This document shows positions 1 to 64,000 of a DNA stretch of 64,000 bases, in pieces. Origin of the DNA: Halostella limicola (lineage in GTDB: Archaea > Halobacteriota > Halobacteria > Halobacteriales > Natronoarchaeaceae). The stretch's first letter is position 1. Every line of letters begins with the position of its first letter. The notes below the pieces were generated by a model, which saw only the letters and a list, made by a program, of their open reading frames with translations, was not told the origin of the DNA and did no database searches. The stretch lies in contig NZ_RCDI01000001.1 of the NCBI RefSeq assembly GCF_003675875.1, positions 124,001 to 188,000 of the forward strand, read 5' to 3'. The position numbers and the translations under genes are program-made.

Positions 1-185
1 CGGGACATCGCCGCCGACCGCGTCTCGAACACCTCCGCGTGAACGAGTTCGACGGGTGTCCGACCGCGGGTGTACTTCGCGCCCTCGCCGGCGTCGTGCT
101 CGCGGACGCGGCGCTCGACGTCGGTCGTGTACCCCGTGTAGAGGCTCCCGTCGGCGCACTCCAGGACGTACACGTAGTGAGTCAC
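1..185 (-). CDS. GIY-YIG nuclease-superfamily protein, partial (5' end only)
   Basis: Reading leftward from a GTG start at 185, 61 codons run off the left edge of the window. The N-terminus reads [17 protein letters not shown] followed by an arginine-rich helix, which is the GIY-YIG core (Y-V-L, then Y-T-G) seen in UvrC N-termini and in the small stand-alone UPF0213/YhbQ family. The family is usually about 80-100 residues, so roughly a third of the gene is missing here. Small family members are assigned to structure-specific DNA cleavage, but most are uncharacterised. The start is inferred because the motif begins a few residues after it and no earlier in-frame similarity is visible. Confidence 0.85.
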
Positions 186-273
186 TGGCGAGAGGTGGGC
201 GACGACGGTCAAAAGCGGCGCGGAAGAGGAAGGCTTCGCGTGGTGGTCGTCCGCTATCGGTCCCAGTGGCCGT

Positions 274-423
274 TCACGAGCCTCGAGCGCGTTGCCGTGC
301 CGCCTCGGCGATTCCTGCGTTCGCCGAGCAGCTCGGACAGGCGAAGATGCGCCCGTGCTCGTCTGCGAACACACGTGCAAACCGCTCTGACACGTGGGCG
401 TCGCAGTGATCACACGTGGGCAT
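274..423 (-). CDS. Small zinc-ribbon protein, DUF7563-like
   Basis: A 49-residue protein with two CxxC knuckles (C4/C7 and C29/C32) spaced as in a single zinc ribbon, followed by a short basic-alanine tail. This matches haloarchaeal proteins catalogued as DUF7563. The open frame extends 23 codons further upstream, but that stretch lies in AT-rich promoter-like DNA and lacks family character, so the internal ATG at 421-423 is preferred. Function is unknown; a role in nucleic-acid or protein contact is only inferred from the fold. Confidence 0.7.
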
Positions 424-580
424 TGGTGTCATCCGGCAAGCGAGTTGCCGGTGTCTTGACGTAAGGCGCCCACCAATAAATACTCTTTCCAAATTCGGTT
501 CCGATTTCGGGAAAGCAAAACTACTTTTTACGAAACCCGTTAGCTACCGTCGTATACCGATATCGAAAACTCGCTACTCG

Positions 581-1360
581 TCAACTATCGTTTTTTATTT
601 CGTCAGATCCCCCGATGGCGCGAGCGATCAGTCCCGCCTGCGCCCCCGCGACGAAGCCTGCGTCCACGTTCACCGTCGACAGGACGGTGCAGGACTGGAG
701 CATCCCCGAGAGCGCCGCCTCGCCCTCGTCACCGTGGCCGTAGCCGCTGGCGACGGGGAGGCCGATGACGGGCGTGTCCACCAGCCCCGCGACGACGGTC
801 GGCAGCGCGCCCTCGCGGCCGGCCGCCACGACGGCGACGTCCGCCTCCCGGATCTCGTCGACGTGGTCGAGCATGCGGACGATGCTCGCCACGCCCACGT
901 CCTCGATCAGGTCGACGGTCGCGCCCATCTCGCCCGCGATGGCCGCCGCTTCGCCGGCGGGACCGCGGTCGGCGGTGCCGCCCGTGACGAGGCAGACGGT
1001 GGCGTCGACGTCCGGCGGTTCGAACCCGGGGGCGTGAGCGAGGAGGACGGCCGAGCGCTCGCGGTGCTCCACGTCGGCGTCCGGGTGACGCTCCGCGAGG
1101 CGGTCGCGGACCGCCGCGACCTGCTCGTCGTCGACGCGCGTCGCGATCCCGCGGCCCGTCGTCTCGACGGCCGTGGCGACGAGTTCGGCCACCTCGTCCG
1201 GCGTCTTCCCCTCGCCGAACACCGCTTCCGGCACGCCGCGGCGCTGCTCGCGGGCGGCGTCGAACCGCCCTGCCTCGCCCGTCGCGTAGCCGCGCAACTC
1301 CGCTTCCGCCTCCGCGGGCGACAGGTCGCCGGCGGCGACGGCTTCCAGTAACTCTCGCAT
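581..1360 (-). CDS. larB: LarB, nickel-pincer cofactor biosynthesis carboxylase
   Basis: LarB carboxylates and hydrolyses nicotinic acid adenine dinucleotide, the first step in making the nickel-pincer nucleotide of lactate racemase and related enzymes. The protein is about 259 residues. The N-terminal part is helical and the C-terminal part is the AIR-carboxylase-like (PurE) domain, with GGTADRGPAGEAA, GVASIVRMLDHVDEI and a glycine-rich stretch at the end. The frame can be extended to a GTG at 1466-1468, but the extension runs through TATA-like DNA (TTTAAG, TTTATGG on the minus strand), so the ATG at 1358-1360, whose product begins MRELLEAVAAGDLSPAEA, is chosen. No larC or larE is adjacent. 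Confidence 0.85.
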   Translation of the reverse strand: MRELLEAVAAGDLSPAEAEAELRGYATGEAGRFDAAREQRRGVPEAVFGEGKTPDEVAELVATAVETTGRGIATRVDDEQVAAVRDRLAERHPDADVEHRERSAVLLAHAPGFEPPDVDATVCLVTGGTADRGPAGEAAAIAGEMGATVDLIEDVGVASIVRMLDHVDEIREADVAVVAAGREGALPTVVAGLVDTPVIGLPVASGYGHGDEGEAALSGMLQSCTVLSTVNVDAGFVAGAQAGLIARAIGGSDEIKNDS

Positions 1361-1522
1361 GCGCCGGACTCCGCGCTGGAAGTACTCCTGCCTGTCGCTC
1401 CCGAATCCGCCCCGCCATAAATCCGATTCACTTAAAGCTTCCTGATTTTCATCTTCTCTCTGCGACACGATCGCACCCTGTACGCCCGACTCAGGCCCGC
1501 TCGCCGGGCGATTTGAGAAATC

Positions 1523-1530
1523 TTATAAAG
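1523..1530 (+). promoter_or_regulatory. TATA box of the DUF1931-like gene
   Basis: TTATAAAG lies 24-31 bp before the ATG at 1554 in otherwise GC-rich DNA. This is the spacing expected for leaderless haloarchaeal transcription. Confidence 0.7.
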
Positions 1531-1553
1531 GGTGCCGGGCAACCCCAATTCGT

Positions 1554-1721
1554 ATGGCAGACCTCATTGTCAAAGCCGCCGTCAAGGAAGCGCTCGACGA
1601 CAAGAACGTTGCCTCCGACTTCTACGAGGCACTCGACGAGGAAGTCGACGAACTCCTCGCCGACGCCGCGGACCGCGCCGAGGCCAACGACCGGAAGACG
1701 GTCCAGCCGCGCGACCTGTAA
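1554..1721 (+). CDS. DUF1931-family small histone-fold-like protein
   Basis: A 55-residue acidic protein beginning MADLIVKAAVKEALDDKNV and ending KTVQPRDL. Short haloarchaeal proteins of this type are classed as DUF1931, a family related to the archaeal histone fold; the final T-V-x-P-x-D/R-L is a common signature. It is predicted to be almost entirely helical. A strong TATA box, a leaderless start and a GC hairpin followed by T6 directly downstream suggest a highly expressed monocistronic gene. A role in chromatin or DNA binding is inference, and the protein is shorter than a full histone fold. Confidence 0.8.
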   Translation: MADLIVKAAVKEALDDKNVASDFYEALDEEVDELLADAADRAEANDRKTVQPRDL

Positions 1722-1742
1722 TCGGGTCCTCCCGTTTTCGAC

Positions 1743-1774
1743 CTGACCGCCGTCGCGGCGGGTCAGGGTTTTTT
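1743..1774 (+). terminator. GC hairpin plus T6 after the DUF1931-like gene
   Basis: An inverted repeat with arms CTGACCGCCG and CGGCGGGTCAG (one bulge, TCG loop) is followed two bases later by TTTTTT at 1769-1774. It resembles an intrinsic terminator for the plus-strand gene and overlaps the stop codon of the convergent rpiA. Confidence 0.6.
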
Positions 1775-2449
1775 CGCGTCGACGCCGTCCTCGCGACCGA
1801 CGAGTATCTCGTCCGCGAGGCCGACGAACAGCCCGTGCTCCACGACGCCCGGTAGCGCCGACAGCCGCGCGGCAAGCGCCGCGGGGTCGTCGATAGCGCC
1901 GAAGTCGCAGTCGAGCACGAGGTTGCCGTTGTCGGTGACGACCGGCCCGTCCTTCCGCTCGGCGGTCCGCAGCGTCGGGTCGCCCCCGAGGTCCGCGGCC
2001 CGCCCCGCGACCAGCGGGCGGGCGTCGGGGAGCACCTCCACGGGGACCGGATGGTCGAGCGTCGTCGCCGCCTTCGACGGGTCGGCGACGATCACCAGCC
2101 GCTCCGCGGTCGCGTCGACGACCTTCTCGCGGGCGTGGGCCGCGCCGCCGCCCTTGACCAGGTCGCCGCCGGCGAACTGGTCGGCCCCGTCGATCGCGAC
2201 GTGAACAGTCTCGACCTCGTCCAGTTCGACGAGCGGGACCCCTTCCTCGATCGCTAGCTGGCGCGACTGGAACGACGTGGGCACCCCCTGCACGTCGAGG
2301 CCGGCGTCGACGGCGTCGCCGAGCGCCCGGATGGCGTGGGCCGCCGTCGACCCCGTGCCGAGGCCCACGACCATCCCGTCCTCGACCGCCTCGGCCGCCC
2401 GCTCGCCGGCCCTGCGCTTCGCCTCCGCCGTGCCGCCGGAGTTTTTCAT
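1763..2449 (-). CDS. rpiA: Ribose-5-phosphate isomerase A
   Basis: Interconverts ribose 5-phosphate and ribulose 5-phosphate, supplying ribose for nucleotides; haloarchaea lack a full oxidative pentose pathway. The 228-residue length is normal. The N-terminus has the phosphate-binding GLGTGSTAAHAIRAL loop, followed by GVPTSFQSRQLA, then the catalytic-site segments DGADQ and KGGGAAHAREKVV (residues near 85-105). The C-terminal end reads PGVVEHGLF, as in the family. It converges with the DUF1931-like gene at 1554. Confidence 0.95.
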   Translation of the reverse strand: MKNSGGTAEAKRRAGERAAEAVEDGMVVGLGTGSTAAHAIRALGDAVDAGLDVQGVPTSFQSRQLAIEEGVPLVELDEVETVHVAIDGADQFAGGDLVKGGGAAHAREKVVDATAERLVIVADPSKAATTLDHPVPVEVLPDARPLVAGRAADLGGDPTLRTAERKDGPVVTDNGNLVLDCDFGAIDDPAALAARLSALPGVVEHGLFVGLADEILVGREDGVDAKKP

Positions 2450-2604
2450 ACGCGACGACGCGGACCGCGCGGGTAAAAAACTACGACCTCCGGTCGCGTA
2501 CGGTCGCGCCGGTCACCGCACGGTCGCGTCGGACACCTGTGCCGCCGGTCACGCCGATCACCTGCGCCGCTGGTCACGGCGGATACCGGTGAGGAAACGA
2601 CGGC

Positions 2605-3609
2605 CTACACCCACTCGATGACGCCGTCGAGGTCGATCGGAACGGACCCCTTGGAGTAGCCCTCCGCGTGCCCGTCGGGGCGGACGCGGTAGACGACCGC
2701 GGGGCGGTGCCGGACCTCGGGCTGCTCGCCGCGGACGGCCAGCCACTGGTCGTCGCGGAAGCTGGAACAGTCGACGAAGAAGACCGCGCCGCCGCCGTGC
2801 TCGCTGAGCTGTCCGCTCGTCTTGGTCTCGGCCGTCTCTCGGACCGCGGCGACGGCGGTGCTCGCGGCGCGCTGGGTCGGCGGCCGGGGGCGGGTCACCT
2901 CGACGAGCGAGTGGTGATCGTCGCGGGCTGCCCGGAAGTCCAGCGAGTGGCCGGTCGTCACCTCGATCTCCGGCGTGACCTCGTAGCCGGCGTCGGTGAG
3001 CAGCTTCGCGGCGGTGAACTCCGCCATCGCGGAGCTCATCCGCACGAGGTCGAACTGCTCGCTGGTGCCGAGCTTGCCGGCCATCTCGTCGCGGTGGTCG
3101 TCGAGGACCCCCGTCGAGAGGAACCGCTCGTAGAAGCCAAGCCCGTCGTCGCGGTCGGCGTCGGGGAAGCCGGCGGCGTGGTTGCGGAAGAACTCCCGCG
3201 TCGTGTGCCGGCCGTCCTTCGACATGAACACCGGCAGGAAGAACCAGGAGAGGTGCGGGTACGGCTCCAGCCACGGCGACCCCTCGTGGAGCTCCGCGAG
3301 CAGTTCCCGCTGGCACCACCGGGCGACCTGGTAGGGGACCTCCCCCCAGCCGAACTTGTCCGTCCGCCAGAGCGCGCTCGGCGTCTCGGTGTTGCCCATC
3401 CAGTACGCGGCGTCGTCGTCCCAGATGAACAGGGCGAGGTCGCCGTTGTCCATCTCGAACCGGCGGGTCTCCCAGTCGCCGGCGGGACGGAAGCGCGGAT
3501 CGACGGACGTCGCTCCGAGGTTCTGGTCGAGGTCGGTGAACAACTGGTCGTGAACCCGAGACGCGGTCCAGCGCTCGGGAGAACGGCGAAATCGGAGCGG
3601 ACGTGCCAC
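2605..3609 (-). CDS. DUF5784-family protein with a possible PD-(D/E)XK-like C-terminal half
   Basis: A 334-residue soluble protein from a GTG start at 3607-3609, resembling the haloarchaea-restricted family DUF5784, whose function is unknown. The N-terminal half is tryptophan-rich (residues 45-130). Residues about 190-245 contain a helix with E197, then strands HSLDFRAARD (D224) and HSLVEVTRP (E237-V-T239). That order, helix-E then D then E-x-K/T, recalls the PD-(D/E)XK nuclease core, with Thr in the lysine position. No restriction-modification partner is adjacent. The family call is fairly safe; the nuclease idea is inference. Confidence 0.65.
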   Translation of the reverse strand: MARPLRFRRSPERWTASRVHDQLFTDLDQNLGATSVDPRFRPAGDWETRRFEMDNGDLALFIWDDDAAYWMGNTETPSALWRTDKFGWGEVPYQVARWCQRELLAELHEGSPWLEPYPHLSWFFLPVFMSKDGRHTTREFFRNHAAGFPDADRDDGLGFYERFLSTGVLDDHRDEMAGKLGTSEQFDLVRMSSAMAEFTAAKLLTDAGYEVTPEIEVTTGHSLDFRAARDDHHSLVEVTRPRPPTQRAASTAVAAVRETAETKTSGQLSEHGGGAVFFVDCSSFRDDQWLAVRGEQPEVRHRPAVVYRVRPDGHAEGYSKGSVPIDLDGVIEWV

Positions 3610-3716
3610 GTTTCGCGCTAGGGAGGCCTGCGATTTACCTCTTGCCTTCGCCCCGCCGAACCGGATGGTAGCGCTTCTCGATCCTGAACGACCGTTACAT
3701 TGAAATACGACAGTTT

Positions 3717-3729
3717 CCTACCATGTAGG
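3717..3729. promoter_or_regulatory. Short palindrome upstream of the DUF5786-like gene
   Basis: CCTAC-CAT-GTAGG, perfect 5-bp arms, centred 15 bp before the ATG at 3738. It lies where the transcript of this small gene would begin. It may be an operator or chance. Confidence 0.3.
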
Positions 3730-3737
3730 TAAGTGCC

Positions 3738-3911
3738 ATGTCAATGGGTGCCTATGATGAGGACGAACACGAGCGGCGCGAACAGAAAAACAGCGAGGTC
3801 GACGCCGACTTCGACGACGAGCGGACCGTCTACCACGGCTCCGTCGAGTACGACTCGGGGGAGTCCACGGAGGACCTGCTGAACCAGTTCGAGCAGATCA
3901 AAGAGCAGTAG
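3738..3911 (+). CDS. DUF5786-family small acidic protein
   Basis: A 57-residue protein beginning MSMGAYDEDEHERREQKNS and ending with the amphipathic stretch STEDLLNQFEQIKEQ. It matches the haloarchaeal family DUF5786, which has no known function. It is very acidic, with no cysteines and no membrane segment, and is probably a coiled-coil or disordered adaptor. It stands alone between minus-strand genes. Confidence 0.75.
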   Translation: MSMGAYDEDEHERREQKNSEVDADFDDERTVYHGSVEYDSGESTEDLLNQFEQIKEQ

Positions 3912-3981
3912 CGCCGCTCATTTCTCCGGTCTCGCGACCTCGCCGGCCCCGCGGCCGGCGAGCGAGCGACGCTCCAAGCGG

Positions 3982-4896
3982 TCACCAGCCCGGGGTGTCG
4001 GGAGCGCCGCGCTCGCCCTCGATCCGGTCGCCGAGCGGTGCGTCCGGCGCTCGCTCGCCGGGGTCGCCGGCGCGCGCCCGCCAGTCGTCGACGGCCCGGC
4101 CGACCCACGAGTCCGCGCCGAGCGCCGCCTCGTACGCCCGCTCGTAGGCGTCGTCGTTCACCGACGTCGTTCCGGGCGTCGACGCCGCGGCGACGGCGGC
4201 GAACTCGGCCCGGTCCTCCGCGGTGAGGTCGCCCTCGCGCATGCGGTCGACCGCGCCGTCCAGCCGGTCCGGGTCCGGGTGGACGAACACCTTCTGCCCG
4301 AGCGCCTGCGGGCCGAACAGCGGCCCCGTCATGCCCCCCGGCGGTTCGTCGTCGAGCAACCGGTCGCCGCCGAACTCGCGTTCGACGCGCTCGCACTCCG
4401 TCTCCACGTCGAGCTTCAGGTTGTGCCCGGGGAACTCCGCGCACTCGCTGGGGTAGCGCTCCGAGTCGTGCAGCCGGCACTGGAGCGTCGCCGGGTCGAG
4501 GAAGACGCACGTCGGGAGCCACGTCTCCGACTCGCGGCCGAACGGCGCGACGGGTTTCGGCGCGCGGCGGAGCCCCACGAAGAAGACGGGGCGGCCGCGG
4601 ACGGCGGCGACCGGCGCGCCGTCGATGCGGACGCCGGCGTCGCTCGCGTCGTCCGGGTCGTCGGCCTCCGCGCCGTCCGCGCCCCCGCGCTCCCCGTCGT
4701 ACCACAGCCGGGGCCGCAGGGCGTCGCCGAGCCCCGCGTCGAGGAACGCCCGCACCTCGTCGCGGGTGAGCGCGACGAGGTTGTACTCGCCGTCGACCGG
4801 CTCGTAGGGGCCGCGGCGCTCGTGGTCGAGGTCGGCGTCGGCGAGCGCCCGCCAGTCCAGACAGCAGCCGGCACAGCCCTCGCAGTTGACCTCCAT
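3982..4896 (-). CDS. YkgJ-family cysteine-cluster protein
   Basis: A 304-residue protein starting at ATG 4894-4896. Its N-terminus MEVNCEGCAGCCLDW carries the CxxCxxCC motif of the YkgJ (UPF0153) family, thought to bind zinc or an Fe-S cluster; further cysteines follow in TCVFLDPATLQCRLHDSERYPSECAEFP, completing the typical set. The middle (about residues 75-95) has an acidic low-complexity insert. The open frame continues about 69 codons upstream through the divergent DUF7561-like gene, but the family motif begins at the chosen start. Its physiological role is unknown. Confidence 0.8.
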   Translation of the reverse strand: MEVNCEGCAGCCLDWRALADADLDHERRGPYEPVDGEYNLVALTRDEVRAFLDAGLGDALRPRLWYDGERGGADGAEADDPDDASDAGVRIDGAPVAAVRGRPVFFVGLRRAPKPVAPFGRESETWLPTCVFLDPATLQCRLHDSERYPSECAEFPGHNLKLDVETECERVEREFGGDRLLDDEPPGGMTGPLFGPQALGQKVFVHPDPDRLDGAVDRMREGDLTAEDRAEFAAVAAASTPGTTSVNDDAYERAYEAALGADSWVGRAVDDWRARAGDPGERAPDAPLGDRIEGERGAPDTPGW

Positions 4897-4971
4897 GGTC
4901 GCCGGTTCGGGGGCTGCGAGCAAAAGCGCGTCGGGGAAACCGCTTTCCCGCGCGAACGACGAGTACGCGAC

Positions 4972-5184
4972 ATGACGACGGACCCCTGCGACGGCTGCGG
5001 TCGCCCGGTGAAGATCGCGGGCGGCATCGCCAACCTCTGGTCGTTCGGCGGCGACGAGACCGGCGGCGTCACCCTGGAGTTCGACGCCGACGGCACCGAG
5101 CACTTCCTCTGTTTCGACTGCATCGAGGACCTCCCCGAGGACCCGACCGCCGCGGACGTCGCGGCGCTGCCCGGTCGCGAGTAG
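4972..5184 (+). CDS. Small zinc-binding protein, DUF7561-like
   Basis: A 70-residue protein with one CDGCG knuckle at the N-terminus (C6, C9) and CFDCIEDLPEDPT near the end, giving a single treble-clef or zinc-ribbon site. It resembles the haloarchaeal family DUF7561. It is divergent from the YkgJ-like gene (75 bp between starts) and lies 35 bp before the helicase gene in the same orientation, so it may be cotranscribed with the helicase. Function unknown. Confidence 0.7.
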   Translation: MTTDPCDGCGRPVKIAGGIANLWSFGGDETGGVTLEFDADGTEHFLCFDCIEDLPEDPTAADVAALPGRE

Positions 5185-5219
5185 TTAGGTTTAGGGGACC
5201 TGCCCACCGTCCACCGACA

Positions 5220-7046
5220 GTGAACCCCGAGCGGATCCACGACGAGTTCCCCGCGCCCTCCTACCGCGGCAACCAGAAGGCCGCGCTCGACGACATCCGC
5301 GACGCCTTCGCGGCGGGCAACGACGTCGTCCTCGTGCGCGCGCCGACCGGGAGCGGCAAGTCCCTGCTCGCCCGCGCCATCGCCGGGTGCGCCCGCCGGA
5401 CCGACGACGCCTCGCCGAGCGACGCCACCGACGCCTACTACACGACGCCGCAGGTGTCTCAACTCGACGACGTGGCCGAAGACCCCCTGCTTGACGACCT
5501 GAACGTGATCCGCGGCAAGGGCAACTACACCTGCATCCTGCCGAACGAGGAGCACACCCCCGTCAATCAGGCACCCTGCGTCCGGGAGTCGGGGTACGAC
5601 TGCTCCGTGAAGCACCGCTGTCCGTACTTCTCGGACCGTGCCATCGCGTCGAACCGCCGCATCGCCGCGATGACGCTCGCGTACTTCATGCAGACCGCCG
5701 GCTCCGACGTGTTCCGCAAGCGCGACGTCTGCGTGATCGACGAGGCCCACGGGCTGGCCGAGTGGGCCGAGATGTACGCCACCGTCGAACTCGACCCCCG
5801 TTCGGTCCCCATCTGGGACGACCTGCGCGTGCCGGTGATCGACTCCGTCGAGCGCGCCGCCGAGTACGCCGACGCGCTGGTCGGCACCTGCGAGCGCCGG
5901 AAGGACGAACTGCTCGCGAAGCCCGAGCTCACGCCGGACGAGGCCCGCACCCGCGACCGCCTGCAGGAGACCATCTCCGAGCTGAAGTGGTTCGTGGAGG
6001 ACTACCGCGACCCGGGGAGCGCGACGGAGTGGCTGGTCGACCAGCAGGACCCGCCCGCCGGCGCGGACGAGGGCGAGGGCGGCCCATTCACGGTCAAGCC
6101 GATGAACCCGGAGAAGTACCTCAAACACACCGTCTGGGACCGGGGCAACCGCTTCGCGCTCCTCTCGGCGACGATCCTCAACAAGGCCGCCTTCTGCCGG
6201 CAGGTCGGCCTCGACCCCGAGAACGTCGCGCTGGTCGACGTGGGCCACACGTTCCCCGTCGAGAACCGACCGCTGTACGACGTGACGCGGGGGAAGATGA
6301 CCTACGCCGAGCGCGACGAGACGCTCCCCGAGGTCGCCCGCACCCTCGTCCGCATCATGCAGGAGCACGGCGACGAGAAGGGGATCGTCCACTGCCACTC
6401 CTACGCCATCCAGGAGCGCCTGCGCGACCTGCTCGCGGACTTCGGCGTCGCCGGGCGCGTCCGCTCGCACGACCGCGACGGGCGCGACGCCGCCCTCGAG
6501 ACGTGGAAGGCGACCGACGACCCCGACGTGTTCCTCTCGGTGAAGATGGAGGAGGCGCTGGACCTGGAGGGCGACCTCGCGCGCTGGCAGGTGCTCTGCA
6601 AAGCCCCCTACCCGAACACGAACGACTCCCGGGTCGCCCACCGACTGGAGGACGACCAGTGGACGTGGTACTACCGCACCGCCCTGCGCACCGTCATCCA
6701 GGCCTGCGGCCGGGTCGTCCGCGCGCCGGACGACTACGGCGCGACCTACCTCGCCGACACCTCGCTGCTGGACCTGTTCGACCGCGCCCGCACCGACATG
6801 CCGGACTGGTTCCGCGAGCAGGTCGACCTGCTGTCGACGCCCGACCTCCCCGCGTTCGACCCCGACGCTGCCGGCGGGGGGAGCGGCTCCGGAGCCGGTC
6901 GAGGGGCGCGGTCGTCCGGCCGCCGGTCGAGCGGGTCCTCTGCGTCGGGCGGCTCGTCGTCCGTCGGCGAGTCGGGCGGGTCCGGCGGGTCGAGCGGCCG
7001 CTCGGAGAAGAAAAGCCCCATCTCGGACGTGTGGGACGTGGAGTAG
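5220..7046 (+). CDS. XPD/DinG-like superfamily 2 DNA helicase with Ser/Gly-rich tail
   Basis: A 608-residue ATP-dependent helicase from a GTG start. Walker A is APTGSGKS at residues 41-48 and the DEAH box is at 174-177 (VIDEAHGLAEWAE). Between them are four cysteines (C105, C120, C128, C134), as in the [4Fe-4S] domain of XPD/DinG helicases. The C-terminal helicase motifs include GIVHCHSY, SVKMEEALDLEGD and VIQACGRVVRAPDDYG. These proteins unwind 5'-to-3' in repair. After about residue 550 the chain becomes a low-complexity Ser/Gly/Arg tail ending KKSPISDVWDVE, probably disordered. Confidence 0.9.
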   Translation: MNPERIHDEFPAPSYRGNQKAALDDIRDAFAAGNDVVLVRAPTGSGKSLLARAIAGCARRTDDASPSDATDAYYTTPQVSQLDDVAEDPLLDDLNVIRGKGNYTCILPNEEHTPVNQAPCVRESGYDCSVKHRCPYFSDRAIASNRRIAAMTLAYFMQTAGSDVFRKRDVCVIDEAHGLAEWAEMYATVELDPRSVPIWDDLRVPVIDSVERAAEYADALVGTCERRKDELLAKPELTPDEARTRDRLQETISELKWFVEDYRDPGSATEWLVDQQDPPAGADEGEGGPFTVKPMNPEKYLKHTVWDRGNRFALLSATILNKAAFCRQVGLDPENVALVDVGHTFPVENRPLYDVTRGKMTYAERDETLPEVARTLVRIMQEHGDEKGIVHCHSYAIQERLRDLLADFGVAGRVRSHDRDGRDAALETWKATDDPDVFLSVKMEEALDLEGDLARWQVLCKAPYPNTNDSRVAHRLEDDQWTWYYRTALRTVIQACGRVVRAPDDYGATYLADTSLLDLFDRARTDMPDWFREQVDLLSTPDLPAFDPDAAGGGSGSGAGRGARSSGRRSSGSSASGGSSSVGESGGSGGSSGRSEKKSPISDVWDVE

Positions 7047-7056
7047 TCGGCGCTGG

Positions 7057-7140
7057 TCAGATCATCGCCGCGGCGTAGGCGACCGACGACCCGATCATCA
7101 GGACGACGAGCAGGAGCGAGAGTATCTGTTGGCGGTCCAT
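7057..7140 (-). CDS. 27-residue single-pass membrane microprotein
   Basis: A 27-codon ORF starting MDRQQILSLLLVV with one hydrophobic helix covering residues 5-27 and ending AYAAAMI. Tiny proteins with this MDRxQI(L)xxLxVxLM pattern recur in haloarchaea, mostly annotated as hypothetical. It sits 10 bp from the helicase stop codon in convergent orientation and is divergent from the membrane protein at 7201. Function unknown. The short length is the main uncertainty. Confidence 0.55.
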   Translation of the reverse strand: MDRQQILSLLLVVLMIGSSVAYAAAMI

Positions 7141-7200
7141 ACCCCTCAGTTCGCGCGCGGAAACATGAAAGGTTTGTTCCCCGCGGGCCGATCGGTACCC

Positions 7201-7449
7201 ATGACGGACGACGCGAGCGCGGGGTACAGTCGCCTCGCTGGTCTGACGCTCGTCGCGGTCGGTCTGGTCCACGCCGCGGCTCCCGGCCTCATGCTGCGTC
7301 TCGGCCGCGCAGGCTACGACGCGGCTCTGGACGTCGAGTTCCGCCCCCGCGAGGGGTCGAAGCGGCGAGTCCGGCTGGTCGGGGTCGCGATGGCGGCGAC
7401 CGGCGCACACCTGCTCTATCACGGCGGGATCCGGCCGCGCTGGGTCTGA
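7201..7449 (+). CDS. Small hypothetical membrane protein
   Basis: An 82-residue protein with two hydrophobic segments (about residues 10-30, GLTLVAVGLVHAAAPGLML, and 57-72, LVGVAMAATGAHLLYHGG) separated by a charged loop. The arrangement resembles small haloarchaeal hairpin membrane proteins without known function. It converges on the amidohydrolase gene, whose stop codon lies immediately after its own. Confidence 0.6.
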   Translation: MTDDASAGYSRLAGLTLVAVGLVHAAAPGLMLRLGRAGYDAALDVEFRPREGSKRRVRLVGVAMAATGAHLLYHGGIRPRWV

Positions 7450-8667
7450 TCAGAGCGCGACGCGCTCGCCGCCGCGGTACACCGCGGCGATATCGCGCAC
7501 CGCAGAGACGTCGTCGAGCGGGTCGGCCTCCAGCGCGACGAGGTCTGCGTACTTGCCCTCGGCGAGCCCGCCGACGGCGTCGTCGGCGACGGTGCGGCCC
7601 GCGACGCCCGTCGCCGCCTTGATCGCGTCCATCTCGGTCATGCCGACCTCGTCGACGAACAGCTCCAGCTCCAGGGCGTTCTCGCCGTGCGGAACGAGGT
7701 CGGGGCCGATGAAGTCCGTGCCGGCGGCGATCGGGATGCCGACCTCGTAGGCGCGCCGGACGGCGTCGTAGTGCGCCTCGCTCGCCTCGCGGGACTTCTC
7801 CAGCCCGTACTCGGGGACGCCGTGGTCCGCTCCGTTGTTCACGATGCGGTGCATGATCGACAGCGTCGGGACGAACGTCGCGCCCGTCTCGCGGAACAGG
7901 TCGATCGCCTCCTCGTCGAGGTAGAACCCGTGCTCGATCGTGTCGACGCCGTTGCGCAGGGCACTCTTGATGCCGGGCGCGCCCTGGGCGTGGCTGGCGA
8001 CGGGGACGCCGACGCGGTGGGCCTCCTCCGTCATCGCGCTGATCTCGGCGTCGGTGAACTGGCTCTGGTCGGGGGCGTCCTTCTCGGAGAGGACGCCGCC
8101 GGTCGTCATGATCTTCAGGCAGTCGACGCCCTCGCGGAACCGCCGCCGGGCCTCCTTCCGGCACTCGGCGGGGCCGTCGGCGAGCGTCGAGATGCCGTCG
8201 CCGTCCTCGACCCACTCCGGCGGGAGGAAGTGGACGTCGCCGTGGCCCGCGGTCTGGGAGATGGCCTGCCCGGAGGTGTAGATACGCGGCCCCGGGATCG
8301 CCCCCTCGTCGACGGCGTCGCGGAGCGCGAGGCCGGTCGTGCTGCCGACGTCCCGGACCGCGGTAAAGCCCGCCGACAGGAGCGACCGCAGGTCGGCCGT
8401 CGCCCGCGCCGTCCCGAGCGCCGTGCTCTCCGTGACCCAGTCCATCGGGTTCATCGACCGCGACCCCTGCAGGTGGACGTGCGCGTCCACGAGGCCGGGG
8501 ACGACCACCTCGCCGGTGCAGTCGACTCGCTCCGCGTCGTCCGGGACCGAGACCTCCTCCCGGGGGCCGACCGCCGAGACCGTCCCGTCCTCGACCAGCA
8601 CCCGGGCGTCGGAGATCGGGTCGTCGGAAAAGCCGTCTATCAGCGTGCCGCAGTCGAAGTAGCGCAT
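7450..8667 (-). CDS. Metal-dependent amidohydrolase (imidazolonepropionase/prolidase-like)
   Basis: A 405-residue member of the amidohydrolase superfamily. The HxH metal motif is in VVPGLVDAHVHLQGS (near residues 57-66). Further metal ligands are in GVPVASHAQG, DTIEHGFYL and the late Asp in IAAGTDFIGPD. The N-terminal beta-sandwich (GTLIDG... VLVEDGTVSAVG) and the C-terminal segment GGLAEGKYADLVALEADPLDD are typical of the imidazolonepropionase-like clade that hydrolyses Xaa-Pro dipeptides, lactams or related amides. The substrate cannot be read from context: neighbours are unrelated and no histidine-degradation genes are near. Confidence 0.85.
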   Translation of the reverse strand: MRYFDCGTLIDGFSDDPISDARVLVEDGTVSAVGPREEVSVPDDAERVDCTGEVVVPGLVDAHVHLQGSRSMNPMDWVTESTALGTARATADLRSLLSAGFTAVRDVGSTTGLALRDAVDEGAIPGPRIYTSGQAISQTAGHGDVHFLPPEWVEDGDGISTLADGPAECRKEARRRFREGVDCLKIMTTGGVLSEKDAPDQSQFTDAEISAMTEEAHRVGVPVASHAQGAPGIKSALRNGVDTIEHGFYLDEEAIDLFRETGATFVPTLSIMHRIVNNGADHGVPEYGLEKSREASEAHYDAVRRAYEVGIPIAAGTDFIGPDLVPHGENALELELFVDEVGMTEMDAIKAATGVAGRTVADDAVGGLAEGKYADLVALEADPLDDVSAVRDIAAVYRGGERVAL

Positions 8668-8749
8668 GCGAATCAGTGACAGGTCCAGCGCCGTAGGGCT
8701 TTGCCTGCCGGAAGACGGCGAGGCGGACCGACGATCCCCCGCGTCCGGA

Positions 8750-9793
8750 TCAGTCCACCCGCGCGTCCACGACGACGTGCGCGACGCCCTCGCTGTGGCC
8801 CTTGACCCGGCGGCGGTCGAGCACCTCGACGGTTCGACCCTTCGCCGCGGCGGCCGATTCGAGGCGGTCGACCGGGCGCTCCCACAGCAGTTCCTCGGGG
8901 CAGGCCTCGTGCACGTGGACGACGCCGTCCGGTTCCAGCGCGTCGAGCGCGGCGTCGAGGTACTCGTGCGCGTCGTAGTACCCCATCACCACGCGCTCCG
9001 CGGACACCTCCACGTCCCGGCAGTCCGAACGGTACGCGCTCACGTTGTCCTGCACGTCGTTGAGGACCGCGTTCTCCGTCAGGTAGCGAAACGCCGTAGG
9101 GTTGATCTCGGTGGCGGTGACGCGCGCGCCGGCCTTCGCCATCGGGAGCGTGAAGTAGCCGACGCCGGCGAACATGTCGAAGACGCGCTCGCCCTCGCCG
9201 ACCACCTCGCCCATCCGGGCGCGCTCGGCCTTGTTGCCGGGGCTGAACATCACCTCGGCGAGGTCCAGCGCGTAGCGGACGCCGTGCTCGGTGTGGACCG
9301 TCTCCGTGTCGCCCTCGCCGGCGACGACCCGGACCGAGGGCTCGCGCTGCTCGCCGCTGACGCCCTCGTTCGCCAGGACGGTGTCGGCCCCGCCGTGGAG
9401 TTCGAGCAGCGCCTCGCCGACCTCCCCCTCGCGCGGGCAGTCCCCGAAGGTGACGAGGATCACGGTGCCGATGACGGCCCACGACCCCGGCGCGCGGTCG
9501 ATCTCCTCGTCGGTCCACCCGCGCTCGCGCAGGAGGGTTTCGAGGTCGGGCGCGCGGAGGTCGGGGTCGACCTGCCGGACGACCTCGCGCACGTCGGTCT
9601 CCTCGGGCGGGTCGGTGACCGGAAGCGCCACCGCGGTGGTGCCGTACTCGCGGACCTTGCGCGACTCGTCGTAGACGCCCTCCTCGCGGAGTTCCGCGAT
9701 GGCGGTCTCCGCGCGGGCCTTCTCGACGACCGCGGCGAGGTCGGACGCGGTCTCGCCCTCCCGCTCGCCGTCGCTCTCGTCACCGCGCGTCAT
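8750..9793 (-). CDS. taw2: tRNA(Phe) 4-demethylwyosine aminocarboxypropyltransferase Taw2
   Basis: A 347-residue Trm5/TYW2-fold protein. Taw2 transfers the aminocarboxypropyl group of SAM to 4-demethylwyosine at position 37 of tRNA-Phe. The SAM site reads VFDMFAGVGYFTLPMAKAG, followed by TATEINPTAFRYLTENA. Instead of a Trm5-type N(x)PP motif it has VVMGYYDAHEYLDAAL, and it ends with VKGHSEGVAHVVVDARV, both close to Taw2 as I recall it from Pyrococcus. The start is ATG 9791-9793, overlapping the nmd3 stop by ATGA, so the two genes are translationally coupled. Confidence 0.8.
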   Translation of the reverse strand: MTRGDESDGEREGETASDLAAVVEKARAETAIAELREEGVYDESRKVREYGTTAVALPVTDPPEETDVREVVRQVDPDLRAPDLETLLRERGWTDEEIDRAPGSWAVIGTVILVTFGDCPREGEVGEALLELHGGADTVLANEGVSGEQREPSVRVVAGEGDTETVHTEHGVRYALDLAEVMFSPGNKAERARMGEVVGEGERVFDMFAGVGYFTLPMAKAGARVTATEINPTAFRYLTENAVLNDVQDNVSAYRSDCRDVEVSAERVVMGYYDAHEYLDAALDALEPDGVVHVHEACPEELLWERPVDRLESAAAAKGRTVEVLDRRRVKGHSEGVAHVVVDARVD

Positions 9794-10917
9794 CCGTCCT
9801 CTCGGCCGACGCTCTCGGGGTCGGGGAGGACGTGGAGGCCGGCACGGCTCTTCAGCACCGGCACCGTCTCCGCGTCGGGGTCGAGGTAGATGGGCCGCGC
9901 GATCGTCTCGGTCCGGTAGGTCTCGGGGTCCAGCACCTGCACGGCGCGCTCGTCCTCGACGGCCACGAGCGTCGTCTCCTGAGCGTCGTCGACCGTGCCG
10001 AGCTTGCGGGCGTCGGGCGCGTCGCCCTCCTCGAACGACGCCTCGTAGGGCTCGCCGGTGGTGACCCGCTGGCCCTTCAGGTTGCCCTGCACGCTCCGGA
10101 CGAGGACGGGGCCGCCGTCGTCGTCGGTGTCGATGACGTCGCCCGGCGTGAACGGGGGCAGGCGGACGGCGAAGGTGACGCGGTACACCTCGTTGCCGTC
10201 CTCGTCCTCGGTGACAAGCGTCTCGTAGTCGCCGAACGTGCCGCCGAACTCCTCGACCACCTTCCGGGCGATCTTCTGGCCGATCTTGTTGGTCGACACC
10301 TTCATGTTCAGGCCGTCGTCCGTCTCCGACGTCTCCGTGACGAAGGCGTTCCGGTCGCCGGTCGCCTCCATCTCCGCGACGATCTCGTGGGCGATCTCCT
10401 CGGCGCGTTCGGTCTCTCGGGCGGTCGGCTCCCTGTCGACGGCGCGGATCTGGACGATGCTGGCGTAGTAGTCGCCCGCGATGCGACCGCAGCGGTCGCA
10501 GGTGCCCCGCGAGATCTTCACCGGGACGACGACCTGCTCCTCGAGGGGCGTCTCGCGGACGATCCCCGTGAAGTAACAGTGCATCCGGATCGTGTTCTGG
10601 TCGACCTGCTCGGGGTCGACCTGCCACGTCACGTCGCGGGCGTCGACGTGAACCGCGAGCGACCCGCTCACCTCGTCGATGGCGACGTCCGTGTAGTCGC
10701 GGGCGTCGACGTCGACCCAGCGGTTGCCGCGGTGGACCGCGCCGCACTGCGAGCAGACCTGCACCTCGATTCGGTCGGGCGCGTCCACGAGGTCGAAGTC
10801 CTCGAAGTAGCACGCGTCGCAGAGGTTGGGGTCGCTCCGGGCCTCCCCCGGCCGTAACCCCTCGCGCTCGGCGACGGGGTCGCCACAGCGCGGGCAGAAC
10901 GCACGTGATTCACTCAT
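9790..10917 (-). CDS. nmd3: Archaeal Nmd3-like 60S-export-related protein
   Basis: A 375-residue protein resembling archaeal relatives of eukaryotic Nmd3, the nuclear-export adaptor of the large ribosomal subunit. Archaeal versions keep the N-terminal zinc domain and an eIF5A-like part. Cysteine pairs are CPRCG, CDACY, CSQCG and CDRCG. The central domain contains NMKVSTNKIGQKIARKVVEEFGG, characteristic of the family, and the OB/SH3-like C-terminal half follows (TPGDVIDTDDDGGPVLVRSV). Start at ATG 10915-10917. In archaea its role is presumed to be late large-subunit assembly or recycling. It lies upstream of and overlaps taw2 by 4 nt. Confidence 0.85.
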   Translation of the reverse strand: MSESRAFCPRCGDPVAEREGLRPGEARSDPNLCDACYFEDFDLVDAPDRIEVQVCSQCGAVHRGNRWVDVDARDYTDVAIDEVSGSLAVHVDARDVTWQVDPEQVDQNTIRMHCYFTGIVRETPLEEQVVVPVKISRGTCDRCGRIAGDYYASIVQIRAVDREPTARETERAEEIAHEIVAEMEATGDRNAFVTETSETDDGLNMKVSTNKIGQKIARKVVEEFGGTFGDYETLVTEDEDGNEVYRVTFAVRLPPFTPGDVIDTDDDGGPVLVRSVQGNLKGQRVTTGEPYEASFEEGDAPDARKLGTVDDAQETTLVAVEDERAVQVLDPETYRTETIARPIYLDPDAETVPVLKSRAGLHVLPDPESVGREDG

Positions 10918-11005
10918 TACGGCCTCGTAGGGCGTTCTCGCTTTTAAACCGCTTGTTCGCAACGCGGCCGGGTCGCCGGAGCCGCGGCCGCGCGGCGAAC
11001 GCCCG

Positions 11006-11926
11006 CTACTCGTACAGCGTCGGCCCCTCGACCTCGGCGTCCGCCGCCTCGCGCCAGTCGTGCTCCGGTTCCCAGCCGAGCAGGTCGGCCGCCTTCGCGG
11101 TGGAGAGCGCCGACTGTTCCCCGTCCAGATCGCACTCGTCGGGCAGGTCGCCGAAGAACGCCTCGACGGCGTCGGCGGTCGGGTACCCGAGGTAACTGTC
11201 CGCCGCGGCGAGGTTGAACGCCTCGTGCCCGTCGAGATCGGCGTCGAGCGCCGCCGAGACCATGCCGACCACGTCGCGAACGTCCACGTACGACCAGTAG
11301 TTGCCGACGCCCGCGGCGAGGTCGACCGCCGAGAGCGGGCGGTCGTCACCGAGGTCCTCGCGGTCGCGGCAGACGTACTCGCCGGGGTACTGGATCCACG
11401 ACGGGCGGAGCGAGGCCACGCTGACCCCGTACCTCCGGACGACCGTCTTCGCGATCTCCTCGCCGGCGACCTTCGACGCGCCGTACGGGTCCTCCGGGCG
11501 GAGCGGTTCGTCCTCGGTGAGCGGCAGCGCCTCGGGCAGTTCCGGCTCCTCGCGGAACGCGTTGCCGTACGCGCTCTCGCTGGACGCCCAGACCACCCGT
11601 GCGTCGGCCCGCCCGGCCGCGACCAGCGTGTTGTACGTCGCCATCGCGTTCGTCTCGAAGACGCGGCCGCCGGCGTGGCGCTCCGGCGCGGGCAGCGCCG
11701 CCCAGTGGACGACCGCGTCCGGGACGACCTCGGCGACCAGTTCGTACGCCTCGGCGCGCTCCGTCAGGTCGGCGGCGCGGAAGTCGACGCCCTCCCTCGG
11801 GTCGATCTCCCAGCCGGGGTGGTCGAGGTCGACGCAGACGACGCTCCACCCGTCGTCGGCGAGGCGGTCGACGATCCAGCGCCCGGAGCGTCCCAGGCCG
11901 CCCGTCACGAGTGCGGTGTCGGTCAT
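11006..11926 (-). CDS. NAD-dependent epimerase/dehydratase family protein (extended SDR)
   Basis: A 306-residue extended short-chain dehydrogenase. The NAD(P)-binding Rossmann motif TGGLGRSGRWIVDRL is at the N-terminus and the adenine/ribose-binding acidic residue is in VVCVDLDHPGW. The catalytic triad is represented by SSESAYGN (Ser) and PYGASKVAGE (YxxxK). This clade works on nucleotide sugars, but no sugar-nucleotide partner genes are adjacent, so the substrate is unknown. It is a single-gene unit, upstream of nmd3 in the same orientation with an 88-bp gap. Confidence 0.85.
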   Translation of the reverse strand: MTDTALVTGGLGRSGRWIVDRLADDGWSVVCVDLDHPGWEIDPREGVDFRAADLTERAEAYELVAEVVPDAVVHWAALPAPERHAGGRVFETNAMATYNTLVAAGRADARVVWASSESAYGNAFREEPELPEALPLTEDEPLRPEDPYGASKVAGEEIAKTVVRRYGVSVASLRPSWIQYPGEYVCRDREDLGDDRPLSAVDLAAGVGNYWSYVDVRDVVGMVSAALDADLDGHEAFNLAAADSYLGYPTADAVEAFFGDLPDECDLDGEQSALSTAKAADLLGWEPEHDWREAADAEVEGPTLYE

Positions 11927-12047
11927 ACGCGATGTATCGGGCTCCTCGGAGTTGTACCCACGGCAGGCGGCAAGCGCCGGACGGACGGGCCGCGGTGACG
12001 ATTCCCGTAGCGCGACCCTTTAGGAGATAGGCGACGTAGGGAGGCGT

Positions 12048-12929
12048 ATGCAGTGGAAAACGGACTGGGGACTCCGTCTGCGGATGTTCTTCACGATGTT
12101 CATGCTGTTCGCGCTGTACATCGTCTTCGCCGCGGTGATCGTCCAGTACATCGGCGGCGGCATCCTCATGATGGCGGTGATCTTCGGCGGGTTCTCATTC
12201 GTCCAGTACTTCTTCAGCGACACGCTGACGCTGTGGAGCATGGGAGCGAAAGAGGTGTCGGAAGAGGAGTATCCGGAGCTTCACGCGGCGGTCTCGCGCC
12301 TCTCGCAGCAGGCCGACCTGCCGAAGCCGAAGGTGGCCGTGGCCGACGACAAGGTACCGAACGCCTTCGCGACCGGTCGGTCCCAGCGCAAGGCCGCGGT
12401 CTGCGTGACGTCGGGGCTCATGCGGACGCTGAACCAGGACGAGCTGGAGGGCGTCATCGCCCACGAGCTCGCCCACATCAAGAACCGGGACATGATGGTG
12501 ATGACGCTCGCCTCCTTCCTCTCGACTATCGCCTTCATCGTCGTCCGCTGGGGGGCCTTCTTCGGCGGCGGTCGCCGCCGCGGCGGGGGTGGCGGCGGCG
12601 TCATCGTCGCTATCGGCGTCTCCCTGCTGGTGTGGATCATCAGCTACATCCTCATCCGCGCGCTCTCGCGCTACCGCGAGTACGCGGCCGACCGCGGGGG
12701 CGCGACGATCACCGGCCGGCCGTCGGCGCTGGCGAACGCCCTGCTGAAGATCTCCGGCGAGATGGACAACATACCGACGCGGGACATGCGCGACGAGGCG
12801 GAGATGAACGCCTTCTTCATCATCCCCATCTCCAAGGGCATGATCTCGCGGCTGTTCAGCACGCACCCGCCGACGGAGAAGCGCGTCGAGCGCCTGCGCG
12901 ACCTCGAACGGCAGATGGAGGGCTACTGA
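12048..12929 (+). CDS. htpX: HtpX-like M48 membrane zinc metalloprotease
   Basis: A 293-residue integral membrane protease of family M48B. Two N-terminal helices (about 12-33 and 38-56) precede a cytoplasmic domain. The zinc motif HELAH is at residues 139-143 (GVIAHELAHIKNRD), and the third ligand lies in SRYREYAADRGGA. Two more helices lie between them (about 157-168 and 184-203), split by a Gly/Arg-rich loop (GGGRRRGGGGGG). The C-terminal FSTHPPTEKRVERL is the usual HtpX ending. HtpX degrades misfolded membrane proteins. Haloarchaea often carry several paralogues, so the exact equivalence is uncertain. Confidence 0.9.
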   Translation: MQWKTDWGLRLRMFFTMFMLFALYIVFAAVIVQYIGGGILMMAVIFGGFSFVQYFFSDTLTLWSMGAKEVSEEEYPELHAAVSRLSQQADLPKPKVAVADDKVPNAFATGRSQRKAAVCVTSGLMRTLNQDELEGVIAHELAHIKNRDMMVMTLASFLSTIAFIVVRWGAFFGGGRRRGGGGGGVIVAIGVSLLVWIISYILIRALSRYREYAADRGGATITGRPSALANALLKISGEMDNIPTRDMRDEAEMNAFFIIPISKGMISRLFSTHPPTEKRVERLRDLERQMEGY

Positions 12930-12998
12930 TACGGTAGAAATCGGACGCAACGACACACTCGGACGGCACTCCGGGTGCCGTTCGACGCGTGAATCATT

Positions 12999-14489
12999 TC
13001 AGCTGCTACGATACCGGTCAATCAGGGCGAGCGCGACGCCGTTCGTCCACCCGAAGCCGTCCTGTAGCTCGTACTCCCCGCCGCCGGCCTCGGCGGTCGG
13101 GTCGCGGACGTCGTACTTCTCCAGCATCTTCCCGGAGCGATCGAACTGCATCCGGTTCGTCGCCAGCCAGCGGTCGGCCACTTCGGCGGCGAGGTCGTCG
13201 TGGCCGTACCGCTCTAAGCCGACGACGGCCATCCAGTGCAGCGGCGCCCACCCGTTGGGAGCGTCCCACTGCTCGCCGCTCTCGGTGAGCGTGGTCGTCA
13301 GCCCGCCCTCGGCGAGGAACCGCTCGCGGAGGCGCTCGGCGACGGCGGCGGCCTGCTCGTCCGACGCCGCTCCGACGAACAGCGGCGCGACCGCGGCCAG
13401 CGTCCACCGGTCCGTGCGCTCGCGCGTCGTCCACCGGTAGTCGAAGTAGAAGCCGCGGTCGGCGTCCCAGCAGCGCTCGTCGAGCGCCCGCCGGCGCGCC
13501 GCGGCCCGGGCGTCGTACTCCGCCGCCGCGCCGGGGTGGCCGGTCTCGGCGAACCAGACGGCCAGCCGCCGCTCCATCCCGTACAGGAACGCGTTCAGGT
13601 CGACCGGGACGAGCTCCGTCGCGTGGATGCTCTCGATGCCCGCGCCGGGGTCGAACCAGCGGCTGCTGAAGTCCCACCCGGACTCGCAGGCAGCGCGGAT
13701 GTCGCGGTACACCTCGGCGTAGGGGCGGTCGGCCATGTCCGCCACCGCGACGTCCTCGCGGTAGGCCTCCTTCCGCGGCGCGGCCAGGTCGTCCCAGTAG
13801 CGGTTGAGGACTGCGCCGTCCAGCCGGACCGTCCGCCGGTGGGCGCTCCACGGGTCGAGGTCGTCCTCGCCGTCCATCCAGAAGCGGTGTTCGAGCGCCA
13901 GCGAGTCGAGGTACGGCCGGACCGCGTCCGCGCCGCGCCGGCGGGCGAGCACGTCGACGGTGCGGTAGAACAGCGGCGGCTGCGACCGCGAGGTGTAGTA
14001 CTCCCGGTTCGCCGTCGGCACGAAGCCGAAGCGGTCGACCAGCGACGCGAAGTTGTCGAGGACGCTCTCGACCAGATCGTACCGGTCGGAGACGGCGAGG
14101 CCTTCGGCGGTGAAGTAGCTGTCCCAGTAGTAGAGCTCGCGGAAGCGGCCGCCGGGGGTCACGTACGCGTCCGAGAGCGAGATGAGCGAACTGCCGGAGT
14201 GCTCCGCCGGGTCGTAGGTCAGGTGGTCCCAGAGCAGGCGGACGTGTTCCTCCATCGTCCGGTCCGCCGGCAGGTCCGGCGGGTCGCGGTCGCCGTCGAC
14301 CGCGAAGTGCCTGTCGACGAACGTGTCGAGGTCGAAGTCCGCGTCAGTGCGCCGCTCGCGGAACCGCCGCCGGATCGTCTCCGGGTCTTCGAGCGGCACG
14401 GTGTCGACGAACGTCTTCGAGTCATCGAACACGCCCCGCCGCTGGACCGCCTCGAAGAGGTCGCCGACGAGATGGGGAGAGAGAGTCAT
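12999..14489 (-). CDS. Trehalase (GH37)
   Basis: A 496-residue GH37 alpha,alpha-trehalase, which splits trehalose to two glucoses. Both family signatures are present: PGGRFRELYYWDSYF (first signature) and QWDAPNGWAPLHWM (second, QWDxPxGWAP). The C-terminal EYELQDGFGWTNGVAL is also typical. There is no signal peptide, so the enzyme is cytoplasmic and probably recycles trehalose accumulated as an osmolyte. It is divergent from pspAB, and the intergenic region holds a palindrome next to its TATA box. Confidence 0.92.
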   Translation of the reverse strand: MTLSPHLVGDLFEAVQRRGVFDDSKTFVDTVPLEDPETIRRRFRERRTDADFDLDTFVDRHFAVDGDRDPPDLPADRTMEEHVRLLWDHLTYDPAEHSGSSLISLSDAYVTPGGRFRELYYWDSYFTAEGLAVSDRYDLVESVLDNFASLVDRFGFVPTANREYYTSRSQPPLFYRTVDVLARRRGADAVRPYLDSLALEHRFWMDGEDDLDPWSAHRRTVRLDGAVLNRYWDDLAAPRKEAYREDVAVADMADRPYAEVYRDIRAACESGWDFSSRWFDPGAGIESIHATELVPVDLNAFLYGMERRLAVWFAETGHPGAAAEYDARAAARRRALDERCWDADRGFYFDYRWTTRERTDRWTLAAVAPLFVGAASDEQAAAVAERLRERFLAEGGLTTTLTESGEQWDAPNGWAPLHWMAVVGLERYGHDDLAAEVADRWLATNRMQFDRSGKMLEKYDVRDPTAEAGGGEYELQDGFGWTNGVALALIDRYRSS

Positions 14490-14514
14490 ACCAGTCGGCG
14501 TTCATATACGATAG

Positions 14515-14531
14515 CAGTAAATAACGGTTAT
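14515..14531 (-). promoter_or_regulatory. Trehalase promoter: TATA element with abutting palindrome
   Basis: On the minus strand TTATTTACTG (14515-14524) lies about 26-35 bp before the ATG at 14489, fitting a TATA box. The perfect palindrome ATAAC-C-GTTAT (14521-14531, minus-strand reading) overlaps its upstream edge, where TFB would bind. A repressor site is a reasonable inference. Confidence 0.4.
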
Positions 14532-14595
14532 CATATCTATCTCGGCGGACGCGCGATGGGAACTGACTAAGGACGGGGCGCACGGAGTGGACGGT

Positions 14596-15201
14596 ATGGG
14601 ACTGCTCGACGGGATCCGGGAGATACTGGGGATCCGCGCCGAGAGGGACGCGACCCGGGACGCCGACCCGGAGGACCTGTTCGGGATGAGCACCGCGTAC
14701 CTGACGATGCGGGCGGATCTGGGGTACGGCGCCGTCGAAGAGGCGGCGCTGTGTTTCGCCGGCGTCGACAGCACGGACTTCGAGCGCACGGTCGAGGAGG
14801 TGATCGACATCCTCGAAGCGGGCGAGGAGGAGACCGGCACCACCGCCGAACTCCACGAGGACGACCACGGCTACCAGTGGGTCGTCCTCCGCGACGACGA
14901 CTACGAGGACCTCGTGACGAGCATGCACTTCGCGGCGGACACGTTCATCGAGCGCGACTACGGCTCCCGCCTGCTCGCCGCCGTCTTCGGGTTCGAGAAG
15001 AACGGCGACCCCGTCTACTGGATCTACTCGTTCCGCCGCGGCGCGTACTACCCCTTCGCCCCCCGCCCCGGCAACGAGCGCGACAACGGCGCGGAGTTCA
15101 AACTGGAGAGCGTCCTCGACGGCGAACTCGAAGTCGAAGCCGACAAGGAGTACTGGTACCCCCTCTGGCCGAGCCGGGACGGTGAGCACCCGTGGGGCTG
15201 A
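14596..15201 (+). CDS. pspAB: PspA-associated protein PspAB
   Basis: A 201-residue protein beginning MGLLDGIREILGIRAERDA and containing DPEDLFGMSTAYLTM, CFAGVDSTDF and FAADTFIERDYGSRLLAAVFGF. These segments match the haloarchaeal family named PspA-associated protein PspAB, which is linked with the phage-shock protein PspA in envelope stress. A GTG three codons upstream is possible, but the ATG gives the family N-terminus. No pspA gene is in this window. It is divergent from trehalase, suggesting stress-linked expression, which is inference. Confidence 0.8.
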   Translation: MGLLDGIREILGIRAERDATRDADPEDLFGMSTAYLTMRADLGYGAVEEAALCFAGVDSTDFERTVEEVIDILEAGEEETGTTAELHEDDHGYQWVVLRDDDYEDLVTSMHFAADTFIERDYGSRLLAAVFGFEKNGDPVYWIYSFRRGAYYPFAPRPGNERDNGAEFKLESVLDGELEVEADKEYWYPLWPSRDGEHPWG

Positions 15202-15326
15202 GGTCCCCCTGACGCCCCCGGGCGCATCCCCCGCGGACCGCGCTTTTCCTTCCTAAACCCTTTCACTTCGTGCCGTGTCACCCCGACGCACTCTTGCACT
15301 TTCACTTTCACTCTCCTGTTAACCGG

Positions 15327-15335
15327 GGTTTATGT
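15327..15335 (+). promoter_or_regulatory. radA TATA box
   Basis: GGTTTATGT lies 25-33 bp before the radA ATG. Just upstream is a TTTCACTTTCACT-like direct repeat (about 15299-15312). Only the TATA assignment is supported. Confidence 0.5.
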
Positions 15336-15359
15336 AGCAGGGGTAGTTTAGAGGTAGGT

Positions 15360-16394
15360 ATGGCAACAGACGCAGACCTCGAGACGCTCCCCGGCGTCGG
15401 ACCGGCCACCGCAGAGAAACTCCGAGACTCGGGCTTCGACTCCTTCCAGGGCCTCGCCGTCGCGAGCCCCGGCGAACTGTCGAACACCGCCGACGTCGGC
15501 GAGAGCACCGCCGCCGACATCGTGCAGGCCGCCCGCGAGGCCGCCGACATCGGCGGCTTCGAGACCGGCGCGGACGTACTGGAGCGCCGCGAGCAGATCG
15601 GCAAGCTGAGCTGGCAGATCGACGAGGTCGACGACCTCCTCGGCGGCGGCGTCGAGACCCAGTCGATCACCGAGGTGTACGGTGAGTTCGGCTCCGGCAA
15701 GTCTCAGGTCACCCACCAGCTGGCGGTTAACGTCCAGCTCCCCAAGGAGTACGGCGGCCTCCGCGGCGCCGCGATGTTCATCGACAGCGAGGACACGTTC
15801 CGCCCCGAGCGGATCGACGACATGGTCCGCGGCCTCCCGGACGAGGCGCTCGAAGCGTTCATGGAGGACCGCGAGATCGAGGGCGGCCCCGACGACGACG
15901 AGGCGATGGACGAGCTCATCGAGAGCGTCCTCGACAAGATCCACGTCGCGAAGGCGTTCAACTCCAACCACCAGATGCTGCTGGCCGAGAAGGCTCAGGA
16001 GCTCGCCAACGAGACGCAGGACGACGAGTACCCCATCCGCCTGCTCTGCGTCGACTCGCTGACGGCCCACTTCCGCGCCGAGTACGTCGGCCGCGGCGAG
16101 CTCGCCGAGCGCCAGCAGAAGCTCAACAAGCACCTCCACGACCTCGACAAGGTCGGTAACCTGCACAACGTCGCGGTCGTCGTGACGAACCAGGTCGCCT
16201 CGAACCCCGACTCGTTCTTCGGCGACCCGACCCAGCCCATCGGCGGGAACATCCTCGGCCACAAGTCGACGTTCCGCATCTACCTCCGCAAGTCCAAGGG
16301 CGACAAGCGGATCGTCCGACTCGTGGACGCCCCCAACCTCGCCGACGGCGAGGCCGTCATGCGCGTGCAGGACGGCGGGCTGAAGCCCGAATAA
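15360..16394 (+). CDS. radA: DNA repair and recombination protein RadA
   Basis: Archaeal RecA/Rad51 recombinase that forms filaments on ssDNA and drives strand exchange. The 344-residue length is normal. A helix-hairpin-helix domain occupies residues 10-60 ([17 protein letters not shown]). Walker A is GEFGSGKSQ at 108-116 and Walker B follows in [13 protein letters not shown]. The DNA-binding loop regions include [15 protein letters not shown] and [12 protein letters not shown]. There is no intein, although radA is an intein site in some archaea. It is monocistronic, with its own TATA box and a T6 tract 8 bp after the stop codon. Confidence 0.98.
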
Positions 16395-16395
16395 C

Positions 16396-16680
16396 GCGAC
16401 CTTTTTTGACGCTCGGGTCGCCTTCGGCGACCACTCGCGCAAAAAATGTCGATCAAAAAATTCCGGGCGCTCCCTGACGGTCGCGCCCGGAGTCTCTGCG
16501 AACAACGTGAGCGGAGGCTCGTCAAAGCTTCGCTCGTTCGCGGTGAAACGGCGGCTTCGACGCCGTACACTCCCACGACTCCGTCCCCTTTCAGCGGCTC
16601 CACAGCCGACGGCTTGCCCTTCCCCGTAGGCTCGCGCGCTCGGCGGACGTGACGAGCGCGCTCGCCCCGGCCGAGCCGAC
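16396..16680. repeat. Dispersed intergenic hairpin element, copy 1
   Basis: The radA-hemL gap (about 300 bp) is filled by an element with a perfect hairpin at 16416-16432 (GGTCGCC-TTC-GGCGACC), T6 at 16402-16407, A6 runs 15-40 bp after the hairpin, then GAAACGGCGGCT...CGCCGTAC and TTGCCCTTCCCC. The same order recurs after the cmi4-like gene (copy 2), and the core recurs inverted near 52350 (copy 3). It contains no credible CDS. Confidence 0.65.
16402..16407 (+). terminator. radA T-tract terminator
   Basis: TTTTTT begins 8 bp after the radA stop codon. A T-rich tract close to the stop is sufficient for archaeal intrinsic termination. It forms the left end of repeat copy 1. Confidence 0.55.
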
Positions 16681-16691
16681 AGGTTCCGCCG

Positions 16692-18032
16692 CTACAGCGC
16701 TTCCTTGTACGCTTCGAGCGTCTTCTCCACGTCCTCCTCCGTGTGGGCGTAGCTGATGAACTGCGACTCGAACTGGTTCTGGCTGAGGAACACGCCCTGC
16801 TCCTTCATCTTCGGCCAGAACACGCGCCGCCAGCGGTCGGTCTCGCAGTTCGCCACGTCCGCGCCGTTCTTCGGGCAGTGGTCGTAGCGCGGGCTCTCGG
16901 GGCGCTGGCGACAGCCGGCCTCGCACTGGCCGGACAGGTCGCGGGGGGCATCCCGGGTGAACAGCACCTTGAAGATGCTGTCGGTGCCGGCGACGGTGTA
17001 CTCAGGGGCCTGGTCGGCGACGATCTCGGTCAGCCCGCGCCGGAGCTTGTCGCCGAGCGCGTTGACGTGCTGGTACACGTCGTTCTCGGCGGCGTAGCGC
17101 AGCGTTTCGAGGCCGGCGGCCATCGTCACGGGGTGTCCGGAGAAGGTGCCGGCCTGGAACACGTCGCCGGAGGGGGTGAAGTGCTCGATGATCTCCGACT
17201 TGCCGCCGATCGCGCCAACGGGGTAGCCGCCGCCGATTATCTTGCCGAACGTGGTGACGTCGGGCGTGACGCCGAACTTGCCCTGGGCGCACTGGAGACC
17301 GCCGACGCGGAAGCCCGTGATCACCTCGTCGAAGATCAGCAGGGAGCCGTGGTCCTCGGTGAGGTCCCGGAGCGTCTCGTGGTAGCCGTCCTCCGGCATC
17401 ACGATGCCCTTGTTCGCGAGGATCGGCTCGACGAGGACGGTGGCGATGTCGTCGCCGTGCTCCTCGAACACCTCGTGGACGGCCTCCTCGTCGTTGAACG
17501 GGACGGGGAGCGTGTGCTGGGAGAACGACTGCGGGATGCCGGCGGTGGAGGGGCGGGGGTGGTCGGCGTCGCCCTCGACGAGCGTCGACTCCTGCGCGCC
17601 GTGGTAGCCGCCCTGCATGACGACGATCTTGTTCCGGCCCGTGTAGCCGCGGGCGAGGCGGACGGCGGAGACGGTCGCCTCGGTGCCGCTGTTGACGAAC
17701 CGGATCATCTCGACGCTGGGGACGTGGCGGGCGACGAACTCGGCGTGCTCGACCTCGATCTCCGTCGGCATGCCGTACATCGGCCCCTCGCTGGCGTGGG
17801 ACTGGACCGCCGCTTGCACCGGTTCGGGGGTGTCGTGGCCGTACAGCAGCGGGCCGAGCCCCATCACCCAGTCCACGTAGCGGTTGCCGTCGGCGTCGAT
17901 CAGGTGGCCGCCGTCCCCGCGCTGGGCGAACGGCGGGTACGGTTCGATCGCCGCCCGGACGGAGGAGTTGACGCCGCCGGGAATGACCGAGAGCGCGCGG
18001 TCGTAGAGGTCGCGGGACTCGTCGTGGTTCAT
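16692..18032 (-). CDS. hemL: Glutamate-1-semialdehyde 2,1-aminomutase
   Basis: A PLP enzyme that converts glutamate-1-semialdehyde to 5-aminolevulinate in the C5 pathway. It is 446 residues from ATG 18030-18032 (start product [14 protein letters not shown]). The PLP lysine lies in [18 protein letters not shown] and the Asp in [14 protein letters not shown]. An insertion near the C-terminus contains four cysteines (C370, C374, C386, C396: [18 protein letters not shown]) that bacterial GSA-AM lacks; I recall a similar segment in haloarchaeal homologues. It could bind a metal or cluster. hemB lies about 2.3 kb away, on the far side of amt. Confidence 0.95.
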
Positions 18033-18228
18033 GCCCGGCGTTTCGGACGGGGCGGTCAAAGAAGTAACGAGGTCGGCGAGCCAGCCCGCGTTCCGGCGAA
18101 ACGGCGGTCGGCCGGGCAACTGCGGAGGCCGGAACGGACGGAGAGAAAGCGGCGAAGGGGGCACCTCGGTGATAGCGGCGCGGATCGCGGCTCCGCGCGG
18201 GCCGGCGTCTCGGCGGTGACGCCCGGCC

Positions 18229-19896
18229 CTACACCGCGTCGGGCCCCCTGTTGCCGGTGCGCACCTGCAGGGCGTCCTCGACGGGCATCACGAAGATCTT
18301 GCCGTCGCCGGGCTCGCCCGTCGCCGCGCCGTCGCGGATCGCCTCGACCACGTCGTCGGCGGGGATGTCCGCGACGACGCACTCGACTTTCACCTTCTGG
18401 TGGAGGTCGACCGTGTACTCCTCGCCGCGCCACTGACCCGTCTTGGCGGGCTGGCTGCCGCGGCCGGAGACGTTCGTGACCGTCAGCGAGGGCGCGCCCA
18501 CCTCCGCGAGCGACTCCTTCACGTCGCCGAGGCGGTCCGGGCGGACGATGGCCGTGACCATCTTGATGGCTCCGTCGTTGGGGGCGCCGCCGTCCGTGCG
18601 AACGACTTCGGGACCGCCGTCGGTCGCGACGTCCGGCTTGCCGAACTCGGGGTAGGTGTCGACGCCGTGCTCGGAGACGTCGAGGCCCTCGCGCTCGTGG
18701 TCCGGGGAGACGCGGGCCTGGCCGACGGCCTTGAACAGGCCGAACACCGCCCCGGTCGCCGCGATCGTCCAGATCGCGATGACGGCGACGCCGACGACCT
18801 GCGAGACGAGCAGGTCGACCGCGAAGCCCTCGACGTGGAAGAACGGCAGCATGAGCGCGCCGACGACGCCCGCGGAGCCGTGGACGGGGAACACCGCGCA
18901 GACGTCGTCGATCTTCAGGCGCTTCTCGACGAAGCGGAAGACGATCGGCAGCTGCGCGCCGGCGACGAGGCCGGAGAGGAGGCCGCCGTACCAGGTGACG
19001 ACGTTCGCGGACGCCGTCACGCCGACGAGGCCGGCGAGCAGCCCGTTCGCGACGTACAGCGTGTCGACCTTCCCGGTCTTGTACAGCGACACCGCGCCCG
19101 CGCCGATGGCGCCGGCCGCCATGCCGAGGGTGGTGTTCAGGGCGACGCGGCCGACCGTCTCGTAGGCGCCGAGCACCAGCGAGCCGTCCTCGACGGCGAA
19201 CACCGTCGCTGCGGTGCCGACGTTGAAGCCGTACCAGCCGAACGCGAGGATGAGCGTCCCGAGCGCCGCGAACGTCATCGAGTGACCGGGGATGACGTTC
19301 ACGGTGCCGTCGGGGTTGTAGCGGTCCATCCGCGGCCCGAGGACCCAGGCGGCGGTGAGGCCGGCGATGCCGCCCATCCCGTGGACGATCATCCCGCCCG
19401 CGAAGTCGGCGAAGCCGAGCTCCGCGAGGAAGCCGCCGGCCCACGTGAAGCCGGTGACGACCGGGTAGATGACCGCGGCCAGCAGCAGCGTGTAGCTGAC
19501 GTACGCGCGGAGCTTCGCGCGGCCGGCCACCGCCCCGCTGACGATGGTCGCCGCCGTCATCGCGAACACCGCGCCGAACAGCCAGTCGACCCACGCGTTC
19601 ACGGAGTCCGGCGAGGTCGTCGAGAGGATCCCGCCGAACTCGGCGGTGCCGGTGACGCTCCCGACGAGCGCCGAGACGCCCGCGCCGACGAAGAAGAACG
19701 CGACGACGCCGATACTCCACGTGAGGAGGTTCTTCGTCAGCTGGTTCGCGACGTTCTTCGAGCGCACCTGGCCCGCCTCCAGCATGGCGAAGCCGGCGTG
19801 CATGAAGAAGATCAGGAAGGTAGCGACCAGCACCCACACCAGGTTCACGCCGTCGGCGATCACCTGCGGGTCGACCTGCAGCGGCGCGGTCGTCAC
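18229..19896 (-). CDS. amt: Ammonium transporter Amt fused to a PII (GlnK) regulatory domain
   Basis: A 555-residue fusion from GTG 19894-19896. Residues 1-395 are a full Amt channel of about 11 helices, with twin histidines H172 (VHGMGG) and H339 (PVHGSAG) of the ammonium pore. After an acidic linker, residues 444-555 form a complete PII domain, including a T-loop with Tyr494 (GEEYTVD), the KVKVECVV strand and the C-terminal [25 protein letters not shown] normally blocks Amt as a separate trimer in response to ATP/ADP and 2-oxoglutarate; here the inhibitor is tethered in cis. The start overlaps a 26-residue upstream ORF by GTGA. Confidence 0.95.
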
Positions 19897-19973
19897 GCGA
19901 GCGTCACCTCCGGATCGAACGACACCGGATCTATTTTGCGACGAACGTTTTCTATTTCGAGTCTGAGCGCCAT
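19893..19973 (-). CDS. 26-residue leader ORF overlapping amt
   Basis: ATG at 19971-19973 opens a 26-codon frame (begins [14 protein letters not shown], ends FDPEVTLA) whose TGA overlaps the amt GTG as GTGA. It is the first ATG after the likely amt promoter, and GGAGGTGA just before the junction could serve as ribosome-binding site for amt. The coding frame differs from that of amt, so it is not an N-terminal extension. Whether it is a functional leader peptide or chance is unknown. Confidence 0.4.
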
Positions 19974-20007
19974 GTTCGTATTCCAGCTCACGAGATAACG
20001 CCAATAC

Positions 20008-20030
20008 CGAGAACCATATAATGGTTCTCG
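20008..20030 (-). promoter_or_regulatory. Palindrome containing the likely amt TATA box
   Basis: A perfect inverted repeat, arms CGAGAACCAT and ATGGTTCTCG with a 3-bp ATA centre. Read on the minus strand its centre gives CATTATATGG, a good TATA box. Initiation about 25 bp downstream would place the leader ORF ATG (19973) about 20 nt into the mRNA. A repressor or nitrogen regulator at this site is inference. The rest of the 19974-20383 gap holds no convincing gene. Confidence 0.55.
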
Positions 20031-20383
20031 TTGACGTATGATTTATTCCCGAACCCCTAATTCGACGGGTGTCCGGAGTAATACTCGATATTACGCATAT
20101 AAGGTAGTTGAGCGACGAGGAACTGGACGGTCGTGATCGGGTATTTCGGACGTTCGTCCACTGCGGTGATCGGGGCGTTCGGGCCGTTTTTCGGCATCCA
20201 CCGTGAGACGCATGGGTTCCTGACTGTTGCGTGGACGAACGGTCGGCGCCGCGGCGCGGGCGCGGTGAACGGTCGGGCGAAAGCGTCCGCGCGTCGTGCG
20301 AACGAACGCACACACGTGTTCGGCGACCGAGAAAACGAACGGTCGGTCCGGGACGGCGGCGGGGTGGACGGACGGTCGGCCGC

Positions 20384-21364
20384 TCAGAGCGCGTCCGCCA
20401 CGTCCTCCGCGAAGTACGTGAGGATGAGGTCCGCGCCCGCACGCTTGATCGACAGCAGCGACTCGACCGCGGTCGCTTCGAGGTCCAGCCAGCCCTTCTC
20501 GGCGGCGGCGTGGATCATGGCGTACTCGCCGGAGACGTTGTACGCGGCGACCGGGTGGTCGAACTCCTCACGCACGTCCCGGACCACGTCGAGGTACGGG
20601 AGCGCGGGCTTGACCATCAGCGCGTCTGCGCCCTCCTCGACGTCCAACGCCGCCTCGCGCATCGCCTCGCGGCGGTTCGCCGGGTCCATCTGGTAGTGGC
20701 GTCGGTCGCCGAAGGCGGGCGCGCCGTCGGCGGCGTCGCGGAACGGGCCGTAGAAGGCGCTCTCGTACTTCACGGCGTAGCTCATGATCGGCACGTGCTC
20801 GTGGCCGGCGGCGTCGAGGCCGTCGCGGATGGCCCCGACCATCCCGTCGGTCATGCTGCTCGGCGCGACCATGTCCGCGCCGGCCTCGGCGTGGGAGACG
20901 GCCGTCTCCGCCAGCAGGTCGAGCGTCTCGTCGTTGCGGACGGTCACGTCGGGGTCGTCCTCGGCGTGGTCCTCGAGCACCCCGCAGTGCCCGTGCTCGG
21001 TGTACTCGCAGAGACAGACGTCCGTGATCACGTACGCGTCGGTCGCCTCGGTGATCCGGTGTGTCGCCGCCTGGACGACGCCGTCCTCGGCCCAGGCGCG
21101 GCTGCCGCGGTCGTCCTTCGACTCCGGGACGCCGAACAGTATCACCGACTCGATGCCGGTGGCGAGCAGTTCCTCCACGCGGTCGACGGCCTCGTCCACG
21201 GGTACGCGCTCGTGGCCGGGCATCGACTCGATGGGGAGGCGCTCGTCGACCGTCGCGTCGACGAACACCGGCGCTATCAGGTCGTCGGGCGCGAGGTCGG
21301 TCTCGCTGACGAGGTCGCGGACGCCGTCCTGCCGGAGGCGTCGCGGGCGTCGGCTTCGGGTCAT
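20384..21364 (-). CDS. hemB: Delta-aminolevulinic acid dehydratase (porphobilinogen synthase)
   Basis: Condenses two 5-aminolevulinates to porphobilinogen. It is 326 residues from ATG 21362-21364. The metal-binding cysteine cluster [13 protein letters not shown] indicates the zinc-dependent type. The Schiff-base lysines lie in [17 protein letters not shown] and [40 protein letters not shown] is the usual family segment. Its neighbours are amt downstream on the same strand and a divergent DedA gene. Confidence 0.97.
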
Positions 21365-21464
21365 GGGCGTCCGTTGTGGTCCGGCACTAAAAGGCCCCCG
21401 GGTCGGGACACCCGCGCGCTGGTGTCGCAAGGCATATTAGCGGTCTGGTGGTCTGGGTAGACGA

Positions 21465-22097
21465 ATGGAGTCGGGAGCCACCGCCGTCGAAGACGGCCGC
21501 GTCCGGCGACTGATCGCGGACTACGGTCCGCTCGCGCTCGCCGCCGGCGTCGCCGTCGCCGCCCTGATCGGGATCGTCCTCGTCTTCCTCGGCGACGAGG
21601 AACTCGCTCGCCAGTGGCTGGACCGCTACGGTCTGCTGGCGCTTTTCGCCATCCTGATACTGGAGGGCGCAATGTTGCTTTACTTCGCGCCGAGCGAGGC
21701 GCTTGTCCCCGCCGGCATCACCCTGCTCGCGGACTCGACCGCAGAGGCGGTCGCCGTCGTGCTCGTCGCGGCCGCGGGCGCGACCGTCGGCCAGTGGGCG
21801 CTGTTCGCGCTGGCGAAGCGATACGGGCGGCGGTTCCTCCTCGACAGGCCGTGGTTCCGCGTGCGAGAGTCGTCGATCGACCGGTTCGAGTGCTGGTTCG
21901 ACCGCTGGGGCCGCGTCGTCGTTCCGGTGAGCAACGCCCTGCTTTTCACCCGCGGGATGCTCACCGTTCCCGCCGGGTTCGCGGGGATGGGCGACCGCGA
22001 GTTCGTCGCGCTCTCGGCGCTGGGAAGCGTCGTCTTCCAGACGTGGCTCGCGTTCACCTGGATCTACCTCGGCGAGTACGTCACCGCCTTCTTCTGA
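21465..22097 (+). CDS. DedA/SNARE-associated (VTT-domain) membrane protein
   Basis: A 210-residue protein with about five hydrophobic segments. It carries the DedA/VTT pattern: a re-entrant segment with E-x3-LYFAPSEALVPAG, then KRYGRRFLLDRPWF and VPVSNALLFTRGMLTVPAGFAGM, ending in an amphipathic helix. DedA proteins act as lipid-carrier transporters, for example recycling undecaprenyl- or dolichyl-phosphate, or as scramblases. Which lipid is moved here is not readable. Confidence 0.85.
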   Translation: MESGATAVEDGRVRRLIADYGPLALAAGVAVAALIGIVLVFLGDEELARQWLDRYGLLALFAILILEGAMLLYFAPSEALVPAGITLLADSTAEAVAVVLVAAAGATVGQWALFALAKRYGRRFLLDRPWFRVRESSIDRFECWFDRWGRVVVPVSNALLFTRGMLTVPAGFAGMGDREFVALSALGSVVFQTWLAFTWIYLGEYVTAFF

Positions 22098-22176
22098 TCG
22101 GCCGGCCGCGGCAAAGCTTGCGAACCCGTACCACACCGACGGTAGAACTATTTCCTCGGGGGGAATCGTCGGAAGC

Positions 22177-22716
22177 ATGCCAGGCGGAACGTTTCTCTCC
22201 GGCGACCGCGTGAACCTCCGGACCGTCGAGGAGGAGGACCTGGAGTTCCTGCGGGACCACAGCAACGATCCGGCGATCCGCCGCCCGATGACGTTCGACC
22301 GACCGTCGAACCTCGAACGGCAGCGCGAGCGTTTCGAGGACATGTACGACGGCGACGACGTCGCCCTGCTCGCCTGCGTCGACGGCGACCCCGTCGGCTA
22401 CGTCATGCTGTTCCACGTCGACGACTCGGCGGGCCACGCCGAGATCGCCTACTGGGCCAGCCCCGACGCGCAGGGCGAGGGGTACGCGACGGAGGCCGTC
22501 GCGCTCCTGCTCGACTACGCGTTCGACGAGCGCCGCCTCCACCGCGTCCGCGCCCGGGCGCTGGCGACCGACACCGCCTCCCGCGCCCTCCTGGAGACGC
22601 TCGGCTTCACGGAGGAGGGCGTCCAGCGCGACGAGAAGTTCGTCGGCGGCGAGTACGTCGACACCCACTTCTACGGCCTGCTGGAGGACGAGTGGGAGCG
22701 GACGGGGGTGCGGTGA
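22177..22716 (+). CDS. GNAT family N-acetyltransferase (RimJ/RimL type), first of tandem pair
   Basis: A 179-residue GNAT of the RimJ/RimL type. It begins with F-L-x-G-D-R-V-N-LRTVEEEDLEFLRDH. The acetyl-CoA pyrophosphate loop appears as GQGEGYATEAVALLLDYAF after the variant EIAYWASPD strand. The C-terminal segment RALLETLGFTEEGVQRD is typical. The next gene encodes a paralogue with the same domain plan, and the stop overlaps its start (TGATG). The substrate is unknown; protein N-termini or antibiotics are possibilities. Confidence 0.88.
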   Translation: MPGGTFLSGDRVNLRTVEEEDLEFLRDHSNDPAIRRPMTFDRPSNLERQRERFEDMYDGDDVALLACVDGDPVGYVMLFHVDDSAGHAEIAYWASPDAQGEGYATEAVALLLDYAFDERRLHRVRARALATDTASRALLETLGFTEEGVQRDEKFVGGEYVDTHFYGLLEDEWERTGVR

Positions 22717-23297
22717 TGCCCGGCGCCGCCTTCCTCCGCGGCGAGCGCGTCACCCTCCGAACGGTGGAGGAGGAAGACCTGGGGTTCATCCGCGACAACA
22801 TCGACGACCCGCGGGTCCGCCGCCCGCTCACGAGCGCCTCGCCGACGAACGCGGAGACGACCCGCGAGCACTTCGAGGAACACATCTCCGAGGACGACAC
22901 CGTCGAACTCGCCGTCTGCGTCGACGACGGCGCGCGGCGCTTCGAGGACGCCGAGAGCGACGGTCCCCGCGACGGCGACATCCTCGGCACGGTCTCGCTG
23001 TTCGACATCGAGGACGGCCACGCCGAGATCGCCTACTGGCTCACGCCGGACGTTCACGGCGACGGCGTCATGACAGAGGCGGCCCGTCTGCTGGTGCGCT
23101 ACGCCTTCGAGGAGCTCCGCCTCCACCGCGTCCGCGGCCGGGCGCTGGCGACGAACGAGCCGTCCAAGCGCGTCCTCCAGAAGTGCGGGATGCGGGAGGA
23201 GGGCGTGATGCGCGAGGCCGAGAACGTGAACGGCGAGTACGTCGACATGGTGTACTTCGGCGTCCTGCGCGACGAGTGGGAAGCGGCGTTCGAGTGA
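22716..23297 (+). CDS. GNAT family N-acetyltransferase, second of tandem pair
   Basis: A 193-residue paralogue of the preceding protein, starting MPGAAFLRGERVTLRTVEEE at ATG 22716-22718. The two align throughout (EIAYWxxPD, the CoA loop GDGVMTEAARLLVRYAF, RVLQKCGMREEGVMRE), except for a 14-residue acidic insert after CVDDG in this copy. The one-base TGATG overlap implies translational coupling and a recent tandem duplication. The substrate is unknown. Confidence 0.88.
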   Translation: MPGAAFLRGERVTLRTVEEEDLGFIRDNIDDPRVRRPLTSASPTNAETTREHFEEHISEDDTVELAVCVDDGARRFEDAESDGPRDGDILGTVSLFDIEDGHAEIAYWLTPDVHGDGVMTEAARLLVRYAFEELRLHRVRGRALATNEPSKRVLQKCGMREEGVMREAENVNGEYVDMVYFGVLRDEWEAAFE

Positions 23298-23344
23298 GCG
23301 GCGTTCGCGGCCGTCGGCTCACAGCGACGGCGGCCCGCCGACGA

Positions 23345-24124
23345 TTACTCCGCGACCGCCCAGAACCCCAGCGTTCGGGGCACCATCGCCTTCAGTTCCG
23401 GCGACGTGCTCTCCGCGTCGTCGTCGTAGTCCTCCGGGTCGTCGCTCTGGGGCCACTCCCAGACGTCCTTGACCGCGAAGCCGGCGTCGACGAGCGCGTT
23501 GTGGAGTTCGCCGACCGTTCGATCGAAGACGACGATGTCCTCGTGTAGCACCTCGTCGTTCTTGTCCCGGCGGGGGCCGGTGGAGTGGTAGCTCCGCTCG
23601 AACGCCAGCGTGTCCGGATCGAACAGCTCGTGGACCGGATGTGGGACGTCCAACGCGAACAGGCCGCCCTCCCGGAGCACGCGTCGGGCCTCCCCGAACG
23701 CCGCCTCGATATCCTCGACCATGAAGTAGACGAACCCCGAGTGCGCCAGGTCGAAGGCGTCGTCGGCCAGGGGCACGTCCGAGACGTCGCCGGCGACGAA
23801 CTCGGCCTCGACGCCGTACAGGTTCCGCAACCGCCTCGCGTGCTGGAGCTGTCGGGACGAAAAGTCGACGCCGACGGCGGTCCCGACCCCTTCGCTGGCG
23901 GCGCCCACCGTTCCCTGGCCGCCGCCACAGCCGAGTTCGACGAAGTCCAGGTTCCCGCGCCCCGGGAGTCGTTCGGCCTGCCAGTCCGCCAGCGATTCGG
24001 CGTCGGGCAGGGGAGAATACACCGGCGGGAGGTCGCCCTCGTCCGTCTCCGCGTTCCACATCGCCTGGTGGTCGTCGCTCCAGGAGTCCCACAGTTCCCG
24101 GTTCTCCCTGTCCAGATCGCCCAT
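23345..24124 (-). CDS. Class I SAM-dependent methyltransferase
   Basis: A 259-residue protein. SAM motif I is LDFVELGCGGGQGTVGAASEG, motif II includes VGVDFSSRQLQHARRL, and motif IV is DDAFDLAHSGFVYFMVED, with VLREGGLFALDVPHPVHE following. This plan matches UbiE/Methyltransf_11-type small-molecule methyltransferases. The substrate is unknown. It stands alone, convergent with the GNAT pair. Confidence 0.88.
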   Translation of the reverse strand: MGDLDRENRELWDSWSDDHQAMWNAETDEGDLPPVYSPLPDAESLADWQAERLPGRGNLDFVELGCGGGQGTVGAASEGVGTAVGVDFSSRQLQHARRLRNLYGVEAEFVAGDVSDVPLADDAFDLAHSGFVYFMVEDIEAAFGEARRVLREGGLFALDVPHPVHELFDPDTLAFERSYHSTGPRRDKNDEVLHEDIVVFDRTVGELHNALVDAGFAVKDVWEWPQSDDPEDYDDDAESTSPELKAMVPRTLGFWAVAE

Positions 24125-24268
24125 ACGAGTCGTTCAGAAAGTGCGATAGTAAAGATTGGGCAGGTGTGGTAGTCCGAGTCAAACCGGTGCGTCGGTCGGT
24201 GCCCGCTCCGGTGACGGCGGCGACGCGCCGTCGCCGCGGAGATGGGTCTTCGAGCGAACGCTACGTCC

Positions 24269-26371
24269 TCACGCCGCCGCGGCGACGCGCTCCTCCTGCC
24301 CGATCGCCTCGGCGAGCAGTTCGGTCAGGCCGACGACCTCGATCTCGTCCTCGAAGCCGCCGGTCTTGCGGCCGTCCTCGTACATCGTCGCGCACATCGG
24401 ACAGGCGACGACGAACTTCTCGACCGCGCCGCCGGCGTCGGTGTCTTCGAGCGCCTCGCGCAGGCGTTCCTCGCTGGGCTTGGGGTCCTCGTCGAAGTCC
24501 ATCCAGAGGCCGCCCCCGCCGCCGCCGCAGCAGAACGAGTCAGAGCGGTTGCGCGGCATCTCGTAGAGGTCCGCGCCCGTCGCGCGGACGAGGTCGCGGG
24601 GCGCCTCGAACACGTCGTTGTACCGGCCGAGGTGACAGGGGTCGTGGTAGGTGACGGTGTAGTCCAGTTCCGACCCGTTCAGGTCGAGCGCACCGCGGCT
24701 CGCGAGCTCGTCGACGACCTGCGTGTAGTGGAACACGTCGTCGGCCTCCCACTCGCAGGCGTCGAACTCCGGATACTCGTTCATGAACGTGTTGAACGCG
24801 TGCGGGTCCGTCGTCACGATCTTATCGAACTCGCAGTCCTGGATGGCGGCGGCGTTGTCCTCGACGAGCATCTCGTAGAGGCCCTCCTCGCCGACGCGTC
24901 GGACGTCGTTGCCGGCGGTCTGCTCGTCCTCGTAGAGGATGCCGTAGTCGACGCCGGCGTGCTCGAAGACGGTCGCGAGCGCGCGGGCGATGCGCTGGTT
25001 GCGCTCGTCGTAGCTCGGATAGTCGCCGACGTACCAGACGTACTCGACCGGCTCGTCGCGGGCGTCCGGCACCTCGAAGTCGAGGTCCTCGGCCCAGTCG
25101 GGGCGCTTGCGGTCGGGGTCGCCGAACGTGTTGCCCTGCTGGAACACGTTCATCATCGCGTCCTGGACGTTGGCGTCCATCTCGCCGGACTCGGTCAGGC
25201 GACGGTTCATCCCGGTGAACTGCTTCAGGTGCTCGATCTCGACCGGGCAGGCGTCCATGCAGGCCATGCAGGCCATGCAGGACTCCATCGTCGAGCTGTC
25301 GATGACGCTCGCGCCGCCGTCGGCGACGATGGGCTTCTCCTCGGTCTCGCCGGCCTCGACGGCCTCGCGGTAGGACTTCAGGTCGAGGATCACGTCGCGC
25401 GGGTCGAGCGGGCGGTCAGAGGCCTTCGCCGGACAGACCGACGAGCAGCGCCCGCACTTCGTGCAGGCGTCCTGGTCGAGGACCTCCTTCCAGGAGAAGT
25501 CCTCGACGTCGCTGTAGCCGATCTCCTCGGGACTGGCGTCGTCGGGGACGCCCGGCAGGCGCTTGCCCGCCTTCTCGTCGCGCGTGACGACGTTCGCGTA
25601 CGAGGAGATCATGTGGAACGGCTTCGCGTAGGGCACCGACGCGACGAACGCCAGCGCGAGGACGGCGTGGGACCACCAGGCCCACCAGTACAGGTCGGTC
25701 GCCATCGACTCGTTCATCCCGGCGAGGACGAACACGTCGGCGACGAACCAGCCGACGAAGCTCACCGTCTCGAACTCGGGGAAGCCGGTGCCGACGATGC
25801 GCAGGCCCTCGGCGACGTAGCCGCCGACGCCGAGGAGAAACAGCGTCCAGATGAAGAAGTCGTCCTCGCGGCCCGTGTGCTTGCCCCAGAGGCGCTCGTT
25901 GCGGACCCAGTAGCGGCGGTAGACCGCCATCCCGACGCCGACGACGAACAGGAGGCCCATCGCGTCCATCGTCAGCGAGTACGCCAGGTAGAAATCGCCC
26001 GTCCAGAACGAGTCGCCGATCTTCCGGGCGACGTCCATGTCGATCCCGAGGATCGTCGTCCCGATCAGGAGCGTCAGGAAGCCCCAGAAGATGAACGCGT
26101 GCATCAGACCGCCGTAGAGGTCCCTGTCGAACTGCTTCTGGTTAGAGAAGACGATCTTTGTCGCCGCGACGACCCGCCCCGGCAGGTCGTTCAGTCGTTC
26201 GAACCAGTCCTCGGTGCCGCGGGCGTAGCGGGCGAAGCGGGCGTAGACCCCGTACAGGAACATCAGGATTGCGACGGCAGCGAGGTAGTAGAACACGACC
26301 TCGCCGACCTCGCTGATGGTCCAGAAGGTCTCCCGCGTGACCGCGTCCTCCGCCTGGGCCACGAATGTCAT
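24269..26371 (-). CDS. Membrane-anchored heterodisulfide-reductase-like Fe-S oxidoreductase
   Basis: A 700-residue fusion. Residues 20-250 form about six membrane helices resembling the NarI/HdrE cytochrome b module, with histidines in the helices. A two-cluster ferredoxin domain follows: C303/306/309/313 (CTKCGRCSSVCP) and C365/368/371/375 (CMACMACMDACP). The C-terminal half has the HdrD/GlpC-type CCG repeats (THDPC-type YHDPCHLGRY and FCCGGGGGG; a VVACPMCATM segment). This architecture carries electrons between a soluble donor and menaquinone. It may serve an ETF or lactate/glycolate-type dehydrogenase, but no partner is adjacent. The minus strand has GATTTAAGC about 27 bp before the ATG. 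Confidence 0.85.
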   Translation of the reverse strand: MTFVAQAEDAVTRETFWTISEVGEVVFYYLAAVAILMFLYGVYARFARYARGTEDWFERLNDLPGRVVAATKIVFSNQKQFDRDLYGGLMHAFIFWGFLTLLIGTTILGIDMDVARKIGDSFWTGDFYLAYSLTMDAMGLLFVVGVGMAVYRRYWVRNERLWGKHTGREDDFFIWTLFLLGVGGYVAEGLRIVGTGFPEFETVSFVGWFVADVFVLAGMNESMATDLYWWAWWSHAVLALAFVASVPYAKPFHMISSYANVVTRDEKAGKRLPGVPDDASPEEIGYSDVEDFSWKEVLDQDACTKCGRCSSVCPAKASDRPLDPRDVILDLKSYREAVEAGETEEKPIVADGGASVIDSSTMESCMACMACMDACPVEIEHLKQFTGMNRRLTESGEMDANVQDAMMNVFQQGNTFGDPDRKRPDWAEDLDFEVPDARDEPVEYVWYVGDYPSYDERNQRIARALATVFEHAGVDYGILYEDEQTAGNDVRRVGEEGLYEMLVEDNAAAIQDCEFDKIVTTDPHAFNTFMNEYPEFDACEWEADDVFHYTQVVDELASRGALDLNGSELDYTVTYHDPCHLGRYNDVFEAPRDLVRATGADLYEMPRNRSDSFCCGGGGGGLWMDFDEDPKPSEERLREALEDTDAGGAVEKFVVACPMCATMYEDGRKTGGFEDEIEVVGLTELLAEAIGQEERVAAAA

Positions 26372-26467
26372 GTACGATCACGCGGAGACTGGCCGCTTAA
26401 ATCTTGTTACCGCTCTCCGCCCGTCACCCCCGTCACGTCCCCGTCAAATCTAGAACCCGAAGATAGT

Positions 26468-27172
26468 TTATATCAGTGGAGAAAGGGCCAGTGCCCCGGC
26501 GACCAGACAGAGGGCGGCGTCCCGCCGGCGGAACCGGAGCGCGGGCAGCGTCGGGTTCCAGGCGAAACACCGGGCCCGGAGCGCCAGCGAGAGCCGGTCG
26601 GCGCGGGTGAACGCCCGCGCCACGCCCGCGGTCGCGACGATCCGCATCCGGTCGCGCAGCGGGCGCTCCTCGCCGAGACGTGCGGCCATCGCCTCCCGGA
26701 TCCGCCGCAGGTCCGCGAGCAGGACGGGGAAAAAGCGAACGGTGATCGCCGTCCCCGCGCCCAGCACCCGTCCCGCCTTGCCGGGGACGACGCGCTGGAG
26801 CGCCGCCCGGGACTCCCGGACCGGCGTCGTGCGAACGTAGGCGGCGCTGACGAGCAGGACCGGGACGACGCGGGCGCTCGCGAACGCCGCCTCGGCGGCC
26901 GCCGCCGGGTCGACCCACGGCGGGCCGAGACGGACCGCCGCGATCGCGGGCGAGAGTGCCAGCAGCAGGAGCGGGAAGCGGAAGGCGACCAGCGCGCGCA
27001 CCGGCGAGAGCCGCGCCGCCGCGAGCGCCGCCAGCGCGACGAGCGCCACCGCGGCGAGCCCGCGGAGCGACCCTCGACTGAACGCCGCCGCGGCGATCCC
27101 GATCTGGAAGGCGAGCTTCGCCCGCGGATCGAACCCGTGGGCGAGCGACGAGCCGGGCTCGTAGGTCACCAT
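26468..27172 (-). CDS. bioN: ECF transporter T component (BioN-like)
   Basis: A 234-residue membrane protein of the CbiQ/EcfT family. It begins MVTYEPGSSLAHGFDPRAKL, the usual EcfT N-terminus. The cytoplasmic coupling helices carry the Ala-Arg-Gly-like motifs, here AMAARLGEERPL and SLALRARCFAWNP. It links the ATPase to the substrate-binding subunit. It overlaps the ATPase gene by 7 nt and is the last gene of a bioY-ATPase-T operon. Confidence 0.9.
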   Translation of the reverse strand: MVTYEPGSSLAHGFDPRAKLAFQIGIAAAAFSRGSLRGLAAVALVALAALAAARLSPVRALVAFRFPLLLLALSPAIAAVRLGPPWVDPAAAAEAAFASARVVPVLLVSAAYVRTTPVRESRAALQRVVPGKAGRVLGAGTAITVRFFPVLLADLRRIREAMAARLGEERPLRDRMRIVATAGVARAFTRADRLSLALRARCFAWNPTLPALRFRRRDAALCLVAGALALSPLI

Positions 27173-27867
27173 GGCACGCGGACGCCGTGTGCGGACAGTT
27201 CGGCGGCGGCCTCGTCCGGGGCGGCGTCGACGACCACCCGGCCGTCCGCCAGCGCGACCACGCGGTCCGCCAGCGATCGCACGTCCCGCAGGTCGTGCGT
27301 GACGACGACGACGCTCGTCCCCTCGGCGTGGAGCGCGTCCAGACGCTCCAGCAGCGAGGTCCTGGCCGGCTCGTCCAGCCCGGTGAACGGCTCGTCCAAC
27401 ACGAGGTGGTCGGGCGCCATCGCCAGCGCCCCCGCGACGGCGACCCGTTCCTGCTCGCCGCCGGAGAGTTCGTCGATGCGGTCGTCCCCGCGGCCGTCCA
27501 TGTCGACCGCGGCCAGGGCGTCCGCGACCCGGCGGTCGATCGCCGCACGATCCAGCCCGAGGTTCTCCGGGCCGAAGGCCACGTCCGCGCCCACGGTCGC
27601 CGCGACGAAGCAGTCCCGCGGGTTCTGAAACACCATTGCCACGCGGGTGCGCGCGGCGACGAGGTCCGCTTCCGCTGGCACGCCGTCGACCAGTACCTCG
27701 CCCTCGTCGGGCGTCAGCAGGCCGTTGAAGTGCCGCACCAGCGTCGTCTTCCCGCTCCCGTTCGCGCCGGCGAGCACGACGAACTCGCCGCCGTCGATCG
27801 TCAGCGAGACGCCGTCGACCGCCGTCTCGGCGCCGTAACGGTGGATCAGGTCCCGAACCGCGATCAT
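27166..27867 (-). CDS. bioM: ECF transporter ATPase (BioM-like)
   Basis: A 233-residue ABC ATPase of the EcfA/CbiO type that energises vitamin uptake. Walker A is GANGSGKTT, the Q-loop is FQNPRDCFVAATV, the signature is LSGGEQERVAVAG, Walker B is HLVLDEPFTGLD and the switch histidine is in VVVVTHDLRDV. Start at ATG 27865-27867, overlapping the bioY stop by ATGA. Only one ATPase is present, as in dedicated BioMNY transporters, rather than the EcfA/EcfA' pair of shared modules. Confidence 0.93.
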   Translation of the reverse strand: MIAVRDLIHRYGAETAVDGVSLTIDGGEFVVLAGANGSGKTTLVRHFNGLLTPDEGEVLVDGVPAEADLVAARTRVAMVFQNPRDCFVAATVGADVAFGPENLGLDRAAIDRRVADALAAVDMDGRGDDRIDELSGGEQERVAVAGALAMAPDHLVLDEPFTGLDEPARTSLLERLDALHAEGTSVVVVTHDLRDVRSLADRVVALADGRVVVDAAPDEAAAELSAHGVRVPW

Positions 27868-28445
27868 CGCGTCGGCAGCGCGCCGCTTTTGGCGACCGCC
27901 GCCGCGACCACGATCTTCAGGACCTCGCCGGGGACGAACACCAGCGCGCCGGCGCTGACGGCGCCCTCGATCCCGTAGCCGGCGATAGCGACGAGACCGG
28001 CGACGCCGAGCGCGTAGATGACCACCGTGCCGGCGACCAGCGCGCCGACCAGCACCGGCAGCGAGGCGTCTGCGGGGTCGCGCAGGTCGGTGCCGCGGTG
28101 GACGACCGCGCCGATGAGGCCGGCCGCGATCGGGTACGACCAGAGGTACCCGGCCGTCGGCCCGAACAGCGTCCCCAGCCCCGCGCCGCCGCCGGCGAAC
28201 ACGGGAACGCCGATCGCCCCGACGGTCAGGTACAGCAGCAGGGAGACGACGCCCCACACCGGCCCCAGCACGATGCCGGCGAGGAAGACGCCGAGCACCT
28301 GCAGCGTCACCGGGACCGTCGAGAACGGTATCGGGAACGAGACGTACGCCCCCGCGCCGACGAACGCGGCGATCAGCGCCGCCTGCGCGATGTACCCCAC
28401 CGTGAGGTCGTCGACCAGGTCGACCGAATCGGTGTCAGTGCTCAT
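27864..28445 (-). CDS. bioY: Biotin transporter substrate-binding subunit BioY
   Basis: A 193-residue S component with six hydrophobic helices. Family landmarks are FPIPFSTVPVTLQVLGVFLAG, GLGTLFGPTAGYLWSYP and the C-terminal LVFVPGEVLKIVVAAAVA. BioY binds biotin with high affinity. Start at ATG 28443-28445; eight further upstream codons lack support. The operon bioY-bioM-bioN encodes a complete dedicated biotin ECF importer. It is divergent from the cmi4-like gene, with a strong inverted repeat in the shared 118-bp gap. Confidence 0.94.
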   Translation of the reverse strand: MSTDTDSVDLVDDLTVGYIAQAALIAAFVGAGAYVSFPIPFSTVPVTLQVLGVFLAGIVLGPVWGVVSLLLYLTVGAIGVPVFAGGGAGLGTLFGPTAGYLWSYPIAAGLIGAVVHRGTDLRDPADASLPVLVGALVAGTVVIYALGVAGLVAIAGYGIEGAVSAGALVFVPGEVLKIVVAAAVAKSGALPTR

Positions 28446-28504
28446 ACCCCTTCGTCGCGGCGGCCCCACAAAGAACGCACTGGTTTACCTCGTCCGGTTT
28501 CCGG

Positions 28505-28527
28505 GTTGACGACTATCTGTCGTCAAC
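28505..28527. promoter_or_regulatory. Inverted repeat between bioY and the cmi4-like gene
   Basis: Perfect 9-bp arms GTTGACGAC and GTCGTCAAC separated by TATCT. The right arm ends 4 bp before the TATA-like CTTTTATGTA (28531-28540) of the plus-strand gene. The site also lies 60-80 bp upstream of the bioY ATG. Its form fits a dimeric regulator; BirA or an HTH autoregulator are candidates, without direct evidence. Confidence 0.5.
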
Positions 28528-28530
28528 AAG

Positions 28531-28540
28531 CTTTTATGTA
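28531..28540 (+). promoter_or_regulatory. TATA box of the cmi4-like gene
   Basis: CTTTTATGTA lies 24-33 bp before the ATG at 28564, the position for a leaderless haloarchaeal transcript. Confidence 0.55.
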
Positions 28541-28563
28541 GCGGACGAATCAACGTCCTTCCA

Positions 28564-29163
28564 ATGGACGAAAAGACGGAGGAGCTCCGCGACATCTTCA
28601 TGGACGTCACCGACGAGGACACGGTGACCGAGTCCCAGGAGGAGACCCGGGGGTCGCTCACCGACCAGGGGGAGGGGCGGCGCGAGCGCCTGGAGAGCGT
28701 CGTCGACAGCATGCGCGAGCGCTACGCGTTCGGCACCGACCTCTCCGACGACGACCTCTGTGACCTCGTCGAGCTCTTCTACGACGAGGCCAGCGACGCC
28801 GACATCGCCCGCGAACTGGACGCCTCGCGCAAGACGGTCTTCCGCGCCCGGATGGACCTGCATCTCGTCCGCGAGCGCGACCGCGACGCCCCGTTCGACC
28901 TGGACGACTTCCGGGGGCGACTCACAGACGACCCCGCCACGAGCGACCTCGCGGACGAGTTCGACGTCAGCGAGTCGACGGTCCGGCGCTACCGCCGCGT
29001 CGTCGAGGCCCAGACCGAGTCCCGGCAGGCCAACGACCGCTACCGCGACGAGTTCGACAGCATCCTCGCCGACAGCGACCTCGCGACCCGCATGACGGAG
29101 GACGTTCAGGAGGACGGCCTCGACGACGCGACCGAGGGGATGGAGACGAACGTGGACTTCTAG
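28564..29163 (+). CDS. Conditioned medium-induced protein 4-like HTH protein
   Basis: A 199-residue acidic protein beginning MDEKTEELRDIFMDVTDED. It resembles haloarchaeal proteins named conditioned medium-induced protein 4, a name given to genes responding to high-density culture supernatant. Two helix-turn-helix-like segments are visible: ASDADIARELDASRKTVFRA (about residues 78-97) and ATSDLADEFDVSESTVRRYR (about 124-143). A DNA-binding or resolvase-type recognition role is therefore likely. The gene has its own TATA box and an adjacent inverted repeat that it might autoregulate. Name and function rest on remembered family resemblance. Confidence 0.7.
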   Translation: MDEKTEELRDIFMDVTDEDTVTESQEETRGSLTDQGEGRRERLESVVDSMRERYAFGTDLSDDDLCDLVELFYDEASDADIARELDASRKTVFRARMDLHLVRERDRDAPFDLDDFRGRLTDDPATSDLADEFDVSESTVRRYRRVVEAQTESRQANDRYRDEFDSILADSDLATRMTEDVQEDGLDDATEGMETNVDF

Positions 29164-29352
29164 ACGACCTTTTTTCGCCTCGGGTCGCCTTCGGCGACCG
29201 CTCGGCCAAAAAATCTCGTCCAAAAAAGGCCGCGCTCGCTCCGCTCGCGCGGAGAAACGGCGGCTCCGCCGCCGTACGCTCGTTACTCCGCTCGCCTGCC
29301 CTTCCCGGAACGCTCGCACGCGGCGCGACGGAGCGCCGCGCGCTCGCGCTGG
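29164..29352. repeat. Dispersed intergenic hairpin element, copy 2
   Basis: Directly after the cmi4-like stop codon: T6 at 29170-29175, perfect hairpin GGTCGCC-TTC-GGCGACC at 29183-29199, CCAAAAAATC and CCAAAAAAGG, then GAAACGGCGGCT...CGCCGTACGCTC and TGCCCTTCCC. Order and spacing match copy 1 downstream of radA. The T6 tract probably also terminates the cmi4-like transcript. Confidence 0.65.
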
Positions 29353-29357
29353 CCGTC

Positions 29358-29365
29358 GTTTTATG
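29358..29365 (+). promoter_or_regulatory. TATA box of the 29390 membrane protein gene
   Basis: GTTTTATG lies 25-32 bp before the ATG at 29390. The in-frame ATG at 29363 falls inside this element, so the later ATG is preferred as the start. Confidence 0.5.
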
Positions 29366-29389
29366 GACCGGAACCGCGTCGGTTCGGGT

Positions 29390-29836
29390 ATGGCCGCCCG
29401 CGATCCCTCCGCGTCCCTCTCGGCTCGTCCGCGCGTCGACTCGAACTGGTGGTACGTCGTCGCGATAGTGCCGCTGTTCGGCCTGTTCGTCACCGCCTTC
29501 GTCGGGTGGATGATCGCCTGGGCGTTGCTCGGCGCCGGCGAGTTCGGACCGGCGGCGATGCCGATGCCGGGCGGCGGGATGCCGTTCGCGTTCGCGCCGA
29601 TGCTGCTCGGGATGCTCCTGTTCGGGACGGCTGGCACGCTCCTCACCGCCGCCTACCCCGTCGCGCTGTACCTCGACGCGGGGGCGGTGGCGGACGCCGG
29701 CGTCGGGTGGGACCCGGACCCCGTGCTGTACGCGCTGGTCGGCGTCGTCGGCGCGCTGTCGACGGCCTTCGCGTTCGCCGTCCCGCTGTCGGCGTACTAC
29801 CTGTACAGGCGACACCAGCACGTCGGGGTCCCCTGA
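29390..29836 (+). CDS. Hypothetical membrane protein, three to four helices
   Basis: A 148-residue protein with hydrophobic segments at about residues 22-46 (VVAIVPLFGLFVTAFVGWMI), 62-86 (PMLLGMLLFGTAGTLLTAAYP) and 108-135. The loop after the first helix is rich in Met/Pro/Gly (AAMPMPGGGMPFAFAP). No conserved enzymatic motif is seen and I do not recognise a family. It sits alone between repeat copy 2 and the hemC operon. Confidence 0.65.
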   Translation: MAARDPSASLSARPRVDSNWWYVVAIVPLFGLFVTAFVGWMIAWALLGAGEFGPAAMPMPGGGMPFAFAPMLLGMLLFGTAGTLLTAAYPVALYLDAGAVADAGVGWDPDPVLYALVGVVGALSTAFAFAVPLSAYYLYRRHQHVGVP

Positions 29837-29932
29837 CCGGTCGGCGGAGCGCTGTTTCCCCGCGAGGCGTCCTGTCACCTGCGAGGACCGCGTGACGAAG
29901 GGGGTTTCAAGGAGGAACGCCGAGAGGGGGGT

Positions 29933-31063
29933 ATGAGCAAGAACGGGACGATCCGCCTGGCAACGCGGGGCTCCGACCTCGCGATGCGGCAGGCGGCGAC
30001 GGTGAAGTCGGCGCTTTCGGACCGCCGGCTCGACGCGGAACTGGTGGAGGTGGAGACCGAGGGCGACAGGGTGAGCGACGAGCTCATCCACCGACTCGGC
30101 AAGACCGGCGCGTTCGTCCGGGCGCTGGACGAGCAGATCGTCGAGGGCGAGGTCGACGCCGCCGTCCACTCGATGAAGGACATGCCGACCGAGCAGCCGG
30201 ACGGCCTGATCGTCGCCGGCGTCCCCGAGCGCGCGGCGCCGGGCGACGCGCTGGTGACGCCGGACGGCCGGCGGCTGGAGGAACTGCCCGAGGGCGCGAC
30301 CGTCGGCACGTCCAGCCTCCGCCGCGGGGCGCAGATCCGCAACGCCCGGTCGGACCTGACGGTCGAACCCCTGCGAGGCAACGTCGACACCCGGATAGAG
30401 AAACTGCTCGCGCCGAGCCTCCAGCGCGAACACGAGGAGCGGACGGAGGAGGAGAAGGAACGCAAGGGCAACGCCGGAAACGACGACTACCAGTTCCCGT
30501 ACGAACAGGGAGTCGAGGAGTGGTTCAACGACCTCTCCGAGATCGAGCGCCGCGCGCTGGAGCGCGAGGTCGAGGTCGAGTACGACGCCATCGTCCTCGC
30601 CGAGGCCGGCCTCGAACGTAGCGGTCTAGCCCACCACGTCGAGTACCAGCGGCTGCCGACCGACGAGTTCGTCCCCGCGCCCGGCCAGGGCGCGCTCGCG
30701 GTCACGGCGCTGGACGGCGACGTCGCCGAGGACCTCCACACGGTGCTCGACCACCCGCGGACCCGCGTCGAGACGACGGTCGAGCGCTCCGTCCTCTCGG
30801 AGCTGGGCGGCGGCTGCGTCGCCCCGATCGGCGTCCACGCCGTCATCCAGGGCGAGTACGTCCACACCGCCGTGCAGGTGTTCGACCGCGAGGGCGAGGA
30901 GAGCGTGACGGCGACCCGCGACCTGCCGGTGCAGGACCACGCCCGCGCCGCGCGGGAGTTCGCCCGCGATCTGGCCGACCGCGGCGCGGCCGACCTGATC
31001 GCCGCGGCGCGCCGGGAGAGCGAGGAGGAGACCGAGGCGAAGCGGGAGATCCAGGAGGAATGA
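29933..31063 (+). CDS. hemC: Hydroxymethylbilane synthase (porphobilinogen deaminase)
   Basis: Polymerises four porphobilinogens to hydroxymethylbilane. Substrate-binding motifs include ATRGSDLAMRQA, VHSMKDMPTE (catalytic Asp region) and GTSSLRRGAQIRNARSDL. The dipyrromethane cofactor cysteine is in LGGGCVAPIG. The protein has 376 residues, against about 310 usually, because a highly charged insertion spans about residues 159-216 between NVDTRIEKL and EYDAIVLAEAGL. It is preceded by AAGGAGGAA upstream of the ATG. It is the first gene of an operon; its stop overlaps the cobA start. Confidence 0.95.
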   Translation: MSKNGTIRLATRGSDLAMRQAATVKSALSDRRLDAELVEVETEGDRVSDELIHRLGKTGAFVRALDEQIVEGEVDAAVHSMKDMPTEQPDGLIVAGVPERAAPGDALVTPDGRRLEELPEGATVGTSSLRRGAQIRNARSDLTVEPLRGNVDTRIEKLLAPSLQREHEERTEEEKERKGNAGNDDYQFPYEQGVEEWFNDLSEIERRALEREVEVEYDAIVLAEAGLERSGLAHHVEYQRLPTDEFVPAPGQGALAVTALDGDVAEDLHTVLDHPRTRVETTVERSVLSELGGGCVAPIGVHAVIQGEYVHTAVQVFDREGEESVTATRDLPVQDHARAAREFARDLADRGAADLIAAARRESEEETEAKREIQEE

Positions 31064-31857
31064 CGGGCACCGTCTACCTCGTCGGGAGCGGCCCCGGCGA
31101 CCCGGAACTGCTGACCGTCAAGGCCGCGCGCCTGATCGACGAGGCCGACGTCGTCCTCCACGACAAGCTCCCCGGCCCGGAGATCATCGAGAACATCCCC
31201 GAGGCGAAGCGCGAGGACGTCGGCAAGCGCGCCGGCGGCGAGCGCACGCCGCAGTCGGAGATCAACCAGCGCCTCGTCGACCTCGCCGAGGCGGGCGAGG
31301 ACGTGGTCCGCCTGAAGGGCGGCGACCCGTTCGTCTTCGGCCGCGGCGGCGAGGAGATGGAACACCTCGCGGAGAACGGCGTCCCGTTCGAGGTCGTCCC
31401 GGGCGTCACCTCCGCCGTCGGGGCGGCGGGCGTCGCGGGCATCCCCGTCACGCACCGCGACCACGCCTCCAGCGTCTCGTTCGTCACGGGCCACGAGGAC
31501 CCGACCAAGGAGGAGTCGGCCGTCGACTGGGAGGCACTGGCGGACACCGGCGGCACCATCGTCGTCCTGATGGGCGTCGGGAGGCTCCCCGACTACGCCC
31601 GCGCGCTCCGCGACGCCGGCAAGGGTCCCGAGACCCCCGTCGCCCTGGTCGAGCGCGGTACCTGGCCGGACATGCGCGTCGCGACCGGCACCCTGGACAC
31701 CATCGTCGACGCCCGCGACGAGGCGGGGATCGAACCGCCCGCCATCACGGTCATCGGCGAGGTGGCCGCGTCCCGCGACCGCGTGGTCGAGTTCCTGCGC
31801 GGCCGAGGCGGCGAGGACAGTGACGCCGAGGCGGCACTGCGGGGGGACGGCGCGTGA
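31060..31857 (+). CDS. cobA: Uroporphyrinogen-III C-methyltransferase
   Basis: A 265-residue SUMT that methylates uroporphyrinogen III at C2 and C7 to precorrin-2, the branch to siroheme, cobalamin and archaeal heme. It begins TVYLVGSGPGDPELLTVKAARL. The SAM site is VVRLKGGDPFVFGRGGEEM, followed by FEVVPGVTSAVGAAGVAGIPVTHR. It overlaps hemC (ATGA) and hemD by 4 nt each. Archaea make heme through siroheme (Ahb route), so this enzyme is probably needed for heme as well as B12. Confidence 0.96.
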   Translation: MTGTVYLVGSGPGDPELLTVKAARLIDEADVVLHDKLPGPEIIENIPEAKREDVGKRAGGERTPQSEINQRLVDLAEAGEDVVRLKGGDPFVFGRGGEEMEHLAENGVPFEVVPGVTSAVGAAGVAGIPVTHRDHASSVSFVTGHEDPTKEESAVDWEALADTGGTIVVLMGVGRLPDYARALRDAGKGPETPVALVERGTWPDMRVATGTLDTIVDARDEAGIEPPAITVIGEVAASRDRVVEFLRGRGGEDSDAEAALRGDGA

Positions 31858-32597
31858 CCCGCGACGTGCGCGCCGCCGTCTTCCGCCCCGGCGACGAGCG
31901 CATCGACGAGGCCGTCGAACTCCTGGAGTCGCTGGGCGCCGACCCGGTGCCGGACCCGATGCTCGCCGTCGAGCCGACCGGCGCGACGCCCGAGGACGCG
32001 CCCTACGTCGTCATGACCAGCAAGACCGGGGTCGAACTCGTCGCCGACGAGGGGTGGACGCCGGGCGACGCGACCATCGTCGCCATCGGCGAGCGCACCG
32101 CCCGCGCCATGCGCGAGGCCGGGTGGACGGTCGACGTCGTCCCCGAGGAGTACTCCTCGTCCGGCCTCGTCGCCGCGCTGGAGGACGAGGTCGCGGGCGA
32201 GCGCGTCGAGGTCGCCCGGAGCGACCACGGGAGCGACGTACTCACGGACGGCCTCGCGGACGCCGGCGCGGACGTGCACGAGACGGTACTGTACCGCCTC
32301 GTCAGACCCGAGGGGAGCGGCGAGTCCGCCGAACTCGGCGCGGCGGGCGACCTCGACGCCGCCCTCTTCACCTCCTCGCTCACCGTCGAGCACTTCCTCG
32401 ACGCCGCCGCGGAGCGCGGGGTCCGCGAGGAAGCGGTCGAGGGCCTGAACGACGCCGTGGTCGGCGCCATCGGCGAGCCGACCAGGGAGACCGCGGAGAA
32501 CCGCGGGATCGGCGTCGACGCGGTGCCGGACAGGGCCGCGTTCGAGGCGCTCGCGACCGCAGTCGTCGAGCGGGCGGCCCCGTCCTACCGCGAGTGA
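31854..32597 (+). CDS. hemD: Uroporphyrinogen-III synthase
   Basis: A 247-residue protein that cyclises hydroxymethylbilane with inversion of ring D. Family sequence conservation is low, but AVFRPGDERIDEAVELLESLGADPVPDP, YVVMTSKTGVELV, FTSSLTVEHFLDAA and AIGEPTRETAENRGI are typical of the bilobed fold. It starts from a GTG overlapping the cobA TGA by 4 nt (GTGA). Gene order hemC-cobA-hemD confirms the identity. Confidence 0.93.
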   Translation: MTRDVRAAVFRPGDERIDEAVELLESLGADPVPDPMLAVEPTGATPEDAPYVVMTSKTGVELVADEGWTPGDATIVAIGERTARAMREAGWTVDVVPEEYSSSGLVAALEDEVAGERVEVARSDHGSDVLTDGLADAGADVHETVLYRLVRPEGSGESAELGAAGDLDAALFTSSLTVEHFLDAAAERGVREEAVEGLNDAVVGAIGEPTRETAENRGIGVDAVPDRAAFEALATAVVERAAPSYRE

Positions 32598-32635
32598 GCG
32601 GACCGCAGGTTTAACCCAGAGGGGGCTCCAACCCG

Positions 32636-34054
32636 ATGGCGATGAACGCTCCCGTCCCGGAGATGGCCGACCGCGCCGCCGCCTGCGCGGAGCGACTGCG
32701 CGCCGCCGACGAGGTGCTGCTCGCCTCGCACATCGACGCCGACGGCCTGACGAGCGCGGCCGTCGCCGCGAGCGCGCTTGAGCGGGCCGGGATCCCCTTC
32801 GAGACGGTGTTCAGCAAGCAGCTCGACGATGAAGAGATCGCGAGCATCGCCGCCACCGACTACGACACCGTCCTGTTCACCGACTTCGGGAGCGGTCAAC
32901 TCGGGATCATCGCCGAGCACGAGGCCGCCGGCGACTTCACGCCCGTGATCGCCGACCACCACCGGCCCGCCGACGTCGACACCGAGTTCCACCTGAACCC
33001 CCTCCTGTTCGGCCTCGACGGGTCGTCGGAGCTCTCCGGCGCGGGGGCGAGTTACGTCCTTGCCCGCGCGCTGGAGCCCGCGGACGGGGACAACCGCGAC
33101 CTCGCCGCCCTCGCCGTCGTCGGCGCGGTCGGCGACATGCAGGCGAGCGACGGCGAACTCGTCGGTGCGAACCGGAAGATCGTCACGGAGGGCGAGGCCG
33201 CCGGCGCCCTGGAGACCGGTACCGACCTCGCGCTCTACGGGAAGCAGACCCGTCCGCTCCCGAAGCTACTGGAGTACGCGACCGACGTTCGGATCCCCGG
33301 CATCTCCAACGACCGGAACGGGGCCCTCCGCTTTCTCGACGACCTCGGTCTGGAGTTGAAATCGGGGGGCGACTGGCGCTGCTGGGTGGACCTGAGTCGC
33401 GACGAGAAACAGACGCTCACGAACGCCCTGCTCCAGCACGCCATCGACAAGGGGGTCCGCCCGAACAAGATCGACGCCCTGTTCGGGACGACGTACACCC
33501 TCACGGCCGAACCCGCGGGCACCGAACTCCGCGACGCGAGCGAGTTCTCCACGCTGCTCAACGCGACCGCCCGCTACGAGCGGGCCGACGTCGGCCTCGC
33601 GGTCTGTCTGGGCGACCGCGACGGAGCGCTCGACCGGGCGCAGACCCTCCTCTCGAACCACCGGCGGAACCTCTCGGAGGGGCTCCAGTGGGTGCAAGAC
33701 GAGGGCGTCACCCGCGAGGAGCACGTTCAGTGGTTCGACGCCGGGAGCGAGATCCGCGAGACCATCGTCGGCATCGTCGCCGGCATGGCCGTCGGTACGG
33801 AGGGCATCGACCGCGGCCGGCCGATCGTCGCCTTCGCCGAGAAGGAGGAGGGCGAGGTGAAGGTCTCCGCGCGCGGGACGCCGGGGATGACCCGGCGCGG
33901 CCTCGACCTCTCGACCGCGATGACGGAGGCGTCCCGCGCGGTCGGCGGGGACGGCGGCGGTCACAACGTCGCCGCGGGCGCGACCATCCCCGACGGGACG
34001 CGGGAAGAGTTCGTCGAGCGCGTCGACGAGATCGTCGGTGAACAGCTCTCGTAG
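32636..34054 (+). CDS. DHH-family phosphoesterase (archaeal RecJ-like)
   Basis: A 472-residue DHH-DHHA1 protein. Motif I is LLASHIDADGLTSAA, motif II is TDFGSGQ in place of the usual TDxG, and the DHH signature is IADHHRPADVD. The DHHA1 glycine-rich end is GGDGGGHNVAAGATI. This family includes archaeal RecJ homologues and GAN (GINS-associated nuclease), 5'-3' ssDNA or 3'-5' RNA exonucleases linked to replication. A second ATG two codons downstream is equally plausible as the start. The stand-alone position gives no partner information. Confidence 0.87.
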   Translation: MAMNAPVPEMADRAAACAERLRAADEVLLASHIDADGLTSAAVAASALERAGIPFETVFSKQLDDEEIASIAATDYDTVLFTDFGSGQLGIIAEHEAAGDFTPVIADHHRPADVDTEFHLNPLLFGLDGSSELSGAGASYVLARALEPADGDNRDLAALAVVGAVGDMQASDGELVGANRKIVTEGEAAGALETGTDLALYGKQTRPLPKLLEYATDVRIPGISNDRNGALRFLDDLGLELKSGGDWRCWVDLSRDEKQTLTNALLQHAIDKGVRPNKIDALFGTTYTLTAEPAGTELRDASEFSTLLNATARYERADVGLAVCLGDRDGALDRAQTLLSNHRRNLSEGLQWVQDEGVTREEHVQWFDAGSEIRETIVGIVAGMAVGTEGIDRGRPIVAFAEKEEGEVKVSARGTPGMTRRGLDLSTAMTEASRAVGGDGGGHNVAAGATIPDGTREEFVERVDEIVGEQLS

Positions 34055-34173
34055 TCCGGCCTTAGCGGGACTACTCGCTCAATAACAATACGTTCGCCGC
34101 ACCTAGGCGCGGTGATGCCATCCTACCGACCGCGTTCGGCGACAGACAGCAGGGCGACCGGGGTGACCGACCG

Positions 34174-34539
34174 ATGACCGACTGGCGAGCCGTCGGAGTC
34201 GGCTTCCTCGTCGGTCTCGTGATCGCGACCGTCGGCCTCGCGCTCCCCATCATCGGCCAGATCGGCGGCGGCCTCGTCGGCGGCTTCCTCGCCGGCTACC
34301 TCGCCGGCGGCGGCCTCGGGAGCGGCGCGTGGCACGGCCTGCTGGCCGGGGCCATCGGCGGCCTCATCATCGCCGTCTTCGTCTTCGTGGGGACGTCGCT
34401 GCTCAGCCTGACCGTCACGGAACCGGTCAACGCAGTCGTCGGCGGCGCGGGGCTGACGGTCGTCGTCCTCTTTCTCTCGCTCCTGTTCGCGCTCGACAGC
34501 GCCATCGCCGGTGCGATCGGGGGCGCCCTCCGAGACTGA
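34174..34539 (+). CDS. DUF5518-family membrane protein
   Basis: A 121-residue protein made almost entirely of hydrophobic helices rich in glycine (GQIGGGLVGGFLAGYLAGGGLGSGAWHGLL...), about four segments. This Gly-zipper plan matches the haloarchaeal family DUF5518, of unknown function and often present in several copies per genome. There are no catalytic residues. It is the last convincing plus-strand gene before a gene-poor stretch. Confidence 0.78.
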   Translation: MTDWRAVGVGFLVGLVIATVGLALPIIGQIGGGLVGGFLAGYLAGGGLGSGAWHGLLAGAIGGLIIAVFVFVGTSLLSLTVTEPVNAVVGGAGLTVVVLFLSLLFALDSAIAGAIGGALRD

Positions 34540-34923
34540 ACGACGCAACCCGGCGATTTCTCCCCTTTCCGTGGACAGCGGATCGCGTCTCGTTTCGTCT
34601 TCTTTCGTATCGCCATATGAGATTTATCGAGACCGATATCGACGCTCTTCACCACATGATCGGCGATAGCGGCTCCCGAGAGCCGCCTTCGATCAGCGAG
34701 ACTGGCGTAGTCACCGAACCTCGACTAGAACGGAGTGTATGTTGACGGTACAACCCCAGGGGGAGCGGCCGGAGTCCGAGGTTTTACTACCGGGCCGAGA
34801 ACGGTGTTCGGCCCCAACTGCCCGTCGCTATAGCTAACCGCGGTTGACGAGGGACGCGTCGGGCCGGACCCTGATCCCACCCCGGAAGTTCGAGGGGTTC
34901 GAGCTCGTGAATCCCCGAGCGCG
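34540..34923. other. Intergenic stretch without a convincing gene
   Basis: A 384-bp gap. The best candidate is a 42-codon frame from ATG 34617 (MRFIETDIDAL...), with no recognised motif. GGGGTTC and GAATCCCC form an imperfect inverted repeat near 34890. No tRNA T-arm or other RNA signature was found. Confidence 0.5.
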
Positions 34924-35118
34924 CTATCGATCGCCGTCGACGAGAAACGTGACGCCCTCGCACGCCGGACACTCGACCGCGTCGGCGTTCTCGACGGTTG
35001 GCGGTTCGGCACCGTAGACGACCAGATGGTCGGCGGGGAACGCGATCTGGCGCCCGCAGAGCGGACAGTCGACCGTGCCCGCGCGAAGGCGCGCGCGACG
35101 GATGGCGTTTCGGGACAC
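34924..35118 (-). CDS. Small zinc-ribbon protein
   Basis: A 64-residue protein with two CxxC pairs (CPLCG about residue 18 and CPACEG about residue 50), forming one zinc ribbon, and an N-terminal basic patch (SRNAIRRARLRAG). On the minus strand CTTTATTCC lies about 20-26 bp before the ATG, supporting an expressed, leaderless gene. Haloarchaeal genomes carry many such ribbons without assigned function. It overlaps no other credible gene. Confidence 0.65.
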   Translation of the reverse strand: MSRNAIRRARLRAGTVDCPLCGRQIAFPADHLVVYGAEPPTVENADAVECPACEGVTFLVDGDR

Positions 35119-36160
35119 GTGACGCAGTTAGGGAATAAAGGCACGGACAGACGTAATCTCCCGGGCGAGCAGTCTCTCGTTCGAACGCTTGCCGAGGCGA
35201 TTCGTCGGAAATCGAGGAGCAGCCGGTCCGATCAGCTAGTCAGCACCCGCAAACGGGAACGGCCCACCGGCGGGAACTGACCGGAAGGACTCTGCGAGGC
35301 CTCGCAATCGACGGTGGTGGCTGGCCCTCTTATATAATGAATCAATTAACGCTATACAGAATTCCAGTAGCGCGGCCGATAGCGGGTTGGCCGCAGAGCG
35401 TCACTCCCACCGTTCGGCGTCCGTGGCTCGCTAGACGGCGACGCAGACTGCGGTGATACCCCAAGACTGGACTGCTCACAGAACCGGGGCGGATGTCGGC
35501 ACCACAGGTGCTGCTAATCAGTACTGGGACTCCGTGAGCTCGCACCGCTTTCCCGAACCGTGTCCGCGACGGACGGACTCGACGACCGGGGCCGTCGGAT
35601 ACGGACGATCGGGCGTCGAACCCAGGGGTCGACGACGGGAAGAGTGGGTCCGCGCGGCACGTCACCGCCGAAGATCGAGACCGGAAACTCGGGCGTGTGA
35701 GCACGGCCCGGGACCGTTTCGGATCGCGGGGTCGATCGGTTTCCCGGCGATAGCGGTCTGACTGATATACTACGCGCACTCGCGGGGACTGAGATCTGGC
35801 TCGCGAACCAGTCCAGCCGAGGTACGTGGTAGCGGGCCGGCGACGAACGGGGTTCCGTGCGGAGTCCGTAGGTCGCGTCTCGGAGCCAGACGCCGAACGC
35901 GTCGCGGGCCGGGGAGATCGGCGTCGCGGTACCGATCGGCTCTCGGAGTTCGGCTTCGGTCGCGTCGAGTTCCCGCGGTGCGGCGTCGAACACCTCGCGG
36001 TCGCGCCGATCCGTCGCGACACCCCGGCGCGAAGTCGTGGAAAACGACGGCAGCCGAGGGAGAAGTGTCGCCGATCCGACCGAATAAATCGTTGTTCGCT
36101 ATAGAGAATGGACGGGCTGCGGGAGATTCGCCCGAGTTTGGCGCATCGGAACGGCGACCG
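35119..36160. other. About 1 kb gene-poor, possibly degraded region
   Basis: No frame here has haloarchaeal coding character: the longest (about 35342-36022 minus) is rich in Arg/Ser/Pro and not acidic. A 35514-35993 minus frame starts plausibly (MFDAAPRELDATEAELREP) but degenerates after about 55 codons and may be a gene remnant. The DNA is visibly less GC-rich than its surroundings, with TATA-like elements TTATATAATG near 35333 and TGATATACTA near 35764. No IS terminal repeats or target duplications were seen. Confidence 0.5.
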
Positions 36161-37957
36161 CTACCGAGCGTCGGACGACGCCGCCGAGAGCCGGCGCGCG
36201 AACGCGGCGTTCGCCTCGCGGTCGGCGAGTTCGCGCAGCAGTTCGAGTTCGCGCTCCAGTTCGTCGTCGCCGAGCGCCGCCATCTCTCGTTCGAGGTGGT
36301 CGGCGAACGCGGCGAACCGCTCGCGGTAGGTCTCGGAGACCGTGAGCGGGTCGGACTGGCGCTCCCAGCGCCCGAGGTAGTCGTCCGCGGGCGGCTCGAC
36401 GTCCTCGGGGCCGTACTCGCCGGTGCGCTCGTCGACCATCCACGACCGGAGGAGGTCGGCGTACCGCGAGAGCAGCACGGCCTTGCGGATCCCGGAGTTG
36501 TCGTAGTGTCGCGCGGTGACGCTCGGGAACTCGACCGTCCGCGTCCGCTCTCGGCGCTCGCCGGTCCGGGTCTCGTAACTCGCCGTCAGCCGGAGTTCGG
36601 GGTCGCCGCCGGTCCGACGGACCTTCGCGAGGATGACGCCGCCGCGGGTGCGGCCCCCCTCCGTCGGCGACGGAAACAGCGTGTTCGCGCGGATGAGCGA
36701 GTCGGTAGCGTCCCCGGCGGCGGACGTTCCGTACACCTGCTCGACGTCGTACCCGTCGGCGTCGAGTTCGAGCGAGAGGTCGAACACGAGCGGGGTGACC
36801 ATGTACTCGAACTCCTCGTCGATGCGTCGTTCGAACTGGTCGGCGGAGTGGACGGAGTAGTAGTTCGCCCCGCGGACGGCGGTGAGCGAGTCCACGAGCT
36901 CCGTGTTGAAGTCGACGCCGATACCGACGAAGGTGCTGTAGACGTTTTCGGCGGCGTTCTCCTCGGCGATGTCGACCAGGCCACCTTCGCGGGTCGTCCC
37001 GCGGTTCGGCATCGCGTCCGTGAGAAACAGCATCCGCGTCTCGTACTCGGACTGGTCGGCGTCGGCGTACTCCGCGAGGAGGTCGGTGCCGGACTCCGCG
37101 CCCGCGGAGAAGTTCGTCCCGCCATCGGCCCGCAGTTCCTGCACGTGGTCGCGGATAGCGTCCATGTCCGTCTCGCGGACCTCGCGCATGGGCTTCGCGA
37201 CGTAGGACTCGTCGTTGAACAGCACGACGCCGAGTCGGTCGTCGCCGCGGAGGTGCTCCGTCATCGAGGCGACGACGTCCGTCGCGACGTCTATCTTGGG
37301 CCGCTCCGTGTAGTTCTCGACCTCGTGGCGGTTGCCGAAGCGGTCGTAGTAGTAGCGGTCGAACGGCGAGCTCATCGACCCGGAGATGTCGAGGACGACG
37401 ACGAGGTTGAGCGTCTTGCGCTCGAAGTCGGTGATGCCGGAGTTCAGCCCGACAGTGAGGTACCGCTCCGTCTCGCCGGAGAGCGGGTCGGGCGAGACGG
37501 CCGTGCTGTACGACGGGCAGAAAAGCGACGTACAGGCCCGGTCGCTACCGGTGTCGAAGTAGTACTGGTTGAACAGGCCCTCGTAGGAGAGGTCCAACGG
37601 GATCGGCAGGTACCCCTCGTCGACGTTGTCCCGGAAGTTGTTCGCGTCCATCGCGCCGCCGGCGGTGAGGCCGACGTCGTCGCTCGCGTCGGCGGACATC
37701 TCGACCGACTCCGTCTGAGCGCTGGTGTACGTCACGCTCCCCGAGGATCCACCGGTGCTACCGGACCGGGCCGCCTCGTCGGGGTCGAACTGCCAATCGT
37801 CGACCTTGTCGGTCGCGGGGGTCGTGGTGGTCGTGGTACCGGTTCCCGTCGGTCCGGAACGGCCGGCGGACAGCCGTTGCGAGCAGCCGGCGACGCCGAG
37901 CGTCCCGGCCGCGGCGGCCAGTCGGAGGTATCGTCTGCGCGAGCAGGGATCGGGCAT
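36161..37957 (-). CDS. Tat-exported lipoprotein with a von Willebrand factor A domain
   Basis: A 598-residue secreted protein. The signal MPDPCSRRRYLRLAAAAGTLGVAGC has a twin-arginine motif (residues 7-12) and a lipobox ending at Cys25, so it is probably a Tat-exported lipoprotein. A Thr-rich linker follows (about 38-48). The vWA domain starts near 183, with MIDAS DISGSMS (D190, S192, S194) and later TDAMPNRG. After about residue 390 comes a beta-rich part and then a charged helical C-terminus (about 500-598). vWA domains bind proteins through a divalent ion. Ligand and role are unknown. Start at ATG 37955-37957. Confidence 0.87.
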   Translation of the reverse strand: MPDPCSRRRYLRLAAAAGTLGVAGCSQRLSAGRSGPTGTGTTTTTTPATDKVDDWQFDPDEAARSGSTGGSSGSVTYTSAQTESVEMSADASDDVGLTAGGAMDANNFRDNVDEGYLPIPLDLSYEGLFNQYYFDTGSDRACTSLFCPSYSTAVSPDPLSGETERYLTVGLNSGITDFERKTLNLVVVLDISGSMSSPFDRYYYDRFGNRHEVENYTERPKIDVATDVVASMTEHLRGDDRLGVVLFNDESYVAKPMREVRETDMDAIRDHVQELRADGGTNFSAGAESGTDLLAEYADADQSEYETRMLFLTDAMPNRGTTREGGLVDIAEENAAENVYSTFVGIGVDFNTELVDSLTAVRGANYYSVHSADQFERRIDEEFEYMVTPLVFDLSLELDADGYDVEQVYGTSAAGDATDSLIRANTLFPSPTEGGRTRGGVILAKVRRTGGDPELRLTASYETRTGERRERTRTVEFPSVTARHYDNSGIRKAVLLSRYADLLRSWMVDERTGEYGPEDVEPPADDYLGRWERQSDPLTVSETYRERFAAFADHLEREMAALGDDELERELELLRELADREANAAFARRLSAASSDAR

Positions 37958-38069
37958 GCGAGAACCAACGCGAACCGACCACATGAGGCCATCGTAGGGT
38001 AAAATCGCCGTTTGAGCTATCAGCGAGGGGATCGCCCGACTTTTGTCGGGGCGGTCCATTCGGTCGGAC

Positions 38070-38387
38070 ATGGCCGATTTCGACCCCGAGAAGTTCGAGG
38101 ACAAGTACGTCCACTACTTCACGGAGCTCCAGCGGGCGTACAAGGACGCCTTCGAGACGATGAACGAGACGTACGACTCGGAGCTGATCCACGCGATCGA
38201 CCAGCAGATCCTCAACGAGAGCGAGCCGTTCTACGAGGGCGACGGCGAGTTCCGCGTCGACCTGCCCGAGAACCCGGAGGAGCGCGTCCGCGGGATCGTC
38301 GTCGACGACGAGAAGCTCCGTGAGGTGCTCGACATCTACGTCGACGAGATCGAGGCGGAGATCCGGGAGACGTTCGGCTTCGAGTGA
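38070..38387 (+). CDS. DUF5783-family protein
   Basis: A 105-residue acidic protein beginning MADFDPEKFEDKYVHYFTEL and ending EIEAEIRETFGFE, matching the haloarchaeal family DUF5783. It is predicted mostly helical, with no cysteines and no membrane segment. Start at the ATG 38070, where the family sequence begins; nine upstream codons lack support. It is divergent from the vWA lipoprotein and 65 bp upstream of the NifU-like gene. Function unknown. Confidence 0.78.
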   Translation: MADFDPEKFEDKYVHYFTELQRAYKDAFETMNETYDSELIHAIDQQILNESEPFYEGDGEFRVDLPENPEERVRGIVVDDEKLREVLDIYVDEIEAEIRETFGFE

Positions 38388-38452
38388 GTCGAACGGGGCG
38401 AACGAACCAGTAGCACAAAAGGTTCAAGGGTGCTGGCCCCCAACCCGTATCC

Positions 38453-38821
38453 ATGAGTACTGACGCCCAAGAGGACGGCGACGACCTGGAAGAGCGGGTG
38501 TCGAACTTCCTTCGTCGGAACTTCCCGCAGATCCAGATGCACGGCGGCAGCGCCGCCATCCAGAACATCGACCGCGAGACCGGAGAGGTCTCCATCCAGC
38601 TCGGCGGCGCGTGTTCGGGCTGCGGTATCTCCCCGATGACCATTCAGGCCATCAAGAGCCGTATGGTCAAGGAGATCCCCGAGATCGAAACGGTCCACGC
38701 GGACACCGGCGGCGGTGGCGGCATGGGCGGTGGCGGCGGCATGGAGCCGTCGTTCCCCGGCGAGACGGTCGACGACGACGAGGACGGCGCGGCCGACGAA
38801 GGCCCGCAGGCCCCGTTCTGA
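38453..38821 (+). CDS. NifU-family Fe-S scaffold/carrier protein
   Basis: A 122-residue protein whose residues about 10-80 form a NifU C-terminal (Nfu) domain: LEERVSNFLRRNFPQIQMHGG, then SIQLGGACSGCGISPMTIQ with the cluster-binding CxxC (CSGC). Nfu proteins carry [4Fe-4S] clusters to targets. The tail is a Gly/Met-rich linker (GGGGGMGGGGGM) ending in acidic residues, probably flexible. T-rich CTTTTTAAC follows the gene and may terminate it. Confidence 0.9.
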   Translation: MSTDAQEDGDDLEERVSNFLRRNFPQIQMHGGSAAIQNIDRETGEVSIQLGGACSGCGISPMTIQAIKSRMVKEIPEIETVHADTGGGGGMGGGGGMEPSFPGETVDDDEDGAADEGPQAPF

Positions 38822-38886
38822 GGCCGGCGAGCGGCGCGGGCGTGCGATAAGCAGTCTTTTTAACGCTCCGGCTACCCCCGATAGAC

Positions 38887-40389
38887 ATGACCAACGCGGA
38901 CGCGTCGGGGCGCGACGTTCTCTTCGTCGTGATGGACACAGTCCGGAAGGACCACCTCTCCGTCTACGGCTACGACCGGCCGACGACGCCCGGACTCGAA
39001 GCGTTTGCCGAGGACGCCGCCGTCTTCGAGCAGGCCGTCGCGCCGGCGCCGTGGACGCTCCCGGTTCACGCGTCGCTGTTCACCGGCCTGTACCCGAACG
39101 AACACGGCGCGAACCAGGAGAACCCGTACCTCGAAGGGGCGACGACGCTCGCGGAGAGCCTCTCGGAGACGCACGCGAGCGCCTGTTACTCCTCGAACGC
39201 CTGGATCACGCCGTACACCCACCTCACGGATGGCTTCGACGACCAGGACAACTTCTTCCAGGTGATGCCCGGCGAGTTCATGAGCGGCCCGCTCGCGAAG
39301 GCCTGGAAGACGATGAACGACGACGAGCGCCTGCGGAAGGCCGCCGACTGGCTGGTCAGCGTCGGCAACAAGTTCCACGAGTACTTCGCCAGCGGCGAGG
39401 GGTCGGACTCGAAGACGCCGCAGGTGATAGACCGGACGCGGGAGTTCGTCGACGGGGTCGACGAGGACGAGAACTTCTTCGCGTTCATCAACCTGATGGA
39501 CGCGCACCTCCCGTACCACCCGCCCGAGGAGTACAAGGAGGAGTTCGCGCCCGGCGTCGACTCGACCGCTGTCTGTCAGAACTCCAAGGAGTACAACTGC
39601 GGGGCCCGCGACATCTCCGACGAGGAGTTCGACGACATCCGCGGCCTGTACGACGCCGAGATCCGCCACATCGACGCTCAGCTCAGCCGGCTGTTCGACT
39701 CGCTCCGCGAGGCGGGGCGCTGGGAGGACACGCTCGTCGTCGTCTGCGCCGACCACGGCGAACTCCACGGCGAGCACGACCTCTACGGCCACGAGTTCTG
39801 CATCTACGACCCGCTGGTGAACGTCCCCCTCATGGTGAAGCACCCGGATCTAGACGCCGAGCGCTACGAGCGTCAGGTCGAACTGCTCGACCTCTATCAC
39901 ACCGTGCTGGACCACGCGGGCGTCGACCCCGAGGACCCCGACGCGGTGTCGCTCGACGACCGCCGGTCGCTGCTCTCGGACGACCACCGCGAGTTCGACG
40001 AGGGCGAGTTCGCCTTCGTGGAGTACTCCCGGCCCGTCGTCGAGCTGAAGCAACTGGAGCAGAAAGCGAGCGCCGCCGGGATCACGGTCGACCGCGATTC
40101 CCGGTTCTACTCGCGGATGCGGGCCGCGCGCAGGCCGGACGCGAAGTACATCCGGAACGAGCGCATCCCGGACGAGGCGTACCGCCTCGATTCGGACCCG
40201 GGCGAGACGGAGAACCTCGCCGGCGGGGACGACGAGGCCGTCGCCGAGGTGGCGGCGGCGCTCTCGCGCTTCGAGGAGCGGGTCGGCGGCCCCTGGGAGG
40301 GCGACGCCGCCGGCACAGACGAGGACGTGTTAGACGACATGAGCGAGGACGCGAAGGACCGACTGCAGGACCTGGGTTACATCGACTGA
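38887..40389 (+). CDS. Sulfatase-fold (alkaline phosphatase superfamily) protein with Thr nucleophile
   Basis: A 500-residue hydrolase or transferase of the sulfatase family. The metal site begins VVMDTVRKDHLSVYGY (D17) and is completed by CADHGELHGEHDLYGHE. Where type I sulfatases have C/S-x-P-x-R for formylglycine, this reads APWTLPVHASLFTG, with Thr57 in the nucleophile position and His for Arg. That is the pattern of phosphoglycerol/phosphoethanolamine transferases and some phosphonate hydrolases, so sulfate-ester cleavage is unlikely. No signal peptide. The GTG of the next gene lies one base after its stop, implying one operon with an AglD-type membrane protein. Confidence 0.85.
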   Translation: MTNADASGRDVLFVVMDTVRKDHLSVYGYDRPTTPGLEAFAEDAAVFEQAVAPAPWTLPVHASLFTGLYPNEHGANQENPYLEGATTLAESLSETHASACYSSNAWITPYTHLTDGFDDQDNFFQVMPGEFMSGPLAKAWKTMNDDERLRKAADWLVSVGNKFHEYFASGEGSDSKTPQVIDRTREFVDGVDEDENFFAFINLMDAHLPYHPPEEYKEEFAPGVDSTAVCQNSKEYNCGARDISDEEFDDIRGLYDAEIRHIDAQLSRLFDSLREAGRWEDTLVVVCADHGELHGEHDLYGHEFCIYDPLVNVPLMVKHPDLDAERYERQVELLDLYHTVLDHAGVDPEDPDAVSLDDRRSLLSDDHREFDEGEFAFVEYSRPVVELKQLEQKASAAGITVDRDSRFYSRMRAARRPDAKYIRNERIPDEAYRLDSDPGETENLAGGDDEAVAEVAAALSRFEERVGGPWEGDAAGTDEDVLDDMSEDAKDRLQDLGYID

Positions 40390-40390
40390 C

Positions 40391-41446
40391 GTGAGCGACG
40401 ACGCCCCCGCCGCGGCCGGCGACGCCGGCGCGACCGACCTGCGAAACATGTTCGACCGCCGGACGGTCGGCAAGATAGCCGTCGGGTTCGTCGTCGCGGC
40501 GATCCTCGTCTACCTCCTCGGCGTCGCGGTCGGGCTGGAGCGGACGCTCACCCACCTCCGGAACGCAGAACTGCGGTGGCTCGGCGCGGCCTGCCTCTCG
40601 ACGACGGCCTGCCTCGCCGCGTGGGGGAAGGCGTGGCAGATCGTCCTCCGCGTCGGCGGCATCGACGTCCCGTACCGGAAGCTCGTCGTCACCTACTTCG
40701 CGGCGACGTTCGCCAACTACGTGACGCCGCTCGGGCAGGCGGGCGGCGAGCCCTTCATCGCCTACGTCCTCTCGCAGGACACGGAGGCGAGCTACGAGCA
40801 GAGCCTCGCGAGCGTCGTCACCGCGGACCTGCTCAACCTCCTGCCCTTCTTCAACTTCGCGGCAGTCGGCCTCGGCTACCTGCTCCTGCGGTCGCAGCTC
40901 ACCGAGGCCGCCGAGGACCTCGCGTTCGGCCTCGGCGCGCTCGCCGTCGGCATCCCCGCGCTCGTGGTCGGCGGGTGGCAGTACCGGACCGCGGTCGAGC
41001 GCGGGGTCCTGCGGGTCGTCGCGCCGCTGTCCCGGCGAACCGACCGGTTCACCGTCGAGAGCGTCCGCGACCGGATCCGGCGGTTCTACGAGTCGGTCGA
41101 GCTGATCGCCGCCTCGCCGCGGGCGCTCGCCTGGGCGACCGGGTTCGCCTACCTCGGCTGGGTGTTCTTCGCGCTCCCGCTGTACTTCGCGGGCCTGACG
41201 CTCGACCTGCCGATACCCCTGTTGCTCGTCTTCTTCGTCGTCCCGGCGAGCACGCTCGCGGGCATGGTGCCGACGCCGGGCGGTCTCGCCGCGGTGGAGG
41301 GCGCGCTGGTCGGCCTCGTCGTCGCGCTGACGGCGCTGTCCGCCGCCGACGCGCTGGCGGTCGCGACCATCTACCGGCTCGCGAGCTACTGGTTCGCGCT
41401 GGCGGTCGGCGGCCTCGCCGCGCTGTGGGTCGTCGCCCGCGCCTGA
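40391..41446 (+). CDS. Lysylphosphatidylglycerol synthase/AglD-type multispan membrane protein (UPF0104)
   Basis: A 351-residue protein from GTG 40391-40393 with about eight helices, of the LPG_synthase_TM (UPF0104) family. Landmarks are YFAATFANYVTPLGQAGGEPFIAY near residue 100 and PTPGGLAAVEGALVGL near residue 295. In haloarchaea such domains occur in AglD and in probable lipid-linked-sugar flippases. There is no glycosyltransferase domain here. Its direct linkage to the sulfatase-fold gene suggests joint action on a lipid-linked or surface glycan, which is inference. Confidence 0.87.
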   Translation: MSDDAPAAAGDAGATDLRNMFDRRTVGKIAVGFVVAAILVYLLGVAVGLERTLTHLRNAELRWLGAACLSTTACLAAWGKAWQIVLRVGGIDVPYRKLVVTYFAATFANYVTPLGQAGGEPFIAYVLSQDTEASYEQSLASVVTADLLNLLPFFNFAAVGLGYLLLRSQLTEAAEDLAFGLGALAVGIPALVVGGWQYRTAVERGVLRVVAPLSRRTDRFTVESVRDRIRRFYESVELIAASPRALAWATGFAYLGWVFFALPLYFAGLTLDLPIPLLLVFFVVPASTLAGMVPTPGGLAAVEGALVGLVVALTALSAADALAVATIYRLASYWFALAVGGLAALWVVARA

Positions 41447-41465
41447 GACCGGGGGCGCGGTCGGG

Positions 41466-42365
41466 CTACCGCAGCCCCCGGCCCCGCTCCCAGGCCCGGA
41501 GGAGCGCGATCAGCGTCCGGTTCACGGGGGTGTCGAGGTCGAACTCGGCGGCCCGGTCGGTGACGTACCCGTTGATCGCGTCGACCTCCGTCCGCCGGCC
41601 CCCGCGGACGTCCTGGAGCATCGAGGAGTCGTTGTCGGCGGTCCCGGCGGCGACGTCCTCGACGGCGGCGACCGCGGCGCGGTTCGACAGCGTCACGTCG
41701 GCGACGCGGGCGACGCGGGCCGTCTCGCGCGCCGCCGTCCGCGCGAGGTCGTTCGCCGGGCCGGAGAGCACGGCGCCGTTCTCGACCCGCGAGAGCGCCG
41801 TGACGGCGTTGATGCCGGCGTTGACGGCCAGCTTCTCCCAGAGGCGACGGGGCATGTCGTCCGCGACGGCGACGGTCAGGTCGGCCCGACGGAAGGCGCG
41901 GGCGACGCGGGCCGCGGCTGCCGAGTCGCCCCCCTCGTAGGGACCGAGCGCTATCTCGCCGACGCCGGTGCACTCGACGCGGCCCGGGTCGCGGAGGACC
42001 GCGCCGTAGGTCGCGGTGCCGGCGAGCACGGGGCAGTCGAGGCGCTCGTCGAGCGTCGCCTCGTTGCCCATCCCGTTCTGGAGCGAGAGCGCCGCGCCGT
42101 ACTCGCCGGTCGCGAGCGTCCCGGCGGCCTCGGCCGTGTCGTACGCCTTGACGGTCAGTACCGCGAGGTCCGCGCGCAGGCCGGACCCGTCAGTGGTCGC
42201 GTCGGGCGTTACGGAAAAGTCGAATTCGCCCTCGACGGTCAACCCGTCGGCGGCGACGGCCGCGACGTGCGGGTCGCGCCCGACGAGCGTCACCTCGTGC
42301 TCCTGCGCGAGGAGACCGCCGACGAGGCTGCCGAGGCTGCCGGCACCGAAGACGACGACGTCCAT
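41466..42365 (-). CDS. panE: 2-dehydropantoate 2-reductase (ketopantoate reductase)
   Basis: A 299-residue NADPH-dependent reductase making pantoate for coenzyme A. The Rossmann motif is VVFGAGSLGSLVGGLLAQEH at the very N-terminus. Family landmarks are LTVKAYDT (catalytic-lysine region), LQNGMGNEATLDE and the C-terminal WEKLAVNAGINAVTALSRVENG with the second lysine; SSMLQDVRGGRRTEVDAINGYV follows. It converges with the AglD-type gene. Archaeal pantothenate synthesis uses this step before pantoate kinase. Confidence 0.93.
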   Translation of the reverse strand: MDVVVFGAGSLGSLVGGLLAQEHEVTLVGRDPHVAAVAADGLTVEGEFDFSVTPDATTDGSGLRADLAVLTVKAYDTAEAAGTLATGEYGAALSLQNGMGNEATLDERLDCPVLAGTATYGAVLRDPGRVECTGVGEIALGPYEGGDSAAAARVARAFRRADLTVAVADDMPRRLWEKLAVNAGINAVTALSRVENGAVLSGPANDLARTAARETARVARVADVTLSNRAAVAAVEDVAAGTADNDSSMLQDVRGGRRTEVDAINGYVTDRAAEFDLDTPVNRTLIALLRAWERGRGLR

Positions 42366-42390
42366 ACCGGGCCGTCTCGGCGCGCGGTAA

Positions 42391-42729
42391 TCAGTCCTCC
42401 GTCCAGTACATCAGCGCCTCCTTCGGCTCGCCGCAACCGGGACACTCGTCGGGCAGCCCCTCGTCTATCTCGCCCATCTCGCCGCACTCGGTGCAGCGCC
42501 ACATCAGTTCGGCCTCGCCGAAGTCGTGCCCGGACCGGGCGTGTTCGATACTCAGGCCCTCGATGCCCTCGCGGGTGGTGACGAAGAAGCCGCCCTTCTC
42601 GAAACCGCGGATCGTCCCCAGTTCCTCGCCGTCCGCGTCGTAGACGACCTGACCGAGGTCGAGTCGGTTGACTGCTTCTTCTGCTTCCGCTTCTCCCTCC
42701 GCGCTCGGTGTTTCCCCTCCTCCAGACAT
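42391..42729 (-). CDS. Rubredoxin-like zinc/iron-ribbon protein, DUF7130-like
   Basis: A 112-residue protein. Residues about 20-65 (LGQVVYDADGEELGTIRGFEKGGFFVTT) resemble a PRC-barrel-like fold, and the C-terminus has a knuckle pair CTECGEMGEIDEGLPDECPGCG as in rubredoxin or rubrerythrin. It matches haloarchaeal proteins now catalogued as DUF7130. Start at ATG 42727-42729; the upstream extension is in promoter DNA. It lies 25 bp upstream of panE on the same strand and may be cotranscribed. Confidence 0.75.
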   Translation of the reverse strand: MSGGGETPSAEGEAEAEEAVNRLDLGQVVYDADGEELGTIRGFEKGGFFVTTREGIEGLSIEHARSGHDFGEAELMWRCTECGEMGEIDEGLPDECPGCGEPKEALMYWTED

Positions 42730-42865
42730 ACATAGACGCACCACGGCAGCGGGCATAAACGTGGGGCGGCCAGTCAGATCCCTGACTCGCGAGCGCGTCG
42801 CGGAAGCGGGCGTTCCGACGGACCCGCCGGCGCGGTTAAGGCGCTCCGCGCCCGTGGCGCAGACG

Positions 42866-44032
42866 ATGAGCGACGCCGACGCGCTGGTCGTGGGGGGCGG
42901 AGTGATCGGCTGCGCGGTCGCGCGAGCGCTGGCGCGGGACCGCGAGGTCCGGCTCCTCGAACGCGACCGGATCGCCGCCGGCGCGACCGGGCGGGCCGCC
43001 GGCGAGGTGACGATGACGCCGGCGTACTCCGACCTGCCGAGCGTCGCGGCGCACGCGAACGCCTTCTTCCGCGACTACGGTGGCGCGGACTTCGTCGAGC
43101 GACCCAGCCTCGAACTCGTGCCGCCGGCGCGGGAGGACGAGGCGCGGCGGCGGGTCGACCGCCTCGCCGATGACGAGGTCCCGGTCGCCTTCCTCGCCCC
43201 GGAGCGCGTCGAGGACCGCTACCCTCGCCTCTCGCTCGCCGCGTTCGCCGGCGCGGTGCGCTACGGCGAGACGGGCTTTCTCGACGCCGACGCGTTCACC
43301 GCCGCGCTGGCGGCCGACGCACGGGAGCGCGGCGCGACGGTGGAGACGGGCGTAACCGTCTCCGAGGTACTCGTCGAGGACGGACGGGTCGTCGGCGCGG
43401 CGACCGACGACGGGGAACGCCGTGCTCCCACCGTCGTCGTCGCTGCGGGGTGGCGGACGGAGCCGCTCCTCCGCGACGTGCTTCGCCTGCCGATCCGCCC
43501 GTATCGGACTCAGTGCGTCCGCGTCTCGCTCGGCCGCCCTCTCGACGGCGAGTTCCCGATGGGGTGGGTTCCCGGCGACGGGGTCTACCTCCGGCCGACG
43601 CCGGATGGTGGCTTGCTCGTCGTCGGCGGGGCCGTCGCCGTCGGCAGCCCTGCAGAAGCACCCCACGAGGTCGATTCCGCAGAAGCGAACCACGATGCCG
43701 ACCCCGCGTTCCGCGATCGCGTTCTCGAACGGCTGCCGCGGTTCCTCCGAGACGCGGCGGACGCCCGGATCGTCGACCACTGGGCCGGGGTCGACGGCGC
43801 GACGCCCGACACGCGGCCGATCGTCGACGCGCCCGCCGACGCTCCCGAGGGGCTGGTCGCCGCGACGGGGTTCCACGGGCGGGGCGTGATGACCGCGCCC
43901 GTCGCCGCGACCGCGGTCCGGGCGGTCACGACCGGCGGATCGGCGCCGTTTCCGCTGGTCGCGTTCGCGCTCGACCGGTTCGAGTCCCGCTCGCGGGCGT
44001 TCCCGTTCTATGGCATCGAAGAAGCGGAGTAG
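42866..44032 (+). CDS. FAD-dependent oxidoreductase (DAO family)
   Basis: A 388-residue D-amino-acid-oxidase-type flavoprotein. The FAD Rossmann motif is ALVVGGGVIGCAVARAL with the ribose-binding acid in VRLLERDRI. The second FAD site is VVVAAGWRTEPLL and the C-terminal motif is LVAATGFHGRGVMTAPVAA. These are typical of glycine/sarcosine oxidase-like or D-amino-acid dehydrogenases. The active-site segment PYRTQCVRV follows family norms. Substrate unknown. Start at ATG 42866. Confidence 0.88.
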   Translation: MSDADALVVGGGVIGCAVARALARDREVRLLERDRIAAGATGRAAGEVTMTPAYSDLPSVAAHANAFFRDYGGADFVERPSLELVPPAREDEARRRVDRLADDEVPVAFLAPERVEDRYPRLSLAAFAGAVRYGETGFLDADAFTAALAADARERGATVETGVTVSEVLVEDGRVVGAATDDGERRAPTVVVAAGWRTEPLLRDVLRLPIRPYRTQCVRVSLGRPLDGEFPMGWVPGDGVYLRPTPDGGLLVVGGAVAVGSPAEAPHEVDSAEANHDADPAFRDRVLERLPRFLRDAADARIVDHWAGVDGATPDTRPIVDAPADAPEGLVAATGFHGRGVMTAPVAATAVRAVTTGGSAPFPLVAFALDRFESRSRAFPFYGIEEAE

Positions 44033-44041
44033 GAGCGACGC

Positions 44042-45724
44042 TCAGTCGTCGGCGGGCGCGGCCGAGGAGCCGCCAGCCGCCGAGACGGTACCGTCGTCGT
44101 TCCAGCCGCGCACCTCGTAGTACTCGTCGAGCGCGGCGTCGAAGCCGTCGATGTCGTAGGGGAGTCGGTCGTCGGACCGGTCGAAGCCGCGCTGGTTGTT
44201 GAAGTGGCGTTCGAGGTCGATGACGCGCGCGCCGACGGAGAGCAGGTCCTCGAAGTCGGCGTCGAACAGCGCCTCGAACCGCTCCGCGTCGAGCATGTCG
44301 CGAGAGAACCGACAGACGACGCCGCAGTCCTCCAGCGCGCGCTTGTTCTCCTGGCGGACGAGTTCAGGCGGCTTGTCGTCTAACCCCGTCATCTCGTACG
44401 CCGAGTCGGCGTCGACGAGCGGGTACTCGTAGGCGTAGAACGTTGCGTACATGTGGTCCGCGCCGCGGTTCGACGTGGCGAAGCCGAGCCCCTGCCCGTT
44501 CAGCGTCCGGCCGTCATGGGCGGGGAACTCCATCCCCTTCACCGACCAGTTCTCGACGCCCAGCTCCTCGTGGACGCGGTCGATTCCCTCCGCGAGCAGG
44601 TCGCCCTCCCCCTCGCGGTAGGCGATCTTCTCGACGAGTTCGTGGACGAGCTCCGCGTTGCCGAACTCCTCCTCCGCGGCGAGATACGCGGACACCGTGT
44701 CGCCGCAGGAGATAGTGTCCAGCCCGAGGGTGTCACAGAGCTCGTTCGACTGCATCACGTCGACGATGTCGTCGATCCCCGCGTTCGGGCCGAACGCCAT
44801 GAGCGTCTCGTACTCCGGTCCCTCGGTCTCGATCCCTCGCTCCTCGTCTCTGGTCGGGAGCTTGCAGGCGAACGCGCAGGCCGAGCAGGTGCCCTTCTCG
44901 AACTTCTTCTCCTCGACGCGGTCGCCGTTGACGTTCTCGACGCCCTCGAAGGAGAGCTCCGAGAAGTACCGCGTCGGCAGCGCCTCGACCTGGTTCGCGT
45001 AGTCGGTGACGCTGGTCGTCCCCTGCCGCTTCATGATGTGGTCGCTCGTCGCCGCCTCGCGGTGGACGTCCATCTGGACCGGGTCGACCTCGATCTCCGG
45101 CCGGGAGTCGCCCGCGAACGTGACCGCCTTCACGTTCTTCGCGCCGAACACCGCGCCGAGGCCGCCGCGGCCGAACGCCCGCCTCTCGGTGGTCATGATG
45201 GCGGCGAACCGGACGAGGTTCTCGCCCGCGGGACCGATGGCGGCGACGTTCTCGGCGTCCAGGTCCTCGTCGCGCCCCTCGACGTGCTCGGTCACCTGCG
45301 GCACGGTCGCGCCGGCCAGGTCGGGGACTTCCTCGAACTCCACCCCGTCGTCGCGGACGTGGACGATCACCAGTTCGTCGCTCTCGCCCGTGATCTCGAC
45401 CGCCGAGTAGCCCGTGTCCGCGAGGTGGCGAGACATGAACCCGCCCGCGTTCGACGAGAGCAGGCCGTCCGTCAGCGGCGAGAGCGTGGTGCAGTTCGTC
45501 CGCCCGGTGAAGCTCATGTTCGACGTCTGCATCGGCCCGGTCGCGAAGAACAGGCCGTTCTCCGGGCCGAGCGGGTCGGCGTCGAACGGGATCCGGTCGT
45601 GCGCCAGTTTCGTCCCGACGCCGCGGCCGCCGATGAACGACGAGAGCACGTCGTCGACGTCGGTCGTCTCCGCGCTCTGCTCGCCGACGTCGACCGTCAG
45701 AAGCGGCCCCTTCGAGTGAAGCAT
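44042..45724 (-). CDS. Aldehyde:ferredoxin oxidoreductase-family tungsten/molybdenum enzyme
   Basis: A 560-residue AOR-family enzyme that oxidises aldehydes to acids with a bis-tungstopterin and a [4Fe-4S] cluster, passing electrons to ferredoxin. The N-terminus FIGGRGVGTKLAHD is the AOR domain 1 signature. Cluster ligands are C280, C283, C287 (CSACAFAC) and probably C467 or C471 (EDCGVVCRF). ERRAFGRGGLGAVFGAKNVKAV is the pterin-binding segment. The minus-strand GTTTATTAC about 27 bp upstream is a good TATA box. The divergent neighbour encodes a ferredoxin, a plausible acceptor. Confidence 0.92.
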   Translation of the reverse strand: MLHSKGPLLTVDVGEQSAETTDVDDVLSSFIGGRGVGTKLAHDRIPFDADPLGPENGLFFATGPMQTSNMSFTGRTNCTTLSPLTDGLLSSNAGGFMSRHLADTGYSAVEITGESDELVIVHVRDDGVEFEEVPDLAGATVPQVTEHVEGRDEDLDAENVAAIGPAGENLVRFAAIMTTERRAFGRGGLGAVFGAKNVKAVTFAGDSRPEIEVDPVQMDVHREAATSDHIMKRQGTTSVTDYANQVEALPTRYFSELSFEGVENVNGDRVEEKKFEKGTCSACAFACKLPTRDEERGIETEGPEYETLMAFGPNAGIDDIVDVMQSNELCDTLGLDTISCGDTVSAYLAAEEEFGNAELVHELVEKIAYREGEGDLLAEGIDRVHEELGVENWSVKGMEFPAHDGRTLNGQGLGFATSNRGADHMYATFYAYEYPLVDADSAYEMTGLDDKPPELVRQENKRALEDCGVVCRFSRDMLDAERFEALFDADFEDLLSVGARVIDLERHFNNQRGFDRSDDRLPYDIDGFDAALDEYYEVRGWNDDGTVSAAGGSSAAPADD

Positions 45725-45856
45725 ACGCGTACCATCACGGTCGATCGGTAATAAACGTCCCCAAAGCGGCGGTCGAAGCGACGGGTCCGGCGGAGAGTTC
45801 TCCGCGTCCTCGCCGCGAGGGCAACTCTTTTGCTTCCCTTCCGGCTAGCGATAGCC

Positions 45857-46516
45857 GTGTCGTCCCCGTACGAGATTCTATCGGTAGACCCAGATGCCGA
45901 CGAGGAGGAGATACGGCGGGCCTACAGGCGCCGGGCGAAGGAGACCCACCCGGACCAGGGCGGGTCCGTCAGGGAGTTCCAGCTCGTCAAGGCCGCGTAC
46001 GAGGAGATCGCCGAGGGGAACGTGGACGAGGAGCTGTCGGCCGCCGACCGCGACTTCCGGACCGAGGCCGTCGACGACTCGGACGAGCCCGAGAAGACCC
46101 GCGTCGAGTACCTCAACTTCCAGGTGCTCGACGACTACGGGTGGGGGCTCGACGACGACGACCTGTTCGAGAAGGCGTCCGCGGCGGACCTCGACTCGGC
46201 GGACTACGGCCGGTTCCTGGTGGAACCCCGGGAGACCCTCCTCGAAGCCGCCGAGAACCGCGGGTTCTCGTGGCCCTACTCCTGTCGGGGCGGGGCCTGC
46301 GCGAACTGTGCCGTCGCGGTCGTCGAGGGCGAACTGTCGATGCCCGTCGACCACATCCTCCCGCCGGAGATGATGGACCGCGGGCTCCGGCTCTCCTGCA
46401 ACGGCGTGCCGACCAGCGACGAGATGAAGGTCGTCTACAACGTGAAACACCTGCCCTGCCTCGAAGACCTGCGACTGCCGCCGCGCAACTTCGAGGGGGC
46501 GAGCCTCACGGACTGA
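45857..46516 (+). CDS. J-domain/[2Fe-2S] ferredoxin fusion
   Basis: A 219-residue protein from GTG 45857-45859. Residues 1-55 form a DnaJ J domain with the essential HPD at 31-33 (KETHPDQGG). A linker (60-115) leads to a plant-type [2Fe-2S] ferredoxin domain with ligands C143, C148, C151 and C181 (CRGGACANC, then LSCNG). The J domain would recruit Hsp70/DnaK to the ferredoxin or its client. It is divergent from the AOR gene. I recall ferredoxins with N-terminal J domains in haloarchaea, but their purpose is not established. Confidence 0.9.
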   Translation: MSSPYEILSVDPDADEEEIRRAYRRRAKETHPDQGGSVREFQLVKAAYEEIAEGNVDEELSAADRDFRTEAVDDSDEPEKTRVEYLNFQVLDDYGWGLDDDDLFEKASAADLDSADYGRFLVEPRETLLEAAENRGFSWPYSCRGGACANCAVAVVEGELSMPVDHILPPEMMDRGLRLSCNGVPTSDEMKVVYNVKHLPCLEDLRLPPRNFEGASLTD

Positions 46517-46598
46517 CGAGGCCCCGCGTCGGTCGGCCTCGCGACGCTCGGCCACCGCTCGGAGCGAAACGCCGGACCAAAAATCCCGCTCGTGGCGA

Positions 46599-49500
46599 CT
46601 ACATGAAGTCCGCGATGCCCGTTTGCTTGTTCTTGTCGTTGACGAAGATGCTCTCTAGCGACTTCTCCAGCACCTCGAGCCGCTGTTTCGTGTAGTCGCG
46701 GGTGCCGTACTCCTCGGCCACCTGGATCGCGGTGTCCATGTACTTGTTCACCGACCCCTCGTGGACGGTGAGCGTCACGTCGCCGCCGCACTCCCGGCAG
46801 TCGCCCGAGAGCGGCACCCGCCGGTACTTCTCGCCGCAGTCCAGACACCGCGTCTCCTGGCGCGAGAACGCCCGGAGGTTCCCGATGAGGTCCGGGAGGA
46901 AGTGGAACTCGATGACGCGCTCCGCGACGTCGGTCTCGTCGACGGCGCGGAGCTTCCGGGACAGCTCCAGCTGGGCGTCCATCTTGTCCATCATCGAACC
47001 GAGCGTCTTGTACGCCGACAGGTCCGGCCCCATCGCGAGGTCCGTCGTGTCGTGGGTGTGCTCGAACCCGGCGTACTCCTCGTCGGTGCCGAGCGTGTCC
47101 TCCGCGATCTCGACGTCGACCGCCTCGGGGTCGGCCATCTCCCGGGTCGCCTCGTAGAACTCCTTGGGGTACCGCGAGACGACATCCATGTTGTGCGCCT
47201 CGTCGTCGATCTCCGAGGGGTCGATGCGCGAGGACATGACGAGGGGCGCGTCCATCTGGCCGCCGCGCTGGTCGGGGAGGTAGGACTTGCTGAAGTTGAG
47301 CAGGCCGTCGAGCAGGAGCATTACGCAGTCCTCGTCGCCGTCACATTGCTTTTGTGACAAGTCATTCGCGACGAGCGAGTGTGTGTCCTCGACCGTGAGA
47401 CAGTAGGTGTGATCGACATCGGACTCGACGACATCGACCGACGCGATCGGCTCGGCGAGGTAGTCGCCGTCGCCGCCGTCGAACACTCGTCTGCCCCTCG
47501 TGGCGATGTCGTCGACTTGTGCCTTCAGCAGGTCGGACTTGCGAGAGAGGTGGAACCCCACGCGGTTCGAGTACGCGACAGCATCGTCGGTGGAGATACG
47601 CAGCACGTACCGTCGCGCCGACAGCGACTCATCGTCGATCTCGTAGGAGTCGGGGAACTTCTCACAGAGCCGAACGGGGTCGCGTTCGTCGACGCGCGCC
47701 GTGATCCCGAGTCGAGTCAGTAATGCAACGAGATCCTCTTTGAGCTCTCGGCTGACAGTGGTCGCCGACACCTCCAGCGCGTTCGAGGCGACGGAGCCGT
47801 CGCCGCTGAAGTACCCGCGCAGATAGGCGGCAACGATCTCGTCCGGCGCGTCGAAGATACACTGCGGGACACGCTTCGAGTCAGCAGTGACGCCGGCAGA
47901 GAGCGTAGTGTCGAAGAAGACCCGTAGAAGCCGACCCGAAGCCGTTATCTTCGCGTGATTCTCGCGGTACGGTTCGACGCCGAACTCCTCCGCGATCACG
48001 TGTTCAAAGAACTGTCTGGCTTCGGATTCCGTCCCGCAGATGGTCGTCTGATGGATCGCGCCTTTCGGCGTGTCCTGAACCCGTGCGAATCCCTCGCCGG
48101 CGTAGTAGCCCAGAAGCGTCGCGACGCGTTCGTTCACTTCGATCCGCCGATCGATCGTCGTCGAATCACGTTTCATCCCCAGTTCGACGTCATCGGGTAC
48201 CCATTCGAGCAGTTCCGACGTCGAGTCGAAACATTCCGAGATGACGCTTACCGGAATACTCTCACGATAGAGGTAGTTACTCAGTGTCTTTTTGTTGATC
48301 CCAAGGCGTTCCGCAGTCGAGTACAGCGGGTAGAACTGACCGTCCCACTGGTCCGCGAATGCCTCTTCGAAGAGGTCGTAGAGTCGGTCCTTGCCGAGGC
48401 CGTGAACCATCAGGCGGTCCGGTTCTATCTCGCCGACTTCCAGACACTCCGCGAGGAGATCGAACACGGGCGGCGTCTCCGCCGGTTCGATCGAATCCAG
48501 ATGGCTCGGCTTTACGACCGAATCGTCCTCAGACAGTTCCGAGGCTCGCTTGGAGGCGATGCCGTCGCCGTCGAACACGTGGACATCGTGGTCGGGCGTC
48601 AGGCTGATCTCCCGCCCGCTCCGCGTCTCGATCTCGACGAGGTGGTCCGGTGACGGGTGTTTCGATACGGCCTCGACGCGCTTGCGACGCAGCGTTCCAT
48701 CTTCGTCCACGGACGGAACGTGCACGTCACCGTCTAACTCCCGAACGAGCGTGCCGAAGTCGTCCTCCTCCGGATCGTCGAGACGGTCTTCGACGAGCGA
48801 CTGGATCGACTTGTAGTACCACTCACCCTCTTCGTCCTCGTACCAGACCTTCGTCTCCGGGTGGAAGCAGTTCCGGCGTTTCGACGCGTGGAAGAACGGG
48901 TGTGCGTACCCGACCGCCGCGCTGGTGAAGCCGATGACGCGCCCGACGACGGCCGCGCTGGTGTGCGGGGCCATCCCGAAGACGAGCTCGCCGACGAGGT
49001 CGTCGCGCTCGTCCAGTTCGTAGTAGGGGTCGAGACCGTAGAACTGGGAGAGCAGGTCGTCGACGAAGTCGGCGGTCTTGAGAAGGTGCTCGGCCGCGCC
49101 GTCCGAGAGGACGACGTCCTGCACCTTCAGCTCGACCAGCTGGTCGTCGTGGCGGAGGGGGTCGCCGTGGATGTCCTCCTCGTACCCGAGCTGTCGGAAC
49201 TGGTCGACGGAGACGTCGAGTTCCTCGGGGCGGACCGCGGTGACCGGGAGGTCCGTCATGTCGTAGCGGACGGTGCCGTCCTTGAACGCGGAGACGCCGT
49301 GCTTGGAGCGGAGGATCCCCTTGTCGATCGCCTCGGGAGTCTTGTTCGTCGACGACAGCCCCTTCACGCCTTTCAGGATGTCGAACGCGTTCTCGCGCTC
49401 GCCGACGCGTTCGAGGGCCTCGCGGTACTCGGCGTGGACGTCGATGACGCGAGACTCGACGGAGGTGCCGTCGATCTCGCAGCGCGAGCAGTGGACCCGG

Positions 49501-51641
49501 CCCGCCTCGTCGGGTTCGAGGTCCTGCTCGCAGTCGGGACACCGGTAGTGGGGCTCGGTGTGGGCCCCGCAGTCCGGGCATTTCGGTCTGAACGTCTCGT
49601 TCCCGCAGCCGGGACACTCCCGGTTCCCGATCTCCACCTCGACCTCGCCGGGCGTGTCCTCCATGCTCTCGGCGTGGCTCCCGGCGGCGGCGACGTCGCG
49701 CTGGCTGCCGCCTGCCTCGCCGATGGGGAAGAGGGTGTGGACCGCGGGGCTGAGTTCGCGGGACTCGGACTTCTCGGGGCGGCCCATCCGGTTCCCGATC
49801 CGCGTGGGCGCGCGTTCGCGGACAGCGAACGGCGCGACCTCATTGACCGCCTTCATCGCGTTGGGCCACTCGCGGGCGTCGGCCGAGAGGTCGTCCCAGG
49901 TGCGCTCCAGATCGGCGGTGAGCCCGAGCGAACGGACGAGCGGGAGCCACTCGGGCACTGCAATGGCGTCGGAGCCCTGGCGGTGCTCGACGATCAGGGA
50001 CTCCAGCGCCTCGCGGGTGGCGTCGTCGTGCTCGACCAGCAACTCCCCGTCGACGACCTCCCCGGCGGCGACGGCGTCGGCGAGCGCCGCGAACTGCTCG
50101 ACGGTGAGGTCGTGCCAGAGGTAGGTGTAGTTCGGGTGCAGCGGCGCGTCGTACTCGGTCGCCCACTCGATCGCCCCCTCGGGGTCGGGGTCGTCGAGGT
50201 CGACGCGGACGGAGTCGGCCATCGCCTGCACGTCGGCGTCGGTCGCCTCGAACTCCTGGATCCACCACTCGACGGCGTAGGACGCGGGGGCGAGCGGGTG
50301 GTTGTTCTCGACGAACTCGCCGTAGTTGACGAGGTACTCGCCGAGGTCGAGGATCTTCTCGACGCCGTTCCGTATTTCGAGGGCCTCCTCGGGGTCGTCG
50401 ATCCGACGCACGTCGCCGTTGGCGAGGCGGACCGTCGGCCCCTCGATGGAGTCGACGGGGACGACGCCCGCCGCCTTGCCGGGGCGCTCGGTCTTGATCT
50501 GCGTGCCGGTCGCGAGGAAGTCGTCGACGAGGTGCATCGTCGCGGGGTGGACGCCCGCCGTCGCGAACCCGTGGTTGCGGGCGCGGCCGTACCGCAGGCG
50601 AAAGCCCCCCGTCTCGCTCGGGTGCGAGAAGACGGGGCGGCCGGCGATGAGATCGCGGAGGAACTTCCAGGACTCGTCGACGCGGGGCGGGCCGTCCGGT
50701 TCGTCGGCCTCCCCGTCCGCGTCGGTCTCGCCGTCCTCGTCCCCGCCCTCGCTCGCCTCGTCGCCGTCGTCACCGTCGTCGCTCTCCCCGCCGCCGTCCT
50801 CGCCGATGGTCCCGTCGATGAGGTCCTGGAGCCAGGGCCAGTCGACCTCGTCGAGGTTGCGGGTGTAGCGCTGGATCTTCGGGGCCTTGAGCGCGATCCC
50901 CTCGGCGAGGACGAGACACATGCCGCCGCGGGGGTTGTTGGTGTCGACGCGGTCGAGGTCGCGGAAGCCGGAGACCTCCTCGTCGCCGGTCGCCTCCCCG
51001 TCCAGCATGATGGGGACGTGCTTCGCGATGAACTTCGTCTCCTTGTCCTTCGGCGAGTACTGGAGGCCCGTCTCGCTGTCGTACAGCGACACCTCCTCGG
51101 CGTAGCGCTCGATCTCGTCGTCGCGGGCCCTGTACTCGTCGACGCCGATGAGCGCGCGGGTGTAGTCGGCGACCAGCACGGACAGCGCCTGCGCCGTCCC
51201 GCCCGCGGAGCGGATCGGACCGGCGTAGTAGACGTTGACGAACTCGGTGCCGTCGTCGTTCTCCAGGAGTTCGACCCGGTCGATCCCCTCGATGGGCGCC
51301 GCGACGACGCCCTCGGTGAGCAGAGCGACGGCGGTGCGGACCGCGCCCTCGACCTTGCCGGCCTTCGTCTCGTAGTCGCCGACCCGCCCCTCCGCGAAGT
51401 CCTTCGCGAGTTCGAGCGCGGCCTCCTCGCGGCTCATCTCCCCTTCGAGCTCGCGGACGCGCTCGGCCACGCCGTCGATCCCGAGGATGTTCTCGACCCG
51501 GTCGGCCATGTCCTTCGCGACCGGGATCTCGACCTCGGTCTCGGGGTCGCGGCCCTGCTCGCGGGCCGCGCGGGCGACCTCGAAGGCGTCGTCGAGGCCG
51601 CGTTCGAGCCGTTCGAAGTACCGTTCGTCTTCGGGCCGCAT
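46599..51641 (-). CDS. polC: DNA polymerase D large subunit (DP2) with intein
   Basis: The catalytic subunit of archaeal replicative polymerase D. The 1680-residue precursor comprises 1172 residues of polymerase and a 508-residue intein at residues 925-1432. Extein features are the N-terminal MRPEDERYFERLERGLDDAF, an acidic low-complexity insert near residues 275-315, a run of zinc knuckles near 680-735 (CPGCG, CPDCG, CPDCE, CSRCE), the catalytic NCDGDEDC motif rebuilt across the splice junction, and a C-terminal zinc site (CLDCG, CRECGG). The upstream PPC-domain gene stops immediately before this ATG with no gap, suggesting one transcript. Confidence 0.97.
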   Translation of the reverse strand: MRPEDERYFERLERGLDDAFEVARAAREQGRDPETEVEIPVAKDMADRVENILGIDGVAERVRELEGEMSREEAALELAKDFAEGRVGDYETKAGKVEGAVRTAVALLTEGVVAAPIEGIDRVELLENDDGTEFVNVYYAGPIRSAGGTAQALSVLVADYTRALIGVDEYRARDDEIERYAEEVSLYDSETGLQYSPKDKETKFIAKHVPIMLDGEATGDEEVSGFRDLDRVDTNNPRGGMCLVLAEGIALKAPKIQRYTRNLDEVDWPWLQDLIDGTIGEDGGGESDDGDDGDEASEGGDEDGETDADGEADEPDGPPRVDESWKFLRDLIAGRPVFSHPSETGGFRLRYGRARNHGFATAGVHPATMHLVDDFLATGTQIKTERPGKAAGVVPVDSIEGPTVRLANGDVRRIDDPEEALEIRNGVEKILDLGEYLVNYGEFVENNHPLAPASYAVEWWIQEFEATDADVQAMADSVRVDLDDPDPEGAIEWATEYDAPLHPNYTYLWHDLTVEQFAALADAVAAGEVVDGELLVEHDDATREALESLIVEHRQGSDAIAVPEWLPLVRSLGLTADLERTWDDLSADAREWPNAMKAVNEVAPFAVRERAPTRIGNRMGRPEKSESRELSPAVHTLFPIGEAGGSQRDVAAAGSHAESMEDTPGEVEVEIGNRECPGCGNETFRPKCPDCGAHTEPHYRCPDCEQDLEPDEAGRVHCSRCEIDGTSVESRVIDVHAEYREALERVGERENAFDILKGVKGLSSTNKTPEAIDKGILRSKHGVSAFKDGTVRYDMTDLPVTAVRPEELDVSVDQFRQLGYEEDIHGDPLRHDDQLVELKVQDVVLSDGAAEHLLKTADFVDDLLSQFYGLDPYYELDERDDLVGELVFGMAPHTSAAVVGRVIGFTSAAVGYAHPFFHASKRRNCFHPETKVWYEDEEGEWYYKSIQSLVEDRLDDPEEDDFGTLVRELDGDVHVPSVDEDGTLRRKRVEAVSKHPSPDHLVEIETRSGREISLTPDHDVHVFDGDGIASKRASELSEDDSVVKPSHLDSIEPAETPPVFDLLAECLEVGEIEPDRLMVHGLGKDRLYDLFEEAFADQWDGQFYPLYSTAERLGINKKTLSNYLYRESIPVSVISECFDSTSELLEWVPDDVELGMKRDSTTIDRRIEVNERVATLLGYYAGEGFARVQDTPKGAIHQTTICGTESEARQFFEHVIAEEFGVEPYRENHAKITASGRLLRVFFDTTLSAGVTADSKRVPQCIFDAPDEIVAAYLRGYFSGDGSVASNALEVSATTVSRELKEDLVALLTRLGITARVDERDPVRLCEKFPDSYEIDDESLSARRYVLRISTDDAVAYSNRVGFHLSRKSDLLKAQVDDIATRGRRVFDGGDGDYLAEPIASVDVVESDVDHTYCLTVEDTHSLVANDLSQKQCDGDEDCVMLLLDGLLNFSKSYLPDQRGGQMDAPLVMSSRIDPSEIDDEAHNMDVVSRYPKEFYEATREMADPEAVDVEIAEDTLGTDEEYAGFEHTHDTTDLAMGPDLSAYKTLGSMMDKMDAQLELSRKLRAVDETDVAERVIEFHFLPDLIGNLRAFSRQETRCLDCGEKYRRVPLSGDCRECGGDVTLTVHEGSVNKYMDTAIQVAEEYGTRDYTKQRLEVLEKSLESIFVNDKNKQTGIADFM
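47346..48869 (-). other. PolC intein with LAGLIDADG homing-endonuclease domain
   Basis: 508 residues from C1 (CFHPETKVW) to Q508, followed by extein Cys (CDGDEDC). Block B is ISLTPDHDVHV (T-x-x-H, about 91-94). Two LAGLIDADG motifs are LLGYYAGEG (252-260) and LRGYFSGDG (350-358). Block F is DHTYCLTVEDTHSLVAND (487-503). A helix-turn-helix-like segment precedes the endonuclease (TAERLGINKKTLSNYL, about 185-200). The end reads SQKQ: the last residue is Gln instead of Asn and the penultimate is Lys instead of His. The DNA is visibly less GC-rich than the host gene. Confidence 0.93.
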
Positions 51642-52061
51642 CTATAACCAGAGGTCCAGGTCGGTGGTCTCGTCGTGTTCCCGTTCGAGCGTCGTGTCGA
51701 ACGTCCGCATATGCACCTCGCCCGCGAACACCGTCCCGGCGTTCAGGTGCCCCGCGAGCGTCTCGCCGTCGTCCCGCGAGAGGACAGCGTGTGTGTGGGC
51801 GAACCGGTCACCGTCTAACCAGGCGACGTTCCCGACGCAGGAGGCGACTTCGAGCGGTTCGTCGAACTCGACGGGCTCGTACTCGTACTCGTCCTGGTCG
51901 TAGAACCAGATCTCCGCGTCCTGGACGGCGCCCATCGCGGTGAACCAGGCGGCGTCGGCGTCGACCTCCGCGGCGAGCGACTCGATCTCCCCGCGCCAGT
52001 CGGCGCCGTTGTCGAGCCGAGCGAGATACTCCCCCGTGGTTTCGACGTCGCGGTATTGCAT
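51642..52061 (-). CDS. PPC (DUF296) domain DNA-binding-like protein
   Basis: A 139-residue single-domain protein of the plant/prokaryote-conserved (PPC, DUF296) family. Landmarks are MQYRDVETTGEYLARLDNGADW, AAWFTAMGAVQDAEIWFYD, the histidine pair in HTHAVLSRDDG and LAGHLNAGTVFAGEVHM. Bacterial and archaeal PPC proteins are trimers with a histidine metal site; plant versions bind AT-rich DNA. Start at ATG 52059-52061. Its TAG abuts the polC ATG, so the two are probably cotranscribed. A replication link is only suggested by position. Confidence 0.88.
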   Translation of the reverse strand: MQYRDVETTGEYLARLDNGADWRGEIESLAAEVDADAAWFTAMGAVQDAEIWFYDQDEYEYEPVEFDEPLEVASCVGNVAWLDGDRFAHTHAVLSRDDGETLAGHLNAGTVFAGEVHMRTFDTTLEREHDETTDLDLWL

Positions 52062-52402
52062 ACCCAGTCGAAGCGGCGGCCGGACCAAAAAAGGTGCGTA
52101 TCGTGAGGCGGGCGGCCGCGGTCGCCCGCGTGGCGTGATCGATACGGCCGGAAAGCGGCCGGGCAGACGACGAGGCCCCCGTGCGGGCCGAGTCCGTCCG
52201 CGACGGGAAAGGGCGTCGCTATAGACGAACAGCGGTAAGGGGTAGCGTCCGCGAATAGCGGGAGATGTAGGGACCTCTAGACCACTCGTGCGGCGCGTAG
52301 CGCCGCGAGCATGCGACTGATCGGGGTTTTTGACCGATCTTTTTGCCGTGAGCGGTCGCGGAAGGCGATCCGAACGGGAAAACGGTCGTTGGAAAAGGTC
52401 GT
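52062..52402. other. Intergenic stretch without a gene, holding repeat copy 3
   Basis: 341 bp between two minus-strand genes. No credible coding frame or tRNA is seen. A short inverted repeat GTGCGGCGC-GTA-GCGCCGCGA lies near 52287-52307, and the dispersed element lies at its right end. Confidence 0.5.
52326..52390. repeat. Dispersed intergenic hairpin element, copy 3 (inverted, degenerate)
   Basis: Reading plus strand: TTTTTGACCGATCTTTTTG, GAGCGGTCGCGGAAGGCGATCC (imperfect stem at 52354-52370), then GGGAAAACGGTCG. The reverse complement follows the same order as copies 1 and 2, with a GAA loop and two mismatched stem pairs. The flanking GAAACGGCGGCT block is not evident here. Confidence 0.5.
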
Positions 52403-52576
52403 CTATCGCCAGGCCGGAAGCGTCGGGGCGTCGTCTACTCGCACCGAGAGCCAGGCCTCGTCCTCGCTGATGTCGGCGATGACGTACTCCTGGTCCGTGC
52501 CGTCGCCGTCGACGGCGGCGATAACTTCGCCGTCGTCGCGTAGTCCGTCGTTCGGGCCTGACGCATCCGTCGCCAT
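52403..52576 (-). CDS. Small haloarchaeal protein, DUF7556-like
   Basis: A 57-residue acidic protein (begins MATDASGPNDGLRDDGEVIA, ends VRVDDAPTLPAWR). The core EYVIADISEDEAWLSV is typical of haloarchaeal proteins catalogued as DUF7556. The minus-strand AGTTTATAACTG lies about 22-33 bp before the ATG, fitting a leaderless promoter. A 12-bp palindrome lies between that box and the start codon. Function unknown. Confidence 0.7.
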   Translation of the reverse strand: MATDASGPNDGLRDDGEVIAAVDGDGTDQEYVIADISEDEAWLSVRVDDAPTLPAWR

Positions 52577-52578
52577 AT

Positions 52579-52590
52579 CGATAATTATCG
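52579..52590 (-). promoter_or_regulatory. Palindrome at the transcription start of the DUF7556-like gene
   Basis: CGATAATTATCG, a perfect 12-bp palindrome, lies between the TATA element (about 52598-52609) and the ATG at 52576. A protein bound there would cover the likely transcription start, so a repressor site is plausible. Confidence 0.4.
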
Positions 52591-52720
52591 TTCACGCAGT
52601 TATAAACTCGTCGGAACGACAGGACCGTTCCCCGTATTAAGGGTAAACAAGGAGTACTATCGTAGTTATTAACCCCCGCCCTCAGGCGAAAAGCCATCTG
52701 TGAATGCGTTTCATAACGGA

Positions 52721-52730
52721 AAATTTAAAC
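52721..52730 (+). promoter_or_regulatory. dppA TATA box
   Basis: AAATTTAAAC lies 27-36 bp before the dppA ATG at 52757. A GGGGGG tract between box and start could act in translation. The region 52577-52756 holds no gene. Confidence 0.5.
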
Positions 52731-52756
52731 TGATTCATCCAGAAGGGGGGGTTGGG

Positions 52757-54604
52757 ATGACAGATAATAACACTACCCGCCGGCGATTCCTGCAGACGAC
52801 CGGCGGAGCCGCGGCCGCCGTCGCGCTAGCCGGCTGTTCCGGTGGCGGCGACGACGACGAAGGCGAACAGGACGACACCGACACCCGTACGACCGAACCC
52901 GAGACGGAGACGACGGAGCGCGAACAGGTCCAGAGCGACAAGACGTACCGTCGGACCAACTCCACGATGACGACGTTCGACCCGGTGGCGCTCACCGACG
53001 AGGCGTCGATTTACGTGGCCCACAACCTGTTCGACGCCCTGACGAACTACCCCAACGGCGACGCGCAGACCGTCGAGAACCTCCTCGCGGAGGAGCTGGA
53101 GATCACCGGCGGCGGGTCGGAGATCACCGTGACGCTCCGCGACGACGTGTCGTTCACCGGCGACTACGGCGACGTGACCGCCTCCGACGTCGTCTACTCG
53201 TTCGAGCGACTCGCCGCCTCCGACAACTCCCGGCGTGCGAGCTTCCTCCTCGGCGACCTCGGCGTCCAGCACGAGACCAACAGCGACGGCGCGTACGTCC
53301 CCGGGTCGATGGCCATCGAGGCCGCCGACGAGAAGACCGTCAACATCACGCTCGACTCCCCGTTCCACGCGATCGCCGAGATCCTCGCGTACGACTCGTT
53401 CGCCATCCATCCGGAGGGCATCGTCGGCGACATCGAGGGCTACGACGGCGACATGTCCTACGAGGAGTTCGCACAGGAGAACCCTGTCGGCGCCGGCGCG
53501 TTCACCCTCGACCACTGGGACTCCGGTAGCGAGGCCGTGCTCAACGCCCGCCCGATCGACGACTACCACGAGGAAGGCCCGTACGTCTCCTCGGTCCACT
53601 TCCGGATCGCGGAGGACCCCAACGCGCTGTACACGTACACGGTCATCAACGAGAACGCGGACCACCCGGTCATTCCGAACGCGCAGTACGACCCCGACAA
53701 GGTCTCGATCGAGAGCCGAGACAGCAAGGGGCGAGACTACGGTACGTACGGACCCCTCGAGAACGGCCGCACGGTCTCGTACTACCAGGTGGAGGAGATC
53801 GTCACCTACTACATCGCCTTCAACCAGCAGAACGTCCCCAAGCCGGTCCGGCAGGCGTTCGCCCACGTGACGAACCAAGACCAGATCGTCAACGAGGTCC
53901 TCAAAAAGCCCGGTAAGACCGCGCCCCACTACGTCCCGCCGGGCATCTTCCCGGGCGGAGTCGAGAACTACGAGTCCCACGCCGAGGAATACCCCTACGG
54001 CATCGACGAGACTCGCATCGGCGAGGCCCAGTCGATCATGGAGGAGGCCGGCTACGGCGACGACAACATGTACGAGCTGGAGTTCACCACCTACGAGAGC
54101 GGGTTCTGGGAGGAGACCGCGAGTATCCTCCGGGACCAGCTGGCCTCCGCGTACATCGACCTCTCCGTCCAGCCGACGCAGTTCTCGACGCTGATCGAGC
54201 GCGGTCGCAACGGCGACCTCGCCGCGTACACGCTCGGCTGGGGCATGGACTACCCCGCGCCGGACAACTTCCTGAAGCTGCTGAACCCGCCGCAGACGGA
54301 CACCTCCCTCAGCGCGCCCATCAGCTACGTCGACTGGGACCCCGAGGAGAGCGAGGCCGCCCAGCAGGCCGCCGACGCCTGGCAGCAGTTCAAGGACAAC
54401 CCCGACCCCGAGGGCGGTCAGGAAGCGCGTAACGAGGCCTACCTCGCGATGGAGGAGGCCAACTGGGAAGACGTCGTCTTCCTGAACATCTACCACCCGA
54501 TCACGGAAGGGATGGACTACCAGTGGGTCAACCGGCCGCGCTTCGGCGGCGCCGGTCCCGCGTCCCAGAAGTTCGCGAATATCAGCATCGACGACCGCGA
54601 GTAA
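52757..54604 (+). CDS. dppA: Dipeptide/oligopeptide ABC transporter substrate-binding lipoprotein
   Basis: A 615-residue SBP_bac_5 family protein that captures peptides outside the membrane. The signal has a twin-arginine motif (NNTTRRRFLQTTGG) and a lipobox ending ALAGC, followed by an acidic Thr-rich linker. Family landmarks are FDPVALTDEASIYVAHNLFDALTNY, DVTASDVVYSFERL and QAFAHVTNQDQIVNEV, with a late GWGMDYPAPDNFL (usually GW-x-D-YPDP). Start at ATG 52757. A T6 tract follows the gene, so dppA may be expressed more than the downstream genes. Confidence 0.95.
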   Translation: MTDNNTTRRRFLQTTGGAAAAVALAGCSGGGDDDEGEQDDTDTRTTEPETETTEREQVQSDKTYRRTNSTMTTFDPVALTDEASIYVAHNLFDALTNYPNGDAQTVENLLAEELEITGGGSEITVTLRDDVSFTGDYGDVTASDVVYSFERLAASDNSRRASFLLGDLGVQHETNSDGAYVPGSMAIEAADEKTVNITLDSPFHAIAEILAYDSFAIHPEGIVGDIEGYDGDMSYEEFAQENPVGAGAFTLDHWDSGSEAVLNARPIDDYHEEGPYVSSVHFRIAEDPNALYTYTVINENADHPVIPNAQYDPDKVSIESRDSKGRDYGTYGPLENGRTVSYYQVEEIVTYYIAFNQQNVPKPVRQAFAHVTNQDQIVNEVLKKPGKTAPHYVPPGIFPGGVENYESHAEEYPYGIDETRIGEAQSIMEEAGYGDDNMYELEFTTYESGFWEETASILRDQLASAYIDLSVQPTQFSTLIERGRNGDLAAYTLGWGMDYPAPDNFLKLLNPPQTDTSLSAPISYVDWDPEESEAAQQAADAWQQFKDNPDPEGGQEARNEAYLAMEEANWEDVVFLNIYHPITEGMDYQWVNRPRFGGAGPASQKFANISIDDRE

Positions 54605-54619
54605 CCCCCGTATCCCGGG

Positions 54620-54625
54620 TTTTTT
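54620..54625 (+). terminator. T-tract after dppA
   Basis: GGGTTTTTTCG, with T6 starting 16 bp after the dppA stop codon. It is a probable partial terminator between dppA and the permease genes, as is common in ABC operons. Confidence 0.5.
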
Positions 54626-54737
54626 CGTATACGACTGATCCCATCAGAGTTCGCCGAAGAAGCGGAACGCAAATAATGCATGCACCTACACGTAATTAAA
54701 TGATGAATAGAGACAGCGCGAACAGCGGTGAGACGCC

Positions 54738-55778
54738 ATGAGCCGCTGGTCCTACTTCGCGAAACGACTGATACTGTCGATCCCGGTGATACTGTTCGGA
54801 ACGTCGCTGACCTTTATCGCAATCCGGATGGGGCCGATAGATCCCGTCGCCGCGGTGTACGGAGACAGCGGAACGGCCGCGGACATGGCGCGCATGCGGG
54901 AATCGCTCGGACTGAACGACCCGCTGTGGCAGCAGTACCTCGAGTTCATGTGGGACATGTTCCGGTTCGAACTGGGACAGTCCTGGGTTCTCCAGCCCGG
55001 TACGGACACAGTCGACCTGATCCTGTCGCGGGCGCCGCGAACGATCTGGATGGGCTTCTGGGCCGTGCTTATCCCGCTTTTCATCGGGATCCCGCTGGGC
55101 TTCTACGCCGGCCTGAACCCGAACACCGCGGGCGACTACGCCGCCTCGTTCGGCGGCATCGTCTGGCGCGCCATGCCGAACTTCTGGCTCGCCGTGATCC
55201 TGATGATCGGCCTCTCTAACTCGGAGTCGCTGCTGTTCGGCTTCGACTGGAAGGGGTTCATCCTCCACACGCCGCAGGTCATCGGCACGAACGAGTTCCA
55301 GGCGGCCTGGAGCGGTCTCAAGGCCGGGCAGATCGAGCCGATCCAGTGGGCGACGGCGACCAAGCAGATACTGCCCGCCTCGATCGTTCTCGGCTCCGCG
55401 TCGATGGGCAACGAGATGCGCATCGGTCGGACCGCGATGCTGGAGACGAAACACTCGAACTACGTCGAGATGGCGAAGGCCAAGGGCGTCTCCGGCCGGT
55501 CGCTGGTGTGGAAGCACATGTTCCGGAACGCGCTGATCCCGCTCGTTCCCGTCATCACCGCGGAGGCGAACCTGCTGCTCGGCGGGTCCGTCCTCATCGA
55601 GACGGTGATGGCGATAAACGGCATCGGACAGCTGTTCTTCCGGGCGCTGGTACAGGCCGATCTGCCCGTCGCGGGGTCGCTGATGTACGTCTTCATTCTG
55701 CTACTGGTGTTTATCAACATCATGCAAGACCTGCTGTACACGATAATCGACCCCCGAGTGGGTTACGAGAGTGAGTAA
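54738..55778 (+). CDS. dppB: Dipeptide ABC transporter permease DppB-type
   Basis: A 346-residue permease of the DppB/OppB type with about six helices. It begins MSRWSYFAKRLILSIPVILFGTSLTFIAIR, as usual. The ABC-coupling EAA loop is TAMLETKHSNYVEMAKAKGVSGRSLVWKHMFRNALIPLV. The C-terminal LMYVFILLLVFINIMQDLLYTIIDPRVGY is typical. The ATG overlaps the stop of a 13-codon upstream frame (54700-54741) as ATGA. DppC begins two bases after its stop. Confidence 0.95.
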   Translation: MSRWSYFAKRLILSIPVILFGTSLTFIAIRMGPIDPVAAVYGDSGTAADMARMRESLGLNDPLWQQYLEFMWDMFRFELGQSWVLQPGTDTVDLILSRAPRTIWMGFWAVLIPLFIGIPLGFYAGLNPNTAGDYAASFGGIVWRAMPNFWLAVILMIGLSNSESLLFGFDWKGFILHTPQVIGTNEFQAAWSGLKAGQIEPIQWATATKQILPASIVLGSASMGNEMRIGRTAMLETKHSNYVEMAKAKGVSGRSLVWKHMFRNALIPLVPVITAEANLLLGGSVLIETVMAINGIGQLFFRALVQADLPVAGSLMYVFILLLVFINIMQDLLYTIIDPRVGYESE

Positions 55779-55780
55779 CG

Positions 55781-57313
55781 ATGAGCCAGCATACGACAGC
55801 CGACGACGACGACGCGCCGCTGCTGGACCGCATCCGAGAGAACCCGCAGCCCGCGATCCGCTGGGCCGCCGTCGCCGCGGTGCTGCTCGCGCTCCAGATC
55901 GGCGCGGTGTTCGGCGCGACGATGGAGCTGCCGCCGTGGGACACGCTCGCGGGCTACGTGCTCGGCGTGCCCCTTCTCGGCGCGCTCGAACCGGCGTTCG
56001 CGGCGATCGCGAGCGCCGGCGACCGCCTCGCCGAGATCCCGACGCTGCTCTCCCGTGACCTGATCCCGAACCGCGGGCACCGCGTCGCCGGCGGGCCGGT
56101 GTTCGAGATGGCGATCGGCGGCTTCGAGATCGTCTACTGGGAGTGGAGCGGTACCTTCCTCGGCCTGCCGGCCGCCGTGGCGTGGTTCATCCGCGTCGCG
56201 CTCGTCTACCTCTACGCCTTCGTCTGGCTCGCGTGGCTGTGGAAGGCGTACCTCGTGTTCCGCGAGAACTACCGCTACGCCGACTGGACCCCGACCGACG
56301 ACATCATCGACCGGATGCGCACGCACCGATGGGGCCAGTTCGGGTTCGTCATCATCACGATGTTCGTCGTGATGGCGCTTTTCGCTCCGACGCTCGGGCC
56401 GACGACGTTCGACGAGAACATCAACAAGCCGTACAGCCACGAACTCGAGTACCTCGATAAGGAGACCGGCGAGGTGGAGACGACCCTCGTCGGTAACGCC
56501 AACCTCCAGTCCCGGTCGCTCGGGAACGCGGACAGCAACTTCGGGCTGGTCAGCTACGACTCCTACGACCGGTTCCACCCGTTCGGCACGCTACAGAACG
56601 GGAAGGACCTGTTCACCTTCATCGCGTTAGGGTCGCGCGTCTCGCTGTTCATCGGCATCGTCGCGATCGGCATCTCGTCGGCCATCGCGTTCGCGCTCGC
56701 GATGGTCAGCGCCTACTACAAGGGCGCGATCGACCTCGCCAGCGTCCTGCTGTCCGACTCCATCCAGGCGATGCCGCGCCTGCTCGTGCTCATCGGCGCG
56801 GCCGTGCTGTTGCGCGGGACGTGGATAGCGGACGTGTACAACGGCGGGTTCCTCCTCGCCCTCCTGTTCGGGGGCTGGGGGTGGCCCGGCCTGTGGCGGG
56901 CCGTGCGCGGTCCGTCGTTCCAGGTCGTCGAGCGCGAGTGGGTCGACGCAGCGCGGAGCTACGGGCAGACGCCGCGGCGGATCATGCAGAAGCACATGGC
57001 CCCGTACGTGGTCGGCTACCTCCTCATCTACGCGTCGATGAACCTCGGCGGCATCATCATCGGTACGTCCGCGCTGTCGTTCCTCGGCCTCGGCATCACG
57101 CCGCCGACGCCGGAGTGGGGCCGTGCGATCAACATGGGACAGGAGTACGTCGCGACCTCGTCCTGGCACATCTCGATGATCCCGGGCATCCTCATCGTCA
57201 TCGTCGTGACGGGCTTTAACGCCCTCGGCGACGGCATTCGCGACGCGATCGACCCGCAGAGCGAGAGCAGCGGCGCGAGCGGTGAGAGCGCCGCGGCAGG
57301 AGGTGGAGCATGA
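55781..57313 (+). CDS. dppC: Dipeptide ABC transporter permease DppC-type, extended
   Basis: A 510-residue permease; the family norm is about 300. The C-terminal 300 residues hold the usual DppC core, with the EAA loop VEREWVDAARSYGQTPRRIMQKHMAPYVVGYLL and GTSALSFLGLGITPPTPEWGRAI. The first about 180 residues are an extra hydrophobic region with three or so helices (RWAAVAAVLLALQIGAVFGA; AVAWFIRVALVYLYAFVWLAWLWKAYLV). The usual N-terminal cytoplasmic segment (DDIIDRMRTHRWGQFGFVI) comes after it. The stop overlaps the dppD start by 4 nt. Confidence 0.93.
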   Translation: MSQHTTADDDDAPLLDRIRENPQPAIRWAAVAAVLLALQIGAVFGATMELPPWDTLAGYVLGVPLLGALEPAFAAIASAGDRLAEIPTLLSRDLIPNRGHRVAGGPVFEMAIGGFEIVYWEWSGTFLGLPAAVAWFIRVALVYLYAFVWLAWLWKAYLVFRENYRYADWTPTDDIIDRMRTHRWGQFGFVIITMFVVMALFAPTLGPTTFDENINKPYSHELEYLDKETGEVETTLVGNANLQSRSLGNADSNFGLVSYDSYDRFHPFGTLQNGKDLFTFIALGSRVSLFIGIVAIGISSAIAFALAMVSAYYKGAIDLASVLLSDSIQAMPRLLVLIGAAVLLRGTWIADVYNGGFLLALLFGGWGWPGLWRAVRGPSFQVVEREWVDAARSYGQTPRRIMQKHMAPYVVGYLLIYASMNLGGIIIGTSALSFLGLGITPPTPEWGRAINMGQEYVATSSWHISMIPGILIVIVVTGFNALGDGIRDAIDPQSESSGASGESAAAGGGA

Positions 57314-58545
57314 GCCAGACGGCCTACGACCCCGTGCAGGAGTCGGCGTACCCGCTCCTCTCGGTCGATGGCCTCGAGACGGCCTTCTTCACCGACAAGG
57401 AGACGATCCGCGCCGTCGACAACGTCTCGTTCGACATCGAGCGGGGGGAGACCCTCGGCATCGTCGGCGAGAGCGGGTCCGGCAAGAGCGTCACCGCGCG
57501 CTCCGTCATGGGCCTCATCGAGTCGCCCGGGATGGTCATGGACGGAAGCAGCATCCGGTACGCCGAGCCGAGCACCGTCGAGCGGTTCGCGCGCGAGTAT
57601 CCCGACGCGACCGTGCAGGTCGAACCCGGCGAGACCATCCCCGACGGCGAGGACGGCTTCGTCGCGCTCGCCGAGGCGAGCGGCAGCGGGAGCGGCGTGA
57701 CCGTCGACGACGGCTACGTCGAACTGGCGAACGCGCCCGACGACGCGGTGCACAGCATCCGCGGCGGGGACATCGCGATGGTGTTTCAGGACCCGCTGAC
57801 GAGCCTGAACCCCGTCTACACCGTCGGGAACCAGATCAAGGAGTCGCTCCGACTCCATCAGGGGCTCCGCGGGAAGGAGGCGACCGAGGAGGCCGCCAAC
57901 CTGCTCGAAGCGGTCGGCATCCCGGACGCCAACCGTCGGCTCAAGGAGTACCCGCACCAGTTCTCCGGCGGGATGCGCCAGCGGGCCGTCATCGCGACGG
58001 CGCTGGCCTGCGACCCCAACGTGCTCATCTGCGACGAGCCGACGACGGCGCTCGACGTGACGATCCAGGCCCAGATCCTGGACCTCTTGGACGAACTGCA
58101 GGAGGAGCGGGACCTCGGCATCATGTTCATCACCCACGACATGGGCGTCATCGCCGAGGTCGCGGACCGGGTGAACGTGATGTACGCGGGCGAGGTCGTC
58201 GAGAAAGCGCCCGTGGTCGAGATGTTCGAGAACCCGGCCCACCCCTACACGCAGGGGCTGTTGCAGAGCATCCCCGGTCGCAACCCGAACGCCGATCGCC
58301 TGACGACCATCGAGGGCGACGTGCCGACGCCGAACGAACCGGCGTCGTACTGTCGGTTCGCGCCGCGGTGCCCGAAGGTGTTCGACGAGTGTACCGACGT
58401 CCACCCGGAACACGTACCCGCCGGCTCGGGCGAAGAGGAGCACACGGCCGCGTGCCTGCTCTACCCGGAGGACGCGAGTCGGACGGAAGCGATCGCGGAA
58501 CACGAACGACGGGGGGGCGCCCCCCGGGAGGGAACCGATGAGTAA
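57310..58545 (+). CDS. dppD: Dipeptide ABC transporter ATPase DppD-type
   Basis: A 411-residue ATPase. Walker A is GESGSGKSV (53-61), the Q-loop is MVFQDPLTSLNP (157-168), the signature is FSGGMRQRAV, Walker B is VLICDEPTTALD and the switch is ITHDMGV. Between Walker A and the Q-loop lies an insertion of about 70 residues (79-148) absent from bacterial DppD. The C-terminal cysteine motif is intact (CRFAPRCPKVFDEC ... AAC). It overlaps dppC and dppF by 4 and 8 nt. Confidence 0.95.
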   Translation: MSQTAYDPVQESAYPLLSVDGLETAFFTDKETIRAVDNVSFDIERGETLGIVGESGSGKSVTARSVMGLIESPGMVMDGSSIRYAEPSTVERFAREYPDATVQVEPGETIPDGEDGFVALAEASGSGSGVTVDDGYVELANAPDDAVHSIRGGDIAMVFQDPLTSLNPVYTVGNQIKESLRLHQGLRGKEATEEAANLLEAVGIPDANRRLKEYPHQFSGGMRQRAVIATALACDPNVLICDEPTTALDVTIQAQILDLLDELQEERDLGIMFITHDMGVIAEVADRVNVMYAGEVVEKAPVVEMFENPAHPYTQGLLQSIPGRNPNADRLTTIEGDVPTPNEPASYCRFAPRCPKVFDECTDVHPEHVPAGSGEEEHTAACLLYPEDASRTEAIAEHERRGGAPREGTDE

Positions 58546-60109
58546 GCCAGCCTACGAACAGCAGGAGACGACCGCAACGGACCGGACCGGCGAGACGCTC
58601 GTCGAAGTGAACGACCTCAAGACCTACTACGGGAGCGAGGGCGGCCTGCTCGGCGGGAAGCCGGTCAAGGCCGTCGACGGCGTCTCCTTCTCCATCGAGA
58701 AGGGCGAGACGCTCGGCCTCGTCGGCGAGAGCGGCTGCGGGAAGACGACGCTCGGCCGGACGCTGATGCAACTGGAGTCCGCGACGTCCGGCGAGGTGAC
58801 CTACGCCGGGACGGACATCACCACTCTGGACGGCAAGGAGCTGAAGCAGTGGCGACAGAACGTCCAGATGGTGTTTCAGGACCCGGACTCCAGTCTCAAC
58901 AACCGGATGACGATCGGCGAGATCGTCCGCGAGCCGCTCGACGTCCACGACTGGCCGACCTTCGAGGTCGGCGTGCAGGGCGTCGACGCCGAGAGCGTGA
59001 CCGTCGAGGGCGAGATGGTACGTCACGTCTCGGAGGCGAAGTACGAGGACAGCGACCTCGTGGTGACCCGCGACGCCGAGATCGTCCACCTGCGCGAGAG
59101 CGCGGCGGTCGACAGCTCCGAGCTGACGATCAACGTCGCGGAGCGCGGCGACGACCTCGAGGTCGAGGTGACGGTCCACAAGTCGAAGGCCCAGCTCCGC
59201 CGCCGTCGGGTGCGGAGCCTGCTCGAGACCGTCGGTCTGCAGGAAGAGCACTACTACCGCTATCCGCACCAGTTCAGCGGCGGCCAGCAGCAGCGGATCG
59301 GCATCGCCCGGGCGCTGGCGCTGGAGCCGGACTTCGTCGTGCTCGACGAGCCGGTCTCGGCGCTGGACGCCTCCGTGCAGGCGAAGATCCTCAACCTGCT
59401 CGAGGACCTGCAGGACGAGTTCGGCCTCACCTACCTGTTCATCGCTCACGACCTCTCGGTGGTCCGGCACATCTGCGACCGCGTCGCGGTCATGTACCTC
59501 GGGAACATCATGGAGCTCGGCGAGACCGAGGAGCTGTTCACCGACCCGGCGAACCCGTACACCCACTCGCTGCTGTCGGCGATCCCGGAGCCGGACCCGA
59601 CGCTGGAGAAAGACCGGATCACGCTCCGCGGCACGCCGCCGAGCCCGCGGGACCCGCCGACCGGCTGTCCGTTCACCACGCGGTGTCCCATGAAGATCCG
59701 GCCCGAGAAGTACCGCGGCATCGACGAGGAGCTCTGGACGGCGATAGAGGTGTTCCGCGAGGTGCTCCGTGAGCGCGTCCGCGCCGAGCGCACGACGACG
59801 GAGCGGATCAAGGAGTTCCTCGACATGGACACCCGCTTCGCCAGCATCGACGAGATCACGGAGGAGCTGTTCGGCGACCTCGACGTGCCCGCAGAGGTCG
59901 AGACCCACGTCAGCGAGGCCGCCTCGCGGGTCGCCGACGGCGACGAGGAGAGCGCCCGCGACTACCTCGCCGAGGAGTTCGGCAGCATCTGTGACGGCGA
60001 GTTCCCCGACGCCCACGAGGTGAGTGCGAGCGGGCGGCGGAGCCGCTGTCACCGCCACCGCGAGGAGTTCGCCGAGCCCGACGCCTTCCGAGAGCAGACG
60101 AGCGACTGA
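58538..60109 (+). CDS. dppF: Dipeptide ABC transporter ATPase DppF-type with two large insertions
   Basis: A 523-residue ATPase; the family norm is about 330. Walker A is GESGCGKTT (63-71), the Q-loop is [11 protein letters not shown] (111-121), the signature is FSGGQQQR (246-253), Walker B is [11 protein letters not shown] and the switch is IAHDLSV. One insertion spans about 138-217, after the Q-loop. A second, helical and acidic, spans about 390-480 and splits the C-terminal cysteine motif: C377/C383 (GCPFTTRCP) precede it and C485/C504 ([11 protein letters not shown]) follow it. The stop overlaps the start of the next gene (TGATG). Confidence 0.94.
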
Positions 60110-60522
60110 TGACAGACGGTCACGCCCCGCTGTGGCTCCGCCGGTCCGTCGACGGCGTCGCGTACGCGGTCGCGCTGGCGGCCGCGCTCGCGGTCGTCGG
60201 AGCCGCGGTGTGTCTCCCCTTCGGCTGGGGGTGGATCGGCGTGAAGTACTGGCTGTTTCTCGTCGGGCTTTTGCTGTTCGGCGTCGGGACGTTCATGCTC
60301 CGGCCCAAAGCGGGCTGGAAGGACGACGACGACGACGGTACCGTCAACCACCAGGGCGAGGACGAGTCCCGGTTCGCTCGCGCGACGCGGCGCGCGCTGC
60401 CGTCGGGAGTCGCCGTCCGACCCGACGAGCGGTGGTCCGCGGGGGCGCGCCTGTTTCTCGGGAGCATCGCCGTGTTGCTCACGTCGATGCTGATGGAGTT
60501 CGTCTTCGGCGTCGGGGTGTGA
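60109..60522 (+). CDS. Small membrane protein, DUF7555-like
   Basis: A 137-residue protein with three predicted helices (about 17-36, 45-62 and 117-135), and a charged loop rich in Asp/Arg between the second and third. It resembles haloarchaeal proteins catalogued as DUF7555. The TGATG overlap with dppF makes it the last gene of the dpp operon, but a transport role is unproven. Confidence 0.7.
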   Translation: MTDGHAPLWLRRSVDGVAYAVALAAALAVVGAAVCLPFGWGWIGVKYWLFLVGLLLFGVGTFMLRPKAGWKDDDDDGTVNHQGEDESRFARATRRALPSGVAVRPDERWSAGARLFLGSIAVLLTSMLMEFVFGVGV

Positions 60523-60572
60523 CCCCGGACGGTACCGGTAAGGTTTACACCGGGCGACCGTCACGAACGAGT

Positions 60573-61145
60573 ATGCGAGAAGCCGACGACCCCGCCGACG
60601 ACGCGGAGCTGAACGAGCCGCCCGGCACGGGCGAAGAGCTCGAAGCGAGCGCGGACGTCCACAAGGACGCCTGGGCCCGGACCATCGACGACATGGAGGC
60701 GATGGGCGAGGAGCTAGAGGAAGAGGGCTGGGACGTCGTGACGGTCATCACGGCCGACACGGCGCCCGAACCACCGGACGCCGGCCCGGAGGGCCGCTGG
60801 GGACTGGTCCACGTCGTCCCGGACAACCTGGCCGACGAGTTCCGGTCCGCGGTCGAGCGCGGCGAGTTCCCGCAGTTCGACCTGTTCCGAGCCGAGGCGG
60901 AGGGCCGAGTGTTCCACGTGACGCAGCTGCTCGACCCCGAGACCGAGACGGCGATCCTGATCGCGGCGAACTTCCTGCGCCGCAGAGCGGACGGGCTCGT
61001 CCGGACGGCGCTGGAAGCGGACGAGATGTACACGCACGCGCAGACGCTGTCCGGGGAACAGCTCGGGTCCTTCCGACACGACGGCTACGAGAAGTTCTTC
61101 CCGGAGGCCGACCGCCTCGTCGACCTCGACGAGGACCGCTCCTGA
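60573..61145 (+). CDS. DUF7529-like haloarchaeal protein
   Basis: A 190-residue acidic soluble protein starting MREADDPADDAELNEPPGTG. Core segments are WARTIDDMEAMGEELEEEGWD, GLVHVVPDNLADEF and FHVTQLLDPETETAILIAA, resembling DUF7529. Start at ATG 60573, with GGTTTACAC about 27 bp upstream as a TATA candidate. No known function. The long open frame extending upstream overlaps the preceding genes and is not used. Confidence 0.72.
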   Translation: MREADDPADDAELNEPPGTGEELEASADVHKDAWARTIDDMEAMGEELEEEGWDVVTVITADTAPEPPDAGPEGRWGLVHVVPDNLADEFRSAVERGEFPQFDLFRAEAEGRVFHVTQLLDPETETAILIAANFLRRRADGLVRTALEADEMYTHAQTLSGEQLGSFRHDGYEKFFPEADRLVDLDEDRS

Positions 61146-61219
61146 CGCGCTCGTCCCGGAGTTTCGTTCTAACGGACCGTTCGTAGGGTACAAGAAGGGA
61201 GAGATCGTACCCCGCGGGT

Positions 61220-62071
61220 ATGAACGTCGCTGACGCGATGACCCCTCGCTCGGAGGTCGTGACCGTGGAGCTCCCGGGCAACCGGGACGACGCGCTGGAG
61301 TACCTGCAGGAACGGTCGTTCTCGTCCGTTCCGGTGATCAAAGAGACCGACGAGGGCGAACAGTTCCGCGGGCTCGTCTCCCGCGAGTCGCTCATCGAGA
61401 ACCCCGACGAGGACCAGCTCGCCCTCCTGATGAACGAGGTCCCGACGACCACGCAGGACACCTCCCTGGAGGAGGTGAGCCGGCTGATGGTCACCGAACG
61501 CGAGCGCCGAATCCCCGTGGTCGACGGCCAGCTCGAAGGGATCGTCACCGTGACGGACGTGATCCGGGCCATCGCGGAGGAGGCCGTCGACGGCGACCGG
61601 GAGGTCGGCGACCTCGCCTCGCGCGACATCAACGCCGTCTGGGCGGAGACCCCCCTGCCCGTCGCCGAGCGGGAGATCTTCTACGCCAACGTCCCGTACG
61701 CCGTCGCGCTCGACGACGAGGGGAGCATGACGGGCGTCCTGACCGAGGTGGACGTCCTCGACGTCGCCCGCGTCGTGGAGGGCGAGGCCGAGACCGGCGA
61801 CAGCATCGCCAACCAGGACGACGAGTGGGCCTGGGAGGGGATCAAGGCGGTCGGCAACCGCTACCTGCCGACCCGGAACGTGAAGATCCCCGCCGGACCG
61901 GTCCGGGAGTTCATGACCAGCGACGTGGTGACCGTCACCGAGCCAAAGACCGCGCGCGACGCGGCACAGCTGATGATAACCAACGACATCGAACAGATCC
62001 CGCTCGTCAGCGGCGACGACCTCGCGGGCATCGTCCGCGACGTCGACCTCCTGGAGGCGCTCTATGACTGA
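61220..62071 (+). CDS. Four-CBS-domain regulatory protein
   Basis: A 283-residue protein with four CBS repeats: MNVADAMTPRSEVVTVELPGN, then SRLMVTERERRIPVVDGQLEGIVTVTDVIRAI, an intermediate degenerate repeat with YAVALDDEGSMTGVLTEVDVLDVA, and a last unit VREFMTSDVVTVTEPKTAR... IPLVSGDDLAGIVRDVDLLEALYD. CBS pairs bind adenosyl ligands such as AMP, ATP or SAM. No effector domain is attached. It overlaps glyS by 8 nt, implying cotranscription and perhaps energy- or nucleotide-dependent control, which is inference. Confidence 0.9.
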   Translation: MNVADAMTPRSEVVTVELPGNRDDALEYLQERSFSSVPVIKETDEGEQFRGLVSRESLIENPDEDQLALLMNEVPTTTQDTSLEEVSRLMVTERERRIPVVDGQLEGIVTVTDVIRAIAEEAVDGDREVGDLASRDINAVWAETPLPVAEREIFYANVPYAVALDDEGSMTGVLTEVDVLDVARVVEGEAETGDSIANQDDEWAWEGIKAVGNRYLPTRNVKIPAGPVREFMTSDVVTVTEPKTARDAAQLMITNDIEQIPLVSGDDLAGIVRDVDLLEALYD

Positions 62072-63827
62072 GGACGTCTCGGAGCGCGTCGTTGAGCTCG
62101 CCAAGCGGCGAGGCTTTTTCTTCCAGTCGAACGGCGCGTACGGCGGCGTCTCCGGCTTCTACACGTACGGCCCGCAGGGCGCGACGCTGAAGGACAACGT
62201 CGAGGACGCCTGGCGCGACCGCTTCGCGGTCAAGGAGGGGCACATGGAGATCGACGCCCCGACCGTGATGCCCGAACCCGTCTTCGAGGCGTCGGGGCAC
62301 CTCGACGGCTTCGACGACATGCTCGTCGAGTGCCCGGAGTGCGGCGAGAGCCACCGCGCGGACCACCTGATCGAGGACGGGACGGCCATCGAGGAGGCGG
62401 AGAGCTACCCGCTCGACGAGGTCGAGGACCTGATCGCGGAACACGACCTGGTCTGTCCGAACTGCGGCACGGAACTCGCCGGCCAGCCGGTCGAGGACTT
62501 CAACCTCATGTTCGAGACGAACATCGGTCCCGGTAGCTCGCAGCCGGGCTATCTCCGCCCCGAGACGGCGCAGGGCATCTTCGTGGAGTTCCCTCGCCTG
62601 AAGGAGTACGCCCGCAACCAGCTCCCGTTCGGCGTCACCCAGATCGGCAAGGCGTACCGCAACGAGATCAGCCCGCGGAACTCGATCATCCGCGTGCGTG
62701 AGTTCACGCAGGCCGAACTGGAGCACTTCATCGACCCCGAGGAGGACGAGCCGCCGCTGCACCGGGTCGAGGACGTCCAGGTGACGCTGTACCCCGCGAG
62801 CGAGCAGGAGAGGGAGGACGGCGGCTACGTCGAGACGACGATCGGCGAGGCCGTCGACGAGGGCATTCTCACGAACGACTGGGTCGCCTACTACCTCGGC
62901 GTCGCCAAGCCCTGGTACGACCGCGTCGGCGTCGACATGGACCGGTTCCGCTTCCGCCAGCACCTCTCGGGCGAGCGCGCCCACTACGCCGCGGACTGCT
63001 GGGACGCCGAGGCCGAGATCGACGGCGACTGGTTCGAGCTCGCCGGCTTCGCCTACCGCAGCGACTACGACCTCTCGAAGCACGGCGAGCACTCCGACGA
63101 GGAGTTCACGCTGTTCAAGCAGTACGACGAGCCGAAACGCGTCGAGCGCGCGACGGTCGACCCCGACATGAGCTACCTCGGCCCCGAGTTCGGCGGCGAT
63201 GCCGGTGACGTGGCCGACGCGCTGGAGCGGACGGCCGAGCGCGACCGCGCCGCCTTCGACGCCGACGAGGTGACCGTCGAGGTCGACGGCGAGGAGTACA
63301 CGGTGCCCGTCGAGAAGACCGGCTTCGCCGTCGAGGAGGTCACCGAGTCCGGCGAGCACATCACGCCCCACGTCGTCGAGCCGTCGTTCGGCGTCGGCCG
63401 CGTCGTCTACACGGTCGTGGCCCACGCCTACCGCGAGGACGAGGTCGACGGCGAGGAGCGCACCTACCTCGACCTCGACCCCGAGGTCGCGCCGACGGTC
63501 GTGGGCGTCTTCCCCCTGATGGACAAGGACGGCATGGCCGAGAAGGCCCGCGAGATCGCGGCCGAACTGCGCGAGGCCGGCCTGGAGGTGACCTACGACG
63601 ACTCCGGCGCCATCGGCCGGCGCTACCGCCGTCAGGACGAGGTCGGTACGCCGTTCTGCGTCACCGTCGACTACGAGACGCTGGAGGAGGGCACCGTGAC
63701 CGTCCGCGAGCGCGACACGACCGAGCAGAGCCGCCTTCCCGTCGAGGACCTCGCCGAGACGCTGACCGCACTGCGCGACGGCGAGCGGACCTTCGACGAG
63801 TTGCTCGCCGCGGCCGGCGCGGAATAA
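62064..63827 (+). CDS. glyS: Glycyl-tRNA synthetase
   Basis: A class II (alpha2-type) glycyl-tRNA synthetase of 587 residues, charging tRNA-Gly. It begins with KRRGFFFQSNGAYGGVSGFYTYGPQG, the eukaryote/archaeal GlyRS start. A zinc site is CPECGESH ... CPNCGTEL (near 90-137). Motif 2 is YRNEISPRNSIIRVREFTQAELE and the motif 3 region is HVVEPSFGVGRVVYTVVAHAY. The anticodon-binding domain includes VVGVFPLMDKDG and TPFCVTVDYETLEEGTVTVRERD. It overlaps the CBS gene; its stop overlaps the next start by one base (TAATG). Confidence 0.97.
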   Translation: MTEDVSERVVELAKRRGFFFQSNGAYGGVSGFYTYGPQGATLKDNVEDAWRDRFAVKEGHMEIDAPTVMPEPVFEASGHLDGFDDMLVECPECGESHRADHLIEDGTAIEEAESYPLDEVEDLIAEHDLVCPNCGTELAGQPVEDFNLMFETNIGPGSSQPGYLRPETAQGIFVEFPRLKEYARNQLPFGVTQIGKAYRNEISPRNSIIRVREFTQAELEHFIDPEEDEPPLHRVEDVQVTLYPASEQEREDGGYVETTIGEAVDEGILTNDWVAYYLGVAKPWYDRVGVDMDRFRFRQHLSGERAHYAADCWDAEAEIDGDWFELAGFAYRSDYDLSKHGEHSDEEFTLFKQYDEPKRVERATVDPDMSYLGPEFGGDAGDVADALERTAERDRAAFDADEVTVEVDGEEYTVPVEKTGFAVEEVTESGEHITPHVVEPSFGVGRVVYTVVAHAYREDEVDGEERTYLDLDPEVAPTVVGVFPLMDKDGMAEKAREIAAELREAGLEVTYDDSGAIGRRYRRQDEVGTPFCVTVDYETLEEGTVTVRERDTTEQSRLPVEDLAETLTALRDGERTFDELLAAAGAE

Positions 63828-64000
63828 TGGCGAACGAAGTCGCGCGCCGACTCGTCCACGCCAGCGGGGCGGTGATACCGCTCGCGTACATCTTCGTCGA
63901 CGCCGTCACGTGGACGGACGTCCGGTGGGTGCTCATCGGGGGCACCGTCGTGACGATACTGCTCGAAGCGATGCGGCTGTTCGCCGGCCTGGAGTGGGTC
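63827..64000 (+). CDS. Dolichol kinase/CDP-alcohol-type membrane protein, partial (5' end)
   Basis: The first 58 codons before the right edge. The start MANEVARRLVHASGAVIPLAY is typical of archaeal proteins of the dolichol kinase/phosphatidate cytidylyltransferase superfamily (R-x3-H-x-SG-x-x-P), followed by two hydrophobic helices ending LLEAMRLF. Such enzymes phosphorylate polyprenols for glycan carriers. It is translationally coupled to glyS by a one-base stop/start overlap. The catalytic part lies outside the window. Confidence 0.7.
   Translation, partial: MANEVARRLVHASGAVIPLAYIFVDAVTWTDVRWVLIGGTVVTILLEAMRLFAGLEWV

Follow-up and report, generated by a model that had tools for sequence, protein, structure and literature searches.

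A conserved leader ORF overlapping the haloarchaeal amt-PII gene and a candidate operator array around its predicted promoter

Introduction

The nitrogen operator of archaeal NrpR has the consensus GGAA-N6-TTCC. A master regulator of the NrpR/NrpA type is, according to one study, not conserved in haloarchaea, where amt is induced on a poorer nitrogen source (PMC6801745). Work on H. salinarum describes activation of glnA by Lrp and, for a leaderless transcript beginning with GTG, a TATA box at -27 (PMC2894021). In H. volcanii, transcripts are described as mostly leaderless, and the part of that report cited here states that Shine-Dalgarno (SD) motifs are not used to initiate translation at 5' UTRs (PMC3986360).

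Two arrangements described in H. volcanii are among the closest to the one considered here. Overlapping genes are coupled through their stop/start overlap, with an SD contribution that varies, and the pairs that employ termination-reinitiation resemble the amt leader described below in having -4/-1 overlaps and an intragenic SD motif ahead of the downstream start (PMC6728339). Unlike in those pairs, the upstream partner of amt is a leader of 22-47 codons with no evident product, and it precedes this one gene class-wide. The second arrangement consists of 5'-UTR uORFs of 15-31 aa, mapped by dRNA-seq and tabulated for UTRs of 150-250 nt (PMC4983044). These are likewise short ORFs upstream of normal genes, although in the accessible sections of that study no ammonium gene is named and neither an operator nor an overlap geometry is described.

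In this report we analyze the amt locus in a 64,000-nt stretch of the Halostella limicola genome (contig NZ_RCDI01000001.1), which we call the window. Its amt gene encodes an Amt-PII fusion (Pfam Ammonium_transp at residues 20-415, E 6.8e-97; P-II at residues 445-548, E 5.3e-27) and is the only Amt copy in the genome. Given its comparison with haloarchaeal relatives, we consider it probable that amt-PII is translationally coupled to a leaderless leader ORF and that its expression is controlled through an array of TGGACRNNYGTCCA operators by a putative nitrogen regulator. Like NrpR operators, these candidate sites are dyads at the promoter of a nitrogen gene; they differ from NrpR operators in sequence and in that one copy lies within the transcribed region.

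Materials and Methods

Loci were picked by similarity with the fused Amt-PII protein as the query. The first set consisted of 80 haloarchaeal loci from one scan and, together with the window, numbered 81. The second set came from a separate draw of 40 relatives that was made independently of the leader, some of its genomes being shared with the first set. All of the evidence presented is comparative sequence, and the loci are related to one another, so the counts reported below do not represent independent events.

Results

A fusion-length amt frame was present in 74 of the 80 fetched loci, and the remaining six were from Haloferax, in which Amt spans 456-458 codons and GlnK is separate. The original prediction for this locus, made on the window only, was that an ATG about 35 bp past a palindrome at the TATA box opens a 26-codon leader whose stop overlaps the amt GTG and which is coupled to amt. 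The sequence elements named there are all present: ATG 19973 lies 35 nt from the edge of the palindrome and opens 26 codons, and the TGA at 19895-19893 overlaps the amt GTG at 19896-19894. The frame of this ATG continues upstream to GTG 19991, however, making the ATG codon 7 of 32. Coordinates of all features are collected in Table 1.

Table 1. Positions of features at the amt locus, numbered along the window; offsets are relative to the leader GTG.
Feature	Position	Strand	Remarks
amt-PII fusion gene	18229..19896	-	GTG start; Pfam domains; single Amt copy
Leader ORF	19893..19991	-	32 codons from GTG 19991; predicted leaderless; homologous frame in 81/81 loci
GTGA, leader stop/amt start overlap	19893..19896	-	-4 overlap; overlap in 81/81 loci
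GGAGGTGA, SD-like motif within leader	19904..19911	-	8-15 nt ahead of amt start; SD-like words in most loci
O3, dyad AAACGTTCGTC	19940..19950	.	Degenerate here; starts +41, inside leader; +41 in 67/98 loci; codon-level constraint
Palindrome CGAGAACCAT-TAT-ATGGTTCTCG	20008..20030	.	Both 10-nt arms perfect; TATA at centre
TATA box TTATAT	20016..20021	-	30 nt ahead of leader GTG
O2, dyad GGACACCCGTC	20064..20074	.	Starts -83; dyad at -83..-81 in 51/98 loci
CCTTATAT element	20097..20104	-	About -113; CCTTATA-like word at -113..-111 in 94/99 loci
O1, dyad GGACGAACGTCC	20148..20159	.	Starts -168; dyad at -167..-165 in 46/98 loci

Upstream of amt, a frame of 22-47 codons overlapping the amt start was found in every one of the 81 loci, compared with 22.1 expected from dinucleotide shuffles of the leaders. 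Stops are absent from the leader frame itself, whereas the other two frames contain 133 and 98. The overlap is -4 in 44 loci, -1 in 27, -7 in 9 and -8 in 1, such that the 1- or 4-nt stop/start overlap of coupled pairs occurs in 71 of the 81, among them the window (-4). In the second set, 25 of 29 amt loci had an intact frame with its end between -10 and +2 nt relative to the amt start; the exceptions were L111, where the frame is interrupted, L104, which has no frame, and L108 and L109, which are doubtful. Unfused amt1 paralogues have the same leader arrangement by inspection. Conservation of the leader ORF extends throughout Halobacteria. The comparison of amt upstream regions thus bears out the overlapping ORF of the original prediction, and the class-wide frame and overlap lend strong support to the idea of a coupled leader, its start being the part that calls for revision.

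Translation of the leader likely begins at GTG 19991, 18 nt further upstream, rather than at ATG 19973. The distance from the first T of the TATA box to the leader start is 30 nt in nearly all loci, which fits the spacing of leaderless transcripts, and 89 of 98 distinct loci have GTG or ATG as the first codon at the predicted start. The start is shifted one or two codons later in L006, L025 and L030. In L021 and L040 the only start is the ATG at codon 7, and L045 has ACG at the predicted start; as these last three loci have no start codon at the predicted transcription start site (TSS) or in the next two codons, the leader is perhaps not strictly leaderless everywhere.

A dyad with the consensus TGGACRNNYGTCCA recurs at offsets that are fixed from the leader start, at approximately -166, -82 and +41, and is also found at about -52 in 15 of 98 loci; the background is a median of one locus per three-position bin (98 loci). 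Many loci lack the dyad or carry it in degenerate form, with about half having no good copy at -166 or -82. Where the +41 copy falls within the leader, codon choice is strongly skewed: (i) Arg at codon 17 is encoded by CGT in 51 of 55 leaders versus 140 of 1139 (12%) in amt genes and (ii) Asp at codon 15 is encoded by GAC in 53 of 53 cases versus 57 of 130 elsewhere in leaders. These biases argue that the constraint at +41 is on nucleotides and not on residues. Given that the same dyad occurs both upstream and in the leader at fixed offsets, with constraint at the DNA level, a DNA-binding protein is indicated. Symmetric covariation of the dyad halves did not rise above shuffling, a result that counts neither for nor against the dyad, and the case for it consequently rests on position and codon-level constraint. 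As the dyad was first spotted by eye and then counted in the same loci, the exact consensus is fitted to them, with positional clustering and codon bias giving the safer support. The CCTTATA word near -113 precedes the -82 dyad by about 28 nt and is a possible second TATA box, marking a second promoter, or a possible activator site.

An alternative account of the leader is that it only loads ribosomes, its constitutive coupling ensuring that a gene with a displaced TSS gets translated, and that the dyads are unrelated or of minor importance. This would explain every translation feature of the locus with no regulator, and haloarchaea commonly couple overlapping genes (PMC6728339). We nevertheless regard it as unlikely, since dyads at fixed offsets upstream of and inside the leader, constrained at the DNA level, point to a DNA-binding protein.

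With regard to the promoter itself, the perfect palindrome with 10-bp arms and the TATA box at its centre was found as originally described. It had been proposed as the site of a dimeric repressor that would block the TATA box, with the coupled leader as an additional layer of control. Beyond the perfection of the palindrome and its position, this scenario draws on L003, the nearest relative (Amt 96% identical), which keeps 8 of the 10 arm pairs, one of them through a two-sided change. At the homologous position in the 79 other loci of the 81, however, at most 5 of 10 arm pairs are found, and the palindrome is absent from the homologous promoter position of three members of the same genus (L005, L085 and L087). 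Lack of conservation in close relatives, which the original prediction named as grounds for its refutation, is what most of the genus shows for the palindrome. The 23-bp sequence occurs once in the genome when up to 3 mismatches are allowed. Moreover, the left arm overlaps a conserved promoter region upstream of the TATA box (consensus tcAAc.c.AA...TTATaTa), the right arm shows little conservation, and perfect repeats with arms of at least 10 nt and loops of 0-10 number 4 in the window versus 1-7 in resampled sequence. As the palindrome is specific to one lineage and such repeats occur at chance density, occlusion of the TATA box finds no support, and we think the dimeric repressor very unlikely. 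On the strength of the 81 loci, the genus relatives and the chance density in the window, we rejected the palindrome as an operator; we take it to be specific to this lineage and probably accidental, or at most a refinement there. The TGGACRNNYGTCCA dyad appears to be the better candidate operator.

We also considered whether the product or the RNA of the leader could be the functional element. Mean pS and mean pN of the leader are 0.22 and 0.16, respectively (26 non-overlapping pairs), and differences are spread over codon positions 1, 2 and 3 (137, 107 and 123). With pN near pS and differences distributed in this manner, the leader peptide is, on the pairs compared, weakly constrained. There was no RNA structure in excess in the leader (mean folding z of +0.24, with 2 of 99 loci below -2), and a riboswitch or attenuator structure was dropped on the basis of these 99 loci, as was a functional leader peptide on the basis of its weak constraint. 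The combination of a weakly constrained peptide and unstructured RNA suggests that the leader is a ribosome-delivery device.

These data bear on two more specific proposals. The Gln/Asn-rich N-terminus of the peptide (MIQNTN) might serve as a nitrogen sensor by pacing ribosomes according to amino-acid supply, much as in attenuation, and the N-terminal words VIQNTN and VIQHMN are indeed found in many loci. An attenuator would be expected to conserve its regulatory codon run as amino acids, though, and here Q and N are frequently replaced (VIKRTIM, VSWNTN, VKRYW, VSEHTN), pN is near pS and there is no RNA structure that could switch; a sensor peptide is accordingly highly improbable to our minds. 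The second proposal is that the product of the leader is a functional small protein, which might, for instance, regulate the transporter in the way that sP36 of Methanosarcina mazei regulates AmtB1 (PMC11456600). The conserved frame and that precedent speak for it, but we give it very little credence because constraint on the peptide is weak, its length ranges from 22 to 47 aa, the DNA dyad accounts for its most constrained residues and there is no Pfam match.

Returning to the dyad array as the favored regulatory element, we looked for a matching regulator and for further sites. The NrpR-type sequence GGAA-N6-TTCC occurs in 0 of 99 promoter regions and once in the window, at 4935, and the H. 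volcanii L-alanine motif AAAGACTAART has no exact occurrence in the 99 promoters and is absent from the window even when up to 2 mismatches are allowed; both were rejected as the identity of the site because they are absent from amt promoters. An Lrp/AsnC-like gene lies directly beside amt in several distant lineages (L022, L027, L038, L041, L044 and L071), this identity being confirmed by Pfam for L027 and L038 only. In the sections cited here, work on haloarchaeal Lrp/AsnC proteins reports activation of glnA by Lrp, and a binding motif like the amt dyad was not found there (PMC2894021, PMC8229911). The dyad is absent upstream of glnA and from the lrp-glnA intergenic region of this genome, and Lrp/AsnC as the amt regulator is thus only a lead. 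In a search of 195 genomes with two-dyad array patterns, most matches resembled coding sequence. Among the intergenic-looking ones, those that we could recognize by their sequence looked like the amt promoter (G000, G173, G156, G158 and G062); as this recognition covers part of the matches, the regulon search is not exhaustive, and no regulon emerged from it or from glnA.

Discussion

The most likely scenario explaining these observations is that amt-PII mRNA starts at the leader GTG, on which ribosomes would load as on any ordinary leaderless haloarchaeal transcript. They would translate the approximately 25-30 codons of the leader, terminate at the stop overlapping the amt start, and begin translation anew at that point, aided by the SD motif within the leader. 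Sites at about -166, -82 or -52, and +41 would form an operator array for a putative nitrogen regulator that is probably dimeric or multimeric; we infer both its binding and the sign of its effect. If transcription starts some 70-140 nt upstream, amt itself cannot be leaderless, and a leaderless micro-ORF ending on the amt start would solve this problem. An operator that has to keep a set distance from the TSS may be the reason for the spacer between promoter and gene, in which case the leader frame would keep the spacer around the +41 operator open to ribosomes.

In its broader form, our proposal is that the locus exemplifies a class-wide archaeal nitrogen-control module, with operators flanking the promoter and one of them fixed within a leaderless leader ORF from which ribosomes pass on to amt. 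We put this forward tentatively, as a claim whose chances fall a little short of even. If it is correct, the dyads would constitute a cis code for a haloarchaeal nitrogen regulator in a group where the NrpR-type master regulator is not conserved. The dyad at its fixed positions at amt offers a bait sequence for finding the regulator. The leader, for its part, represents a natural, class-wide and predicted leaderless micro-ORF that is apparently kept for ribosome delivery. For HVO_0086, the open-licence literature yielded one expression paper, the available text of which gives no TSS, and an earlier mapping of this TSS may exist.

Two further observations concern the setting of amt. In the window the gene is flanked by hemL and hemB (16692-18164 and 20384-21430), and neighbours of the hemL/hemB type recur downstream of amt in 55 and upstream in 45 of 80 loci; we offer no explanation for this linkage of ammonium uptake and tetrapyrrole synthesis. 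Finally, amt of L111 (genome G037) is broken into pieces and its leader, read from the GTG, stops prematurely; we take this to be a decaying copy.
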